DNA of 64,000 nt from Oceanimonas pelagia (GTDB taxonomy: Bacteria; Pseudomonadota; Gammaproteobacteria; Enterobacterales; Aeromonadaceae), in assembly GCF_030849025.1 (NCBI RefSeq), contig NZ_CP118224.1, forward strand, positions 2,725,001 through 2,789,000, written 5' to 3'. The notes under the pieces were generated by a model. That model did no database searches. It saw only the letters and a program-made list of their open reading frames with translations, and was not told where the DNA came from. Position 1 is the stretch's first letter, and each line of letters begins with the position of its first letter. Below, one piece after another: positions 1 to 64,000 of the stretch. Both the position numbers and the translations under genes were made by a program.

Positions 1-2481
<2,481 letters not shown>

Positions 2482-2538
2482 CAGAACTCTCCTTGAAACG
2501 CCCGCCGGGCGGGCATGCAAGCTTAAATACTGATACTA

Positions 2539-2568
2539 AGAATGGGGCCTTGTGGGCGATTTTCAACC
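2539..2568 (-). promoter_or_regulatory. sigma-32 (heat-shock) promoter of clpB
   Basis: Read on the minus strand, TTGAAA (2561-2566) is followed after 13 bases by CCCCATTCT (-10 core CCCCAT at 2542-2547). This matches the RpoH consensus CTTGAAA-N11-16-CCCCATnT closely. It lies about 60 bases upstream of the clpB ATG and downstream of pgeF, so clpB can be induced by heat independently of rluD-pgeF. Confidence 0.85.
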
Positions 2569-2586
2569 GGGGCTTATCGGATTTTA

Positions 2587-3312
2587 CTAATCCAGCCAGA
2601 TCAGCGAGGCCATTCGCCCGGTCTGGCCGTCGCGCCGGTAGGAGAAAAACCGCCCGGGCTCCGACAGGGTGCAATACTCGCCCCCATAGATATGATGCAC
2701 CCCGGCCGCCGCCAGCCGCAGCCGGGCCAGATGGTAAATATCCGCCAGCCATTTATCGCCCTGAGGCTCAAAGGCTTCCTCGGCGAGCCCGGAATGTCCA
2801 ATAAAAGCCTCACGTACCTCGCCGCCCACCTCAAAGGCTTTCGGGCCGATGGCCGGCCCCAGCCAGGCCAGCACCGTTTCGGGATCCACCTTCATTTCCA
2901 GCAGGGTGGCTTCCAGCACGCCGGCAGCAAGCCCGCGCCAGCCGGCATGAGCCGCCGCCACCACGGTGCCGGCCTCATCACAGAACAGCACCGGCAGACA
3001 GTCGGCGGTCATCACCGCACACACCTGTCCCGGAGTGCGGCTGACCACGGCATCGGCGGTGAGGTTGTCATTTTCCGCCGGCAGGGTAAGCACACGAATG
3101 CCATGCACCTGTTCCAGCCAGACCGGCTCGGAAGGCAGATTCAGGCAGGCCGCCAGCCGTTCACGGTTGGTGCGCACCGAGGTGACATGATCCCCCACAT
3201 GGGTACCCAGGTTCAGGCTGTGCCAAGGCGCCTCACTCACGCCACCGGTGCGGGTACTCTGGGCGGCACAGACATGGGCCGGTGCCGGCCAGTCGGGAAG
3301 GATCAGATCCAT
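2587..3312 (-). CDS. pgeF: Peptidoglycan editing factor PgeF / YfiH (laccase-domain family)
   Basis: 241-residue member of the YfiH (DUF152, 'polyphenol oxidase/laccase domain') family. In E. coli the protein corrects peptidoglycan precursors carrying L-Ser instead of L-Ala; purine nucleoside phosphorylase activity has been reported for other members. The conserved metal-site signatures are present: WLEQVHG with its histidine, MTADCLPVLFCD with its cysteine, and AAHAGWRGL with its histidine. The length is normal. It overlaps the end of rluD by 10 bases, so the two are translated from one message, and clpB follows with its own promoter. Family assignment is firm; the editing role is transferred from E. 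coli. Confidence 0.93.
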   Translation of the reverse strand: MDLILPDWPAPAHVCAAQSTRTGGVSEAPWHSLNLGTHVGDHVTSVRTNRERLAACLNLPSEPVWLEQVHGIRVLTLPAENDNLTADAVVSRTPGQVCAVMTADCLPVLFCDEAGTVVAAAHAGWRGLAAGVLEATLLEMKVDPETVLAWLGPAIGPKAFEVGGEVREAFIGHSGLAEEAFEPQGDKWLADIYHLARLRLAAAGVHHIYGGEYCTLSEPGRFFSYRRDGQTGRMASLIWLD

Positions 3313-4283
3313 ACCAGATCATCCGGGTGAGCCTGAGTGTCGGCGCGCAGTACTTCCACCAGATCCACCATGTCCTGAGGAATGGGCGCATGCCACTCCA
3401 TCGTCTCGCCGGTGATGGGGTGCTCCAAGCGCAGCATCACGGCATGCAGAGCCTGGCGCTTGAAACCACGCAAAAACTCCAGCAACTCGGGTTCGGCGGC
3501 GCGGGGCGGCTTGAGCCGGCCACCGTAAACCGGATCACCCACCAGCGGATGCTTGAGATGCGCCATGTGCACGCGAATTTGATGAGTACGGCCGGTTTCC
3601 AGTCGCAGCCGCAGCCGGGTATGGGCGCGGAACTTCTCCATCACCCGATAGTGCGTGACTGCCGGCTTGCCGGTAGGTGTCACCGCCATCTGAATACGCT
3701 GAGTGGGGTGGCGGCCGATGTTGGCCTCTACGGTACCACCGGCGGTCATATGGCCAATGGCCACCGCCTCGTATTCCCGGGTAATGTGACGCGCCTGCAG
3801 GGCACTAACCAGATGGGTCTGGGCCGGCACTGTCTTGGCCACCACCATCAGTCCGGTGGTGTCTTTGTCGAGCCGGTGCACAATGCCGGCCCGGGGCACT
3901 TCAGCAATGGCCGGGCAATGGTGCAACAGGGCATTGAGCAGGGTGCCGTCGGGCGTACCGGCCCCCGGATGCACCACCAGGCCGGCGGGTTTGTTGATCA
4001 CCAGAATGTCGTCGTCTTCGTAGACGATATTGAGGTCAATGGCCTGAGGCTCGAACCGGACCTCGTCTTCCAGCTCGGCGGTTACCACCACGCGCTGGCC
4101 GGGCAGCACTTTTTCCCGGGGCTTGCTGACCACGGCGCCGTCCAGCTGCACCTGCTCCTGCTGAATCCAGGTTTTGATGCGTGAACGGGAGTAATCGGGG
4201 AACATTTCCGCCAACGCCTGGTCCAGACGTTGACCGTATTGATGATCGGCGACCACGCCGTTCAGTTCGATATGCTGGCTCAT
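3303..4283 (-). CDS. rluD: 23S rRNA pseudouridine(1911/1915/1917) synthase RluD
   Basis: 326 residues from the ATG at 4283 (MSQHIELNG), which aligns with the E. coli start; a GTG three codons upstream is possible but less likely. It has an N-terminal S4 RNA-binding domain (QRLDQALAEMFPDYSRSRIKTWI) and a RluA-type catalytic core. The catalytic aspartate lies in HRLDKDTTGL, and VYGGR and the terminal MEWHAPIPQDM segment are conserved. It modifies helix 69 of 23S rRNA during 50S assembly. It is divergent from bamD and overlaps pgeF by 10 bases, an arrangement shared with E. coli. Confidence 0.97.
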   Translation of the reverse strand: MSQHIELNGVVADHQYGQRLDQALAEMFPDYSRSRIKTWIQQEQVQLDGAVVSKPREKVLPGQRVVVTAELEDEVRFEPQAIDLNIVYEDDDILVINKPAGLVVHPGAGTPDGTLLNALLHHCPAIAEVPRAGIVHRLDKDTTGLMVVAKTVPAQTHLVSALQARHITREYEAVAIGHMTAGGTVEANIGRHPTQRIQMAVTPTGKPAVTHYRVMEKFRAHTRLRLRLETGRTHQIRVHMAHLKHPLVGDPVYGGRLKPPRAAEPELLEFLRGFKRQALHAVMLRLEHPITGETMEWHAPIPQDMVDLVEVLRADTQAHPDDLVWI

Positions 4284-4385
4284 GAAGACCACTGGTTACC
4301 AAATGATATTTAATTGGTTATTCTAGCGGTTCTTGACGCTGAGCTTAATCAGTTTCCGAATTTTGCAATCACAATGGACTTTTCA

Positions 4386-5132
4386 ATGGCGAAACAACGA
4401 AGCCTCTGGCTCACCCTGACACTGACCCTGGCGCTGGCCGCCACCGGCTGCTCCAGCACCGGCAAGAATGAAGTTCCGGACGAAGCGCCGGAAGTGCTGT
4501 ACCAGGATGCCCAGGAACGCCTGCAGGCCGGAAACTACATTCGCGCCGCCGAACTGCTGGAAGCCATGGATGCCCGCTACCCGTTCGGCGCCTACTCCAA
4601 TCAGGTGCAGCTCGACCTGATTTACGCCTACTACAAGCAGGACGATACCGTGCGGGCGCTAGCCAACATCGACCGTTTTATTCGCCTGAACCCCAACCAC
4701 CCGGCCATTGACTATGCCCGTTACATGCGCGGTCTCACCAATATGTCGGCGGACTACAACTTCTTTCAGGACCTGTTCAACGTGGACCGGGCCGACCGGG
4801 ACCCGAGCTATGCCCGCCAGGCCTTCGCCGATTTTCGCCAGCTGCTGCGCCAGCACCCCGACAGCGTGTATGCCGCCGACGCCAGGGCCCGCATGATCAG
4901 CCTGAAAAACCGCCTGGCCCGTTATGATCTGGCGGTGGCCAATTATTACGTCAAGCGCAAGGCCTGGCTGGCCGCCGCCAACCGTGCCAAGTTTGTGGTG
5001 GAGTCCTACCCCGACACCGAGCAGCTCAAACCCGCCCTGCGCATTATGCAGCAGGCCTATGATCAGCTCGGCCTCACCGGCATGGCCAACCACGCCGAAG
5101 CCGTGCTCAGGGCCAACTATCCGGCAGGCTGA
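4386..5132 (+). CDS. bamD: Outer membrane assembly lipoprotein BamD
   Basis: Essential lipoprotein of the BAM complex that folds beta-barrel proteins into the outer membrane. The ATG at 4386 gives 248 residues starting MAKQRSLWLTL, with a type II signal peptide ending in the lipobox AATGCSS. In-frame ATG at 4374 adds only four residues. Five TPR-like helices follow; RYPFGAYSNQVQLDLIYAYYK and DRFIRLNPNHPAIDY are hallmark BamD segments. It is divergent from rluD, as in E. coli, and ends at a strong bidirectional terminator. Confidence 0.96.
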   Translation: MAKQRSLWLTLTLTLALAATGCSSTGKNEVPDEAPEVLYQDAQERLQAGNYIRAAELLEAMDARYPFGAYSNQVQLDLIYAYYKQDDTVRALANIDRFIRLNPNHPAIDYARYMRGLTNMSADYNFFQDLFNVDRADRDPSYARQAFADFRQLLRQHPDSVYAADARARMISLKNRLARYDLAVANYYVKRKAWLAAANRAKFVVESYPDTEQLKPALRIMQQAYDQLGLTGMANHAEAVLRANYPAG

Positions 5133-5153
5133 TCTTTCTTTCCGGCTGAACGC

Positions 5154-5179
5154 AAAAAACCCGCATCTGCGGGTTTTTT
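5154..5179. terminator. Rho-independent terminator after bamD
   Basis: Stem CCCGC (5160-5164) / GCGGG (5169-5173) with loop ATCT, flanked by six A's before and six T's after. It can therefore act on both strands. It ends bamD transcription. Confidence 0.92.
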
Positions 5180-5197
5180 ATCTGTTTTCGGCCCTGT

Positions 5198-5287
5198 TGT
5201 AGCTGCCACTTTAGTCGGCAAAGCCTGCGCAACAGGCCTTGAAAACCACGAAACCTTCAGGTTTGCGCCAGCTAAAGCGGCGCCTAC
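5198..5287. repeat. REP-like element: inverted pair of GTAG-hairpin units
   Basis: Unit 1 begins GTAG at 5199 and folds TGCC-ACT/AGT-C-GGCA (5204-5220). Unit 2 is on the other strand, with its GTAG complementary to 5284-5287 and a hairpin of GCGCC/GGCGC type between about 5265 and 5283. The units face each other about 30 bases apart, and both continue into an AAGCC or AAACC tail. A second pair lies at 33591-33659. The layout (GTAG tetranucleotide plus imperfect palindrome, in inverted pairs) is that of bacterial REP/BIME elements mobilised by RAYT transposases. No RAYT gene lies in the window. Confidence 0.7.
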
Positions 5288-5311
5288 ATCCAACTATCAG
5301 TCCAACCGTTA

Positions 5312-6055
5312 TCAATGTTTTAACGACTCCAGAAACCGCAGGCTGCGGATGCCGTACCAGCACAGGGGTTCACCGTCGATAAGCAGGGCGTCCAGTTGCA
5401 GTTCGCTCTTTACCCTGGCCAGTTTACCGGCAAAGGGGTAGGGCTCGCTGGCGCAGAGCAACACGGGGTTGTGCTGCCGCAGCCAGGCTTCATGTACCTC
5501 GGGGTAACGCTCCCCCGGGGTAATCAGCGTGCGCCCAAGATGGGCAAACAGGGAATAAATAAAGGTATCCGTGCCCACCGTCATGTACGGCTTGCGCCAG
5601 ATCAGATACACCCAGGGGCGACCTTCACTCAGCACCGCAGGTTCACTGGCATCGGCATCGGGAAGCAAGGGCAGAGCCTGTACGGAACAGCCAACGGGCG
5701 CGGCCAGCACCGCCCGGTAACGCTCCGCCAGCTGCCACAGCGCGCCACAGTCCAGCGCCTGTGCCAGCTGTTCCAGTGCCGCCGGCATGGCCTGCACCGA
5801 AATCACATGGGTCGCCACCCAAGGGTAAGGACAGCTCTCGGCCATGGCCCGTGTGTTTTCTTCCCGGTCGAACACCACCAGATCCGGCGCCAGCGCCGAT
5901 ACTTTCTTCCAGTCCACGTCCTTGGTGCCGCCCACTACCGGTATTGCACCTGTCTTGTCGACAGGGTGCACACAGTAGCGGGTGCGCCCCACCACCTCCA
6001 CACCACATTCAAGCAGGGTTTCGGTCCAGGACGGCACCAGACACACCACTCTCAT
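5312..6055 (-). CDS. BtuF-like helical-backbone metal/cobalamin-binding protein, no signal peptide
   Basis: 247 residues related to the periplasmic-binding-protein family of BtuF/FhuD (COG0614). Recognisable segments are VCLVPSWTETLLECG at the N-terminus, RTRYCVHP, and VGGTKDVDWKKVSALAPDLVV. There is no signal peptide or lipobox, so it is probably cytoplasmic and unlikely to be an ordinary ABC-importer receptor; no permease or ATPase gene lies nearby. The gene overlaps the 3' end of gshA by 4 bases (ATGA type), so it is translationally coupled to glutathione synthesis. The ligand is unknown, and the family call is stronger than any function. Confidence 0.75.
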   Translation of the reverse strand: MRVVCLVPSWTETLLECGVEVVGRTRYCVHPVDKTGAIPVVGGTKDVDWKKVSALAPDLVVFDREENTRAMAESCPYPWVATHVISVQAMPAALEQLAQALDCGALWQLAERYRAVLAAPVGCSVQALPLLPDADASEPAVLSEGRPWVYLIWRKPYMTVGTDTFIYSLFAHLGRTLITPGERYPEVHEAWLRQHNPVLLCASEPYPFAGKLARVKSELQLDALLIDGEPLCWYGIRSLRFLESLKH

Positions 6056-7653
6056 GCCGCGCCGTTCTCAGGCTGGTCAAAGTAGGCGGCAAGAAAGTCA
6101 TCAAAGCTGACGATGTCCGACTCTTCCAGCTTGCGCTGACGGGCCTGAGAACGGACACCTTCTTCATCGAAATAGTTGTCGTCCCAGTAACGGGGCCTGA
6201 TCTGCTGGAAATGTTCGCTGTAGCATCCGGACAACGCCAGCCCGAATGGCAGAATGTCGGTATTGCGCTGCTTAAGTTCACGCAGTACCTGGGCCGACAG
6301 GGTCAGCTCTGGATCACGCATGGCCGCCAGCTGCTGCTCGTGAGCCTTGCGGTAACAGCCCCGGCCACAGCAGGCATCGAGCAGGCTGGCCACATTGGCC
6401 AGCTCGGCAAAATACCGCTCGCCGAGGGCGGCAAGGGTGATGGACTCGCCCCCAAACTGCTCCAGCACCAGCCCGGGCTTGCGCCCTTCCAGCACCACCC
6501 GGGTGAAGTTGCGCCGGTTCAGGGCGATTTCCTCCTCGCCCAGCGGTGCCGAGGGCGTGAGCAGGCACCACAGCAGGAAGGTATCGAGAAAACGGATCTG
6601 ACCGGCGTCGATACCCACCGGCGAGAAAGGGTTCACATCCACCGAACGCACTTCAATGTATTCCACCCCCCGGGCCTCCAGCGCTTCGGTGGGCTTTTCG
6701 CCGCTCTCGGCGGTGCGCTTGGGGCGAATGGGCGCATACAGCTCGTTCTCGATCTGCAGCACGTTGTCGTTGAGCTGACGGTATTCCCCGTCCACTTTGA
6801 CGCCAATGCGGGCAAACTCGGGGGCATGGGTACCAATGGCCCGGCGCAGGCTGGCCACGTATTCATCCAGGCTGTTGAGGGAGATATTGAGGCCGGCCTG
6901 GGCGCTGTTGGTGTAGCCCAGATCCGACAGCCGCAGCGAGGTGGCATAGGGCAGGTAGAGGGTCCCCCTGCCCAGCCGCTCAAAGGGCAACTGGTGCTCC
7001 CGGCCCTGCAAAAAGGAGCCGCACAGGGCGGGCGAGGCGCCAAACAGGTAAGGGATCAGCCAGCCAAAACGGTAAAAGTTGCGGATCAGCCCCAGGTAAG
7101 CATCGGAGACAAAATCCTGCAGGTAACGGCCGTTGCCTTCCAGCTCGTGCCACTCCACCCAGAAACTGTCGGGCATGGAGAAATTGAAATGCACCCCCGA
7201 GATCACCTGCATGTTGCTGCCATAGCGGTGATGCAGTCCCTGGCGATACAGGGTTTTCATGCGGCCCACGTTGGAACGACCATATTGCGCCAGCGGAATA
7301 TGCTCATTTTCCTTGAGCAGGCAGGGCATGCTCAGGGGCCAGAGCTGCTCGCCATCCAGGTGGCGCACCGTGTATCGGTGAATATCGCTGAGCTGGGCCA
7401 GCAGGGTTTCCACCGAGTCGGACACCGGCGTGATGAACTCCATCAGGGATTCGGAAAAGTCGGTGGTAATATGGGCGTGGCTCAGGGCCGAGCCCAATAC
7501 CCCAGGATGCGGGGTTTGCGCCAGCTTGCCGTCGGGCGTAATGCGCAGGCTCTCGCGCTCTATGCCGCGGCGAATGCCCTTGATGGCCGGCAGTCTGGAT
7601 ACCGCACGAAAGGCGTCAAGCCGCCGCGCCAGGCTAGATGAGGTGTTGGTCAT
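6052..7653 (-). CDS. gshA: Glutamate-cysteine ligase (gamma-proteobacterial type)
   Basis: First step of glutathione synthesis: ATP-dependent joining of L-Glu and L-Cys. I chose the ATG at 7653 (MTNTSSSLARRL), giving 533 residues (E. coli 518); an in-frame start at 7716 would add 21 unconserved residues. Conserved segments are GIRRGIERESLRI, TDFSESLMEFITP, the HYRYGSNMQVISGVHFNFS-type region and RSVDVNPFSPVGID. It sits 55 bases downstream of the M16 protease gene and overlaps the downstream BtuF-like gene by 4 bases. gshB is not in the window. Confidence 0.96.
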   Translation of the reverse strand: MTNTSSSLARRLDAFRAVSRLPAIKGIRRGIERESLRITPDGKLAQTPHPGVLGSALSHAHITTDFSESLMEFITPVSDSVETLLAQLSDIHRYTVRHLDGEQLWPLSMPCLLKENEHIPLAQYGRSNVGRMKTLYRQGLHHRYGSNMQVISGVHFNFSMPDSFWVEWHELEGNGRYLQDFVSDAYLGLIRNFYRFGWLIPYLFGASPALCGSFLQGREHQLPFERLGRGTLYLPYATSLRLSDLGYTNSAQAGLNISLNSLDEYVASLRRAIGTHAPEFARIGVKVDGEYRQLNDNVLQIENELYAPIRPKRTAESGEKPTEALEARGVEYIEVRSVDVNPFSPVGIDAGQIRFLDTFLLWCLLTPSAPLGEEEIALNRRNFTRVVLEGRKPGLVLEQFGGESITLAALGERYFAELANVASLLDACCGRGCYRKAHEQQLAAMRDPELTLSAQVLRELKQRNTDILPFGLALSGCYSEHFQQIRPRYWDDNYFDEEGVRSQARQRKLEESDIVSFDDFLAAYFDQPENGAA

Positions 7654-7708
7654 TGTCGTTCGCTCTGTAGCGCGGCGCCTCCAGGACGCCGCGGGAGGCC
7701 GGGCCTCG

Positions 7709-10513
7709 TCACTCAATGGTCAAATCGTGCATGGGAAGATTGAGTTGCGCCAGCGATTTTTCAAGTTTTGTCTTGTCGCCGGCCACCACAATGACCATTT
7801 TTTCGGGGTCAAGCCACTTTTTGGCCTGTCCGGTCAGGGTGGCGGCATCCACCTCGGCCACGATTTGCTGCTGTTGCGACAGGTAATCGGGCGACAGCTC
7901 CAGCATCGCCAGATTGAGCAGAAAACCGGCTTTTTTACCCAGGGTTTCATAGCTGAGGGCATCCTGCTGGGAGTAACTGCTCTTGAGATAGGCCAGTTCG
8001 TCGGCGGTGGGGCCATCGGCGGCAAAACGGTTCATTTCCTGCAAAATTTCGCCAATGGCCTCGGCGGTGGCGTCACCGCGCACGTCACCGGAAACCACAA
8101 ACACCCCCGCATCGCGATTGCCGCTGAAGTAGGAATAGGCGCCATAGGTATAGCCCTTGTCTTCCCGCAGGTTCTGGTTGATGCGGCTATTGAAGTTGCC
8201 CCCCAGGTTGTAATTCATCAGCTGGCCGTAAAAATAGGGCCCGGTGGCGTCCACCGGCAGGGCCCGGCGGCCCACCCGCAGCACCGACTGCACCGCGCCG
8301 GGCATGTCGATCACATAAATGCCGGGCTCAGCGGGCTGCTCGGGCACGGTCACCGCCGGCAGTGTCGCGGCCTGCCCCTGCCAGTCGGCAAGAAAGGCAA
8401 AGTCCTGTTTAGCCTGCTCGGGGCTGAGATCACCGGCAATGATCACATGGCCGTTTTTGGGGTTGTAATAGCGCTGGTAAAAATCCTGCACCTGCGCCAG
8501 GGTGAAGTCCTCTACATGTTCGGGCAGGCCATCATCGGGCAGCCCCAGCCGGCTGTTGCCATACATCAGCTCATTAAAGCCCTGACGCGCCAGCCAGGAT
8601 GGCTGGTTACGGCTCTGCGCCATGGACTCCAGCAACCGTGACTTGACCTTGTCCAGATCCTCCTGGCGCAGGCCTGGGTGAAACAACAATTCCTCCACCA
8701 GCGCTAGGGTCTGGGGCAGGGTTTCGGTGAGGCTGGTGACCTCAATCAGGTTGGTATAAAAACCATGGCGCACATTGATGCTGGCCCCCAAACGCTGCAG
8801 CGCCTCACTGAAATCGCCGTTGCTGAGCCGCTCGGTGCCCTGGTTCATCATGGCGGCGGTGAGCGCGGCCAAGCCGGCTTCGCCCTCGGCTTCGGCACGC
8901 TGGCCACCGGGCAGGGCCAGGATCACCGACACCGCGGGAATTTCGCTGTTCACCGTGCCCAGCAACCGAATGTTATCGCCAATGGTTTCCTGCCACAGGG
9001 GCGGCACCGTAATGGCCACCGGCTTGCCGGCCTCTGGCATTCGGCTTCGGTCAAAGTCATCCTGCACCGTTCGCAGGGGCAGCTCGTCGATATGCTGCCA
9101 CTCGGGCAGGTTGCGCTCGGCCGTCACATAATCGGGCTCGGCCGCCTGCCACTCGATTTTGCCCTTGGGCACCACGCTCAGCACCGCATGGGGCTTGTTC
9201 TTAAGATAACGCTCATAGGCGGCACTCACTTCGTCGGGCGAAGTGCCGGCCAGTTGCCGCCAGGCGTTGATGGCATACAGGGGATCGCCCTTCAGCACCT
9301 GCCCCAGCGACAGCTGCCGGGCCTTGCCCTGGGCGCTGTCGAGGCCAAGAATAAGGTCGGCACGCAGTTCGGTGACCGCCTTGGACACGTCCTCGGCCCG
9401 AATACCGCGCTCCACCACGCTGTTGATAATGCGTTCCACGTCTTCCTTGAGCGGGGTCAAATCACCGTTTTGCGAAGGGTTGGCATAGGCCCAGATACTG
9501 AAGGTGCAGGCCAGCTCGGAGCAATAGTGTCCGGCACCGGCGCTGACCGCCTTGCCGGTTTCCACCAGCTCCTGATAGAGCAACGAGCTCTTGCCGCCGC
9601 CCAGCACATTGGCGAGCACGTCGAGGGCGGCTTCATCCTGCTGGCCCAGCCAGACAGTGGGATAGGACACATACAGCATGGGCATGCGAATGCGCGGGTC
9701 TTCCAGGGTCTGGTGGCGATTGCGCTCAAGCCTGGCCGGGGCCGGCTCGGCCCGTTTCACCTCGGGGCCGGCGGGAATGGGCCCGAAATATTTCTCCACC
9801 CATTCCAGGGTCTGCCCGGTGTCGAAGTCACCGGAAATCACCAGAGTGGCGTTATTGGGGCCGTACCAGCGCAGAAAGAAGGCCTTGAGATCGTTCACAT
9901 CCACCCGATCCAGATCTTCCACATAGCCGATGGTGGGCCAGCTGTAGGGATGGTCGCGGGGGTAGAGCAGTTCGTCCATACGCTCCCCCACCAGGCCATA
10001 GGGCTGGTTGTCGATGCGCTGGGCCCGCTCGTTCTTCACGGTGTCGCGCTGGATCTCGAACTTGCGCTGGCTTACCGCTTCCAGCAAAAAGCCCATACGA
10101 TCCGCCTCCAGCCAGAGCACCTTTTCCAGATGGTTGGCGGGCACGGTTTCAAAGTAATTGGTCCTGTCCTGATTGGTGGTGCCGTTCATGGTGCCGCCGG
10201 CCTCGTTGATCAGGCGAAAGTGCTGCTGATCCCCCACATGCTTTGAGCCCTGGAACATCATGTGCTCAAAAAAGTGGGCAAAGCCGGTCTGATCCGGCCT
10301 TTCACGGGCCGAGCCCACATGGTAGGTGACCTCCACATGCACCAGGGGATCGGACTTGTCGGGATTGAGCAGCACCGTCAGTCCGTTGTCGAGCCGGTAT
10401 TTTTCATAGGGGATCACCAGCTCGTCCTGACCGGCTTCAACCTTTTCCACCAGAGTGGGGGCCGCCTGGGCGGCCAGGGGACACAACAACAGCAACAAAG
10501 ACCAATACTTCAT
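7709..10513 (-). CDS. Periplasmic zinc metallopeptidase, M16 family (insulinase/pitrilysin-like)
   Basis: 934 residues with a cleavable signal peptide (MKYWSLLLLLCPLAAQA). The inverted zinc motif HxxEH is at residues 80-84 (H80-F-F-E-H84), and the third zinc ligand is probably E162 in VKNERAQ. Catalytic M16 N-domain, M16C, a second degenerate M16 half and a second M16C (GPYFYGQLMNYNLGG-type region) fill the rest, which gives the duplicated two-half architecture with only the first half active. It is similar in layout to PqqL/YmxG-type proteases that degrade imported or misfolded peptides. Substrate unknown. Confidence 0.88.
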   Translation of the reverse strand: MKYWSLLLLLCPLAAQAAPTLVEKVEAGQDELVIPYEKYRLDNGLTVLLNPDKSDPLVHVEVTYHVGSARERPDQTGFAHFFEHMMFQGSKHVGDQQHFRLINEAGGTMNGTTNQDRTNYFETVPANHLEKVLWLEADRMGFLLEAVSQRKFEIQRDTVKNERAQRIDNQPYGLVGERMDELLYPRDHPYSWPTIGYVEDLDRVDVNDLKAFFLRWYGPNNATLVISGDFDTGQTLEWVEKYFGPIPAGPEVKRAEPAPARLERNRHQTLEDPRIRMPMLYVSYPTVWLGQQDEAALDVLANVLGGGKSSLLYQELVETGKAVSAGAGHYCSELACTFSIWAYANPSQNGDLTPLKEDVERIINSVVERGIRAEDVSKAVTELRADLILGLDSAQGKARQLSLGQVLKGDPLYAINAWRQLAGTSPDEVSAAYERYLKNKPHAVLSVVPKGKIEWQAAEPDYVTAERNLPEWQHIDELPLRTVQDDFDRSRMPEAGKPVAITVPPLWQETIGDNIRLLGTVNSEIPAVSVILALPGGQRAEAEGEAGLAALTAAMMNQGTERLSNGDFSEALQRLGASINVRHGFYTNLIEVTSLTETLPQTLALVEELLFHPGLRQEDLDKVKSRLLESMAQSRNQPSWLARQGFNELMYGNSRLGLPDDGLPEHVEDFTLAQVQDFYQRYYNPKNGHVIIAGDLSPEQAKQDFAFLADWQGQAATLPAVTVPEQPAEPGIYVIDMPGAVQSVLRVGRRALPVDATGPYFYGQLMNYNLGGNFNSRINQNLREDKGYTYGAYSYFSGNRDAGVFVVSGDVRGDATAEAIGEILQEMNRFAADGPTADELAYLKSSYSQQDALSYETLGKKAGFLLNLAMLELSPDYLSQQQQIVAEVDAATLTGQAKKWLDPEKMVIVVAGDKTKLEKSLAQLNLPMHDLTIE

Positions 10514-10543
10514 GAAGTTTCCTTATAACAGCAACAGCGCCGG

Positions 10544-11476
10544 TCAACCCCGCAACAGCACCTTGCCGCGGGTATGGCCGGTCTCAATCTGCCGGTGAGC
10601 CTCGGCCCCGTCGGCCAGGTCAAACACCCGGCTCACTTCCACCTTCAGCCGCCCTTCGGCTACCGCGTCGGCCAGCATGGCCAGGTGCTCGTGCTGATTT
10701 TCCTTGAGCATGCCGGTGGCACGAAGGCCCTTCTGTTCGGCGGCGGCGATCACCTGCGGTGCGGTAATGGTGGGCACGGTCACCACCCGGCCATTCGGTT
10801 TCACCTGAGACAAAAGCATCTCGCCGGAAGTTCCCCCTACCAGATCCAGCAGCAGATCCACCGGCGCAATGTCCTGAACGGCGGCCTTGTCGTGATAGTC
10901 CACCACTTCATCGGCCCCCAGCCCCTTGACAAAGTCGTGATTGGTGGCAGACGCCAGTGCCACCACGGTGGCACCCACATCCCTGGCCAGTTGCACCGCC
11001 AGGTGCCCTACCCCGCCGGCGGCGGCGGAGATCAGTACCCGCTCCCCCGGCTGCAGGCCACCGTGAGTGGTCAGCCCCTGCCAGGCGGTGGTGCCGGCCA
11101 GCGCCAGGCCCCCGGCCATGTCGTCGGCCACTTCATCGGGCAGGGGCATCAGGTCATCGCAATTGACCACCAGCTCTTCACCGTAAGCGCCACCGGCAAC
11201 CAGGCCAAAGGCCCGATCACCGGGCAGAAAACGGCAAACTTCGGAGCCCACTTCCAGCACCTCACCCATCACCTCAAAGCCCGGCGACCAGGGCAGGCGA
11301 TCCTTGATCGCCTCGGCCCCCCAGCCCAGGCCGGCGCGGGTCTTGGCATCGATGGGGTTGACCCCGGCGTAGCGCATTTTCAGCCGCACCTGATGGGAGG
11401 CCAGGGGCGGATGTTCGGCCTCCACCAGTTGCAGTTGCTCGGGACCACCAAAGGCGTTAATGACCAGTTGTTTCAT
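10544..11476 (-). CDS. Zinc-type alcohol dehydrogenase / NADPH:quinone oxidoreductase family protein
   Basis: 310 residues of the medium-chain dehydrogenase/reductase superfamily. The ATG at 11476 (MKQLVINAFGG) has the ribosome binding site TAAGGAG; an upstream in-frame start at 11533 lacks support. It has a GroES-like N-terminal fold (AGVNPIDAKTRAG) and a Rossmann fold with VLISAAAGGVGHLAVQLA as the NADPH-binding glycine motif. The structural zinc cysteine cluster is absent, which fits the quinone oxidoreductase branch. It is separated by only 30 bases from the M16 protease downstream. The exact substrate cannot be told. Confidence 0.85.
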   Translation of the reverse strand: MKQLVINAFGGPEQLQLVEAEHPPLASHQVRLKMRYAGVNPIDAKTRAGLGWGAEAIKDRLPWSPGFEVMGEVLEVGSEVCRFLPGDRAFGLVAGGAYGEELVVNCDDLMPLPDEVADDMAGGLALAGTTAWQGLTTHGGLQPGERVLISAAAGGVGHLAVQLARDVGATVVALASATNHDFVKGLGADEVVDYHDKAAVQDIAPVDLLLDLVGGTSGEMLLSQVKPNGRVVTVPTITAPQVIAAAEQKGLRATGMLKENQHEHLAMLADAVAEGRLKVEVSRVFDLADGAEAHRQIETGHTRGKVLLRG

Positions 11477-11550
11477 GTTGGGCTCCTTATCCATATGAGG
11501 CTTATGTGGGCTGCACCATAGCATGGCTTTCATCCTGCCCGAAAGGCCGG

Positions 11551-11579
11551 TTGGCGCCCTGCCCCGCTCTTGCTACAGT
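11551..11579 (+). promoter_or_regulatory. Candidate sigma-70 promoter for the 55-residue membrane protein
   Basis: TTGGCG (11551-11556), a 17-base spacer, then TACAGT (11574-11579), located 60 bases upstream of the small ORF. Each box has about four of six consensus positions. Confidence 0.4.
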
Positions 11580-11638
11580 GCAATGAAGCATAGACGACAA
11601 CCTTTTGTCAGGACCGCCTACCCCAAGGAAGGATTGCC

Positions 11639-11806
11639 ATGACCCGACTGTTTCTGCTGCCGCTGATCCCGGCCCTGCTGTGGTTTTTATTTCTGCAATA
11701 CCACCGTATACCCATTAAAAAAGGCGCCAGGGGGTTTTACTGGATCATCGGCCTGGGCTGGGGACTGGCGGGCTTTCTCAGCCTGATGATGGTGCTGACA
11801 CGATAA
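11639..11806 (+). CDS. Small inner membrane protein, 55 residues, function unknown
   Basis: ATG at 11639 preceded by the strong ribosome binding site AAGGAAGGA. The peptide starts MTRLFLLPLIPALLWFLFLQ, then a basic polar loop YHRIPIKKGARG, then a second hydrophobic segment ending SLMMVLTR. Two transmembrane helices with a positively charged hairpin loop between them suggest both ends are periplasmic by the positive-inside rule. It is a monocistron between two minus-strand genes and is followed by a G-rich/C-rich inverted repeat. I do not recognise the family. Confidence 0.7.
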   Translation: MTRLFLLPLIPALLWFLFLQYHRIPIKKGARGFYWIIGLGWGLAGFLSLMMVLTR

Positions 11807-11809
11807 TCC

Positions 11810-11856
11810 CGGGGATTGGGGATTAGCAGTCCCTATTCCCCAGTCCCAAATCCCTG
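11810..11856. repeat. G-rich/C-rich inverted repeat, GGGATTA-type copy 1
   Basis: G arm GGGGATTGGGGATTAG (11811-11826), then a C arm with units such as TCCCTATTCCCC and AAATCCC (to 11856). It sits between the convergent ends of the small membrane protein and fpr. Related copies are at 13945, 15730 and 18843. Confidence 0.65.
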
Positions 11857-11858
11857 CT

Positions 11859-12596
11859 TTACCAGTAATTCTCCATCAGGATCTGACCGGGTTTGCGGCG
11901 CAGGTGTTTCTGCAGCCCCTTGGCCTTGAGCTCGGTGATAGTGTCGTGCACCATTTGCGGGTTGCCACAGAGCATGATCCGGCTGTGTTCGGGGGTAAAG
12001 GCAAGGCCGGTTTTGTGCTCCAGGCGGCCATCGGCAATGGCGTGGGTAATGCGCCCCGTTTGCGCCTCATCTGCATCCTCACGAGACACAAAAGGGACAT
12101 ACTGAAACCGCCGGCGCCCCTCGGTGAGTTCGGCAATACGACGACGGTAACCCAGCTCGTCGGCATAGCGCACGCCGTGCACCAATATAATGTTCTCGAA
12201 CTGTTCCCAGCAGCGGCCCTCGGCCAGTATGGACACAAAAGGCCCCACCCCGGTACCGGTGGCCATCAACCACAGGTCGCGCCCGGGCGGCACTTCGTTC
12301 AGGGTAAGAAAACCGGCGGCGGTGCGCTGCACCAGCAATTCGTCGCCCACCTTCAGCGAGGCCAGGTGGGGCGTGAGCTGCCCTTCGGGAATGGTGATCA
12401 GGTAAAACTCGGGATCCTGACCCGGAGCATTCACATAGGAGTAGGCCCGGGCCACTTTTTTGTCGTCGGTATGCAGAGCCAGCTTGGTAAACTGACCGGC
12501 GATGAAGGGCGCCACCTTGGCGTCCACCACCAGTGAAAACAGATTGTCGGACCAGGTTTTACGGGCCTTGACCCGCCCGGTGATCCAGTCTGCCAT
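11859..12596 (-). CDS. fpr: Ferredoxin/flavodoxin-NADP+ reductase
   Basis: 245 residues from the ATG at 12596 (MADWITGRVKARK), with ribosome binding site AGGAGGGTG. The FAD-binding segment RAYSYVNAP, the NADP-binding GTGVGPFVSIL and the C-terminal aromatic ending ENYW are all present, as in bacterial class II (Fpr) reductases. It passes electrons between NADPH and flavodoxin/ferredoxin, supporting iron-sulfur enzymes and oxidative stress defence. It is separated from the upstream rplI operon by a strong terminator. Confidence 0.94.
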   Translation of the reverse strand: MADWITGRVKARKTWSDNLFSLVVDAKVAPFIAGQFTKLALHTDDKKVARAYSYVNAPGQDPEFYLITIPEGQLTPHLASLKVGDELLVQRTAAGFLTLNEVPPGRDLWLMATGTGVGPFVSILAEGRCWEQFENIILVHGVRYADELGYRRRIAELTEGRRRFQYVPFVSREDADEAQTGRITHAIADGRLEHKTGLAFTPEHSRIMLCGNPQMVHDTITELKAKGLQKHLRRKPGQILMENYW

Positions 12597-12647
12597 AGCG
12601 CACCCTCCTGCCAGTGTTTCTTCCACTTTAGCCGGAACGCGGGCAAT

Positions 12648-12676
12648 AAAAAACCCGCGACCAGCGCGGGTTTTTT
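12648..12676. terminator. Rho-independent terminator of the rpsF-rpsR-rplI operon
   Basis: Stem CCCGCG (12654-12659) / CGCGGG (12665-12670), loop ACCAG, with six A's before and six T's after. It is symmetric, so it works on the minus strand for rplI. Confidence 0.92.
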
Positions 12677-12692
12677 CAGGCAACCATCGGGC

Positions 12693-13142
12693 TTAGGCAG
12701 CAACGACCTGCAGCTTGACGGTGGCTTTCACGTCGGCGTGCAGCTGCACACCGATTTCGTACTCGCCTACGTTGCGCAGCACGCCGTCGTACAGACGAAC
12801 TTCGCTCTTGGCCACTTCCACTCCGGCAGCGGTGATGGCGTCAGCCACGTCGCGGGCACCGATGGAGCCGAACAGCTTGCCTTCGTCACCGGACTTGGAC
12901 TCGATAACAACGGGTTCCAGCGCGGACAGCTGGTCGGCGCGAGCCTGGGCAGCAGCCAGCTGCTCGGCCAGCTTGGCTTCCAGCTCGGCGCGGCGGGCTT
13001 CAAAAGCCGCTACGTTGTCTTTGGTAGCCAGAACGGCCTTGCCCTGGGGCAGCAGGTAGTTACGGGCATAACCGGACTTGACGGTTACCTGGTCACCCAG
13101 GCCGCCCAGCTTGGCGATTTTATCCAGCAGAATTACTTGCAT
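12693..13142 (-). CDS. rplI: 50S ribosomal protein bL9
   Basis: 149 residues, [24 protein letters not shown] start, typical bL9 length. It has an N-terminal rRNA-binding domain with the [16 protein letters not shown] signature, a long connecting helix rich in Ala/Glu and a C-terminal domain. It is the last gene of rpsF-rpsR-rplI, 40 bases after rpsR, and ends at the terminator at 12648-12676. Confidence 0.99.
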
Positions 13143-13182
13143 GATTACCTTTCCTCTTTACAGGTACGAGTTAGGCCGCTGC

Positions 13183-13422
<240 letters not shown>

Positions 13423-13437
13423 CTACTAAAACGTGAA

Positions 13438-13809
13438 TTACTCGGCAGCGGCTTCGGCGCGAGCATCGTCGCGGCGCGGCTGGCGCTCTTCCTTGGCCTT
13501 GGCCATTTCGGAAGGCTCGGTGATGGCCTGCTTGGTGCGCATGATCATGTTGCGCAGCACGGCGTCGTTGTAGCGGAAGTTGGTTTCCAGCTCGTCGATC
13601 ACAGCCTGGTCGGCTTCAACGTTCATCAGAACGTAGTGAGCCTTGTGCAGCTTGTTGATCGGGTAAGCCAGCTGACGGCGGCCCCAGTCTTCCAGACGGT
13701 GGATTTGACCACCGGAAGTGGTGATGGCGCCGGTGTAGCGCTCGATCATGCCGGGAACCTGTTCACTCTGGTCAGGGTGAACCATGAATACGATTTCGTA
13801 ATGACGCAT
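13438..13809 (-). CDS. rpsF: 30S ribosomal protein bS6
   Basis: 123 residues starting [19 protein letters not shown], first gene of the operon. The acidic/alanine-rich C-terminal tail ([11 protein letters not shown]) is typical of gammaproteobacterial S6, where RimK may add glutamates. Ribosome binding site AAGGAG. Confidence 0.99.
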
Positions 13810-13823
13810 GGATTGCTCCTTAC

Positions 13824-13856
13824 GGGTTATAGCCTCGGCGCGGGCTCAGTCACACC
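13824..13856 (-). promoter_or_regulatory. Possible S6:S18 autoregulatory leader hairpin of rpsF
   Basis: Minus-strand RNA upstream of rpsF can pair AGCC with GGCU around an eight-base loop CGCGCCGA, with GGU/ACC closing further out. The loop contains the CCG trinucleotide typical of S6:S18-binding leaders. The match is by eye only and the fold is short, so this is tentative. Confidence 0.3.
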
Positions 13857-13944
13857 AGCGGAGGCAAGGAACTTGGGTTTTATGACTGATTTCAAGGCGG
13901 CGTAGTTTAAGGGATAACCAGCCAGGCGGCAAGGAATTAAATAC

Positions 13945-14021
13945 GGGAATGGGGAATGGGGAATGGGGAATGGGGAATGGGGTGTTTTACCAATCCCTAA
14001 TCCCAAGTCCCTATTCCCTGG
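13945..14021. repeat. G-rich/C-rich inverted repeat with five tandem GGGAATG units (copy 2)
   Basis: The G arm has five exact tandem copies of GGGAATG (13945-13979) plus GGG. After the loop TGTTTTAC comes a C arm of degenerate 7-base units (CCCTAAT, CCCAAGT, CCCTATT). Both strands therefore read G-rich arm, loop, C-rich arm. It lies at the 3' end of the DMT transporter gene. Confidence 0.8.
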
Positions 14022-14026
14022 TTTGG

Positions 14027-14890
14027 TCAGCGCAGTCGGCGCTGCAACCCGATGGCGGCGATCACGATAAGTGCCCCCAGGTAAACGTTCCAGTCGGGGA
14101 ACTCGGCAAACAGCACCATGCCCATCAGGGTGACGAAAATCAGCCCCGAGTATTCGCTGGCGGCAATCTTGCTGGCATCGGCCATGGCGTAGGCCATGAT
14201 GCAGATGCCCTGATAGATAATGCCCACCAGGGTGGCGCCCACCAGCAGCCACCATACCTCGCCGGGAATGGGCTGCCAGCCGGGCAATGCCAGCGCCAGG
14301 CTGGCGGGAATGGCCAGCATCTGGGTCATGAACAGGGTGGCCAGCACCGAGCGACCTCGGGGCAAGCGACGTACCAGCACATTGGTGGCCGCCATCGACA
14401 GTGCGGTCAGCAGCGCCACCCAGCCGGCCCAGTGCCATTCGGCCGGGTTCAGCACCACCAGAATGCCGCCAAAGCCGAGCAGGCTCACGCCGTAGGTGGC
14501 CGGGCGCACCGATTCCCGGTTGATCAGCGCCGCCAGTGGCAGGGTCAGCAGAGGGGCTGCGTAAAAGACCGCATTGGCGGTGGCCAGGGGCAGGTAAATC
14601 AAGCTGACAAATACACAAACGGAGCCCATCAGCAGCAGGTGACCGCGCAGAAAATGAATTTTCCACTGACCCCAGCCCCGGCGTTCCGGCGCCAGCCGCC
14701 ACCAGAACGGCAGCAGCAACAGGGAAGTCAGGGTAAAGCGCAGAAACACATACTGGTAGGGGCTGATCTGACTCTGGCCCATGAGTTTGACCAGCACGTC
14801 GCCAAAGGAGATCATCAGGTTGCCGAGCACCAGCAGAAAAATCGCCAGCAGCTGACTGTCGGCCCGCATTCGGCCCACTAGCTGTTGCAT
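14027..14890 (-). CDS. DMT-superfamily (EamA) inner membrane transporter
   Basis: 287 residues with about ten hydrophobic segments, in two EamA repeats. Start MQQLVGRMRADSQLLAIFLLVLG; the polar glycine-rich GNLMISFGDVLVKLMG is typical of the first EamA helix pair, and a basic end LQRRLR stops the last helix. Substrate cannot be predicted; relatives export amino acids or metabolites. It is placed between rlmB and rpsF, with G-rich inverted repeats on both sides. Confidence 0.85.
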   Translation of the reverse strand: MQQLVGRMRADSQLLAIFLLVLGNLMISFGDVLVKLMGQSQISPYQYVFLRFTLTSLLLLPFWWRLAPERRGWGQWKIHFLRGHLLLMGSVCVFVSLIYLPLATANAVFYAAPLLTLPLAALINRESVRPATYGVSLLGFGGILVVLNPAEWHWAGWVALLTALSMAATNVLVRRLPRGRSVLATLFMTQMLAIPASLALALPGWQPIPGEVWWLLVGATLVGIIYQGICIMAYAMADASKIAASEYSGLIFVTLMGMVLFAEFPDWNVYLGALIVIAAIGLQRRLR

Positions 14891-14928
14891 GTCAATTCCA
14901 TCACCCGATTAGCCCCGTCTTATTTCTT

Positions 14929-14983
14929 GTGAGGAGTGAGGGGTAAGGAGTGAGGCCTCTCCTCCCCCTCTCCCCTCACTACC
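14929..14983. repeat. G-rich/C-rich inverted repeat, GTGAGGAG-type (copy 3)
   Basis: G arm with GTGAGGAGTGAGG and AAGGAGTGAGG (14929-14955), then a C arm CTCCTCCCCCTCTCCCCTCAC (14958 onward). Same architecture as the other copies but with a different unit; the copy after barA at 57692 is of the same subtype. It sits directly at the 3' end of rlmB. Confidence 0.7.
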
Positions 14984-14984
14984 A

Positions 14985-15719
14985 TTACCCGCGCTGGCGC
15001 ACCATTTCAAACAGACAGATGCCGGTGGCCACCGACACGTTCAGACTGGACACCGAGCCCGCCATGGGAATGCTCACCAGCTCGTCACAATGCTCCCGGG
15101 TAAGGCGGCGCATGCCCTTGCCCTCGGCGCCCATCACCAGCGCCAGCGGCCCGGTGAATTTGGCCTGATAGAGGCCGTGATCCGCCTCGCCGGCGGTGCC
15201 CACCACCCAGATGCCCTTGTCCTGCAGGGCGCGCAGGGTGCGCGACAGATTGGTCACCTGAAACAGCGGCACCACCTCGGCGGCACCGCAGGCCACCTTG
15301 CGCGCCACCGGGGTCAGGCCGGCGGACTTGTCGCGGGGCACGATCACGCCGTGCACACCGGCGGCGTCGGCGGTACGCAGACAGGCCCCCAGGTTGTGCG
15401 GGTCGGTCACGCCGTCCAGCACCAGCAGCAGCGGGGTGCCGGTGCGGGCCAGCAGGGCGTCCAGATCCGCCTCGTTCAGTGCCGGCAATGCCTTGATACG
15501 GGCCACCACACCCTGGTGCTGGGCACCACCGGCCTTGCCGTCCAGGGTCTGGCGGTTGGCCAGCTGGGCCCGCACGCCCACCTGCTGCAGGCGGGCCTGT
15601 ACGTCCTGCAGGCGGGCGTCGTCCCGGCCCTTGAGCAGCCAGACTTCCAGAATGTTTTCGGGGTGGTTTTCCAGGGCGGCATTCAGGGCGTGAATGCCGA
15701 AAATCAGTTCACTACTCAT
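14985..15719 (-). CDS. rlmB: 23S rRNA (guanosine-2'-O-)-methyltransferase RlmB
   Basis: 244 residues of the SPOUT (TrmH-like) family that methylates G2251 in the P-loop of 23S rRNA. It has an N-terminal substrate-binding domain ([17 protein letters not shown]) and a knotted catalytic domain with [32 protein letters not shown] and [10 protein letters not shown], the three SPOUT motifs. It follows rnr as in E. coli, separated by an 80-base G-rich inverted repeat. Confidence 0.97.
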
Positions 15720-15729
15720 TTGATTTCTC

Positions 15730-15808
15730 GGGGGATTAGGGATTAGGGACCAGGGATTAGGGATTAGGTGCTTTCACCAGTCCCTGCTCCCTAGTCCCCA
15801 GTCCCGGG
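15730..15808. repeat. G-rich/C-rich inverted repeat, GGGATTA-type (copy 4)
   Basis: The G arm has 7-base units GGGATTA, GGGATTA, GGGACCA, GGGATTA, GGGATTA (15731-15768). After a short loop (TGCTTTCA) comes the C arm with TCCCTGCTCCC and CTAGTCCCC units to 15808. It fills nearly the whole space between the rnr 3' end and the rlmB start. Confidence 0.78.
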
Positions 15809-15814
15809 TTTTAA

Positions 15815-18151
15815 TCAGCGACGCTTGCGGGAGCGCGAACGGGAACGGGGTTTACCGCTCTTTTCGCCTTGTTCGGCCTTGTCGCCACCCTTGCCACCGG
15901 TGGGCTTGGCGCGCTTGCGCGACTTCAGATTTCTGGCGCCCTTGCCGGCATCCAAATCCCCCTTGGGAGCGTCTTCCACCAGCTCGAAGTCGATCTTGCG
16001 CTCGTCCAGGTTCACCGCCATTACCTTGACCTTGATTTTGTCACCCAGGCGGTAGCGGCGGCGGAAGTTTTCACCAATCAGCTGCTGGCGCGCCGGATCG
16101 AACTGGTAGTAGTCGTTCTGCAGGCTGGAGATATGCACCAGGCCGTCGATATGGAACTCGTCGAGGCGCACGAAGAAGCCAAAGCCGGTGACGTTGGCGA
16201 TGGTGCCGCCAAATTCGCTGCCCACGTGATCCAGCATGTATTCACACTTGAGCCAGTCGGCCACGTCGCGGGTGGCGTCGTCGGCCCGGCGCTCGGTCAT
16301 GGAGCAGTGTTCACCCATGGGCGCCACCTGCTCGTACTGGTAGGGCACACCGCCGGTCTTGCTGCGCTCACCGCCGTGCATTTTGGCCAGCTGGGCCTTG
16401 ATGGCGCGGTGCAGCACCAGATCCGGATAGCGACGAATGGGCGAGGTAAAGTGGGCGTAGGACTTCAGCGCCAGGCCAAAGTGACCGGTGTTATCGGCCT
16501 GATAGACCGCCTGCTTCATGGAGCGCAGCAGCATGGTCTGAATCAGTTCGGCGTCGGGTCGGTCCTTGATCTGCTCGGCGAGCAGGGCGTAATCCGCCGG
16601 CTCCGGCTCCAGACCACCTTTCAGCTCCAGGCCCAGCTCGCCGAGGAAGCTGCGGAACCCGGTCAGCTTTTCCTCACCCGGCTTGTCGTGCACCCGGAAC
16701 AGGGCGTGGGCTTCCTGCTTTTCAATAAAGCGGGCGGCGGCCACGTTGGCCATGATCATGCACTCTTCGATGATCTTGTGGGCGTCGTTGCGCACCAGCG
16801 GCACGATCCGCTCGATCTTGCGCTGGGGGTTGAACACGAACCGGGTTTCCTCGGTTTCAAACTCCACCGCACCGCGCTGATGACGGGCTTCCTTCATGGC
16901 CTGATACAGGCGGTTGAGCTCTTCCAGGTGCGGCACCAGGGGCGCGTAACGCTCACGCAGCACTTCATCCCCTTCCAGAATGGCCGCCACCTTGGTGTAG
17001 GTGAGGCGGGCGTGGGAGTTCATCACCGCTTCGTAAAACTTGAAGCCGGACAGCTTGCCGCTGGCGGACACTGTCATCTCCGCCACCATGCACAGACGGT
17101 CCACCTGGGGGTTGAGGGAGCACAGGCCGTTGGACAACACCTCGGGCAGCATGGGGATTACCTGCTCCGGGAAATACACGGAATTGCCGCGCTTGTAGGC
17201 TTCGGTATCCAGCGCCGAATTCGGGCGCACGTAATAGGACACGTCGGCGATGGCCACCCACAGGCGCCATCCGCCGGAGCGTTTGGGCTGACAGTACACC
17301 GCATCGTCAAAGTCGCGGGCGTCTTCACCGTCGATGGTGACCAGGGGCAGATCCCGCAGATCCTTGCGCCCCTGCTTGGCTTCTTCCGGCACTTCCTCGG
17401 TCAGCTTGGCGATTTGCTGCTTGACCTCTTCCGGCCAGACGTGGGGAATATCGTGAGTGCGCAGGGCGATCTGGATCTCCATGCCCGGGTCCATGGTCTC
17501 CCCCAGTACCTCAATCACCTTGCCGATACCGGTCATGCGCTTGGTGGGACGCTGGGTAATGGTGATCACCACCACCTGGCCCATGCGCGCGCCCATGGTC
17601 TCCCCCTGGGGAATGAGAATGTCCTGGGCAATGCGGCTGTCGTCGGGCACCACATAGCTGACGCCGTTTTCCACGAAGTAGCGGCCTACCACGTCCAGGT
17701 TGCGGGACTCCAGCACTCTGACCAGGCGGGCTTCACGCCGGCCGCGGGAGTCGAAGCGCAGCGGCTGCACCAGCACGTAGTCGCCGTGCATCACCGCGTC
17801 CATTTCGCGCTGAGCCAGGAACAGGTCGTCACCGCCGTCTTCCGGACGGACAAAGCCAAAACCTTCGCGGTGGCCGATGACCTGGCCCTTGATCAGGTTC
17901 AGCTTGTCGGGCAGGGCGTAACACTTGTTACGGGTAAACACCAGCTGACCGTCGCGCTCCATGGCGCGCAGCCGGCGGCGCAGGGCTTCTTCCTGCTCTT
18001 CGCCGGCGAGGTCCAGCTCGGCAAAGATCTCGTCCCGGGTGGCCGGGGTACCGCGCTGCTTGAGGTGCTCAAGAATAAACTCCCGGCTGGGAATGGGGTT
18101 ATCGTATTTTTCGGCTTCCCGCTGCTGGAAAGGATCTTGCTGTTGTGACAT
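15815..18151 (-). CDS. rnr: Ribonuclease R
   Basis: 778-residue 3'-5' exoribonuclease of the RNase II family that degrades structured RNA, acts in trans-translation and is induced by cold in E. coli. Domains: N-terminal helix-turn-helix ([12 protein letters not shown]), two cold-shock domains, the RNB catalytic domain with [14 protein letters not shown] supplying the Mg-binding aspartates, an S1 domain ([18 protein letters not shown]), and a lysine/arginine-rich tail (KSRKRAKP to SRSRSRKRR). The ribosome binding site is weak. It heads the rnr-rlmB unit; nsrR, its E. coli neighbour, is instead at 49265. Confidence 0.98.
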
Positions 18152-18214
18152 ATAAGGGTCCGTTTGAGCACTGTGATAAAGGGTTTATATCAACAGTGTA
18201 AGAATAACAAGTGA

Positions 18215-18243
18215 CAACACGCTCAGGGTGACCGAGCGTGTTG
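18215..18243. terminator. Hairpin between luxS and rnr, possible terminator
   Basis: Perfect 10-bp stem CAACACGCTC (18215-18224) / GAGCGTGTTG (18234-18243) with a nine-base loop, just beyond the luxS stop. The T-tract on the luxS-sense strand is poor (TCACTTGTTATTCTT), so it may be a weak terminator or an RNA end protector. Confidence 0.5.
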
Positions 18244-18267
18244 AAGAATGAGGGAAGCCGCCGGGCA

Positions 18268-18777
18268 TTACAGGGTTTTCAGCATTTCTTCCGGCAGGGC
18301 CAGGCTCTGGTTGCTGTTGATGCCGATGCCCCGCTCGAGAATATTGCGGGCGATGGCCTGGGCTTCATCCAGGGAGTGCATCACATAGGTGCCGCACTGA
18401 TATTCGTTGAGTTCGGGGATCTGGGACTGATTTTCCACCTTGAGCACGTCTTCCATCGCCGCCTTCCAGGCCGCGGCCACCCGCCGCTCGTCGGGCGCGC
18501 CCACCAGGCTCATGTAAAAACCGGTGCGACACCCCATGGGGGAAATGTCGATGATCTCCACACCGTCGCCGTTGAGGTGATTGCGCATAAAGCCCGCAAA
18601 CAGGTGCTCCAGGGTGTGAATGCCCTTTTCGGACAGGATTTCCTGGTTGGGCAGGCAGAAACGCAGGTCAAACACGGTAATGGTGTCGTTGTGGGGCGTG
18701 GCCATGGTCTTGGCAACCCGCACCGCCGGGGCTTCCATGCGGGTGTGATCTACGGTGAAACTGTCCAGCAGTGGCAT
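18268..18777 (-). CDS. luxS: S-ribosylhomocysteine lyase (AI-2 synthase) LuxS
   Basis: 169 residues. Fe/Zn-binding HxxEH lies in [15 protein letters not shown] and the catalytic cysteine in MGCRTGFY. It cleaves S-ribosylhomocysteine to homocysteine and DPD, the AI-2 precursor, in the activated methyl cycle. Ribosome binding site GAGGAAG; upstream lies an AT-rich stretch with TTTAAC-16-CACAAT as a weak promoter candidate. pfs (mtn) is not in the window. Confidence 0.98.
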
Positions 18778-18842
18778 GGGAATACTTCCTCAATTCAAAT
18801 TCAATCAATCATTGTGGCAAAAAAAACGGGCAGTTAAAACAA

Positions 18843-18894
18843 GGGACTGGGGATTAGGGGCTGACACAAGCCTGCCCCCTGCTCCCTAATCCCC
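18843..18894. repeat. G-rich/C-rich inverted repeat, GGGATTA-type (copy 5)
   Basis: G arm GGGACTGGGGATTAGGGGCT (18843-18862), short loop, C arm CCTGCCCCCTGCTCCCTAATC and on to 18894. It lies between the glnB 3' end and the luxS 5' region. Confidence 0.72.
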
Positions 18895-18899
18895 GCCGT

Positions 18900-20868
<1,969 letters not shown>

Positions 20869-20903
20869 GAAGAATCTGTAATGTTAGGCAATGCCTGCAT
20901 GAT

Positions 20904-20932
20904 AAAAAAAAGGCACCAGGGTTACCAGCGCC
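20904..20932 (-). terminator. Terminator of the minor-pilin operon
   Basis: On the minus strand GGCGCUGG pairs with CCUGGUGCC (eight pairs including three G-U) around UAACC, followed by a run of eight or nine U's. It lies about 20 bases beyond the stop of the large pilin gene, and before nadE. Confidence 0.72.
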
Positions 20933-20950
20933 CGGCGTCGCTCCCTTGGC

Positions 20951-22939
20951 TCAGTTACCACAATTTAGTACCTGGTAGTTCTCCACACCATTATGAATCT
21001 GCAGCACGCAAATACTCTCATCCAAATCCTCTTGGTCAAGCGTCAGCTGAAACGGGTTGCCACTGCCGCTATCACCATTAAACACAAAGTTGCTGTTGTT
21101 GCTGGTTTCGGAGAACATCAGGTTTACACTGGTCTCGGTAACGGGCACGGTACACTGAAAGGTGGCGGTAGCCACATCCGCTTCCTTGTTGAGGGTACAG
21201 TTACCGTTATTAACGGCCAGCTGTGTCTTGTTAAAGTCATTTTTGCTACACGGCTTGCTAGCCGAGGAGTTTTGGGAAGCCACTGTCAGGCACTGAACCT
21301 CCCCGCCAAAGGTAGTCGTGGCCGGTGAGCCAGGCAACACCGTCACGCCCAAACCGGCACTGTAGGCATTGCTGCCATCAAAGGAAGATATTGCCGGCTT
21401 GCCGGTCAGTCCGGTGTTATATCGGGTAAGACTGGCTACTACCTCGGGTGCCGGTGTGAGGGTGGTTTTGAGCGCCTTGACATAACCTCGCAGATAGGTG
21501 CCGAAATAATCGTTTTCCAAGTCGATAATGGTTTTGATAGGGTCATTACGAACCACCAGATAGTCAGCTCCTGTGACCGACCAGCTGGCAAGCAAAGTCA
21601 CATTCACCTCATTGAACGATACTCGGCTCAGCCAGTTGTCTTCACTGAAGTCCACCTTGTCAAGCAGCGTCTGAGGCAGCAAGTCCACATAAATGGCTCG
21701 GGCCGCAAATTGATAGGAATAGGACGCATAGAGTTGCTTCTTACTGTCAAAGGCCGCTGTTTCCACTGCCGTCTTGTTGCTTCCCAGCCAGGCTCTGAAG
21801 CTGTCCGGCTGATAAGTAGCCGTATGGGTGCCAGCCTTCATTTCCTCCACATAATCCTTTACAACATACTTGATATACTCCTGATACAGAGCCACATTAC
21901 CAGCGTTACTCAGATAACCGGGAGGAAAGACATTGAGAGCCACCAAGTTCCAGTCCGGCATGACACGATAATAGCCATCAATACGCAGCATCCGACAGGA
22001 CTCGTAATAGTTTCCCGATGAATGCACATGCCCCTTGTTAAACTGGTTGTAATTATCTTCAAGCAGGTTACTGGATGGCACATCATAATGATTGACGCAG
22101 CAAGTCTGGCAATCCGGGTTGTTGTTTTTACTGTCTCCCCAGAGTTTTGAAACAGGGTTCCCAGCTCTCCAGTAAATGCTCTGGGTCAATACCACCGGTG
22201 CCGCCGGCCTGGCCGTTAATTGTGTGCCATTTTTGCTCTCACAACTGCAATGCAAAGTCCGGCTATCTCCATTAATCAGGCTATTGCTGGAAGGATCAAA
22301 TATTACATTTTCGAAACTGACCACCACATCACCAGCATATTTACCAGTCTGAATATCGGGTGCCGGCTTGGTAGTCTCCTGCCTGACTCCCGTAGCAGGG
22401 TCCAACTCAATGGATATTATATCCGGGATGGATCCCGGAACATGAGATACTTTTGGCCCTCCCAATCCCAAGCCGATCTTATTTCCACTGCTACCAAAAG
22501 GACCACCACTTGCTGGTAGGTTAGGAGAAAGCAGTGACTCCAGGGAGAAACTCCGGGAGGAGCCGGCATCGGTCCAGTTAACGGTCACCACCACCTGCTT
22601 TTTGCCGGTGTTGTTATCGCTCGATGATGTGGTCTTCCAGGCGGAGCTGGCGCTGTTCCAGGCATAGGCCGTTACCGTCCAGCTGCGGGCATAGTCAATA
22701 CTATCCAGGCTTATGCTGTCGCTGCCGCCAACGATGGCATCAAACCCTGAGCGGGTCTGAAACCGGCGCAGTTCATCCAGTTTGGACTCCGCCAGCCGTA
22801 TAGCCACTTCCCGACTGCGACCGTCCCGGCTATATTCCAAGTAGGTCTTGTTCAACTGCAGCAAGGTACCGGCGGTGGCCGCCACAATCACAAAGGCCAG
22901 CATGACTTCAATCAGCCCAAATCCGTATTGCCGTTTCAT
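20951..22939 (-). CDS. Giant PilV-like minor pilin with ~600-residue C-terminal extension
   Basis: 662 residues, beginning MKRQYGFGLIEVMLAFVIVA: a class III prepilin signal with cleavage after G6 and Glu at mature position 5. Ordinary PilV-type minor pilins have 150-200 residues. The first ~140 look PilV-like (REVAIRLAESKLDELRRFQT). Beyond comes a Ser/Asn-rich linker, a region with CSC (231-233), CxxCC followed by HYD (277-286), C315 and His 230, 284, 304, 306, then a helical stretch (350-500), and a C-terminal beta-rich domain (540-662) with six Cys. Twelve cysteines in all suggest disulfides. It ends the fimU-pilW-pilX operon, 11 bases after pilX. It is probably a pilus-tip component, analogous in layout to CofB/TcpB. 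The extension matches no domain I recognise. Confidence 0.75.
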   Translation of the reverse strand: MKRQYGFGLIEVMLAFVIVAATAGTLLQLNKTYLEYSRDGRSREVAIRLAESKLDELRRFQTRSGFDAIVGGSDSISLDSIDYARSWTVTAYAWNSASSAWKTTSSSDNNTGKKQVVVTVNWTDAGSSRSFSLESLLSPNLPASGGPFGSSGNKIGLGLGGPKVSHVPGSIPDIISIELDPATGVRQETTKPAPDIQTGKYAGDVVVSFENVIFDPSSNSLINGDSRTLHCSCESKNGTQLTARPAAPVVLTQSIYWRAGNPVSKLWGDSKNNNPDCQTCCVNHYDVPSSNLLEDNYNQFNKGHVHSSGNYYESCRMLRIDGYYRVMPDWNLVALNVFPPGYLSNAGNVALYQEYIKYVVKDYVEEMKAGTHTATYQPDSFRAWLGSNKTAVETAAFDSKKQLYASYSYQFAARAIYVDLLPQTLLDKVDFSEDNWLSRVSFNEVNVTLLASWSVTGADYLVVRNDPIKTIIDLENDYFGTYLRGYVKALKTTLTPAPEVVASLTRYNTGLTGKPAISSFDGSNAYSAGLGVTVLPGSPATTTFGGEVQCLTVASQNSSASKPCSKNDFNKTQLAVNNGNCTLNKEADVATATFQCTVPVTETSVNLMFSETSNNSNFVFNGDSGSGNPFQLTLDQEDLDESICVLQIHNGVENYQVLNCGN

Positions 22940-22950
22940 GGCCTCTCCTG

Positions 22951-24105
22951 TTACCAGTCTTTCCAGCTACCCGGTATCGTGGTCAATCTACTGAACGGAT
23001 TGCCACCACCGCCACTACCACTGTTGCATCCCGCTATAGCACACATGACATCCTGATCATACACGGAGTCATAATTACCATTCGGCAAGTTAATCTCACT
23101 GTAATTAGAAATCATGGCACCATAAAACTTGGTATTACCGTTAAGTTTTACCTTATAATTTGTGCCATCACTAGTATTCGAGTCATACGCAAACAGCAGG
23201 CCATAAAAACTGCCATTCCCATTAACGGTCAATTCCATATCCTTGAGCACAAGAAGAACAGGTGCTGACTTTGTCCCCATCGGATCTAGTGTGCAGCTGG
23301 ATGCCCCTTCAACAATAAAAAAGCCGGCCTTTCCGTTTAATGCGTCACAAGATGTAAGAACTTCCGTTGCATACTTTTCAAGTGTTTCCCACGCTTTAGG
23401 GCCGTCAGAAATACCGAAAAGATAATCCACCAAGTCATCGGGAAACCCAATATCGCTTTCTATAATATCTTTCCCCTTTACGACTACTCCTCCTGCCGCT
23501 TTATAGCTGTAGGCATTATCCTTGGTGCATCCCGCTGATGAATGATATTCTTGCATGCCACAGGTCTGAGCACTCCCCCCTAAATTGACCACCTTGTCTG
23601 ACCAAACAGAAATTGGTATACCCGGCCCTCCCCCATTGGGATTCCCTACAATGGTAATATTACCATTAGTCGGCATGTTGCCTGCGATTACCATAGGGGC
23701 CGCTGGCCCGGAAAGTTGCGGGTTGAGAATGCTCCGTTCGGCCACCTGCACGCTGACAGTAGTACTAGCGCCATTGGCCAGAGTCGCTACCGACAGCAAC
23801 TGCCACACATTATCAACGGGCGAATTCGGCGTCATGGTAACCTGATAAGTAGCCGCCGACGACGACGTGTTCAGTGAGCCCGATACGCTGGTCGCCGCCG
23901 GATTAACCTTGAGCTGCGCCATGGCGTCGGCAATACCTTTTTCTGCCGCCGCCAGCGCGACCCGGTACTCGATTTCGTTAAGGGTAATGCGCTTGTCGGA
24001 AACCAGCACCTTGCCAATAAATACCGACACCGCCACCAGCATGGAGACCAGCACCAGAGTGATGGTGAGGGTAGCGAACCCCTTTTGCGTGTTAGTAGCC
24101 GTCAT
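22951..24105 (-). CDS. pilX: PilX-like minor pilin, large form
   Basis: 384 residues starting MTATNTQKGFATLTITLVLV. The prepilin motif KG|FATLT lacks the usual Glu at mature position 5, as is usual for PilX and GspK, the pilins thought to cap the tip. The body has beta-rich, Asn/Gly-rich sequence (NITIVGNPNGGGPG), six cysteines and a GSGGGG-containing C-terminal tail. Pseudomonas PilX has under 200 residues, so this is about twice that. It overlaps pilW by 14 bases. AT-rich: 23101-23160 has only 17 G/C in 60. Confidence 0.75.
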   Translation of the reverse strand: MTATNTQKGFATLTITLVLVSMLVAVSVFIGKVLVSDKRITLNEIEYRVALAAAEKGIADAMAQLKVNPAATSVSGSLNTSSSAATYQVTMTPNSPVDNVWQLLSVATLANGASTTVSVQVAERSILNPQLSGPAAPMVIAGNMPTNGNITIVGNPNGGGPGIPISVWSDKVVNLGGSAQTCGMQEYHSSAGCTKDNAYSYKAAGGVVVKGKDIIESDIGFPDDLVDYLFGISDGPKAWETLEKYATEVLTSCDALNGKAGFFIVEGASSCTLDPMGTKSAPVLLVLKDMELTVNGNGSFYGLLFAYDSNTSDGTNYKVKLNGNTKFYGAMISNYSEINLPNGNYDSVYDQDVMCAIAGCNSGSGGGGNPFSRLTTIPGSWKDW

Positions 24106-24763
24106 TTCTCAGTTTTATCTCCCGCTGCAGGCTCACCGACAACGCCGGCCGGTCAACATGAGAAGCACTCAGGGTAAGCCTGATGGTGCGCATACCGGTG
24201 GCACTGCCGCCGGACACCAGCTCAAAGCGTAGATCATCAATCGAGATTTCATCTTCCGCCAAAAACCTTGGCCAATTACTGCCAGCGTTACATAACGTAG
24301 AGATATCGGTGGCTTTATCATTGGAAGCATCGCACTTTCCTGCAGAGCTTGTACTTCGGCATTGCAGCTCTCTATCGGCAGCATCATAGCGATAAGCCTG
24401 AACCACATCTCCATCATCCCAATACTTGATGCGAATGCAATTCGGGGCAGATGCACCACTGGAAGCGTATAAATCATCGGCCATGGAAAACACCATGGCC
24501 TCGGCGGCGATCGCAGCCGAAGCATCACCATCCATGCCCTGAGCAGCACTGGGGTGATAGCCCGCCCGCTGAATATCCCGTACCATGATATCGGTCACCG
24601 ACTGCACATCCTGATTCAGCCGCGACAGCATCAATGTGGTATTGCCCGCCACAATCACCGAAGAAAACAGCGACAGGGCGCCGGCCACCACCAGCAGGCC
24701 GGCCACCAGCGACACCAGCATTTCCACCAGGGTCATGCCCTGCTGCCGATGAGCAACTAGCAT
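24092..24763 (-). CDS. pilW: PilW-like minor pilin
   Basis: 223 residues. The prepilin leader is MLVAHRQQG, with cleavage before MTLVEMLVSLVAG (Glu5 present). The PilW-family segment DVQSVTDIMVRDIQRAGYHP follows the helix. Three Cys cluster around RELQCRSTSSAGKCD and STLCNAG. It is a minor pilin of the type IV pilus, required with FimU, PilV and PilX to prime assembly. It overlaps fimU by 7 bases and pilX by 14. Confidence 0.82.
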   Translation of the reverse strand: MLVAHRQQGMTLVEMLVSLVAGLLVVAGALSLFSSVIVAGNTTLMLSRLNQDVQSVTDIMVRDIQRAGYHPSAAQGMDGDASAAIAAEAMVFSMADDLYASSGASAPNCIRIKYWDDGDVVQAYRYDAADRELQCRSTSSAGKCDASNDKATDISTLCNAGSNWPRFLAEDEISIDDLRFELVSGGSATGMRTIRLTLSASHVDRPALSVSLQREIKLRNDGY

Positions 24764-25257
24764 TCAGGGACTCCTATCAAATCATCAGCAGAGCAGGTTC
24801 TTATCCGGCCGGTATTGGAAGTTTTAACTTCCATTAAGTAATCGCCGTTAGAAAGCTGTACATTGCCACTGGAAAGGCTGCTGCGCCTCGGGCCAAAGGT
24901 CAGACGACTGGGGGAATAAGAAGCATTAAGCACCATGTACGGATAATTCTGACTACTGACGCTTTCAATAATATCGCCGGTGCAGTCATCGGAGTCATGC
25001 AACGCATAGCTCCAGTTTGCCGCGCCCGAGTTGGTAAAACACACCGTCACTTCCCGGTTGCGCTTGATGGCTTCGCTGCGGGCCAGTTGCAGATCGGCAT
25101 ACACCGCCATGCCGGCGCTGCGCACCGTATATTGCTCACGCAGGCTCTGAAAACCGGGCACCGCCAGGCTGGTCAGCACCGTCATCACCACCAGACCCAC
25201 CAGCAGTTCAATCAGGGTCAAACCACGCTGCATCTGAAGCGGGACTTTCTCATTCAT
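24757..25257 (-). CDS. fimU: GspH/FimT (FimU)-type minor pilin
   Basis: 166 residues from the ATG at 25257 (MNEKVPLQMQRG, cleavage after G12, then LTLIELLVGLV with Glu5). The C-terminal GspH domain signature LQLARSEAIKRNREVTVCF is clear. Longer in-frame starts (up to 25401) would run into the pilE promoter region. It is first gene of the minor pilin operon and divergent from pilE with a 76-base gap that must hold both promoters. The symbol is by position and GspH domain; FimT is the alternative name. Confidence 0.8.
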   Translation of the reverse strand: MNEKVPLQMQRGLTLIELLVGLVVMTVLTSLAVPGFQSLREQYTVRSAGMAVYADLQLARSEAIKRNREVTVCFTNSGAANWSYALHDSDDCTGDIIESVSSQNYPYMVLNASYSPSRLTFGPRRSSLSSGNVQLSNGDYLMEVKTSNTGRIRTCSADDLIGVPEC

Positions 25258-25333
25258 CAAAAGACAGGTCTCCATTGTGACCCAAACTGGAGTAAGCTTG
25301 ATGCAAAGCATGCATTTAGACAAGGACATCCCC

Positions 25334-25720
25334 ATGCCAAAACATCTGGGGTTTACCCTGATTGAGTTGTTGATCACGGTGGCGGTACTGGCCATCATCA
25401 CCGCCGTGGCCTACCCCTCCTATTCCGCCTATATGCAAAAAAGCCGGCGCATCGAGGCCATACAAAGCCTGTATAAAATGCAGCTGGCCCAGGAAGACTG
25501 GCGTATTTCCCATCCCACTTATTCCAGTTCGGCAGCCGATTTAATCAGCCCGGTCAGCACCGACCACTATACTTTTGGCGCTTCGGTTTCCGGCAGCGGC
25601 TATACCCTGTCGGCCACCGCCAAGGGCAGCCAGTTGAACGACAAGGAGGGTGCCACAGCCTGCAGCCCGTTAACCCTCACCCGAGGCGGCAGCAAGGCGC
25701 CGGCCAGCTGCTGGCAATAA
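25334..25720 (+). CDS. pilE: PilE-like type IV pilin
   Basis: 128 residues from the ATG at 25334 with AAGGACA upstream. The leader is MPKHLG, then FTLIELLITVAVLAII with Glu5. The PilE-type segment AYMQKSRRIEAIQSLYKMQLAQEDW and two C-terminal Cys (ATACSPLTL, PASCWQ; the D-region disulfide) are typical of small PilE minor pilins next to ispH in Pseudomonas. It is transcribed away from fimU and converges on ispH at a shared terminator. Confidence 0.83.
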   Translation: MPKHLGFTLIELLITVAVLAIITAVAYPSYSAYMQKSRRIEAIQSLYKMQLAQEDWRISHPTYSSSAADLISPVSTDHYTFGASVSGSGYTLSATAKGSQLNDKEGATACSPLTLTRGGSKAPASCWQ

Positions 25721-25721
25721 A

Positions 25722-25743
25722 AAACCGCCCCGAGGGGCGGTTT
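25722..25743. terminator. Bidirectional terminator between pilE and ispH
   Basis: AAACCGCCC / GGGCGGTTT stem with CGAG tetraloop, A-rich before and T-rich after. It is used by pilE on the plus strand and by ispH on the minus strand. Confidence 0.88.
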
Positions 25744-25745
25744 GG

Positions 25746-26690
25746 TCAGGAAACCTGCTTTACCTTGAGCTCGGCGGGCACCTCAAACACAATGTTTTCT
25801 TCCCGTCCCGGGTGTTCCACCACGGTATTGCCGCCCAGCGACTGCAGGTGGGAGATTACCTCCTGCACCAGCACTTCCGGGGCCGAGGCGCCGGCGGTCA
25901 CGCCAATGCGGGCCACACTCTCAAGCCAGGCCGGCTCGATCATCTCGACACAGTCAATCAGGTGCGCCTGGGTGCCGATCTTCTCCGCCAGCTCCCGCAG
26001 CCGGTTGGAGTTGGACGAGTTGCGCGAGCCCACCACCAGCATCAGATCCACCTTGGCCGCCAGCTCCCGCACCGCATCCTGGCGGTTCTGGGTGGCATAG
26101 CAGATGTCATCCTTGCGCGGCCCTTCAATGGTGGGAAAACGCGCGCGCAGGGCGTCGATTACGTCCGAGGTTTCATCCACGCTCAGGGTGGTCTGGGTCA
26201 CGAAGGTGAGCTTGTCGGGGTGCTTCACCTCAAGGGCCGCCACGTCTTCCGGGTTTTCCACCAGATACATGCCGCCCTCGGCACTTTCATACTGCCCCAT
26301 AGTGCCTTCCACCTCGGGGTGGCCGGCATGGCCGATCAGAATGGTCTCAATACCCTTGCGGCTGGCCCTGTGCACTTCCATATGCACCTTGGTGACCAGC
26401 GGACAGGTAGCGTCAAACACCTTGAGACCACGCCGTTTGGCCTCTTCCCGCACCGCCTTGGACACCCCGTGGGCGGAGAAAATGACGATGTTGTCATCGG
26501 GCACCTGGTCCAGCTCGTCCACAAAAATGGCGCCCGCGTCCTTGAGCTTGTTGACCACATAGCGGTTGTGCACCACTTCATGGCGCACGTAGATGGGGGC
26601 GCCGAATTTTTCCAGGGCACTCTGCACTATGCTGATGGCCCGGTCCACACCGGCACAGAAGCCGCGGGGGTTGGCGAGCAGGATTTCCAT
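25746..26690 (-). CDS. ispH: 4-hydroxy-3-methylbut-2-enyl diphosphate reductase
   Basis: 314 residues. Last enzyme of the MEP isoprenoid pathway, with a 4Fe-4S cluster held by three cysteines seen in [25 protein letters not shown] and [11 protein letters not shown]. Catalytic AHGVS and SNSNRL are also present. It is last gene of the run ribF-ileS-lspA-fkpB-ispH, which is in the E. coli order, two bases after fkpB. Confidence 0.98.
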
Positions 26691-26692
26691 GA

Positions 26693-27142
26693 TCAGGCTC
26701 CGTTTTCGTCGTCGACGGCCAGGATCTCCACCTCAAAGGTGACATTCTGGCCGGCCAGGGGATGGTTGAAATCCACGGTCACCGAGTCACCGGCCACACC
26801 GCGAATAATGCCGGGGATCTCGGCGCCGTTGGGCTGGGTAAAGGACAGTATGGCGCCTTCTTCCAGCTCCAGGTCGGCACCAAAGCGGCTGCGTTCCATA
26901 TGGTGAATGTTGTCCGGGTTGATCGGACCAAAGGCATCGTCCGGGGTCAGCTCAAACACCTTTTTGGCGCCGCTTGCCAGCCCCAGCAGGCAGGCTTCGA
27001 AGTTGTCGGTCAGGCTGCCGTCACCCATCTGCAGCCTGGCGGGCTTGCCGTGCACCTGAGTGCTGTCGGCCACCGAGCCGTCTTCCAGCTTGATGGTGAA
27101 GTGAAACAGGACCGTGCTGTTGGGGCCGATGATATTGCTCAT
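26693..27142 (-). CDS. fkpB: FKBP-type peptidyl-prolyl isomerase (SlpA type)
   Basis: 149 residues. FKBP fold with [11 protein letters not shown] and [18 protein letters not shown], and an IF (insert-in-flap) domain, as in SlpA. It acts as a cytoplasmic prolyl isomerase/chaperone. The start overlaps the lspA stop by four bases (ATGA). Confidence 0.95.
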
Positions 27143-27627
27143 TGGGGGCTGTCCTTTTTAAAGCTGTCGATGATGATCATGGCGGCACCGACGAAAATGA
27201 AGCTGTCGGCCAGGTTGAACGCCGGCCAGTGCCAGTTACCCACGTAGAAGTCGAGAAAGTCGACCACGTGGCCGAGCAGCAAGCGGTCGATCACGTTGCC
27301 GATGGCGCCGCCGATGATCAGGGCATAGGCCGCCGGCAGCCAGCGTGCGGAGCGCGGCGCCTTGTACATCCACAGGCTGAGCAACCCGGTCACGGCAAAC
27401 GCCAGGCCGGCAAAGAACCAGCGCTGCCAGCCGCCCTGATCGGCAAGAAAGCTGAACGCCGCGCCCGGATTGTAGACGTGCACCAGGTTAAAGAAGGGGG
27501 CAATTTCCACCCCCGGGTAACCGTAATCCAGGTAAGTCACGGTCAGCCATTTGCTCACCTGATCCAGCGCAATGGTCACCAGCGCCAGCCACCACCAGCG
27601 CAGGCCGGTATTGAGCACGGCGCCCAT
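27139..27627 (-). CDS. lspA: Lipoprotein signal peptidase (signal peptidase II)
   Basis: 162 residues from the ATG at 27627 ([14 protein letters not shown]); a 19-residue extension upstream would lie inside ileS. Four transmembrane helices; catalytic aspartates lie in IGNVIDRLLLGHVVDF and FNLADSFIFVG. It processes prolipoproteins such as BamD after Lgt. It overlaps the ileS stop by one base (TGATG) and fkpB by four. Confidence 0.97.
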   Translation of the reverse strand: MGAVLNTGLRWWWLALVTIALDQVSKWLTVTYLDYGYPGVEIAPFFNLVHVYNPGAAFSFLADQGGWQRWFFAGLAFAVTGLLSLWMYKAPRSARWLPAAYALIIGGAIGNVIDRLLLGHVVDFLDFYVGNWHWPAFNLADSFIFVGAAMIIIDSFKKDSPQ

Positions 27628-30452
27628 CAGGCAAACCGGCGAACTTCGCCGTCTCCGGCCACGTTGGACACACAACGACCGCAAATGCCGTCATGGCCCT
27701 CAATGGTGCCCACATCGTCCACATGGTGCCAGCAACGGCCACACTTCTCGGCCGCGCTTCGGGCCACGCCCACCTTGAGGCCGGCCAGATCGGTATCGGC
27801 GGCGTCCGCGGCGTCGGAAAGCGGCGCAATGGTGACCCTGGAGGTCAGCATCACAAAGCGCAGTTCGTCGCCCAGTTGCGCCAGTTTGCCGGCCAGGGCG
27901 TCGTCGGCATAGAGGGTAATGTCGGCTTCCAGCGCGCCGCCGATCACCTTGTTGCTGCGGGCACTTTCCAGCGCCTTGTTCACCGCCTGACGCACCTTGA
28001 GCAACTCGGCCCAGTAGGCGTCGTTCAGCTGCTCGCCTTCGGCCAGGCCAAACAGGCCGTCGTAGAACTCTTCGGTAAACACAAAACGCTCACGCTCGCC
28101 GGGCAGCAGGGCCCAGATCTCGTCGGCGGTAAAGCTCATGATCGGCGCCATCCAGCGAACCAGGGCCTCCACAATGTGATAGAGCGCAGTCTGGCAGGAG
28201 CGGCGCGCCTGGCTGTCGGCCTTGGCGGTGTACTGGCGGTCCTTGATCACATCCAGGTAGAAAGAGCCCATCTCGATGGAGCAGAACTGCATCAGCTTCT
28301 GGGTCACCAGGTGGAAGTTGTACTCGTCATAGGCCTGAGTGATTTCCTGCTGAATGGCCTGAGCACGGCCCACCGCCCAGCGATCGATCACCACCATGTC
28401 TTCCGGCGCCACCATGTCGGTTTCCGGATTGAAACCGTTGAGGTTGGCCAGCAGGAAGCGGGCGGTGTTACGAATACGGCGGTAGGCGTCGGCGCTACGC
28501 TTCAAAATCTCGTCGGACACCGTCATTTCACCGGAATAGTCGGTGCTGGCCACCCACAGCCGCAGAATATCGGCACCCAGCTTGTTCATTACCTCCTGAG
28601 GACTGACCACGTTACCGATGGACTTGGACATCTTGCGGCCCTGGCCGTCCACGGTGAAGCCGTGGGTCAGCACCTGCCGGTAAGGAGCATGGCCCTTCAT
28701 GGCGGTGGAGATCATCAGCGACGACATAAACCAGCCCCGATGCTGATCGGAACCTTCCAGATACATGTCGGCGGGATGGCCCTGGAACTCGGGGCGCACA
28801 TCCACCACCGAGGCGTGGGTGGAGCCGGAGTCGAACCACACGTCCAGAGTATCGAGTACTTTTTCGTACTGATCGGCTTCCTCGCCCAGCAGCTCGGCCG
28901 GATCCAGATCCCACCAGGCCTGAATGCCGGCCTGCTCCACCCGCCTGGCCACTTCTTCCATCAGCTCGGTGGCACGGGGGTGCAGCTCCTGAGTGTCTTT
29001 GTGCACAAACAGGGCGATGGGCACACCCCAGGTGCGCTGACGGGAGATACACCAGTCGGGGCGGTTCTCCACCATGGACTGAATACGGTTCTGCCCCCAC
29101 TCGGGTACCCACTGTACCTTCTGGATCTCGGACAGCGCCTGGCCACGCAGGCCGGCCTGATCCATGCTGATAAACCACTGGGGGGTGGCACGGAAGATGA
29201 TGGGGGTCTTGTGCCGCCAGCAGTGCGGGTAGGAATGGGTGTAAGCCTCGTGGTGCAGCAGGGCGCCTCGCTCCTTGAGCACCTCCACCACGGCGTCATT
29301 GGCCTTGAACACGTGCTGACCGGCGAACAACTCGGTGTCGGGCAGGTAAACGCCGTTACCGCCGACCGGGTTGGCCACTTCCAGTCCGTAGTGCTGGCCG
29401 ACCGCAAAGTCTTCCTGGCCGTGGCCGGGGGCGGTGTGCACGGCACCGGTACCGGAGTCGGTGGTGACGTGGTCGCCCAGAATGGCCGGTACATCGAAGT
29501 CGTAGAAGGGATGCTGGAAACGCTTCAGTTCCAGGGCCGCACCCTGGCAGTAACCCAGATTGTGGTAGTGGCTGATGCCGGCACGATCCATCACATCCTT
29601 GACCAGATCGGCGGCCAGGATCAACCGCTCGGGGTGGTCACCTTCCACCTGTACCAGGGCGTAGTTGAGCTCGGCGTGCAGTGCCACCGCCCGGTTGGCA
29701 GGCAGGGTCCAGGGGGTGGTGGTCCAGATCACCACGGACACCGGGCCCTGGCCGGTGTGGCCGTCGGCACAGTCAAAGCTGGCCACCACGGAGGCCTCGT
29801 CAACGGCCTTGAAGCGCACGTCGATGGCCGGCGAGCGCTTGTCTTCGTATTCCACCTCGGCCTCGGCCAGGGCGGAGCCGCAGTCGGTACACCAGTGCAC
29901 CGGCTTGGAGCCTTTGTGCAGGTGGCCCTTGTCGATGATCTTGCCGAGAGCACGAATGATATTGGCCTCGGTGTCGAAGTTCATGGTCAGGTAGGGGTTA
30001 TCCCAGTCACCCAGCACCCCCAGGCGAATAAAGTCGGCCTTCTGACCTTCCACCTGCTCCTTGGCGTAGGCACGACAGGCCTCGCGGAACTCGGCGGCCG
30101 ACACCTTGACGCCGGGCTTGCCGACCTTGCTTTCCACTTTCAGTTCAATGGGCAGGCCATGGCAGTCCCAGCCCGGAATGTAGGGCGAATCGTAACCCAG
30201 CAGGCCCTTGGACTTGACGATGATGTCTTTCAGGATCTTGTTGACCGAGTGACCAATGTGAATGCTGCCGTTGGCGTAGGGAGGACCGTCGTGAAGAATA
30301 AAGGGCTTCTTGCCGGCCTTGGCGCGGCGCACGGCACCGTAGAGATCTTCATCAATCCAGCGCTGCAGCATGGCCGGCTCGCGCTGAGCCAGGTTGCCGC
30401 GCATGGGAAACTCCGTTTCGGGCAAATTCAGGGTGTGTTTATAGTCGCTCAT
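27627..30452 (-). CDS. ileS: Isoleucyl-tRNA synthetase
   Basis: 941 residues from the ATG at 30452 ([11 protein letters not shown]). Class I HIGH motif in [22 protein letters not shown] in [15 protein letters not shown], the CP1 editing domain in between, and a C-terminal zinc finger with paired cysteines CGRCW and CGRC. E. coli IleRS has 938 residues. It is linked to ribF upstream (five-base gap) and lspA downstream. Confidence 0.99.
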
Positions 30453-30457
30453 GGATC

Positions 30458-31405
30458 CTACATTCCGTTCGGTTCTGACACCGCCAGCCCGAACCACTGT
30501 CGGGCCCTGGCGGCATCGCGTTGAATCTGCTCCTTCAACAGCGCAAAGGAAGCGAATTTTTGTTCATTACGCAGCTTGTGGCACAGGGCCACTTCCACCT
30601 GTTTGCCGTAGAGATCGCCGGCAAAACCAAACAGGTGCACTTCCAGCAGTGCCTGAGTGCCGTTGACCGTGGGCTTGTGGCCGATATTGGCCACGCCGGC
30701 ATAATCGTGGCCGTCCACCCTCAGCCGCACCGCATACACGCCCGCCACCGGAATCACCCGGCGCTTGAGCGCCACATTGGCGGTGGGAAAGCCGATGGTC
30801 CGGCCCAGCTTGGCGCCGTGGGCCACCCGGCCGCACAGGCTGAAGGGCCGGCCCAGCATGCGGGCCGCCTCGTCCAGACGATCGTCGGCCAGTGCCTTGC
30901 GAATCAGCGTGCTGCTGACCCGGCGGTTTTCCATGCGCCAGCTCTGGGTGCTGACCACCTCAAAGTCAAAGGCCCGGCCGGCCTGGGTCAGCAGGCTGAA
31001 ATCTCCGCCCCGGTTACGGCCAAAGCGAAAATCGTCACCCACCACCAGAAAGCGCACCCCCAGTTTGTCGACCAGCAGACCGCGGATAAAGTCATCCGGG
31101 CTTCGGGCGGCAAAGTCGGGAGTAAAGCGCACGCACAGCAACCGGTCGATGCCAAGCCGGGCCAGTTGCATGTACTTTTCCCGAAGCCGGGTCAGCCGGG
31201 GCGGCGCCTCGCTGCCGGCGAACAACTCCTGCGGCTGGGGCTCAAACACCATCACACAGGCGGGCACGCCAAGCCGGCGCGCCTGCTCCACCAGCCCGCG
31301 CAGCACCGCCTGGTGCCCCAGATGCACGCCGTCGAAATTGCCGATGGACAGCACGCAGCCACGATGCCAGGCCTTGATATTGTGAATGCCGCGAATTAAC
31401 TCCAT
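30458..31405 (-). CDS. ribF: Bifunctional riboflavin kinase / FAD synthetase
   Basis: 315 residues from the ATG at 31405 ([11 protein letters not shown]). The N-terminal FMN adenylyltransferase has [16 protein letters not shown] and the C-terminal riboflavin kinase has [11 protein letters not shown]. It converts riboflavin to FMN and FAD in the cytoplasm. It stands between murJ and ileS in the same direction. Confidence 0.97.
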
Positions 31406-31508
31406 AAGTCCTGCTGCCGGCCCCTGCAAATCGGCGGATTATACCTCAGCCGGCCCTCGGGATCAGCCCTTGTTGGACAAGGGCGCGATTCGGCGCATTT
31501 CGCGCGAA

Positions 31509-33071
31509 TCAGGCCTCAACGGCCCGAAAATGCCGCGGCCGCACGCCCAGCAGCAGCAGCAGCGCGCCGTAACAGAGGGCACCGGCGCCGATATAACCCA
31601 GCAGGTGCAGGCCGCTCTGCCCCAGCTCCCAGCCGGCCCACACCGTCAGCGGCGGCGACAGCCACCACAGCAAAGCCGCCATGCCGGCACCCGCTGCGGC
31701 CACCTGCCCCGTGAAAATCAGCGTGGTCCGGCTGGGCCGGTAGACCGCACGCTGATACAGCCCCCAGCCCAGCAGGCCGGCGTTGAGCATGCCCGACATC
31801 GCCGTGGCCAGCGCCAGGCCCACATAGCCCAGGGGAAAGATCAGCACGGCATTGAACACCATGTTGGCCACCATGGCGATAATGCCAAAGCGCACCGGGG
31901 TCCTGGTATCCTGACGGGCGTAGTAGCCCGGCGCCAGCACCTTGATCAGCATGAAGGCCTGCAGCCCCAGGCCATAGGCCACCAGGCTCTTGCCCGCCGC
32001 CGCCACTTCCTCCATACCGAATTCACCGCGCATAAACAGCACCCGCAACATGGGCTCGCTCAGCACAATCAACCCCAGCATGGCGGGAAAGCCCATCAGC
32101 AGCACCATGCGCACGCCCCAGTCCATGGTGGCGGCAAAGCCGTCGTGAGCATCGTCCACATGGCGGCTGGACAGGGCCGGCAAAATCACGGTGGCGATGG
32201 CAATGCCAAACAGCCCCAAGGGAAATTCCAGCAACCGGTCGGAATAATACAGATAGCTGATGGAGCCGGTGGCCAGAAAGGAGGCCAGCATGGTGTCGAA
32301 CAGCAGGTTCACCTGGCTCACCGAGACGCCAAACAGCGCCGGAATCATCAGGGTGCGGATTTTTACCACCCCGGGGTGATGCCAGGCCCAGCGCGGCCGC
32401 ACCAGCAACTTGAGGCGGGCCAGAAACGGAAACTGAAACAGAAACTGCACCAGACCGCCGGCAAACACCCCCACCGCCAGACCGATTTCCGGCTGGGCCA
32501 GCCGGGGCGACAGCCACCAGGCCGCGGCTATGATGCACACATTGAGAAACACCGGGGTAAAGGACGACACCGCGAACTTGCCAAAGGTGTTGAGAATGGC
32601 CCCGGCCATGGCGGTGAAACAGATAAACCACAGATAGGGAAAGGTGATTTTCAGCAGCAGTGACGCCAGCTCGAACTTGTGGGCCTCGGGGCCGCCCTGC
32701 AGCCACTCCATAAACCAGCCGGCGCCGAACAGGGCGGTGACCACCCCCGAGCCCACCATGCCCGCCAGGGTCACCACCGTTACAATCAGCCCCAGAGTGC
32801 CCGACACCGCCGCCAGCAGGTCCTGGGTGTCCTTGAAGCTTTTGGTCTGCTTGTACTCGGTCATCACCGGCACAAAGGCCTGGTTGAAGGCCCCTTCGGC
32901 AAACAGCCGGCGCAGAAAGTTGGGAATACGGTTGGCAAAAAAGAACACGTCGGCGGAGGCCCCCGCCCCCATCAGATTGGCGATGACCACATCCCGGGCC
33001 AGCCCCAGCACGCGGGAAACCAGGGTCATGGCAGAGACAATCATGCCCGACCGCAACAGCGCCTTGCTCAA
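31509..33071 (-). CDS. murJ: Lipid II flippase MurJ
   Basis: 520 residues if translation starts at the TTG at 33071 (LSKALLRSG), which matches the E. coli N-terminus and has GTGAGG upstream; no ATG gives a complete first helix (next Met, in MIVSAM, would truncate it). About fourteen transmembrane segments. The family signature FANRIPNFLRRLFAEGAFNQAFVPV is strong. It flips lipid-linked peptidoglycan precursors to the periplasm. Divergent from rpsT. Confidence 0.95.
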   Translation of the reverse strand: MSKALLRSGMIVSAMTLVSRVLGLARDVVIANLMGAGASADVFFFANRIPNFLRRLFAEGAFNQAFVPVMTEYKQTKSFKDTQDLLAAVSGTLGLIVTVVTLAGMVGSGVVTALFGAGWFMEWLQGGPEAHKFELASLLLKITFPYLWFICFTAMAGAILNTFGKFAVSSFTPVFLNVCIIAAAWWLSPRLAQPEIGLAVGVFAGGLVQFLFQFPFLARLKLLVRPRWAWHHPGVVKIRTLMIPALFGVSVSQVNLLFDTMLASFLATGSISYLYYSDRLLEFPLGLFGIAIATVILPALSSRHVDDAHDGFAATMDWGVRMVLLMGFPAMLGLIVLSEPMLRVLFMRGEFGMEEVAAAGKSLVAYGLGLQAFMLIKVLAPGYYARQDTRTPVRFGIIAMVANMVFNAVLIFPLGYVGLALATAMSGMLNAGLLGWGLYQRAVYRPSRTTLIFTGQVAAAGAGMAALLWWLSPPLTVWAGWELGQSGLHLLGYIGAGALCYGALLLLLGVRPRHFRAVEA

Positions 33072-33146
33072 AATGAAAACCTCACGGTAAGAAATTGCTG
33101 AACGCAGGTGAATACTGCTAGAATTCGGCGGACAGTTTAACCCCCT

Positions 33147-33168
33147 GCCCTGTGCCACGCCACAGGGC
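33147..33168. other. 8-bp perfect hairpin in the murJ-rpsT divergent region
   Basis: GCCCTGTG (33147-33154) / CACAGGGC (33161-33168) with loop CCACGC, between the two divergent starts and just upstream of the rpsT promoter. There is no T-tract suited to a terminator, and it could be a protein-binding dyad. Role unknown. Confidence 0.4.
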
Positions 33169-33190
33169 GGTGTTTATTTGCACAAATCAA

Positions 33191-33219
33191 TTGACAAACA
33201 GCGGTGAAAAAGGCATATT
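33191..33219 (+). promoter_or_regulatory. rpsT promoter
   Basis: Perfect -35 TTGACA (33191-33196), 17-base spacer, -10 CATATT (33214-33219); about 50 bases upstream of the rpsT start. Confidence 0.7.
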
Positions 33220-33267
33220 CCTCGGCCTTTTATGAGCACTCGCTAAGACAGATTCAGGAGTTTTACC

Positions 33268-33528
33268 TTGGCTAACATCAAGTCTGCTAAGAAACGCGCG
33301 ATTCAGGCTGAAAAGCGTCGTAAGCACAACGCCAGCCGCCGTTCCATGGTGCGCACCTACGTGAAAAAAGTAATTGCCGCCATCGCCACCGGTGACAAGG
33401 CCAACGCCCAGAAGGCGTTTGACGCCGCTCAGCCGCTGCTGGACCGCATGGCCACCAAAGGTCTGATCCACAAGAACAAGGCCGCTCGCCACAAGAGCCG
33501 CCTGAATGCCCAGATCAAAGCCCTGTAA
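33268..33528 (+). CDS. rpsT: 30S ribosomal protein bS20
   Basis: 86 residues, [20 protein letters not shown] after the start, lysine/arginine-rich helical bundle. It starts with TTG at 33268 with CAGGAG upstream. The UUG start of rpsT is known in E. coli, where it is part of autogenous control. Monocistronic with its own promoter and terminator. Confidence 0.99.
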
Positions 33529-33546
33529 GCGCTTTTCCTGGCATCG

Positions 33547-33573
33547 AAAAAACCGGCTATATGCCGGTTTTTT
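33547..33573 (+). terminator. rpsT terminator
   Basis: Stem CCGGC/GCCGG (33553-33557, 33563-33567) extended by A/T pairs, loop TATAT, six T's. Confidence 0.92.
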
Positions 33574-33590
33574 GTTGTCTGCTTCTCGGT

Positions 33591-33659
33591 GTAGGCCCGG
33601 CTTCAGCCGGGCAAAGCCAGCTGCAGGCGATGCCGTTGCCCCGATAAATCGGGGCCTAC
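33591..33659. repeat. REP-like element: inverted pair of GTAG-hairpin units (second copy)
   Basis: Unit 1: GTAG (33591-33594), then stem GCCCGGCT/AGCCGGGC with a two-base loop, then AAAGCC. Unit 2 on the opposite strand: GTAG complementary to 33656-33659, stem GCCCCGAT/ATCGGGGC with a two-base loop. It has the same architecture as the element at 5198-5287. It lies between the rpsT terminator and the hlyU stop. Confidence 0.75.
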
Positions 33660-33675
33660 CACTTCCCCCGAAACC

Positions 33676-33969
33676 CTACTGACAATACAGCCGGTGCAGC
33701 AGGGCGATCATTTCCCGCACTTCGTCGCTTTTCAGCGAATAATACACGGTCTGGGCTTCCTTGCGGGTGCTCACCAGATCGTCGTTGCGCAAAATCGCCA
33801 GGTGCTGGGACAGGGCCGACTGGCTCAGGCCCAGAAACTGGTTCATCTCCCCCACCGACAGTTCGTTGTCGAGCAGATGGCACAGAATAAACAGCCGCCG
33901 CTCGTTGGCCAGGGCCTTGAGCAGCTTCACCGCCCGGGCGGCGTTGGCTTCCATGTCCTCGATATTCAT
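33676..33969 (-). CDS. hlyU: HlyU-like ArsR-family transcriptional regulator
   Basis: 97 residues from the ATG at 33969 (MNIEDMEANAARAVKLLKALANERR). Winged helix with DNA-recognition helix SQSALSQHLAIL and wing STRKEAQTVYYSL. It ends LLHRLYCQ, a close match to Vibrio HlyU. The two cysteines, C30 in FILCHLL and C96, keep the HlyU spacing; in Vibrio and related SqrR/BigR proteins they form a redox/persulfide switch. A longer start at 34011 would overlap nhaR by 14 bases; neither start has a clear ribosome binding site. Co-directional with nhaA-nhaR. Target genes are not evident. Confidence 0.85.
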   Translation of the reverse strand: MNIEDMEANAARAVKLLKALANERRLFILCHLLDNELSVGEMNQFLGLSQSALSQHLAILRNDDLVSTRKEAQTVYYSLKSDEVREMIALLHRLYCQ

Positions 33970-33997
33970 TGCTTTGGTCGCGTTCACGTTTGAGCTC

Positions 33998-34942
33998 TCA
34001 GCTGAATTCATCGTCAAAGGTGGCGGGAGGCGTGACCGCCGAAAAGTCGTCCAGGCCGGAGAACAGGGAAGTAAAGTCACTTTCGCACAACCGCTTTACC
34101 GCCGGATGCTGGATCATGCGTTCGGCGAAGATCACATAATATTCCTCTTTCAGCTCCGAGGCCCGGCCAATTTCGATCACCGGCTGGTACTGCAATATGG
34201 CGTCCCGGTAAATGGCGGGGGCCACAAAAATACCCTGGTTGAAAAAGCCAAAGGCCTTCATCAGGGCGGCGTCGTCGAACTCCCCCAGGATCTGGGGCTT
34301 GAGGCCCTGCACTTCCAGCCAGTGACGCAACTGGCGGCCCATGGCGGTGCGCCGTCCCGGGATCAGCAGCTTGCGCTCTTCCAGACAGGCGGGAAAGGGT
34401 TTGACCGGCAGCGGTTCGCGGCAGTAAAAACCGATATCGCACTCCCCCAGCTTTTTCGACAGCAGGCCGGCGTGCTGGGCCGAATCTACCGGACAGTCGG
34501 AAAGGATCATGTCGAGCTTGTGCTGGCTGAGCTGCTCCAGCAGCATTTCGTGGGTAGACTCGTAACAGCGCAGGTGAATGGAGCCGTCGTTGGGGATCAC
34601 CGACAGCAGCACCCGGCTCGCCAGCCGCTTCGACAGGGCATCGGCGATGCCCACCTCAAACACCAGATGATCTTCCTTGCGGTAGTTGACGATATCCAGC
34701 ATCTCATAGGACAGGCTGAACATGCGATCCGCATACTGAAACACCAGTTGCCCCAGCTCGCTCGCTTCCAGCTGACGGCCCTTACGCTTGAACAGCTTGC
34801 CCCCCAGGCGTTCCTCAAGCTGGCGGATCTGCCCGGTCACGGTCTGGGGGGTCAGAAACAGAGCCTCGGCGGCCTTGGTGACCGAGCCCTTTTTCTGGGT
34901 CATCCAGAAATAGTAAAGATGATTGTAATTCAGGTGTGACAA
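33998..34942 (-). CDS. nhaR: LysR-family transcriptional activator NhaR
   Basis: 314 residues starting with TTG at 34942 (then [12 protein letters not shown]), with a clear GGAGG seven bases upstream; a farther TTG at 34963 has no site. N-terminal LysR helix-turn-helix with [21 protein letters not shown]. The effector domain carries [21 protein letters not shown], nearly identical to E. coli NhaR, which activates nhaA in response to Na+. It stands directly downstream of nhaA, as in E. coli. Confidence 0.96.
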
Positions 34943-34977
34943 GCTGCCGCCTCCGTCGTGCAATGGCCCATCATAAA

Positions 34978-35007
34978 GAAACCGGCCGGGTTTTTACACC
35001 CGGCCGG
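34978..35007 (-). terminator. nhaA terminator
   Basis: Ten-pair stem CCGGCCGGGT (34982-34991) / ACCCGGCCGG (34998-35007), loop TTTTAC, then TTTCTTT on the minus strand. It separates nhaA from nhaR, so nhaR may need its own promoter or read-through. Confidence 0.85.
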
Positions 35008-35030
35008 CTCCATTCACTATCGGCGCTTTC

Positions 35031-36230
35031 TTACACCAGTTGCGTACGCACCGCCACCTTGCGCCGTTGCGGCTCCTTTTGCGGCAGCACCCGTCTCAGC
35101 ATCACGTAACCACTTATCGCCGCCAGGGTGGAGCCCATCAGAATGCCCAGACGCGACAGGTTGGCCAGCTGGGCCTGATCGGCAAAGGCCAGTGAGGAAA
35201 TGAAGATCGACATGGTAAATCCGATGCCGCACAGCACCGACACCGCAAAGATCTGCTTAAAGCATACCCCCGCCGGTAACTGGGCGTAGCCCAGGCGTAC
35301 CGACAGCCAGCTGACCAGGAAGATGCCCATGGGCTTGCCCAGCAACAGACCCGCCATCACGCCCAGCGGCAGCGCCGAAGTCAGATCAGCCAGCGACAGC
35401 CCTTCCAGTGACACGCCGGCATTCACGAAGGCAAACAGCGGCAATATCACAAAGGCGCACCAGGGATGCAGGAAGTGCTCCAGCTGCCTGGATGGCGAGA
35501 AACGGTGACCATACAACGGAATAAGGAACCCAAGGATCACCCCGGCCAGGGTGGCATGCACGCCCGATTTGAGCACTGCCACCCAGATAATCCAGCCCAG
35601 CAGCAGGTAGGGCACCAGATTGCATACCTTGGCCCGGTTCAGCCATACCAGACCGACAATACCGAGCGCGCCCACCGCCATGGCGGTGAAATCGACACCG
35701 TGGTTGTAGAACAGGGCGATAATGATGATGGCCCCCAGATCGTCGATGATGGCCAGTGCCAGCAGAAAGACTTTCAGGGTAAGGGGCACCCGCTTGCCCA
35801 GCAGCGCCATCACCCCCAGGGCAAAGGCGATGTCGGTGGCGGCGGGAATGGCCCAGCCACTCTGGTTGGCGGGCTCGCCCAGGTTCAGCAGCATAAACCA
35901 CAGCGCCGGAAACACCATGCCGCCAATGGCCGCCAGGGCCGGAAACATGGCCTTCTCACGGGTAGACAGGGCGCCTTCCACCATCTCGCGCTTGACCTCA
36001 AGACCTACCAGCAGAAAGAACACCGCCATCATGCCGTCGTTCACCCACAGCAGCAGCGGTTTGTCGAGGTTGAGATCGCTGATGCGCAGCTGAATACGCA
36101 TGTCGAGGAAGTCATGGTACACACCGGACAGGCCGGTGTTGGCCATCAGCATGGCGATCAGGGCCGCGATGATCAGCAGTATTCCACCGGCCGACTCCAT
36201 GGCCAGAAAGCGTTTAAGCACATGAGACAT
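35031..36230 (-). CDS. nhaA: Na+/H+ antiporter NhaA
   Basis: 399 residues from the ATG at 36230 ([13 protein letters not shown]) with AAGGAG upstream. Twelve helices; the ion-binding pair D163-D164 in [12 protein letters not shown] and D133 in ATDIAFALG are intact. It exchanges Na+ for H+ for pH and salt homeostasis, apt for a marine host with an Na+ cycle. The AT-rich 177-base upstream region (36231-36407) must hold the promoter and NhaR sites; I could not fix them. Confidence 0.97.
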
Positions 36231-36407
36231 AATCGAGCTCCTTCTCAAAGAACAGCCCGAGTGTAATCAGCTTGTTACAGAGGTAATAATCGGTTGTTTC
36301 TGATTAACACCTCGGGAAAAACGAAAGAAAGTGCAAAACGACTCACAAATACCGATGAAATTAAAATGTTAAACTAAAGTATAGCTTTATTTACAAACAA
36401 AAATCTG

Positions 36408-37202
36408 TCAAACGGCTACCGGCGCTTTTATATGGGGGTGAGGATGGTAGTCTTCCAGAATAAAATCCTCATAAACATACTCAAACAGTGAATCCGGGCG
36501 GCGGGCCAGCCGCATGGTGGGCAAGGCTCTCGGTTCCCGCCCCAGTTGCAGCCGGGCCTGCTCTAGGTGGTTGCTGTAAAGATGCACGTCACCCCCGGTC
36601 CAGACGAAGTCCCCCGGCTGCAAGCCCGCCTGCTGGGCCATCATCATGGTGAGCAGCGCATAGCTGGCAATATTGAACGGCAATCCCAGAAACACATCGC
36701 AGCTGCGCTGATAGAGCTGACACGACAGCTTGCCGTTGGCCACGTAGAACTGAAACAGAGCATGGCAGGGCGCCAGCGCCATGTGTTCGATTTCACCCAC
36801 GTTCCAGGCCGAGACGATAATGCGGCGGCTGTCCGGATTGGTCTTGATGGTCTCCAGGGCCTGGCTGATCTGATCGATCACCCGGCCGTCGGCCGCCTGC
36901 CAGCTGCGCCACTGCTTGCCGTAGACCGGGCCCAGATCGCCGTTGTCATCGGCCCATTCGTCCCAGATGCTGACGCCGTTGTCCTTGAGGTAGGCGATAT
37001 TGGTGTCACCATTGAGAAACCACAACAGCTCGTGAATGATGGATCTGAGGTGGCATTTCTTGGTGGTGACCAGCGGAAAACCCTCGGCCAGGTTAAAGCG
37101 CATCTGATAACCGAACACCGACAGGGTACCGGTGCCGGTGCGGTCTTCCTTGCGCTCACCATGATCAAGAATGTGTTGCATCAGCTCAAGATAGGCTTTC
37201 AT
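36408..37202 (-). CDS. thyA: Thymidylate synthase
   Basis: 264 residues, same length as E. coli ThyA. Catalytic C146 in [12 protein letters not shown]; dUMP-binding [20 protein letters not shown]; end IKAPVAV, as needed for folate closure. It makes dTMP from dUMP and methylene-tetrahydrofolate. It overlaps lgt by four bases (ATGA), so the two are translationally coupled. No terminator is seen in the AT-rich region beyond. Confidence 0.98.
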
Positions 37203-38017
37203 GCGGTCTTTGCTCCGTTACCAAACCAGTGAGGGCGACGGCAGGCCGCCCATAACATCAAGGCGCCGCCGATCACCATCGGCAACGACAGCAGCTGGCC
37301 CATGCTGAACAGGTCCAGGTAAAGCCCCAGCTGGGCATCAGGCTGGCGGACGAACTCTACCATAAAGCGGAACGCGCCGTAGCACAGCAGAAACAGCCCG
37401 GAGATCACGCCCCGGGGCGGGCGGGCGCGCCAGGCCAGGTTGAGAATAAGCAGCAGCAGCACTCCTTCCAGGGCGAACTGATACAGCTGGGACGGGTGCC
37501 GGGGCAAGGCGCCGGCGGTGGGAAAAATCACCCCCCAGGGCGCATCGGTTACCCGGCCCCACAGCTCGCCGTTGATGAAGTTGCCCAGACGACCGGCACC
37601 CAGGCCAAAGGGGATCAGCGGGGCGATAAAGTCCGCCACCGCAAAGAAGGTTTTGTGATGCTTGCGGCCAAACAGCCAAAAGGCGGTGAGCACACCGATC
37701 AGGCCACCGTGGAACGACATGCCGCCGGACCAGATCTTGATGAGGTACAGCGGATCGGCGAGAAAGGTGTCGAACTGATAGAACAGCACATAGCCGAGCC
37801 GGCCACCGACAATCACCCCGAGAAAACCGTAGAACAGCACATCGGAGACCTGATCCCTGGTCCAGTCGGAGCCGGGTTGTGCCGCCCGCCGGTTGCCCAG
37901 CCACCAGGCAAACAGAAAGCCCAGCAGATACATAAGGCCGTACCAGTGCACCGCCAGCGGCCCCAGCTGAATGGCCACGGGATCGAAGCCGGGAAACACC
38001 CAGTGAGAATCAGACAT
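37199..38017 (-). CDS. lgt: Phosphatidylglycerol-prolipoprotein diacylglyceryl transferase
   Basis: 272 residues with seven hydrophobic segments. The Lgt signature [18 protein letters not shown], the conserved MSFHGGLIG and the HPSQLYQ motif are present. It is the first step of lipoprotein maturation, before LspA. Order ptsP-lgt-thyA matches E. coli. Confidence 0.97.
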
Positions 38018-38082
38018 GCGCTTACCCCGAAAATTGGAAAGCGGCTATTGTAAGGCAAATGGCGGTCGGTTGCAGCGCTTCG

Positions 38083-40341
38083 TCAGAGCGCCGAGCGCAG
38101 CAAGCCGCCCAGGCCGCGTTCTTCCAGATAGCGGCCGAAAATCCCCTTGAAGGCGCCGATATGGCGGTGGCTGAGGGCCTCCTGCAACAGCCGGTGCAGC
38201 TCATCGGTGCGGGACTGGCGGACGATGTATTTAATGCGCATGATATTGCTGTTGTTCATGCTGAAACGGCGATAGCCCATGGCCATCAGCACCAGCACAC
38301 CGATGGGATCCCCGGCCAGCTCGCCGCAAATGGACACCGGCCGGGCATGTTTGCGGGCGGTGTCGATAATCTGCTGCAGGGCGCGCAGCACCGCCGGGTG
38401 CAGCGAGTCGTAAATGTCGGCCACCCGGCCGTTGTTGCGATCCACCGCCAGCAGGTATTGAGTGAGATCGTTGGTGCCCACCGACCAGAAGTCCACCAGC
38501 GGCGCCAGCTCGCCCAGCTGATACAGCAGCGACGGCACTTCAATCATCACCCCCAGGCTGGGGTAGCGAATAATGCCCTGCTCATCGGCGGTTTCCGCCG
38601 ACACCTCACGCCAGGCCCGGTCCAGCAGCCGGCGGGCCGCCCGCACCTCATCCAGGCTGCCCACCATGGGCAGCATGATCGACAGGTTATCGAGGCCGAT
38701 GCTGGCCCGCAGCATGGCCTTGAGCTGCACCAGAAAGATCTCCGGATGATCCAGGGTCAGGCGAATGCCGCGCCAGCCGAGAAAGGGGTTTTCCTCGACG
38801 ATGGGAAAATAGGGCAGCTGCTTGTCGCCGCCCACGTCCAGGGTGCGCATGCACACCGGCTTGCCCACATAGCTGGTGAGCACCCGGCGGTAGCTGTGCA
38901 CCTGCTCCTGCTCGGAAGGAAAGCGATCCCGCATCATAAAGGGGATCTCGGTACGGAACAGGCCCACCCCGTCGGCGGCGTCGTTCATGGCGATATCGGC
39001 GTCGGCACTGAGGCCGGCATTCAGCAACAGCGAGACCTGCACCCCGTCCTGGGTGCGTGACGCCTCCTTGCGCACCGTGGCGAACAGTTCGTCCATCTGG
39101 GCTTCTTCGGCGATCACCCGGCGGTATTCCTTCAGCACCGAGGGCGCCGGCTCCACCAGCAGCTCGCCGGTGTAGCCATCCACCACCAGCTGGCGATCTT
39201 CCAGCAGTTCAAAGGAGTGATCGATGCCCATGACCGCCGGAATGCCCATGGCCCGGGCCAGAATGGCGGCGTGGGAGTTGATGGAGCCCCTGGCCGAGAC
39301 GATGGCCTTCAGCTTGTTGCGGGGAATTTCGGCAATCAGGGTGGCGCTGATCTCGTCGGCCACCAGAATAATGGGCTCAGACAGCGCCAGCGGGCCCTCG
39401 TCTTCGTGGATCAGCCGGGTCAGCAGCCGCTGGCCCAGATCCCGAATGTCGGCGGCGCGCTCGCGCAGGTAAGGGTCGGCCATGTTGGCAAACTGGGCGA
39501 TCTGCTTCTCGCATACCCGCTTGACCGCGCTGCCGGCGGTCCAGCCGTGCTCGATCTCCTCACGGATCAGGCCGATAAACACCGGATCCTTGAGAATGTA
39601 CTGGTACACCTCAAACACCGCCATCGACTCGCCGGCCTGGGACTCCTTGAAGCGCAGCGCCATGCCATCGAGCTCGGCTTCCACCTGCTGTAACACCTTG
39701 TCGAGTCGCTGATGCTGCTGAGGCAAATCGTCGGCCCGGCGCACCCGCACTCGATCGAGCTCCACCCTGGGGCGCCATACCCAGGCCTTGCCGATGGCTA
39801 CCCCGGGTGAGCCGGCCAAGCCACGCAGCATGCCGTGCCAGTTGCGGGACTTGAGATTCCCCCTGGCCTCGGCATGGGCGATGACGGTGGCCAGCTGGGC
39901 CGCCAGGGTTACCAGAAAGGACTCTTCCCCTTCCTCGAACAGGCGCACCTGCTTTTGCTGCACCACCAGCACCCCAAGGGTCTTGCGCTGATGAATAATC
40001 GGGGCACCGAGAAAGGAGCGGAATTCGTCTTCGTGGGCTTCGGGCAGGTATTTGAAGCTGGGGTGGTGCTGGGCATCGGCCAGGTTGATCAGCTCTTCCT
40101 TTTCACCGATCAGGCCAACAATGCCTTCGCCCAGGGGAATGCGGGCCCGGCCCACCGCCTCCGGCGCCAGGCCGTCGGTGGCGGCCAGCAGATAACAGGG
40201 TTCGTCATCCCGGCGCAAATAGATGGAGCAGCAGTCCACCAGCATGGCCTGACGGGTCTGTTGTGCCAGCCCCGCCATGGCCTCGTTCAGATCGGAGCTG
40301 GCCGTGACCCGCTGGACGATTTCCCTCAGTTCCCTTAACAC
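38083..40341 (-). CDS. ptsP: Phosphoenolpyruvate-protein phosphotransferase, nitrogen PTS (EI-Ntr)
   Basis: 752 residues: GAF domain (1-160, DCCSIYLRR to SFLVTLAAQLATV), PEP-utilising N-domain, swivel domain with phospho-His H357 in ARGSINSHAAILARAMG, and PEP-binding TIM barrel (VGLFRTEIPFMM, VGTNDLTQY). It starts the PtsP-NPr-EIIA-Ntr relay; the GAF domain senses glutamine in E. coli, which pairs with glnB elsewhere in the window. It follows rppH by 16 bases. Confidence 0.97.
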   Translation of the reverse strand: MLRELREIVQRVTASSDLNEAMAGLAQQTRQAMLVDCCSIYLRRDDEPCYLLAATDGLAPEAVGRARIPLGEGIVGLIGEKEELINLADAQHHPSFKYLPEAHEDEFRSFLGAPIIHQRKTLGVLVVQQKQVRLFEEGEESFLVTLAAQLATVIAHAEARGNLKSRNWHGMLRGLAGSPGVAIGKAWVWRPRVELDRVRVRRADDLPQQHQRLDKVLQQVEAELDGMALRFKESQAGESMAVFEVYQYILKDPVFIGLIREEIEHGWTAGSAVKRVCEKQIAQFANMADPYLRERAADIRDLGQRLLTRLIHEDEGPLALSEPIILVADEISATLIAEIPRNKLKAIVSARGSINSHAAILARAMGIPAVMGIDHSFELLEDRQLVVDGYTGELLVEPAPSVLKEYRRVIAEEAQMDELFATVRKEASRTQDGVQVSLLLNAGLSADADIAMNDAADGVGLFRTEIPFMMRDRFPSEQEQVHSYRRVLTSYVGKPVCMRTLDVGGDKQLPYFPIVEENPFLGWRGIRLTLDHPEIFLVQLKAMLRASIGLDNLSIMLPMVGSLDEVRAARRLLDRAWREVSAETADEQGIIRYPSLGVMIEVPSLLYQLGELAPLVDFWSVGTNDLTQYLLAVDRNNGRVADIYDSLHPAVLRALQQIIDTARKHARPVSICGELAGDPIGVLVLMAMGYRRFSMNNSNIMRIKYIVRQSRTDELHRLLQEALSHRHIGAFKGIFGRYLEERGLGGLLRSAL

Positions 40342-40357
40342 TGCCGCTCCCCCTTTA

Positions 40358-40912
40358 TTACCTGTGCCGTCTGCGTCCGTCCCGCGGACGTCCCTGCTCC
40401 ACCCGCTGGCGCCCCTGGTCGGTCCGCTGACGGCTTTCTGCCATTACGATGGGGGCAAATTCCCGCAACACCCGCCGGTATACTTCCCGTTTAAAAGACA
40501 CCACCTGACGCACCGGATACCAATAGCTGACCCAGCGCCAGTCATCGAACTCCGGATGCCCGTGGCAGCCGAATTCGATGTGTGATTCATGATCCGAGTC
40601 CAATCGCAGCAAAAACCATTTCTGTTTCTGGCCAATGCAGACCGGATTGCTGTCCCAGCGCACCAGCCGCTTGGGCAGCTTGTACTTGAGCCAGTGACGG
40701 GTCACCGCCAGCAGGGTCACGTTCTCGGGCTTGAGTCCGATTTCCTCGTACAATTCCCGGTACATGGCCTGCTCGGGGTTTTCGCCGTCGTCCACGCCGC
40801 CCTGGGGAAACTGCCAGGAGTGCTGACCATAGCGCCTGGCCCACAATACCTGGCCTTTGCGATTGCAGATCACTATGCCTACATTGGGACGAAATCCGTC
40901 GCCATCTATCAC
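40358..40912 (-). CDS. rppH: RNA pyrophosphohydrolase RppH
   Basis: 184 residues. Nudix box (residues 38-60) with [18 protein letters not shown] and then YEEIGL. Starts [15 protein letters not shown]. It removes pyrophosphate from mRNA 5' ends to trigger RNase E decay. The C-terminal tail is very Arg/Gln-rich. First gene of rppH-ptsP-lgt-thyA. Confidence 0.97.
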
Positions 40913-41081
40913 GCAATCACCAGACTATAAAGCTAACATGGTATCGATTGTTCCATATTCCCCCATTCCCGGCAAATCAAGCCTGCACGGCTCTTTTCCA
41001 CTAACGAACTGAATAACTCGGTGTTTTGTCAATACTTATAAACAAAAAAAGCTGACCCTGGGTCTCGTTTCCCCCAGAACA

Positions 41082-41425
41082 TGTGGATAATACTGTGATA
41101 AAAGCGGTATAGGCGGCACCGAGTTGTTAACCCCGATGGCTCAGTGAAGGTGATCTGTATCGATAAAAATAAAATAAATACTTGTAAAACAATATCATAA
41201 AAACAAAAAAAAGGATCGATCTGGATCTTTGATCAGGTCGGCAAAGGTGGATCCCGATGTTGATAAGTTGCCTAGGTCAAGAATTCACCATCGCAATGTT
41301 ATCCACAGGGCAGGGTATAATCCCGCCGAACCTTTGCCAAAAATTTTCCGGTTTTTCGGCTTTACTTCGGCAAACTCAGGCGTGCCGGCGGTCCCCGGCC
41401 AGTTATCCAGTTTTTCTGTGGATAA
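41082..41425. promoter_or_regulatory. DnaA-box cluster, candidate DARS2-type DnaA-reactivating locus
   Basis: Three perfect TTATCCACA boxes lie in the rppH-mutH gap: 41082-41090 (minus), 41299-41307 (plus) and 41417-41425 (minus). A degenerate partner TTATCCAGT (41403-41411) is inverted to the third with five bases between. A one-mismatch box TTATCAACA (minus) is at about 41259. In E. coli, DARS2, which recharges DnaA with ATP, is in the intergenic region next to mutH. Position and boxes therefore agree. IHF and Fis sites could not be placed by eye. A true replication origin is the alternative. Confidence 0.6.
41152..41253. other. AT-rich, GATC-rich segment inside the DnaA-box region
   Basis: Within 41161-41220 only 11 of 60 bases are G/C, against an otherwise GC-rich window. 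Six GATC sites occur at 41152, 41214, 41218, 41224, 41231 and 41250, five of them in 40 bases. This combination resembles a DNA-unwinding element with Dam/SeqA sites as seen in gammaproteobacterial origins. The rest of the 615-base gap (40913-41527) holds no gene that I can support. Confidence 0.55.
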
Positions 41426-41527
41426 GCTTGTGCAACGGCATGTTCATACTTGAGTAAAACGGGTATATGATCGTGCGCCGCCCCGTTCCCCCGGGCGACG
41501 GCACTCCACACAAAAGGTGATGAAAAA

Positions 41528-42205
41528 TTGAACACCCCGATTTCCCGTCCCGACAGTGTTGCAACGTTACTGGAACGTGCCCGGCAACTGGCCGGTTGTT
41601 CACTGGCCGCGGTGGCCGGTGAACGGGGATTGCCGGTGCCGGCCAACCTGCGCCGGGACAAGGGCTGGATCGGTCAGTTACTGGAGCTGAGCCTGGGCGC
41701 CAGCGCCGGGTCCAAGCCCGAGCAGGACTTTCCCGAGCTGGGGGTAGAGCTCAAGACCATTCCGCTGGACGCCGCCGCCCGGCCACTGGAAACCACCTTC
41801 GTATGCGTGGCGCCGCTGCTCGATATTGCCGGCCTGACCTGGCACACCAGCAATGTGCGCAACAAGCTGTCCCGGGTGCTGTGGGTGCCGGTGATTGGCG
41901 AACGGCATACCCCTCCCGGTGATCGCCTGATTGGCCAGCCATTGCTGTGGACGCCGAGTGAGGAAGAAGAATGGCTGCTGCGCCAGGACTGGGAAGAGAT
42001 CATGGAGCTGATAAGCCTGGGGCGGGTGCAGGAGATCACCGCCCGCCACGGCCAGGCCCTGCAACTGCGCCCCAAGGCCGCCAACGGTCGCGCCCTCACC
42101 GACGCCATCGGCCCCGACGGCGGTTATATTCAGACCCGGCCCCGGGGCTTTTATCTGAAAACCGGTTTCACCGCCGCCCTGCTGGCCCGGCACTTTATGC
42201 TGTGA
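41528..42205 (+). CDS. mutH: DNA mismatch repair endonuclease MutH
   Basis: 225 residues starting with TTG at 41528 (then [10 protein letters not shown]), with AGGTGA upstream; the nearer ATG at 41521 runs into a stop at once. Catalytic DEK residues of the restriction-endonuclease-like fold are in [26 protein letters not shown]-like [21 protein letters not shown] and [17 protein letters not shown] match E. coli. It nicks unmethylated GATC strands, so the host has Dam methylation. It converges on the MFS gene with one base between. Confidence 0.97.
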
Positions 42206-42206
42206 A

Positions 42207-43373
42207 TCAGGCTGCCACCGGCTCCCGCATATTGAGCCGCCAGATCAGGGCGAATACCAGCAAAATCCAGGGCACGGCAAACAGGTTCAGACCGCTCCAG
42301 CCCAGCAGCACCACGCCCTGGCCGGCAAACAGACTGCCGAGGGCGGCGGCGCTGAACACCATAAACTCGTTGATGCCCTGCACTCTGGCCTTTTCTGCCG
42401 GCCGGTAGCTGAAGGTAAGCAGGTGGGTGGCGCCGATAAAGGTGAAATTCCAGCCCACGCCCAGCCATAGCAGCCCCCACCAATAGTGCCAGAAACCGGT
42501 GCCGGACAGGTTCACCAGCACACTCAGCAGCAGCGCCGCACAGCCCCAGAGAATGACCTTGCGGGTGCCAAAGCGGCGGATAAGATTGCCGGTAAAAAAG
42601 GACGGCACAAACATGCCCAGCACATGCCACTGGATCACCATGGCGGTGGCAGGAAAGTCGTGGCTGTGACCGTCCATCGCCAGCGGCGTGGCGGTCATCA
42701 GCAGCACCATGATGCCGTAGCCGATCATGCCCGAAGCCACCGCCGCCAGCAGCAGCGGCTGACGAAACAGCTCGCCGTAGGCCCGCAGCCGTTCGCCGGG
42801 CCGCACCGGGGTCGCCGCCGGCAACGGCAGCAGCAGGATCAGCAGCAGCGCCAGCGCATACAGGCCCAGCAGGCCGTAAAAGGCACCGGCATAGGCACTG
42901 CCGTCATGCCAGCCCTGGGACCACACCGCCAGGTTGGGGCCGATCACCGCCGCCAGTATGCCGCCGGCCATCACCAGGCTGATGGCCCGGGCATGCCGGC
43001 CGCTGTCGCAGGCTTCCAGCGCGGCAAAGCGGTATTGCTGGCCCACCCCGATGGCGATGCCGGTGAGAAAGGTGCCACAGGCAAACAGGATCAGGCTGGT
43101 CGCCGTCAGCCCCTGCAGCGCCACCCAAGCCCCCAGCAAGCCGAACAGGTTGCCCAGCACAAAGCCCGCCTTGCGGCCCAGCCGCTGCATCAGGTGTGCC
43201 GCCGGCAGGGTGGCGGCGATCAGGCCGGTAAACTGGCAGGCCACCGGCAGGGTGATCTGCCAGGGCGCGCTGGCCAGTTGCTGGCCGATCAGCGCCGACA
43301 CCGACACCAGCAAAATATTGCCCGAGGCCAGCAGCGCCTGGGCGATGGCCAGCCCCCACACGGTGATCGGCAT
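42207..43373 (-). CDS. Major facilitator superfamily transporter
   Basis: 388 residues with about twelve hydrophobic helices and the loop 2-3 motif LMQRLGRKAGFVLG. It resembles uncharacterised drug/proton antiporters (YbjJ/YnfM-like size), but I cannot assign a substrate. The second half carries a loop FTGNLIRRFGTRKVI that repeats the motif, as expected. The stop codon is one base from that of mutH with no visible terminator between them, so the two transcripts may overlap. Confidence 0.85.
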   Translation of the reverse strand: MPITVWGLAIAQALLASGNILLVSVSALIGQQLASAPWQITLPVACQFTGLIAATLPAAHLMQRLGRKAGFVLGNLFGLLGAWVALQGLTATSLILFACGTFLTGIAIGVGQQYRFAALEACDSGRHARAISLVMAGGILAAVIGPNLAVWSQGWHDGSAYAGAFYGLLGLYALALLLILLLPLPAATPVRPGERLRAYGELFRQPLLLAAVASGMIGYGIMVLLMTATPLAMDGHSHDFPATAMVIQWHVLGMFVPSFFTGNLIRRFGTRKVILWGCAALLLSVLVNLSGTGFWHYWWGLLWLGVGWNFTFIGATHLLTFSYRPAEKARVQGINEFMVFSAAALGSLFAGQGVVLLGWSGLNLFAVPWILLVFALIWRLNMREPVAA

Positions 43374-43432
43374 GATGCATTCCTGGTTACATTAGAAACA
43401 ATTGAAGCATGATAACGCGCCTGCCCGAAAAC

Positions 43433-43460
43433 AAAAAGGCCCGCAAATGCGGGCCCTTTT
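43433..43460. terminator. Terminator of the rpsP-rimM-trmD-rplS operon
   Basis: GGCCCGC (43438-43444) / GCGGGCC (43449-43455), loop AAAT; on the minus strand it is followed by TTTTTGTTTT. Confidence 0.9.
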
Positions 43461-43476
43461 CGACAGCCGGTTCGGC

Positions 43477-43830
43477 TTATTTGGTGGCGAGACGCTCTTT
43501 GATACGAGCAGACTTGCCGGAGCGGTCGCGCAGGTAGTAAAGCTTGGCACGACGCACGGCGCCACGACGCTTCACTTCCACGCTGCCGATCAGCGGGCTG
43601 TGAGTCTGGAAGGTACGCTCAACGCCTTCACCGTTGGAGATTTTGCGCACGGTGAAGGAAGAGTGCAGACCGCGGTTACGCTTGGCGATAACGATGCCTT
43701 CGTAAGCCTGCAGACGCTCTTTGCCGCCTTCTACAACGCGTACCTGTACACGCACGGTGTCACCCGGACCAAAGTCGGGAATGTCCTTGCGCAGTTGTTC
43801 TTCTTCAAGCTGCTTGATGATGTTGCTCAT
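43477..43830 (-). CDS. rplS: 50S ribosomal protein bL19
   Basis: 117 residues, [26 protein letters not shown] start, with [15 protein letters not shown] and [19 protein letters not shown]. It is at the 30S-50S interface. Last gene of rpsP-rimM-trmD-rplS, the standard gammaproteobacterial order. Confidence 0.99.
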
Positions 43831-43862
43831 GATATTTCCTTACCTAGGGTAAACTGAAAACT

Positions 43863-44609
43863 CTACTGTTTGTCCTGCTGTTCGCGCACAAATTGGGCAA
43901 GAAGCTGTTCCTGCTCGTCAGTCAGAGCTAGGTTGTTAAGCAGTTCCGGCCTTCTCAACCAGGTACGGCCCAGCGACTGCTGCATTCTCCAGCGCTCTAT
44001 GTCGGCGTGGTTGCCACTGAGCAACACTTCGGGAACGGCCATTCCCTCCAGCTGCTCGGGGCGGGTGTAGTGAGGATGATCCAGCAAACCTTCACTGAAG
44101 GAGTCCTGCTCCGCACTGGCCATGTCACCCAATACGCCGGGCACCAGACGGGCCACCGCATCTATCAGCACCATGGCCGGCAATTCGCCGCCACTGAGCA
44201 CGTAATCGCCCACCGACCATTCTTCGTCGATATCGGCTTCTATTACCCGCTCGTCCACACCTTCATAGCGTCCGGCCACCAGGATTAATTTGTCCTGAGT
44301 TGCCAGCTCGCGCACGCCCTGCTGATCCAGCCTGCGGCCCTGAGGGGAAAGGTAAATTACCCTGGCGCCCTCGCCCGCCGCTGCCCGCGCCGCCGCTATG
44401 GCGTCGCGCAATGGTTGCACCATCATCAGCATGCCCGGTCCGCCCCCGTAGGGTCTGTCGTCGACAGTGCGGTGTTTATCCCGGGTGAAATCCCGCGGAT
44501 TCCAGCTTTCAAATGTCAGCAGGCCTTCTTTCACGGCCCTACCGGTGACCCCGTAGTCACTGACTGCCCGGAACATCTCCGGGAAGAGGCTGACGACCCC
44601 TATCCACAT
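43863..44609 (-). CDS. trmD: tRNA (guanine-N1-)-methyltransferase TrmD
   Basis: 248 residues. SPOUT trefoil-knot enzyme making m1G37 in tRNA. The signatures [19 protein letters not shown] and [14 protein letters not shown] are intact, and [10 protein letters not shown] is conserved. It is essential to keep reading frame. Between rimM and rplS. Confidence 0.98.
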
Positions 44610-44636
44610 GATTCTCTCCGCGCAGGACTACCGGGA

Positions 44637-45158
44637 TTAAAAATCCGGATCCCACTCTACTTCGATGACTCGGTCCTGAATGTTCACGGACTTGATCACC
44701 TGTTGTTCCAGAAACGGAATCAACCGTTCCCGTTGACCAAATGCGTCGTTGGCATTGGCTTTGACCACCAGCACGTCGTTGGAGCCGGTTTCCATCAGCT
44801 GAGACACCACACCGAGGTCATACCCCTGGGTGTTTTTCACCTGACAACCGACCAGATCGCGCCAGTAAAATTCATCCGCCGGCAGCGAGGGCAGAGCCTC
44901 GGCGCTGACTGCGATGTCGGCACCGGTCAGTGCCTGAGCCTCTTCACGCTGGTCGATATCGGCCAGCTTGCAAATCAGGCTCTTGTTGTGGCGTTTCCAT
45001 CCAGTGACCTGAATTTCACGCCAGCCTTTGCCATCTCTTATCAGCCAGGGCTGATAATCGAAAATGCCATCGGGCTGTTCGGTAAAGGAGTTGACTTTCA
45101 ACCAGCCCTTAATGCCGTAAACGGCGCCCAGGCGGCCTACTATGACAGGTTCACTCAC
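44637..45158 (-). CDS. rimM: 16S rRNA processing protein RimM
   Basis: 173 residues with an N-terminal RimM barrel ([20 protein letters not shown]) and a C-terminal PRC-barrel ([18 protein letters not shown]). It helps assemble the 30S head around bS19. 23 bases after rpsP. Confidence 0.97.
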
Positions 45159-45181
45159 CTTTCACTCCTCGCCCGACCGGC

Positions 45182-45433
45182 TCAGGCGGCGGCTTTGGAA
45201 GCGTCTTTGACCAGCTTGGCCACGCGCTCGGAGAGGCTTGCACCCTGGGCTACCCAGTGGTTGATGCGCTCCAGGTCCAGACGCAGTTTTTCTGCCTGGC
45301 CGGCGGCGATCGGGTTGAAGAAGCCTACTTTCTCGATGAAACGACCATCGCGAGCGTAGCGGCTGTCTGCAACTACTACCTGGTAGAACGGACGCTTTTT
45401 CGCGCCACCACGTTGTAAACGAATGGTTACCAT
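45182..45433 (-). CDS. rpsP: 30S ribosomal protein bS16
   Basis: 83 residues, [20 protein letters not shown] start, with [20 protein letters not shown]. First gene of its operon, with a leader carrying two hairpins and a recognisable promoter. Confidence 0.99.
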
Positions 45434-45462
45434 ACCGTCCTCTATTCACTTGAAACAAACAA

Positions 45463-45500
45463 GGTTCGCGAACAATGCGAACCCCGGCTTAAAATAAGCC
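45463..45500 (-). promoter_or_regulatory. Two adjacent hairpins in the rpsP leader
   Basis: On the transcript, GGCUUA/UAAGCC with a three-base loop (45486-45500) is followed by GGUUCGC/GCGAACC with a seven-base loop (45463-45483), 30 bases before the rpsP start. They could serve leader-based control of the operon or mRNA stability. I know no match to a named ribosomal leader. Confidence 0.45.
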
Positions 45501-45505
45501 GCGCA

Positions 45506-45533
45506 ATTGTACTCCGATCAGGTGAGAATGCAA
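45506..45533 (-). promoter_or_regulatory. rpsP operon promoter
   Basis: Minus strand TTGCAT (45528-45533), 16-base spacer, TACAAT (45506-45511; five of six consensus positions). Confidence 0.6.
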
Positions 45534-45601
45534 CCAAAAGGGGGCCTGCGCAGCTTGCTTTCCTTCTGCCGGCAGCCGCCGGCGAAGAATTCGTGGTCCG
45601 G

Positions 45602-46987
45602 TCAGAATGGCCCGCGACGGCCACCGCCGCCCAGTCCCCCCGGTCCCATCATGCCCTGCATCTGGCTCATCATCTTGCGCATGCCACCCTTGCCGGACAT
45701 TTTCTTCATCATTTTCTGCATCTGGGTGAACTGCTTGAGCAGCTTGTTCACTTCCTGCACCTCGGTGCCCGAGCCCAGCGCAATACGGCGCTTGCGGCTG
45801 CCCTTGATCAGCTCCGGATGACGGCGCTCTTTCGGCGTCATGGAGTTGATGATGGCTTCCATGCGCACGGTGAGCTTGTCGTTGACCTGATCCTTGAGGT
45901 TGTCGGGCAGCTGGTTCATGCCCGGCAACTTGTCCATCAGGCTCATCATGCCGCCCATGTTGCGCATCTGCACCAGCTGGTCACGGAAGTCTTCCAGATC
46001 AAAGCCCTTGCCCTTCTTGAGCTTCTGGGCCATTTCGGCGGCCTTGTTCTTGTCCACCGAGCGCTCCATCTGGTCGATCAGCGACAGCACGTCGCCCATG
46101 CCCAGAATGCGCGAGGCCACCCGGTCCGGGTGGAAGGGTTCAAGGGCATCGACCTTTTCACCCATACCGATAAACTTGATCGGCTTGCCGGTAATGTGGC
46201 GCACCGACAGCGCAGCACCGCCCCGGGCGTCACCGTCGGCCTTGGTGAGGATCACCCCGGTGAGCGGCAGCGCCTCGCTGAAGGCCTTGGCGGTGTTGGC
46301 GGCGTCCTGACCGGTCATGGCGTCCACCACGAACAGGGTTTCCACCGGCTCGATGGCGGCGTGCAACTGCTGGATCTCGGTCATCATGTCTTCGTCGACA
46401 TGCAGACGACCGGCGGTATCCACCAGCACCACGTCAAAGAATTTCTTGCGGGCGTGCTCCACGGCGTTGCGGCCGATGTCCACCGGCTTCTGGCTGATGT
46501 CGCTGGGGAAGCATTCCACCTCCAGATCCGCCGCCAGGGTCTCGAGCTGCTTGATCGCCGCCGGACGATAGACGTCGGCACTGACCACCAGCACCTTCTT
46601 CTTTTCCCGCTCCTTCAGGTACTTGGCCAGCTTGCCCACCGAGGTGGTTTTACCGGCCCCCTGCAGGCCCGCCATCAATACCACCGCCGGCGGGCTCACC
46701 GCCAGGTCGAGGGCTTCGTTGGCCTCGCCCATCACCGCCACCAGCTCGGCGTTGACGATCTTGATAAAGGCCTGGCCCGGGCTCAGGGACTTGGAAACCT
46801 CCTGGCCCACCGCCCGTTCCTTGACCCGGTTGACGAACTCCCGCACCACCGGCAGGGCGACGTCGGCTTCGAGCAGAGCCATGCGCACTTCGCGCAGGGT
46901 TTCCTTGATATTGTCTTCGGTCAGGCGTCCGCGGCCGCTGATGTTTTTCAGCGTGCGCGACAGCCTTTCGGTGAGATTCTCAAACAT
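45602..46987 (-). CDS. ffh: Signal recognition particle protein Ffh
   Basis: 461 residues: N domain, GTPase G domain (GLQGAGKTTSVGKLAKYL; VDTAGRLHVDEDMM; TKADGDARGGAALS), and methionine-rich M domain (MRNMGGMMSLMDKLPGMNQL) that binds 4.5S RNA and signal sequences. The C-terminus is glycine-rich (GPGGLGGGGRRGPF). Divergent from ypjD and upstream of rpsP, as in E. coli. Confidence 0.99.
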   Translation of the reverse strand: MFENLTERLSRTLKNISGRGRLTEDNIKETLREVRMALLEADVALPVVREFVNRVKERAVGQEVSKSLSPGQAFIKIVNAELVAVMGEANEALDLAVSPPAVVLMAGLQGAGKTTSVGKLAKYLKEREKKKVLVVSADVYRPAAIKQLETLAADLEVECFPSDISQKPVDIGRNAVEHARKKFFDVVLVDTAGRLHVDEDMMTEIQQLHAAIEPVETLFVVDAMTGQDAANTAKAFSEALPLTGVILTKADGDARGGAALSVRHITGKPIKFIGMGEKVDALEPFHPDRVASRILGMGDVLSLIDQMERSVDKNKAAEMAQKLKKGKGFDLEDFRDQLVQMRNMGGMMSLMDKLPGMNQLPDNLKDQVNDKLTVRMEAIINSMTPKERRHPELIKGSRKRRIALGSGTEVQEVNKLLKQFTQMQKMMKKMSGKGGMRKMMSQMQGMMGPGGLGGGGRRGPF

Positions 46988-47020
46988 GAACTACGTCCGC
47001 AAATGGCGAAAATTGCGACC

Positions 47021-47089
47021 AGTATAACCAAGTTGCGCTCCGAACTTAAGCGCGCCGGCTGGCGATGGCAAAGGCCTTGGGGGTATACT
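47021..47089. promoter_or_regulatory. Divergent ffh / ypjD promoter region
   Basis: Two TATACT -10 boxes face outward: one on the minus strand (47021-47026) for ffh, one on the plus strand (47084-47089) for ypjD. The matching -35 boxes are poor. Confidence 0.4.
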
Positions 47090-47131
47090 GGCCTTTCTTT
47101 TTATATTTCCGATAAATGGCTGACATTCATT

Positions 47132-47923
47132 ATGGAACTGCTTGCTGTTCTGGCGATGGCGTTTTACCTGTTGGCGGCCTTTGCCTGCGTGCACAACCTG
47201 TTTAACCCGCACAACCAGGGGCGCCGCTACGGCCTGCTGGCCGCGGTGTGTGCCCTGCTGCTGCACGGCACCTGGCTGGTCAATACGGTGGTGCTGGTGC
47301 CGGGGCAGAACCTGAGCATGCTTAACGTTGCCTCACTGGTCAGTCTGATCGTGGCCGGCCTGATGACCCTGCTGGTGACCCGCTTCAACGTCTGGGTGCT
47401 GATGCCGGTGGTGTACGGTTTTGCCTTGCTGCTGCTGGTGGCCGACATGCTGCTGCCCGGCCATTACACCATGCATCTGGAAACCCGTCCCGAGGTGCTG
47501 GTGCACATCACCCTGGGACTGATGTCCTACTCGCTGCTGGGCATTGCCTGCCTGCTGGCCATTCTGCTCGGTTTTCTCGACCACCGGCTGAAGAAACACA
47601 AGCTCACCAACCTGCCCGCCATGCCGCCGCTGATGACCCTGGAGCGTTATCTGTTCCGGTTGATCTTTGCCGGCGTAGTACTGCTGACCCTGTCCATTTC
47701 CAGCGGCCTGTTCTTTTTGCAGGAAATGTTCAGCCCTGGCAAGGTACACAAGGCGGTGCTCACCATTATCGCCTGGTGCGTGTATGTGGGCCTGCTGTGG
47801 GGCCATCACCGCCTGGGCTGGCGGGGGCGCAAGGTGATCTGGACCAGCGTGGCCGGCAGCCTGCTGCTGACCCTGGCCTATTTTGGCAGCCGCTTCGTGC
47901 GGGAAGTTCTGCTCGGTTCTTGA
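47132..47923 (+). CDS. ypjD: CcsA-related inner membrane protein YpjD
   Basis: 263 residues from the ATG at 47132 (MELLAVLAMAFYLL); the frame is open far upstream, but that part is antisense to ffh. Eight hydrophobic helices. Strong matches to E. coli YpjD are QNLSMLNVASLVSLIV, VHITLGLMSYSLLG and LLWGHHRLGWRGRKV, including the WGHxxxGWRG motif shared with cytochrome c assembly (CcsA/CcmC) proteins. The role is unknown; it is usually beside ffh and yfjD. Confidence 0.92.
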   Translation: MELLAVLAMAFYLLAAFACVHNLFNPHNQGRRYGLLAAVCALLLHGTWLVNTVVLVPGQNLSMLNVASLVSLIVAGLMTLLVTRFNVWVLMPVVYGFALLLLVADMLLPGHYTMHLETRPEVLVHITLGLMSYSLLGIACLLAILLGFLDHRLKKHKLTNLPAMPPLMTLERYLFRLIFAGVVLLTLSISSGLFFLQEMFSPGKVHKAVLTIIAWCVYVGLLWGHHRLGWRGRKVIWTSVAGSLLLTLAYFGSRFVREVLLGS

Positions 47924-47979
47924 CAGACTTTCGGCAAACTCGTAGAAATTGATCAGGTTTTTTACACAGGACGGTCTGT

Positions 47980-49257
47980 TTGGACGACATATCGACGGGT
48001 GCGCTTACCGGCATCCTGATTGCACTGCTGTTTGTTTCCGCCTTTTTCTCCAGCTCCGAAACCGGCATGATGTCGCTCAACCGTTACCGGTTGCGGCACC
48101 TGGTGCAAAGCCGCCACAAGGCCGCCACCCGGGTTGAAAAGCTGCTGTCACGCCCGGACCGCCTGATTGGCCTCATCCTGATAGGCAACAACCTGGTCAA
48201 CATTCTGGCCTCCGCCATTGCCACCCTGCTGGCCATTCGCCTGTTTGGCGACTACGGCGTGGCCGTGGCCACCATCGGCCTGACCCTGGCGGTGCTGATC
48301 TTCTCGGAAGTCACCCCCAAGACCCTGGCCGCGCTCTACCCGGAAAAGGTGGCCTTTCCCGCCTCCATTATTCTGCGGCCCCTGATGGTGCTGCTGTATC
48401 CGGCGGTGTGGACCATCAACGCCATTTCCAACGGCCTGCTGGCACTGTTTCGCATCAACCCCAAGGGCGGCGAAGACACCGCCATCACCTCTGAGGAATT
48501 GCGCACCATCGTCAACGAGGCCGGAGGCCTTATTCCCCGCCGCCACCAGGACATGCTGGTGTCGATTCTGGATCTGGAAAAGGTGACGGTGGACGACATC
48601 ATGGTGCCGCGCAACGAGATCTACGGCATCGACATCACTCAGGACTGGAAGAGCATCAACCGCCGCCTGCTGCAAAGCCCTCACACCAAGGTGCTGCTGT
48701 ACCGGGACAACATCGACGATGCTCTGGGCTTTATTCACGCCCGCGACGCCCTGCGCCTGCTGGCCAAGGAGGAGTTGTGCAAGCCCAGCCTGATGCGGGC
48801 GGCCCGGGAACTGTATTTTATTCCCGAGGCCACGCCGCTCAATGTGCAGTTGCTCAAATTCCAGCGCAACAAGGAGCGCATTGGCCTGATTGTGGACGAG
48901 TACGGCGATATTCAGGGCCTGATCACCCTGGATGACATTCTGGAAGAAATAGTGGGTGACTTCACCACCACCATCAGCCCCACCCTGAGCGACGAGATCA
49001 AGCCCCAGGACGACGGCTCCTACCTGATTGAAGGCTCCGCCAGCATTCGGGATCTGAACAAGGAGCTGAACTGGAACCTGCCCACCGACGGCCCCCGTTC
49101 TCTTAACGGACTTATTCTGGAGTATCTGGAAGACATTCCCGAGGCCAATATCGGCCTGCGTCTGGCGGGTTACCCGATAGAGATCCTGGAAGTGGAAAAC
49201 AACGTGATCAAGCAGGTGCGGGTGCAGCCCCAGTACTACCTGCCGGGGCACCCTTGA
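47980..49257 (+). CDS. yfjD: CNNM/CorC-family membrane protein YfjD
   Basis: 425 residues starting with TTG at 47980 (then DDISTGALTG), with CAGGA upstream. DUF21/CNNM transmembrane domain (FFSSSETGMMSLNRYRL; RLIGLILIGNNLVNILASAIA; SEVTPKTLAALYPEKVAFPA), a CBS pair (VDDIMVPRNEI to LDDILEEIVGDF), and a CorC/HlyC C-domain. Linked to Mg2+/Co2+ transport or resistance in homologues. It follows ypjD by 56 bases, probably one operon. Confidence 0.93.
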   Translation: MDDISTGALTGILIALLFVSAFFSSSETGMMSLNRYRLRHLVQSRHKAATRVEKLLSRPDRLIGLILIGNNLVNILASAIATLLAIRLFGDYGVAVATIGLTLAVLIFSEVTPKTLAALYPEKVAFPASIILRPLMVLLYPAVWTINAISNGLLALFRINPKGGEDTAITSEELRTIVNEAGGLIPRRHQDMLVSILDLEKVTVDDIMVPRNEIYGIDITQDWKSINRRLLQSPHTKVLLYRDNIDDALGFIHARDALRLLAKEELCKPSLMRAARELYFIPEATPLNVQLLKFQRNKERIGLIVDEYGDIQGLITLDDILEEIVGDFTTTISPTLSDEIKPQDDGSYLIEGSASIRDLNKELNWNLPTDGPRSLNGLILEYLEDIPEANIGLRLAGYPIEILEVENNVIKQVRVQPQYYLPGHP

Positions 49258-49264
49258 GCAAGGT

Positions 49265-49723
49265 TCAGCCTGCGCTGCGGCGCAGGCTTTCCGCTTCCAG
49301 ATGGCTGAAGATGGTCATCAGCTCGTCCCGGTTGCCCACCAGATCCGCCAGGGTGTAACCCTCCATCACCTGCAAGAACGCCTCCATCGCCTGCCCCAGG
49401 GCGTTCCTCAGCCGGCAGGCCGGCACCAGCTGACAGGCCGGACTGCCACAGTCAATGCCCCTGAGGTTGTGCTCCAGCAGCCGGATCACCCGACCCACAT
49501 TGATGTCTTTCGGCTCTTTAGCCAGGCGAATGCCGCCGTTCTTGCCGCGCAGGGCGTGAATGTAGCCTTCCCGCGCCAGCTGATTGATCACCTTGACCAT
49601 GTGATTGCGCGACACATCGTACAGTGCCGATACCCGGGCCACACTGGTGAGCTCGCCCCGCGGCAGGGTGGCCAGATACATCAGGGCCCGCAGGCCGAAG
49701 TCGGTATAGGTGGTCAGCTTCAT
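49265..49723 (-). CDS. nsrR: Nitric-oxide-sensing repressor NsrR (Rrf2 family)
   Basis: 152 residues. N-terminal winged helix (TDFGLRALMYLATLPRG; SRNHMVKVINQLAREGY; RGKNGGIRLAK) and the 2Fe-2S/4Fe-4S cysteines C92, C97, C103 in DCGSPACQLVPACRL, one residue offset from E. coli NsrR. NO destroys the cluster and frees target promoters. In E. coli nsrR is beside rnr; here it is instead between yfjD and motX, and a palindrome lies upstream. Confidence 0.95.
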   Translation of the reverse strand: MKLTTYTDFGLRALMYLATLPRGELTSVARVSALYDVSRNHMVKVINQLAREGYIHALRGKNGGIRLAKEPKDINVGRVIRLLEHNLRGIDCGSPACQLVPACRLRNALGQAMEAFLQVMEGYTLADLVGNRDELMTIFSHLEAESLRRSAG

Positions 49724-49782
49724 GGGTCACGGATCCGAGTGAGGGGCGAACATATATACATGATACACATTCATGCCCGGGC

Positions 49783-49797
49783 TGACATTAAATGTCA
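49783..49797. promoter_or_regulatory. Palindromic operator upstream of nsrR (TGACATT-A-AATGTCA)
   Basis: Perfect seven-base inverted repeat with a one-base centre, 60 bases before the nsrR ATG and 20 bases beyond the motX stop. NsrR sites are near-palindromes with a one-base centre (ATTT-N-AAAT cores), so this is a good candidate for autoregulation. A looser dyad covers 49749-49773. Confidence 0.55.
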
Positions 49798-49816
49798 TGC
49801 CAAAAGGCGACCGGGC

Positions 49817-50485
49817 TCAGTATAACAGCTGGTGGTTCAATGCCTTGACGGTGTGCGCCGGCATGCGCGCCGCCAGGCCCTGACTCAGGCGCTCCGCTTG
49901 CCGGTAGCGGCTTTTGTCATCGGTGACAATCTGCTTGAGCCACAAATAGGCCTGGGGATAGTCCAGCGGGCTGCCGGCCCCCTCCAGCAGCCAGGCGGCC
50001 CAGGTCAGCTGTGCCTTTTCCAGCCCCAGGCTGGCCGCTTCCTGCATCAGCGGCTCGGCCCGCTCCCGGTTTTGCTGCACCAGGGTGCCCGCATAATAGT
50101 AACGCCCCAGTTGCTCCAGGGCCGCGGGCAGTCCCTGGCGGGCCGCCGCCCACAGCATTTGCAGTCCCCGACGCGGCTCGGCGGGCACGCACACCCCCCA
50201 GGCCAGCATGTCGCCCCACAGAAACTGGTAGGACGGCAGCCGCAGGACCTCGGCCCGGGCCTCGATGTCCTGCACCAGCTGGCACTCATCCTGATCCCGC
50301 ACCCGCTGCAGGTGGCGGTTCTGGTTGATAAGCCCGATCAGCTCGCTTTCTTCGTACAGGGGCACGGCCTTGAGCCCGTCCAGATCCACCGCCAGGGTGG
50401 CAGGCGTGGCAGCATCCGTGGCCAGGGGCTCGGCCGCCGACACCGACAAACAACAGCACAGCAACAACAGGGGCAAACGCGTCAT
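49817..50485 (-). CDS. motX: Sodium-type polar flagellar motor protein MotX
   Basis: 222 residues with a signal peptide (MTRLPLLLLCCCLSVSA). ELIGLINQNRHLQRVRDQDECQLV (split: ELIGLINQNRHL, QRVRDQDECQLV), FLWGDMLAWGVCV and Sel1-like repeats GLPAALEQLGRYYYAGTLVQ and QEAASLGLEKAQ match Vibrio MotX closely. Cysteines C68-region and WGVCV pair as in the family. MotX forms the T-ring with MotY and anchors PomA/PomB stators in Na+-driven polar flagella. It is isolated from any flagellar cluster in this window. Confidence 0.9.
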   Translation of the reverse strand: MTRLPLLLLCCCLSVSAAEPLATDAATPATLAVDLDGLKAVPLYEESELIGLINQNRHLQRVRDQDECQLVQDIEARAEVLRLPSYQFLWGDMLAWGVCVPAEPRRGLQMLWAAARQGLPAALEQLGRYYYAGTLVQQNRERAEPLMQEAASLGLEKAQLTWAAWLLEGAGSPLDYPQAYLWLKQIVTDDKSRYRQAERLSQGLAARMPAHTVKALNHQLLY

Positions 50486-50538
50486 GGCTCCTCCTTTATG
50501 TGCCGGTTATCGGCCGGATCCGGCAAACATTAAGCGGC

Positions 50539-51342
50539 TCAGCCCTCGCCGTCCTTGACCCGGTTCCAGTAATGGTCCAGCTCTGCCAGCGAGCAGGCGC
50601 GGCTGTCCTTGCCATCGGCGGTGAGCAATTGCTCCACGGCGCGAAAACGGCGCTCGAACTTGTCGTTGGCCCGGCGCAACACGCTTTCTGGCTCCTGCTG
50701 AAGGTGACGCACCAGGTTGACGGTGGCGAACAACAGGTCCCCCAGCTCATCGGCGATACGATCTGCATCGCGCTCGGGACGGTTCACTTCCTCCATCACT
50801 TCGTCCAGCTCTTCCCGAATCTTGTCCACCACCGGTGGCAGCTCACGCCAGTCAAACCCAACGGCGGCGCAGCGCTTCTGGATTTTATGAGCCCGGGTCA
50901 GCGCCGGCAGCGCCAGGGGAATGTCATCCAGAGCACTGGTGGCCGCGGCATCGCGTGCCTTGCGCTCCCCGGACTTGGTGGCCTCCCAGTTGGCCTTGAT
51001 GGCGGCCTCGTCATCGAAACGGGCGTTGCCAAACACATGAGGATGGCGGCTGACCAGCTTGGCGCTGATGGCCTGCACCACATCGCCAAAATTGAAACGG
51101 GACTGCTCCTCGCCCAGGCGGGCGTAAAATACCACCTGAAACAGCAGATCCCCGAGCTCCCCGGGCAACTCGTCCCAGGCCCGGCGGGCAATGGTGTCGG
51201 CCACTTCGTAGGCTTCTTCCAGGGTATGCGGCACTATGCTGGCGAAGTCCTGTTTCAGATCCCAGGGGCAGCCGTTTTCCGGATCCCGCAACGCGGCCAT
51301 GATCGCCAGCAAATCGGTCAGCGAATAATGATGTTGTTCCAT
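50539..51342 (-). CDS. mazG: Nucleoside triphosphate pyrophosphohydrolase MazG
   Basis: 267 residues from the ATG at 51342 (MEQHHYSLTDLL), with AGGGAGA upstream. Duplicated MazG domains: CPWDLKQDFASIVPHTLEEAYEV and ELGDLLFQVVFYARLGEE in the first, KIREELDEVMEE and ELGDLLFATVNLVRHL in the second. It hydrolyses NTPs and is next to relA as in E. coli, where it may modulate (p)ppGpp effects. Confidence 0.96.
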   Translation of the reverse strand: MEQHHYSLTDLLAIMAALRDPENGCPWDLKQDFASIVPHTLEEAYEVADTIARRAWDELPGELGDLLFQVVFYARLGEEQSRFNFGDVVQAISAKLVSRHPHVFGNARFDDEAAIKANWEATKSGERKARDAAATSALDDIPLALPALTRAHKIQKRCAAVGFDWRELPPVVDKIREELDEVMEEVNRPERDADRIADELGDLLFATVNLVRHLQQEPESVLRRANDKFERRFRAVEQLLTADGKDSRACSLAELDHYWNRVKDGEG

Positions 51343-51386
51343 GTGTCTCCCTAGTGGGTAAGCCGTTGCCATAAAAGGGCGGCCAG

Positions 51387-53597
51387 CTACAGCCGCCGGG
51401 CTTCCAGAATGTCCGGCAGCTGGCTGATGCGGGCCAGGGTCCGGCTCAGGGTGTCGATGTTGTAGACTTCCAGCTCCATGTCGATGGTGGCGGTCTGCTG
51501 CTTGCGGTTGGAGCGGCTGTTGACCCCCATCACATTGATTTTTTCGTTGGCCAGTATGGTGGTGATGTCCCGCAACAGGCCGGAACGATCGTTGGCCACG
51601 ACCCGCAGCGTCAGCTGATAGCCGCCGCCGTTGTCTTCACCCCATACCGCCTCCACCACCCGCTCCGGATGCTGGGCGGTCAGCTCCTTGAGCTGATCAC
51701 AGTCGGATCTGTGAATGGAAATGCCCCGCCCCTGGGTGATAAAGCCGATGATCTCATCGCCGGGAATGGGCTGGCAGCAGCGGGCGGTATTGGTCAGCAG
51801 GTTGCCTACTCCCTGCACCACTATGTGGCCCCTGGGCTTGCTGTCCTGTTTTTTCGCGGCCTTCTGCTCCAGCTCGCGCAGCACCTGCTGATCCTGCTCG
51901 GCGTCGGTGGGCTTCTTGTGCTGGCTCTGCAGATGATTGAGCAGCTGGTTGATGCGCAGATCGCCCCCGCCGATGCCCGCCAGCAGGTCGTCCAGGCTGG
52001 TCACGTTAAAGCGCTCCAGCACTTTTTTGTCGACCTTGGCAAAGCTCAGCCCCAGCCGCTCCAGCTCCTTGTCGAGCAGTTCGCGCCCGGCCAGTATGTT
52101 CTTGTCCCTGTCCTGTTTCTTGAACCAGGTGGCCACCTTGGAGCGGGCCCGGGCGGTGCGCAGAAAGCCCTGGTTGGGGTTCATCCAGTCACGGCTGGGG
52201 TTGGGCTGCTTCTGGGTGATGATCTCCACCTGATCGCCGGTCTGCAGCTGATAGGTAAAGGGTACGATGCGACCGTCCACCTTGGCGCCGATGCAGCGGT
52301 GGCCCACCTGGCTGTGCACGTAATAGGCAAAGTCCAGGGGGGTGGCGCCGGCGGGCATGTCCACCACATCGCCCTTGGGGGTAAACACGTACACCCGGTC
52401 TTCAAACACCTGGCTGCGCAGCTCGTCCACCAGAGAGCCGCTTTCGGCCATGTCTTCCTGCCAGGCCAGCAGCTTTCTGAGCCAGGCGATCTTTTCCTCG
52501 AAACCACCCTGCCTGCCGCCGCCGGTGCCTTCCTTGTATTTCCAGTGGGCCGCCACCCCCAGCTCCGCATCCTGATGCATCTGATCGGTGCGGATCTGAA
52601 TCTCCACCGTCTTGCCCTCAGGGCCGATCACCACGGTGTGAATGGACTGGTAACCGTTGGGCTTGGGATTGGCAACATAGTCGTCGAATTCCCGCGGAAT
52701 GTGACGCCACTGGGTGTGCACTATGCCAAGCGCGGCGTAGCAGTCCTGCAGCCGGTGGGTCACCACCCGCACCGCGCGCACGTCAAACAGCTCGTCGAAG
52801 TCGAGGTTCTTTTTCTGCATCTTGCGCCAGATGCTGTAAATATGCTTGGGCCGGCCATAGACTTCGGCCTCCACCCCGGCCTCCTTCAGCGCCGCCTGCA
52901 GGGTAGCGACAAAATTGCTGATGTAGTCTTCCCGCGCCAGCCGCTTCTCATCCAGCAAGTGGGCAATGCGCTTGTAGGTGTCCGGGTGCAGATAGCGAAA
53001 CGACAGATCCTCCAGCTCCCATTTGAGCTGGCCGATACCCAGCCGGTTGGCCAGGGGCGCATAGATGTTGGCGATCTCCTTGGCCACCAGCACCCGGGTT
53101 TCCTCGTCGGCACGCTTGACCTCGCGCAGGCAGGTGATGCGCTCGGCCAGCTTGATCACCACGGCGCGCACGTCCTCTACCATGGCCAGCAACATGCGCC
53201 GCACCTTGTCGACCTGGGCTTCGTTACCCTTGTCGCCGTGCACGTGCTGCAGCGAGCGAATCGCCTCCATGTCGGCCACGCCCTGCAGCAGGCGGTGAAT
53301 GTTGTCACCGAAGTCCTCCCGCACCCGCTCCGGGCTCAGCGCTCCCTGCTCCACAAACGGATAAAGCAGGGCCGACGTCAGGGTGTCGGCATCCATGCTC
53401 AGGGTCAGCAGAATGCCGACCATTTCCACCCCCTGGGCATGCAGACGATCCCTTATCTGCTGACAGGGCTCCAGTCGCGCGCAGTATTCATACACCGCCT
53501 TCAGTTGCTCTCGCTCGTTGGCATCCAGCGGCAGTCCCTGGGCCCATTCGTCAAGAAAGAAAGTCGACTTGAGGTGAGTATCGCGCACTGAAACCAT
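51387..53597 (-). CDS. relA: (p)ppGpp synthetase I RelA
   Basis: 736 residues: degenerate HD hydrolase domain (the catalytic HD pair of SpoT is replaced in TSALLYPFVEQG), synthetase domain (GRPKHIYSIWRKMQKK; ANPKPNGYQSIHTVV; EIQIRTDQMHQDAELGVAAHW), TGS domain (VFTPKGDVVDMPAGATPLDFAY), a zinc-finger/RIS region with ARCCQPIPGDEI, and a C-terminal ACT domain. Monofunctional synthetase activated by stalled ribosomes. Ten bases separate it from rlmD. Confidence 0.97.
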   Translation of the reverse strand: MVSVRDTHLKSTFFLDEWAQGLPLDANEREQLKAVYEYCARLEPCQQIRDRLHAQGVEMVGILLTLSMDADTLTSALLYPFVEQGALSPERVREDFGDNIHRLLQGVADMEAIRSLQHVHGDKGNEAQVDKVRRMLLAMVEDVRAVVIKLAERITCLREVKRADEETRVLVAKEIANIYAPLANRLGIGQLKWELEDLSFRYLHPDTYKRIAHLLDEKRLAREDYISNFVATLQAALKEAGVEAEVYGRPKHIYSIWRKMQKKNLDFDELFDVRAVRVVTHRLQDCYAALGIVHTQWRHIPREFDDYVANPKPNGYQSIHTVVIGPEGKTVEIQIRTDQMHQDAELGVAAHWKYKEGTGGGRQGGFEEKIAWLRKLLAWQEDMAESGSLVDELRSQVFEDRVYVFTPKGDVVDMPAGATPLDFAYYVHSQVGHRCIGAKVDGRIVPFTYQLQTGDQVEIITQKQPNPSRDWMNPNQGFLRTARARSKVATWFKKQDRDKNILAGRELLDKELERLGLSFAKVDKKVLERFNVTSLDDLLAGIGGGDLRINQLLNHLQSQHKKPTDAEQDQQVLRELEQKAAKKQDSKPRGHIVVQGVGNLLTNTARCCQPIPGDEIIGFITQGRGISIHRSDCDQLKELTAQHPERVVEAVWGEDNGGGYQLTLRVVANDRSGLLRDITTILANEKINVMGVNSRSNRKQQTATIDMELEVYNIDTLSRTLARISQLPDILEARRL

Positions 53598-53606
53598 TGA
53601 GCGTCC

Positions 53607-54917
53607 TTAGCGTTCGAACAGCGCCATTGCCTCGCAATGGGGCGTGTGGGGAAACATATCTATCAGTCCGAGCCGGCCGAGGCGGTAGCCGGCGGCCAGC
53701 AGGATTTCGCTGTCCCGGGCCAGGGTGGCGGGGTTGCACGACACATACAGCAGCCGCTCGGGCGCCAGCTCGGCCAGATAGGGCATTACCCGCTCGGCAC
53801 CGGCCCGGCCGGGATCGATCAGCACTCGGTCAAAGCCTTCCGTGGCCCAGGGCTCGCCGGTAAAGTCGGCGGCCAGATCGGCCCGGTAAAAACGGGCCCG
53901 GCTCAGTTGGTTGTCTTCGGCATTGCCCCGGGCCTGCTCCACCATTTCCATCACTCCTTCCACCCCCACCACCGGGTGGCCGGCGGCCGCCAGGGGCAGA
54001 CAGAAGTTGCCGATGCCGCAGAACAAATCCAGTACCGGCATGCCCGGCTCGGGCGCCAGCCAGTCGATGGCCTGGTGCACCATGCCCTCATTGAGGGCAC
54101 CGTTGACCTGAATAAAGTCGCCGGGGGTAAAACAGAGCCGTAAATTATCTATCTGATAATAAAGCGGAAATGGAACATGTAAAGGGCGTCTGGCGGTATC
54201 ATCCTGCAAAAACAACGCCAGTGTGCGCGCCTGGGCAAAGGCCAGCAGGCTGTCCAGATCCGCCACCGGCAGGGTGCCGGTGTGGCGCAGCAGCAGGGCC
54301 ACGCCCTCGGCCGAGTCATAAAGCTCGAGATGGCCCAGCTGACGCAGGGCCCGCAGCCGGTTGAGCAACTGGCGCAACGGAGCGATCAGGCTCGAAAGCG
54401 CCGGCGTGAGCACACCGCAGTGCGCTATCTCCACCAGCTCGTGAGACTGGGGCTGGCGAAACCCCAGGGCCACGCCCTTGCCCTGGCGGCGAATGGCCAG
54501 CCGCGCCACCCGGCGATAGCCCTGGCCCTCACCGCTCAGCCATTCCGGCTCGGGCAGCGCATGAATGCCATGACGGGCAAACAGACCGGTCACCGCCTTG
54601 TGCTTGAGGGCGCGCTGGGCCGGGAGCGGCACCTGCTGCAGGTTGCAGCCGCCGCAGTCAGCGGCATGGCTGCAAAAGGGCCGGACCCGCTCGGGCGAGG
54701 CCTTGAGCACCTTCTGCAGGGTAGCGGTGGCGTAACGGCTGGTCTGGGTGGTCAGTTTTACCCGCACTTCCTCACCGGGCAGTACGCCGGCCACAAACAG
54801 CGGCTTGCCCTGGTGGCGGGCCACGCCCATGCCGTGGCCATTGAGTTCCAGAATGCGAATATCCAGCGGTGTCTGCGCCGGCACAGCGGGCTTTTTGACC
54901 TTGAAGAACTGAACCAT
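53607..54917 (-). CDS. rlmD: 23S rRNA (uracil-1939-C5)-methyltransferase RlmD
   Basis: 436 residues: TRAM domain (LDIRILELNGHGMGVARHQG), iron-sulfur cysteines in CSHAADCGGCNL and a later Cys, SAM-binding VLDLFCGIGNFCLPLA, and the catalytic cysteine in YVSCNPATLARD. Order mazG-relA-rlmD with barA divergent is the E. coli order. Confidence 0.97.
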   Translation of the reverse strand: MVQFFKVKKPAVPAQTPLDIRILELNGHGMGVARHQGKPLFVAGVLPGEEVRVKLTTQTSRYATATLQKVLKASPERVRPFCSHAADCGGCNLQQVPLPAQRALKHKAVTGLFARHGIHALPEPEWLSGEGQGYRRVARLAIRRQGKGVALGFRQPQSHELVEIAHCGVLTPALSSLIAPLRQLLNRLRALRQLGHLELYDSAEGVALLLRHTGTLPVADLDSLLAFAQARTLALFLQDDTARRPLHVPFPLYYQIDNLRLCFTPGDFIQVNGALNEGMVHQAIDWLAPEPGMPVLDLFCGIGNFCLPLAAAGHPVVGVEGVMEMVEQARGNAEDNQLSRARFYRADLAADFTGEPWATEGFDRVLIDPGRAGAERVMPYLAELAPERLLYVSCNPATLARDSEILLAAGYRLGRLGLIDMFPHTPHCEAMALFER

Positions 54918-54997
54918 AAAACGTGGAGCCCTCGAACCGGCTATGTCATCATAAGTCTACTGTCTTTTGAACGCGCATTGTCCCACATTAGCCCACT

Positions 54998-57694
54998 ATG
55001 ACCAAATACGGCCTGCGAGCCCGGGTACTGGCCTTTACCATTATTCCGACCCTGATCATCGGCATTTTGCTGGCCGGGTATTTCTCGGTAAACCGTTACC
55101 AGCAGCTGGAGGATGCGCTGATCCAGGAAGGGGTCAACGTCATCGAACCCCTGGCCCTGGCCAGCGAGCTGGCACTGTCCGGTCGCAACCGGGAAGCCCT
55201 CAACCGCCTGCTCAGCAACATTCACCGCAACAACAGCCCGCTGGTCAGCGCCATCGCCCTGTTCGACACCGAGGGCCGGCTGCTGGTGACCTCCAACTAC
55301 CACCGGGATTTCAACAGCCTGCGCCTGCCCGCCGGTGCCGGCATTCCCGCCGCCACCAGTGTGGAAACCGGCGAAGGCGGCATTATTCTGCGCACGCCGG
55401 TACTCACTGACACGGCCCGGGTCGACGCCCTGTGGGAGGAGTCCTCCACCCAGCCCCTGGGGTATGTGGCCATGCAGCTGACCGACGACTCGGCCATGCT
55501 GCTGCATTATCGCGATACCTTCTTTGCCGGCCTGATCGTGCTGCTGGGGGTGTGCGTGAGCGCCCTGTTCGGGGTCAGGCTGATCAAGGGGGTGTCCCAG
55601 CCCATCACCGATATGGTCAGCGCCGTCTACAAGATTCGGGAAGGCCGGCTCGATACCCGGGTGAGCGGCGAGTTCAGCGGCGAGCTGGAGATGCTTAAAA
55701 ACGGCATCAACGCCATGGCCAAGTCGTTGTCGGAATACCACGACGAAATGCAGCAGAACATCGATCAGGCCACCTCGGATCTGCGCGAAACCCTGGAACA
55801 GATCGAGATACAGAACATCGAGCTCGACATGGCCAAGAAGCGGGCCCAGGAAGCCGCCCGGGTCAAGACCGAGTTTCTGGCCAACATGTCCCACGAGCTG
55901 CGCACCCCGCTCAACGGCGTGATCGGCTTTGCCCGCCAGTTGCAAAAAACCAAGCTTACCGCCAACCAGCTCGACTACCTCAAGACCATCGAAAAATCGG
56001 CCCGAAACCTGCTCGGCATCATCAACGATATTCTCGACTTCTCCAAGCTGGAAGCGGGCAAGCTGAAAATGGAGCAGATCCCCTTTTCCCTGCGCGACAC
56101 CCTGCAGGAGGTGATGACCCTGCTGGCGCCCAGCGCCCACGACAAGGGGCTGGAGCTGTCCATGCGGGTGGATGCCGCGGTGCACGACAGCCTGGTGGGC
56201 GATCCGCTCAGGCTGCAGCAGGTGCTCAACAACCTGGTGGGCAACGCCATCAAATTTACCGAGCAGGGCAACGTGGACGTGCGGGTGGATGCCCGCCCCG
56301 CCAGCCTGCCCGAGCGCAGCGGGCTGTGCATTCACGTGCAGGATACCGGCATCGGCATTTCCGACAGCCAGCGCCGCCAGCTGTTTCAGGCCTTTAACCA
56401 GGCCGACTCCAGCATTTCCCGCCGCTATGGCGGCACCGGCCTCGGGCTGGTGATAACGCAAAAGCTGGTGCACCAGATGGCCGGTGACATCGAGCTTTAC
56501 TCCGAGCCGGGATCGGGGTCGGTGTTCAGCTTTACCCTGGAGCTGGACAAGGCCGCCCTGCCCCTGGCCGAGCCGCTGCCGCTGTCCGAGCTCAGCGGCA
56601 AGACGGTGCTCTATCAGGAAGAGGACGGCTTCAGCCGCCGCGCCACCAGCGCCCTGCTGCGGGAATGGGGCATGCAGGTGCTGTACGAGCCCTCGCCGGC
56701 ACAGCCGGTGGACGTGGCCCTGCTCGGCTTTGGCCCCCACGCCCTGCCCAGCCAGATCGAGCAGGAGCTCAAGCGTCAGCTCTCCTTCAACAACAAGACC
56801 ATCATACTGCTGAGCTCCACCGATCCCACCCTCAGCGACTCGCTGCTGGTGGCCGGCGCCAGTTATTGCCTGAGCAAGCCGGCCCATTACCAGAAGCTGG
56901 CCCAGGCCCTGACCGAGCAGCGCCGCCCCGCCGACGAGCCGGTGGCGCCCATCGCCCTGCCGCCGCCGGCCAGCCGCCGGCCGATGCGGGTGCTGGCGGT
57001 GGATGACAACCCGGCCAACCTCAAGCTGATCAGCGCCATGCTGGCCGAGCAGGTCAGCCAGGTGGACACCGGCCGCAACGGACGGGAGGCGCTCAATCTG
57101 GCCACCGCCAACCGCTACGACATCATTTTTATGGACATTCAGATGCCGGTGCTCGACGGCATTCAGGCCACGCAGGAAATTCGCCGCCAGGGCGGCCCCA
57201 ACGCCCGCACCCCCATTGTGGCGGTAACCGCCCACGCCATTGCCGGTGAGCGCGACCGGCTGCTGGGCCAGGGCATGGACGACTACCTGGCCAAGCCCAT
57301 CGATGAGGCCATATTGGCGCGCATTATCAATCACTTTGCCCGCAAGCCGGCGGCCAGCGGCCAGATCGACTGGCCCCAGGCGCTGCAACGGGCCGGCGGC
57401 AAGGACACACTGGCCCGGGAAATGCTGAGCCTGTTGCTGCACAGCTTTGACGAATTCAGGCCCCGGCTGAGTGCGGCCCTGGCGGGCAAACTGAAGGCCG
57501 AGGAGCTCTACGCGCCCCTGCACAAGCTGCACGGCGGCACTCTTTACTGCGGCGTGCCCCAGCTGCAGTCACTGCTGTCCGGGCTGGAGCAGGCGCTGCT
57601 CGACAAGCAACCGCTGGACACGCTGGAACCGGAATTGCTGGAGCTGGAAGAGCGTATCGAACAGATACGGGAAGAAGCGAAAGCTTTTTTGTGA
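54998..57694 (+). CDS. barA: Hybrid sensor histidine kinase BarA
   Basis: 898 residues: transmembrane helices near 9-30 and 175-193 around a periplasmic domain, HAMP (195-250), HisKA with H299 in NMSHELRTPLNG, HATPase (GGTGLGLVITQKL), a degenerate receiver (535-640), a true receiver with D713 in IIFMDIQMPVLDG, and HPt with H845 in LHKLHGGTLYCG. It drives UvrY/GacA and the Csr system in response to carboxylates. Divergent from rlmD; ends at a G-rich inverted repeat. Confidence 0.97.
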   Translation: MTKYGLRARVLAFTIIPTLIIGILLAGYFSVNRYQQLEDALIQEGVNVIEPLALASELALSGRNREALNRLLSNIHRNNSPLVSAIALFDTEGRLLVTSNYHRDFNSLRLPAGAGIPAATSVETGEGGIILRTPVLTDTARVDALWEESSTQPLGYVAMQLTDDSAMLLHYRDTFFAGLIVLLGVCVSALFGVRLIKGVSQPITDMVSAVYKIREGRLDTRVSGEFSGELEMLKNGINAMAKSLSEYHDEMQQNIDQATSDLRETLEQIEIQNIELDMAKKRAQEAARVKTEFLANMSHELRTPLNGVIGFARQLQKTKLTANQLDYLKTIEKSARNLLGIINDILDFSKLEAGKLKMEQIPFSLRDTLQEVMTLLAPSAHDKGLELSMRVDAAVHDSLVGDPLRLQQVLNNLVGNAIKFTEQGNVDVRVDARPASLPERSGLCIHVQDTGIGISDSQRRQLFQAFNQADSSISRRYGGTGLGLVITQKLVHQMAGDIELYSEPGSGSVFSFTLELDKAALPLAEPLPLSELSGKTVLYQEEDGFSRRATSALLREWGMQVLYEPSPAQPVDVALLGFGPHALPSQIEQELKRQLSFNNKTIILLSSTDPTLSDSLLVAGASYCLSKPAHYQKLAQALTEQRRPADEPVAPIALPPPASRRPMRVLAVDDNPANLKLISAMLAEQVSQVDTGRNGREALNLATANRYDIIFMDIQMPVLDGIQATQEIRRQGGPNARTPIVAVTAHAIAGERDRLLGQGMDDYLAKPIDEAILARIINHFARKPAASGQIDWPQALQRAGGKDTLAREMLSLLLHSFDEFRPRLSAALAGKLKAEELYAPLHKLHGGTLYCGVPQLQSLLSGLEQALLDKQPLDTLEPELLELEERIEQIREEAKAFL

Positions 57695-57748
57695 GAGTGA
57701 GGAGTGAAGGGTGAGGAGACGCCTCACTCCTGTCCCCTCACTCCTCAC
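57692..57748. repeat. G-rich/C-rich inverted repeat, GTGAGGAG-type (copy 6)
   Basis: G arm with GAGTGAGGAGTGAAGGGTGAG (about 57695-57715), C arm CCTCACTCCTGTCCCCTCAC and CTCCTCAC to 57748. It lies between the convergent 3' ends of barA and pdxJ. Same subtype as 14929-14983. Confidence 0.72.
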
Positions 57749-57754
57749 GAACGG

Positions 57755-58492
57755 TTAGACGCCCTGTCTGGCTTCGCGCAGCAGGCGCTTCATATCGCGT
57801 ACCGCCTGCTCCAGGCCGTCAAAGGCGGCCCGGGCGATGATGGCGTGGCCGATGTTCAGCTCCAGCATTTCCGGAATGGCGGCGATGGGTTTGACGTTGT
57901 GATAGTGCAGACCGTGGCCGCCGTTGACCTTGAGCCCGGCATCATGAGCATAGGAGGCGGAGGCGGCAATACGCTTGAGCTCCGCCAGTTGTTCGGCCTC
58001 GTCGGTGGCATCGGCATAGCGACCGGTGTGAATTTCAATGTAGGGCGCACCGGTGGCCACGGCGGCGTCGATCTGGGCCCGGTCGGCATCAATAAACAAC
58101 GACACCTTGATGCCCGCCTCACGCAGCCGGGTGACCGCCTCCGTGACCTTGCCGAGCTGGCCGGCCACGTCCAGACCACCCTCGGTGGTCACTTCCTCGC
58201 GCTTTTCCGGCACCAGGCAGACAAAAGCCGGCTTGATACGGCAGGCGATGTCGAGCATTTCCTCGGTCACCGCCATTTCCAGGTTCATTCTGGTCTGAAT
58301 GGTACCCGCCAGGATTTCCACGTCCCGGTCGGTAATGTGCCGGCGATCCTCGCGCAGGTGCACGGTAATGCCGTCGGCGCCGGCCTGCTCGGCAATGGCG
58401 GCGGCGTAGACCGGGTCCGGGTAACTGGTGCCCCGGGCATTGCGCAGCGTGGCGATATGGTCGATGTTCACACCCAAATACAGTTCACTCAC
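57755..58492 (-). CDS. pdxJ: Pyridoxine 5'-phosphate synthase PdxJ
   Basis: 245 residues. TIM barrel with [53 protein letters not shown] and [12 protein letters not shown]. Last step of DXP-dependent vitamin B6 synthesis. Overlaps recO by 8 bases. In E. coli acpS follows; here the next gene is barA on the other strand, so acpS is not in this locus. Confidence 0.98.
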
Positions 58493-59192
58493 TGGGACTT
58501 CCTCTCTTTCCTTTGATAAACAGGGCCCGGCTTTTCAGCACTCGTCCTTCCAGGTAGGGTGCCAGCGCGGTACGGCTGAAGCGTTTGGCCGCCGCCAGCA
58601 CCTCGGGGGTTTCCAGCTCGAGCCCGGCCAGGGCAAGCAGCCAGTCGCCGCGATAGGCGCCGGGTTCGGGGCCATCCAGCGCCACAAAACCGGCCTCGGG
58701 CCGGTAAGCATACCAGCCCCGGCCCGAAACGGCTGCCCCGGTTTGAGCATCCTGAGTAAAATCCACGCCGTAGCCGAGCACATTCAGCATATAAAACTCG
58801 AAATGACGCAAACAGGGCTCAAGGGCACTGCCCAGCGCCAGCTGTTGCAGAGTGTCGTGATAGACGTCGAACACCTCGTCAAAGGGGGTCTGCACTTCCA
58901 GCAGATAATGAATGAGCTCGTTGAGATACAGGCCGCTGTAGAGGGCCGGGCCGGCCAGCCGGATGGCCGGCCCCGTGGCCTCGGCACTGTGCAGGGTTTT
59001 CAGTTCGCCCTTGCCGGCAAAGGTGAGCCGCAGGGGCACAAAGGGCTGCAGCAGCCCCTTGAGGGGCGAGCGGGGCTGGCGACTGCCCCGGGCCACCAGG
59101 CTCTGCCGCCCCTGCTCGCGGGTAAACACTTCCACCAGCTGACTGGTTTCCCGGTAGGGGCGGCTGTGAATGACAAAGGCGGCCTGCGCCAT
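58485..59192 (-). CDS. recO: DNA repair protein RecO
   Basis: 235 residues. N-terminal OB fold ([25 protein letters not shown]) and helical domain; the zinc-binding cysteines of some bacterial RecO proteins are not evident, as is common in gammaproteobacteria. Loads RecA on SSB-coated DNA with RecR. Two bases after era. Confidence 0.95.
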
Positions 59193-59194
59193 GC

Positions 59195-60100
59195 TCAGTC
59201 GTCGCCGTAACCCAGGCTGCGCAGGGCGCGCTCGTCATCGGCCCAGCCGGACTTGACCTTGACCCACAGTTCCAGATAGACCTTCTGCTCCAGCAGCCGT
59301 TCCAGATCCAGCCGCGCCTCGGTGCCAATGGTGCGCAGCTTGTCGCCCTTGTTGCCGATCACCATGCGCTTCTGGCCGCTGCGCTCCACCAGGATCAGAC
59401 CGTTGATGTGCACCACACCCTTGTCGTCGGTCTGATAGCGCTCGATCTCCACGGTGATCGAATAGGGCAGCTCGTCGCCGGTAAAGCGCATCAGTTTCTC
59501 GCGAATGATCTCCGCCGCCATGAAGCGGGAAGAACGGTCGGTGATGTAGTCTTCCGGAAAATAGTGCAGCGAGGGCTTGAGCCGGGCCTTGGCCAGTTTG
59601 GCGATGGTGTCCACATTGGTGCCCTTCTCCGCCGAGATCGGCACGATATCGGCAAAGTCCATTTGCTGCGCCAGCCACTGCATGTGCGGCAGCAGCACCT
59701 CCTTGCTTTCCACGTTGTCGATCTTGTTGATCGCCAGTACCACGGGACAGTGCATGCGCCGCAGCTTGTTCAGCACCATGTCGTCGTCCTTGGTCCACTG
59801 GGTACCGTCGACCACGAACACCACCATTTCCACGTCGCCCAGGGAACTGGAAGCCGCCCGGTTCATCAGCCGGTTGATGGCGCGCTTTTCCTCGATGTGC
59901 AGCCCGGGGGTGTCGACATAGACCACCTGATGGGCGCCATCGGTGTCGATGCCCATGATGCGGTGGCGGGTGGTCTGGGGTTTTTTCGAGGTAATGCTGA
60001 CCTTCTGCCCCAGCAGCCGGTTCAGCAGGGTGGACTTGCCCACGTTGGGGCGGCCGACGATGGCCACAAAGCCGCAATAGGTTTGCTGTTGTTCGCTCAT
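59195..60100 (-). CDS. era: GTPase Era
   Basis: 301 residues. G1 [17 protein letters not shown]3 VDTPGLH, G4 NKIDNV, and a C-terminal KH domain with [19 protein letters not shown] that binds the 3' end of 16S rRNA. Overlaps the rnc stop by four bases (ATGA). Confidence 0.99.
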
Positions 60101-60765
60101 AACAAGGTATCCAGGGCCTGCTCGGCCGCCGCCTGCTCTGCCTTGCGCCGGCTGGTGCCCACGCCCACCACGGGCTCGGCCAGGCCGTCCACAATGCAGT
60201 GCACGGTAAATTTCTGATTGTGGGCTTCGCCAATCACGTCGACCACTTCATAGCTGGGCAGCGGCTTGCGCTTGCCCTGCAGCAGCTCCTGCAGCCGGGT
60301 TTTGGGATCCTTTTGCTCCACGCCGGGCTGAATGTCGCTGAGCCGGCCGTCATACCAGCTCAGCAGCAGCTCGGTAATGCGCTCGATGCCGCTGTCGAGG
60401 TAAATGGCGCCGATCAGCGCCTCTACCGCATCGGCCAGGATCGACTCCCGGCGGTAACCGCCGCTTTTGAGTTCACCGGGCCCGAGGATCAGGTATTCAC
60501 CCAGTTCAAAGTCCCGGGCCAGCTCGGCCAGGGTTTTTTCCCGCACCAGGGTGGCGCGCATGCGTGACATGTCACCTTCGTTGACCTTGGGAAAACGATG
60601 GAACAGGGCGTCGGCGATCACCATGCTGAGAATGGAGTCGCCCAGAAACTCCAGCCGCTCGTTGTGGCGGGAGCCGGCACTGCGGTGGGTCAGCGCCCGC
60701 ACCAGCAGCGCCTCGTCATTAAAGGTATGGCCCAGTTTTTTTTGCAGGTTATTCAGTTTTTTCAT
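60097..60765 (-). CDS. rnc: Ribonuclease III
   Basis: 222 residues: catalytic domain with [20 protein letters not shown] and [13 protein letters not shown], and a C-terminal double-stranded RNA binding domain ([20 protein letters not shown]). Processes rRNA and regulates mRNAs, including its own operon in E. coli. Overlaps lepB by one base. Confidence 0.99.
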
Positions 60766-61679
60766 CAGTGAATTGCGCCTATTCGGCTGAAACGCACATC
60801 GCTCGGCACCCAGGAAGGCAGCCAGCTGTCGGCGTTGCGATCAAACTCAAAGCTTATCCAGATGGCGACCGCCTTGCCCACCAGGTTGGCCTCGGGCACA
60901 AAGCCCCAGAAGCGGCTGTCGGTACTGTTGTCGCGGTTGTCACCCAGAGCAAAGTAGTGACCTTCGGGGACGATCCACTCGTTGGCGGCGGTGCCCGGCT
61001 GGCGATGATACATGGACACCCGGTCCGGCAGCAGCGGGTTTTGCAGCACATCGTGCGGGCGCTCGGTCAGGCGCTCGCTGAAGCGGGCCAGGGGAATGCC
61101 CATCTGGGTAAACTCGCCGCTTTGCTCGTATTTGAGCGGCACCGGGGCATAGCCGGGACAATCGTCGCCGTCGCAGGCGGGCCTGATAAACAATTGCTTG
61201 TCGCGGTAGACAATATGGTCTCCGGGCAGCCCCACGATGCGCTTGATGTAGTCGATGCGCGGGTTTTCCGGATACTTGAACACCGCAATGTCGCCCCGCT
61301 CCGGCTTGCCGGTGGGAACAAGGGTGGTGTTGGTGACCGGCTCCTTCAGGCCGTAAGAGAATTTCTCCACCAGAATGAAGTCGCCTACCAGCAGGGTGGG
61401 CATCATGGAGCCGGACGGTATCTGAAACGGCTCATAGATAAAGGAGCGCAGTACCAGTACCGCCGCGATCACCGGAAAGATGGACCTGGCCTGCTCAATC
61501 CAGCCGGGGGTGGCGGCGGCCTTGGCCAGTGCCGCCGCGTCCACCCGGTTGCCGTGGCTCTGTTGTGCCTCGGCCAGCCGGCGCCCGCGCTGGGGCGCCC
61601 AGATCCACTTGTCACAGGCCCAGATGATGCCGGTCACCAGAGTCACCAGCACCAGGATCAGGGCAAAGGTACTTGCCAT
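60765..61679 (-). CDS. lepB: Signal peptidase I
   Basis: 304 residues with two N-terminal transmembrane helices. Catalytic S91 in [14 protein letters not shown] and K146 in [12 protein letters not shown], the same numbers as in E. coli. The periplasmic insertion includes a Cys pair (CDGDDC). The box [16 protein letters not shown] is intact. Removes signal peptides after Sec/Tat export. Confidence 0.98.
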
Positions 61680-61681
61680 GG

Positions 61682-63478
61682 TTACTTGTCCTTACCTACG
61701 TGCAGAATGGCGAGGAAGGCATCCTGCGGAATGTCGACCCGGCCCAGGGATTTCATGCGCTTCTTGCCTTCCTTCTGCTTGGCCAGCAGCTTTTTCTTGC
61801 GGCTGACGTCACCGCCGTAACACTTGGCGGTCACGTCCTTGCGCAGGGCCTTGACGGTGCTGCGGGCGATGATCTGGTTGCCGATGGCCGCCTGAATGGC
61901 GATGTCGAACATCTGTCGCGGGATCAGCTCGCGCATCTTCTCCACCAGCTGGCGGCCACGGAACTGGGCATTTTCCTTGTGAGTAATGATCGCCAGGGCG
62001 TCGACCCGGTCGCCGTTAATCAGAATATCGAGGCGCACCATGTCGGCCGCTTCAAAGCGCTTGAAGCCGTAATCCAGCGAGGCATAGCCGCGGCTGGTGG
62101 ACTTCAGCCGGTCAAAGAAGTCGAGCACCACTTCCGCCATGGGGATCTCGTAGGTCAACGCCACCTGATTGCCGTGATAGACCATGTTGGTCTGCACGCC
62201 GCGCTTTTCGATGCACAGGGTGATGACGTTGCCCAGGTATTCCTGAGGCACCAGAATGTGACACTCGGCAATGGGCTCGTGAATCTCCTCGATGTTGTTC
62301 ACCGCCGGCAACTGGGACGGACTGTCGATGTAAATCACCTCACCGTCGGTCTTGACCACTTCATACACCACAGTGGGTGCCGTGGTGATCAGGTCCAGAT
62401 CGTATTCCCGCTCCAGCCGCTCCTGAATGATCTCCATGTGCAGCATGCCAAGGAAGCCGCAACGGAAACCAAAACCCAGCGCATTGGAGGTTTCCGGCTC
62501 ATAGAACAGCGAGGCGTCGTTCAGCGCCAGCTTGTCGAGGGCGTCGCGGAAGGCCTCGTAGTCGTCGCTGGAAATGGGGAACAGACCGGCATAGACCTGC
62601 GGCTTGACCTTCTGAAAGCCTGGCAGCGGCTTGTCGGCGCCGTGCTTGGCCAGGGTCAGGGTATCGCCCACGGGCGCGCCGTGAATATCCTTGATGCCGC
62701 ACACCACCCAGCCCACTTCGCCGCAGTTGAGGCCGTCGGTGTCCTTCTGCTTGGGGGTAAAGATGCCGATACGGTCCACGCCCCATACCTGACCGGTGCT
62801 CATCACCTTGATCTTGTCGTGCTTTTTCAGGCTGCCATGCTTGATGCGTACCAGCGACACCACCCCCAGGTAGGAGTCAAACCAGGAGTCGATGATCAGC
62901 GCCTGCAGCGGGCCGTCCGGGTTGCCTTCCGGTGCCGGAATCTTCTGGACGATGGTTTCCAGCACCTGATCCACCCCCAGGCCGGTCTTGGCGGAGCAGC
63001 GCACCGCGTCGAGGGCGTCGATGCCGACGATGTCCTCGATCTCTTCCGCCACCCGCTCCGGCTCAGCCTGGGGCAGGTCTATCTTGTTCAGCACCGGCAC
63101 CACTTCCAGGTTCATGTCCAGCGCGGTGTAACAGTTGGCCAGAGTCTGTGCCTCAACCCCCTGACCGGCATCCACCACCAGCAGCGCCCCTTCGCAGGCG
63201 GCCAACGAGCGGGACACCTCGTAGGAGAAGTCCACGTGCCCGGGCGTGTCGATGAAGTTGAGCTGGTACTGGTTGCCGTCCTGCGCCTGGTAGTTCAGGG
63301 TCACACTCTGGGCCTTGATGGTAATGCCGCGCTCGCGTTCCAGATCCATGGAGTCGAGTACCTGCTGCTGCATTTCCCTATCGGTGAGGCCGCCACATAC
63401 CTGGATCAGGCGATCGGACAGGGTCGATTTGCCGTGGTCGATGTGAGCGATAACGGAGAAATTACGAATATGCTTCAT
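61682..63478 (-). CDS. lepA: Elongation factor 4 (LepA)
   Basis: 598 residues. GTP-binding [22 protein letters not shown] and NKID motifs; domains II, III, V as in EF-G, and the LepA-specific C-terminal domain ([40 protein letters not shown]). Ribosome-associated GTPase. First gene downstream of rseC, with two bases to lepB. Confidence 0.99.
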
Positions 63479-63564
63479 GATGCGATAAGGCGTCCGTAGT
63501 CAATGGCGACAATAAAGGCGAGATTCTACCGGATTCGCGGCACAGTGACCAATCCTTAGTCGGG

Positions 63565-64000
63565 CTAATCGGTGCGGGCCACCGGGATCAGCGGCCCCAG
63601 GATCACCGGCTGATCATGGCCCCGCCGGCGGGACAGCCTGGCCGCCAGACCAAAGCCCAGGCCACCACCGGCCAGCACTCCCACAATGCTGGCGCCCTCG
63701 CCCAGCCCGGCCCAGCCGGCCAGCAGACCGCCCGCCAGCAGGCACAGCAGCGGCAGCAGGTATACCAGCAGGGCGCCGGTGATCAGGCTGTGCTCGGGAA
63801 TGCCGATACGTACCTGCTGGCCGGGGGTGAGCTCGAGACCGGTGGCGATCACAAACCTATGGTCACGCCCCGGCAGCGCCTTCGACACCAGACCGGTACC
63901 GCAGTTGTTGCTCTGCCGGCACTGGCCACAGGCCGACTTGCTGAAACAGCGCACTTCCACGCTCCCTGAATGCACGGCGGTCACGGTGGCGATTTCCTCA
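63565..64000 (-). CDS. rseC: SoxR-reducing / sigma-E regulatory protein RseC (5' end outside window)
   Basis: The frame stays open to the window edge and reads EEIATVTAVHSG before the internal GTG at 63984. In E. coli the protein starts MIKEWATVVSW, so only a few residues are missing. Cysteines in FSKSACGQCRQSNNCGTG form the family's putative iron-sulfur motif; two transmembrane helices (ALLVYLLPLLCLLAGGLLAG and the next glycine-rich segment) follow. With RsxABCDGE it reduces SoxR, and it is the last gene of rpoE-rseABC in E. coli, here also followed by lepA. Confidence 0.93.
   Translation of the reverse strand, partial: EEIATVTAVHSGSVEVRCFSKSACGQCRQSNNCGTGLVSKALPGRDHRFVIATGLELTPGQQVRIGIPEHSLITGALLVYLLPLLCLLAGGLLAGWAGLGEGASIVGVLAGGGLGFGLAARLSRRRGHDQPVILGPLIPVARTD

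What the first reader, a model, noticed from the sequence alone, without database searches (positions are those of the whole stretch)
20951..22939. 662-residue pilin with a novel cysteine-rich extension
A genuine type IV prepilin signal and PilV-like N-terminus is joined in one unbroken frame to about 500 additional residues carrying 12 cysteines. Notable are CSC at 231-233, CxxCCxxHxD at 277-286 (possible metal site), and a C-terminal six-Cys beta-rich domain after residue 540. Known minor pilins with large C-terminal modules (CofB, TcpB) sit at the pilus tip and recruit adhesins. The extension matches no domain I know, so it is a candidate tip adhesin or metal-binding module. This is the strongest candidate for a new system in the window.
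Basis: partly seen in the sequence, partly recalled or inferred. Interest (0 to 1): 0.75.

Follow-up and report, generated by a model that had tools for sequence, protein, structure and literature searches.

The report
Swappable pilus-tip head on a pilin
One pilin gene of a bacterium in the Aeromonas family carries a large cysteine-rich extra module that relatives have swapped for other versions, lack altogether, or have replaced with a divergent form of PilY1 (the usual pilus-tip adhesin) at the same place, so it is predicted to be an interchangeable head at the pilus tip that likely touches surfaces or DNA.

Summary

Own head resembles Oceanimonas (96/69%), own extension Oceanisphaera/Zobellella (about 60%, against 30-35%); the crossover spans the predicted linker. 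Five of 23 congeners have a short PilV instead. In Aeromonas, 17 genomes have the extension and none of these the divergent PilY1; all 20 without it carry that PilY1 beside ispH or nadE.

Best reading: a modular PilV-position pilin likely displaying an exchangeable tip head, comparable in role to PilY1. Tip location and ligand are untested. Against simple replacement: 10 of the 17 Aeromonas keep another PilY1, and order-wide PilY1 is not rarer with the core (8 of 13 against 60 of 106). A new variant of the known modular pilins.

The parts
20951..22939 (-). 662-aa modular pilin at the PilV position of the operon (the finding)
22520..22921 (-). mature pilin head, residues 7-140; mature F1 and E5 are residues 7 and 11
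22424..22519 (-). predicted flexible linker, residues 141-172; the mosaic crossover lies between about 120 and 180
   Evidence: pLDDT under 50; sliding identity
21956..22423 (-). conserved cysteine core, residues 173-328: CSC 231-233, CxxCCxxHxD 277-286, C315-R316
   Evidence: invariant (27 of 27) and, in sets partly chosen by the motif; fold barely tested
22082..22111 (-). CQTCCVNHYD motif, residues 277-286
21320..21955 (-). Big_2-like Ig domain (aligned range about 330-538), apparently interrupted by a mostly helical insertion (about 340-440)
20954..21319 (-). optional C-terminal Ig-like domain, residues 541-662, six Cys
22951..24105 (-). PilX-like minor pilin, 384 aa, Thr instead of Glu at mature position 5
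   Evidence: PF14341 29.2 bits, cut-off 25.5; sequence
24092..24763 (-). PilW-like minor pilin, overlaps PilX and FimT
   Evidence: PRK10557 36.9 bits, cut-off 120
24757..25239 (-). FimT/GspH-like minor pilin with GRIR near its C-terminus (start taken at an internal ATG before the prepilin motif)
   Evidence: PF12019 58.5 bits; motif
25334..25720 (+). PilE-like pilin, divergent, ComP_DUS Pfam match (start taken at an internal ATG)
   Evidence: E 1.2e-18
25746..26690 (-). ispH, conserved flank
19249..20868 (-). nadE, conserved flank

Best explanation
The 662-residue protein is encoded at the PilV position of a FimT-PilW-PilX-PilV operon that lacks PilY1, and its roughly 500-residue extension is predicted to be displayed at the pilus tip as an exchangeable ligand-binding head, likely doing what PilY1 does in other type IV pili. 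Shown here: the prepilin start and head, the operon order, no PilY1 match in this genome, the conserved Cys core, the swapping and the presence/absence of the module, and its alternation with a PilY1 cassette in Aeromonas. Inferred: the four minor pilins assemble a tip complex (PilX lacking Glu5 as cap, PilV next, as modelled for V. cholerae in PMC12040237); the extension protrudes through a flexible linker; the Cys core is held by disulfides; the Ig-like domains act as stalk or binding surface; the ligand (surface polymer, neighbouring cell or DNA) differs between allele types, which would be why the module is exchanged.
For: (1) Mosaic: own head against Oceanimonas GK1/CHS3-5 96% (res 7-60) and 69% (61-140), extension 30-35% and C-term 15-16%; against five Oceanisphaera/Zobellella-type relatives (P0002-P0006) head 61-140 40-43%, extension 58-64%, C-term 47-52%; the crossover lies between about 120 and 180 and spans the low-confidence linker 141-172. 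AU tests on 21 of the 62 homologs: head data reject the extension-defined group, p 0.0005; extension data reject an Oceanimonas clade, p 0.00013. (2) In G432 (same genus) rnr, luxS, nadE, ispH, ileS are 95-97% identical, the extension 30%. (3) Same genus group, 23 genomes: extension in 18; all 5 without it have PilE-FimT-PilW-PilX and a short PilV matching only the head (37-54%) between ispH and nadE; PilY1 in 0 of 23. (4) Aeromonas, 37 genomes: extension in 17; the 20 without it all carry a divergent PilY1 beside ispH or nadE (both flanks clear in 14, one in 5, one with nadE and a partial ispH match), and 0 of 17 with the extension do; the state changes 11 times on a nadE tree of 33, about as for shuffled labels (mean 11.2). 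(5) Gene order conserved in most Gamma- and Betaproteobacterial loci seen. (6) Modular pilins act as adhesins, modelled at the tip, in S. sanguinis (PMC8179133, passages read).
Against: Nothing here places it at the tip, and binding is not shown. Ten of 17 Aeromonas genomes with the extension also have another, strong PilY1, in 9 of them in tandem at this locus (G552's is on another contig), and 4 of 4 fetched loci of another family (L114-L117; PilY1 confirmed by Pfam in the three scanned) carry a PilY1 set beside it, so it is not simply a PilY1 replacement. Across the order PilY1 is as common with the core (8 of 13) as without (60 of 106); in the class sample it is 2 of 5 with and 220 of 364 without. 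Five congeners have neither the extension nor PilY1, so the function is dispensable. NCBIfam calls it neither PilV nor GspI (13.4 and 17.6 bits, cut-offs 52.2 and 44.35). nadE and ispH lie beside the cassette and may have moved with it, so the switch counts are rough.
Confidence: 0.6

Rival explanations
1. The operon builds the tip of a DNA-uptake (competence) pilus and the extension helps capture or hold DNA rather than stick to surfaces.
For: Own FimT ends in GRIR, the GRxR DNA-binding motif of FimT (PMC8897410, passages read); G[RK]x[RK] lies in the last 45 residues of 23 of 39 FimT neighbours, against 4.5% in shuffles, 8 of 41 PilW and 0 of 39 PilX. V. cholerae competence pili use a FimT-PilW-PilX-PilV operon (PMC13249403, passages read). 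A DNA role is discussed for the extra module of the modular pilin ComZ (PMC8179133, passage read).
Against: The module is acidic: own net -8, pI 5.2; pI 7.0 or below in 50 of 51 proteins (module ends set by simple patterns, so rough). 16 of 39 FimT neighbours lack the motif, including 4 of 5 named Oceanisphaera/Zobellella loci. DNA binding alone would not obviously call for allele exchange of this extent.
Confidence: 0.17
2. The module is varied mainly to escape pilus-specific phages or predators; its binding role is secondary.
For: Diversity is concentrated in the extension (30%) and PilX (54%) while flanks are 95-97% (G432); allele types change 6 times among 16 genomes.
Against: No phage or receptor evidence; six invariant Cys plus H and D argue for a conserved function under the variation. 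The 6 changes are fewer than for shuffled types (mean 8.4), mainly because the genomes without extension branch early.
Confidence: 0.1
3. A metal- or redox-sensing module: CxC, CxxCC, H and D bind a metal at the tip.
For: CxC, CxxCCxxHxD and C-R invariant in 27 of 27 homologs.
Against: Six invariant cysteines in an exported protein fit three disulfides; no metalloprotein match, though the core was barely tested; a single Metal_CEHH hit at E 0.098 in 1 of 36.
Confidence: 0.1
4. Assembly error or chance fusion of two genes.
For: None found.
Against: 62 homologs, many full length, in different genomes; conserved order; the genome is one contig of 3.59 Mb.
Confidence: 0.01

Closest known systems
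Modular type IV pilins (S. sanguinis PilB/PilC; PMC8179133, passages read)
   Same: Prepilin N-terminus, pilin head, short linker, bulky C-terminal module; PilB's vWA module is an adhesin and PilB is modelled at the tip
   Different: Different module (Cys core plus Ig-like domains; no vWA or lectin match); sits in a FimT-PilW-PilX-PilV set; exchanged and missing at one locus
V. cholerae competence FimT-PilW-PilX-PilV operon (VC0858-0861; PMC13249403, PMC12040237, passages read)
   Same: Same gene order, overlapping genes, PilX without Glu5, no PilY1 among the four genes, FimT DNA-binding motif in the own copy
   Different: Here PilV carries about 500 extra residues; the size of V. cholerae PilV was not compared in any call
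PilY1/PilC tip adhesin (PF05567)
   Same: Comparable predicted role; a divergent PilY1 lies at the ispH-nadE locus in the 20 Aeromonas genomes without the extension
   Different: Not a pilin; beta-propeller; no sequence or profile relation found
Acinetobacter exchangeable pilV-fimU-comC tip cassette (PMC10374093, passages read)
   Same: A tip cassette replaced within a genus, described there as an interchangeable tool head
   Different: There the head is ComC/PilY1; here it is part of a pilin, and the exchange breaks inside the gene
E. coli K-12 ppdA-ppdB-ygdB-ppdC
   Same: Four-gene minor pilin order without PilY1 beside it; own FimT and PilW score the PRK10506 and PRK10557 models (recalled as PpdA and PpdB) below their cut-offs
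   Different: The last gene, ppdC, is only 324 bp
CofB/TcpB type IVb minor pilins
   Same: Minor pilin with large C-terminal modules (recalled; CofB tip trimer in a PMC10191384 passage)
   Different: Type IVb systems with fewer minor pilins; no PDB chain matched the own sequence up to E 1

Membership tests
Modular type IV pilin | Class III signal / N-methylation motif at the N-terminus | tested here: met
   PF07963 22.7 bits, cut-off 21.2
Modular type IV pilin | Extra C-terminal module that is a domain not specific to type IV pili | tested here: inconclusive
Modular type IV pilin | Module separable from the pilin head | tested here: met
   mosaic and absence at the same locus
PilV (TIGR02523) | Curated score 52.2 bits | tested here: not met
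   13.4 bits
GspI (TIGR01707) | Curated score 44.35 bits | tested here: not met
   17.6 bits
FimT-PilW-PilX-PilV tip set | Gene order FimT-PilW-PilX-PilV with PilE beside it | tested here: met
FimT-PilW-PilX-PilV tip set | Capping PilX lacks Glu5 | tested here: met
   own sequence after the cleavage Gly: FATLT
FimT-PilW-PilX-PilV tip set | Assembly into a pilus-tip complex | not testable with these tools
   needs pull-downs, cryo-ET or complex modelling
PilY1 (PF05567) | C-terminal beta-propeller domain | tested here: not met
   no hit up to E 1; hhalign probability 0.1% against two PilY1 sequences
Big_2 Ig domain (PF02368) | Curated sequence score | tested here: not met
   no hit in own protein; 1 of 36 relatives at E 0.005
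Big_2 Ig domain (PF02368) | Ig-like Big_2 fold | tested here: inconclusive
CofB/TcpB | Trimeric tip assembly, type IVb machinery | not tested
   -

The most novel reading that the evidence does not exclude
A previously undescribed family of pilin-borne tip heads (CxC/CxxCCxxHxD core plus Ig-like domains) that forms a PilY1-independent class of type IV pilus tip and is traded as a cassette between species, in alternation with PilY1 sets at one chromosomal tip-switch locus.
Probability: 0.45. Interest if true: 0.76.

Novelty: new variant of a known kind. Interest (0 to 1): 0.6.

Why it matters
How type IV pili change what they touch is an open question. PilY1 is the usual tip-located effector of type IVa pili in diderms (PMC10191384, passages read), yet 147 of 369 genomes of this class sample gave no PilY1 match. 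Here one locus shows natural states side by side: short PilV without PilY1, PilV with a large head, a divergent PilY1 set, and a large head beside another PilY1 set. That makes the question testable: five congeners without the extension are ready-made comparisons, and the allele types predict ligand differences. If right, the tip head can sit on a pilin instead of on PilY1 and be swapped by recombination around the linker.

Tried and rejected
Assembly fusion: rejected. PilY1 or a hidden propeller: rejected. PDB relative by sequence: none up to E 1. Global PilY1 replacement: not supported at order level (8 of 13 against 60 of 106), and in Aeromonas 10 of 17 keep another PilY1. Co-travel of PilX with the extension allele: not seen (PilX 47-60% whatever the extension type, 10 loci). 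DNA binding by charge: the module is acidic. The first profile search matched 216 of 369 genomes, nearly all through the shared pilin N-terminus; the core-only profile gave 5 of 369. The viral structure library gave no hit at E 0.001 or better. The genome-contig scan used one peptide pattern, so its 59 loci (41 with the motif) are not a census. PilY1 search: the 14 control genomes stayed silent, so the class search (222 of 369 ring) served as control. Literature: (PMC library only) listed no paper that I recognised as describing this module; most listed papers were not opened. PMC11124393 (passages and a table read) lists AHA_0696 of A. hydrophila as an unidentified putative type IV pilin at what looks like this position by gene order; not checked by sequence.

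Rows dropped: A1 used 27 of 62 homologs; A3 34 loci plus the window and A5 35 loci plus the window; the trees used 21 of 62; nadE and ispH trees used 33 and 23 of 37 Aeromonas genomes (the gene had to lie in the fetched stretch); one search found FimT at the expected distance in 39 loci, PilW in 41, PilX in 39.

Full report
WHAT IS THERE. The frame 20951-22939 on the minus strand encodes 662 residues without a break. The prepilin motif passes the Pfam cut-off (22.7 against 21.2 bits). Twelve cysteines lie after the pilin head. The gene is the last of FimT (24757-25239), PilW (24092-24763), PilX (22951-24105) and this gene; PilE (25334-25720) points the other way, with ispH beyond it, and nadE follows the operon. 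FimT overlaps PilW and PilW overlaps PilX by a few bases; the gap before the last gene is 11 bases (coordinates).

CONSERVATION. The protein search gave 62 homologs; those named to genus come from Oceanimonas, Oceanisphaera, Zobellella and Aeromonas. In 27 of them, chosen by hand for diversity, C231, C233, C277, C280, C281, H284, D286, C315 and R316 do not vary. A core-only profile finds the module in 5 of 369 genomes of the class and 13 of 119 of the order, so it is sparse but spread: named relatives include Alteromonas, Pseudidiomarina, Thiobacillus and a Methylococcaceae MAG (one peptide pattern, not a census). The order PilE, FimT, PilW, PilX, large PilV recurs in most of these loci (some are cut by contig ends, L044's PilX was not recognised by the phmmer search, and no PilE was seen near L069).

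THE EXTENSION IS A SWAPPED MODULE. In windows of 30 residues, identity to Oceanimonas GK1 falls from 93-96% (windows from 1-31) to 17-25% (from 181-226), while identity to Zobellella aerophila rises from 32-36% (from 61-91) to 57-76% (from 136-226); between about 120 and 180 both are fairly high, so the crossover lies somewhere there. Trees of the two parts, built from 21 of the 62 homologs, conflict: the head data reject the group defined by the extension (p 0.0005) and the extension data reject an Oceanimonas clade (p 0.00013; the groups were named from identity tables and organism names). In G432, flanking rnr, luxS, nadE, ispH and ileS are 95-97% identical to ours, the pilin head 80%, PilX 54%, and the extension 30%. 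G573, whose flanks are less alike (82-95%), shares the extension at 63%. Three allele types occur (A, B, C, labels mine). On a nadE tree of 16 genomes the states A, B, C and short need 6 changes; shuffled labels need 8.4 on average, so there is some kinship signal, mainly because the short forms branch early.

NATURAL ABSENCE. In the 23 genomes of the same genus group, 18 have the extension. I fetched the ispH locus of the other five: all five keep PilE, FimT, PilW, PilX and a PilV frame of 154-164 codons that matches only the head (37-54%). None of the 23 has a PilY1 match. The genus group merges NCBI's Oceanimonas, Oceanisphaera and Zobellella, judged by matching contig lengths.

ALTERNATION WITH PILY1. 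Of 37 genomes of the Aeromonas group (named from contig lengths shared), 17 have the extension and 20 do not. All 20 without it carry a divergent PilY1 (PF05567 E 5e-5 to 1e-14; 56-91% identical to that of G558), and none of the 17 with it does: 10 have a strong, different PilY1 (E 4e-59 or better) and 7 have none (Fisher p 6e-11, which ignores kinship). The divergent PilY1 lies beside ispH or nadE in all 20: both are clear in the fetched stretch in 14, one only in 5, and one has nadE plus a partial ispH match. On a nadE tree of 33 genomes the state changes 11 times, as often as for shuffled labels (11.2); on an ispH tree of 23 it changes 5 times (shuffled 6.2). nadE and ispH sit beside the cassette, so they may have moved with it. 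In 9 of the 10 genomes with both, the strong PilY1 sits in tandem at this locus (L120, L195-L197, L199-L201, L209, L210); in L070 and L083, copies of two of these loci, it comes with PilW- and, in L070, GspH- and PilX-type genes. In G552 it lies on another contig. A PilY1-sized gene with pilin neighbours also stands beside the large-PilV set in 4 of 4 fetched loci of another family (L114-L117; PF05567 confirmed in the three scanned, and in all four genomes). Thus the large-PilV set is a self-contained alternative that can stand instead of, or beside, PilY1 sets.

FUNCTION. The operon has the order of the V. cholerae competence set, whose four minor pilins are modelled as the tip complex and promote assembly (PMC13249403, PMC12040237; passages read). 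PilX here lacks Glu5, as a capping subunit should. The own FimT carries GRIR near its end, the DNA-binding motif of FimT (PMC8897410, passages read), and 23 of 39 neighbours have such a motif. The genome has one secretin over the PilQ cut-off, so the set probably serves the ordinary type IVa machine; this is inference. From these data I commit to an exchangeable tip head, with a DNA-uptake function as the leading rival.

COMPARISON. Modular pilins are a described kind (264 architectures in PMC8179133, passages read). An exchangeable tip cassette is described for Acinetobacter, where the head is ComC/PilY1 (PMC10374093, passages read). What appears new here is the module family, its exchange within a pilin gene, and its alternation with PilY1 at one locus; the literature searches are named under Tried and rejected.

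LIMITS. No experiment. The ligand is unknown. Several counts come from draft genomes, and the two structural calls for Ig-like domains are moderate in score.

Noticed in passing
L041, L048, L049 (genome G060): One genome holds three PilE/FimT-PilW-PilX-PilV clusters, each with a large PilV frame (721, 792, 724 codons); only one has the CxxCC core. The other two are 30% identical to each other and have no Pfam domain besides N_methyl over cut-off.
   Followed up: partly
L060, downstream of the large PilV: A second minor pilin cluster (PilX-, PilW- and FimT-like on the opposite strand, then a PilE-like pilin) lies beside the first in Alteromonas aestuariivivens.
   Followed up: no
window 25334-25720: The divergent PilE matches Pfam ComP_DUS (E 1.2e-18), named for a DNA uptake sequence receptor.
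   Followed up: no
L045 (G249:C1:520842 region): A 779-codon frame starts like this pilin (E 3.7e-17) but gave no hit to the core profile: another large pilin extension.
   Followed up: no
L050, L051, L052, L054: Betaproteobacterial and groundwater relatives have frames of 1014-1168 codons with longer C-terminal parts carrying 6 to 16 cysteines.
   Followed up: no
window 22951-24105: PilX is also very variable (47-60% among 10 congener loci whose flanks are 82-97%), as if it too is exposed or co-adapted.
   Followed up: partly
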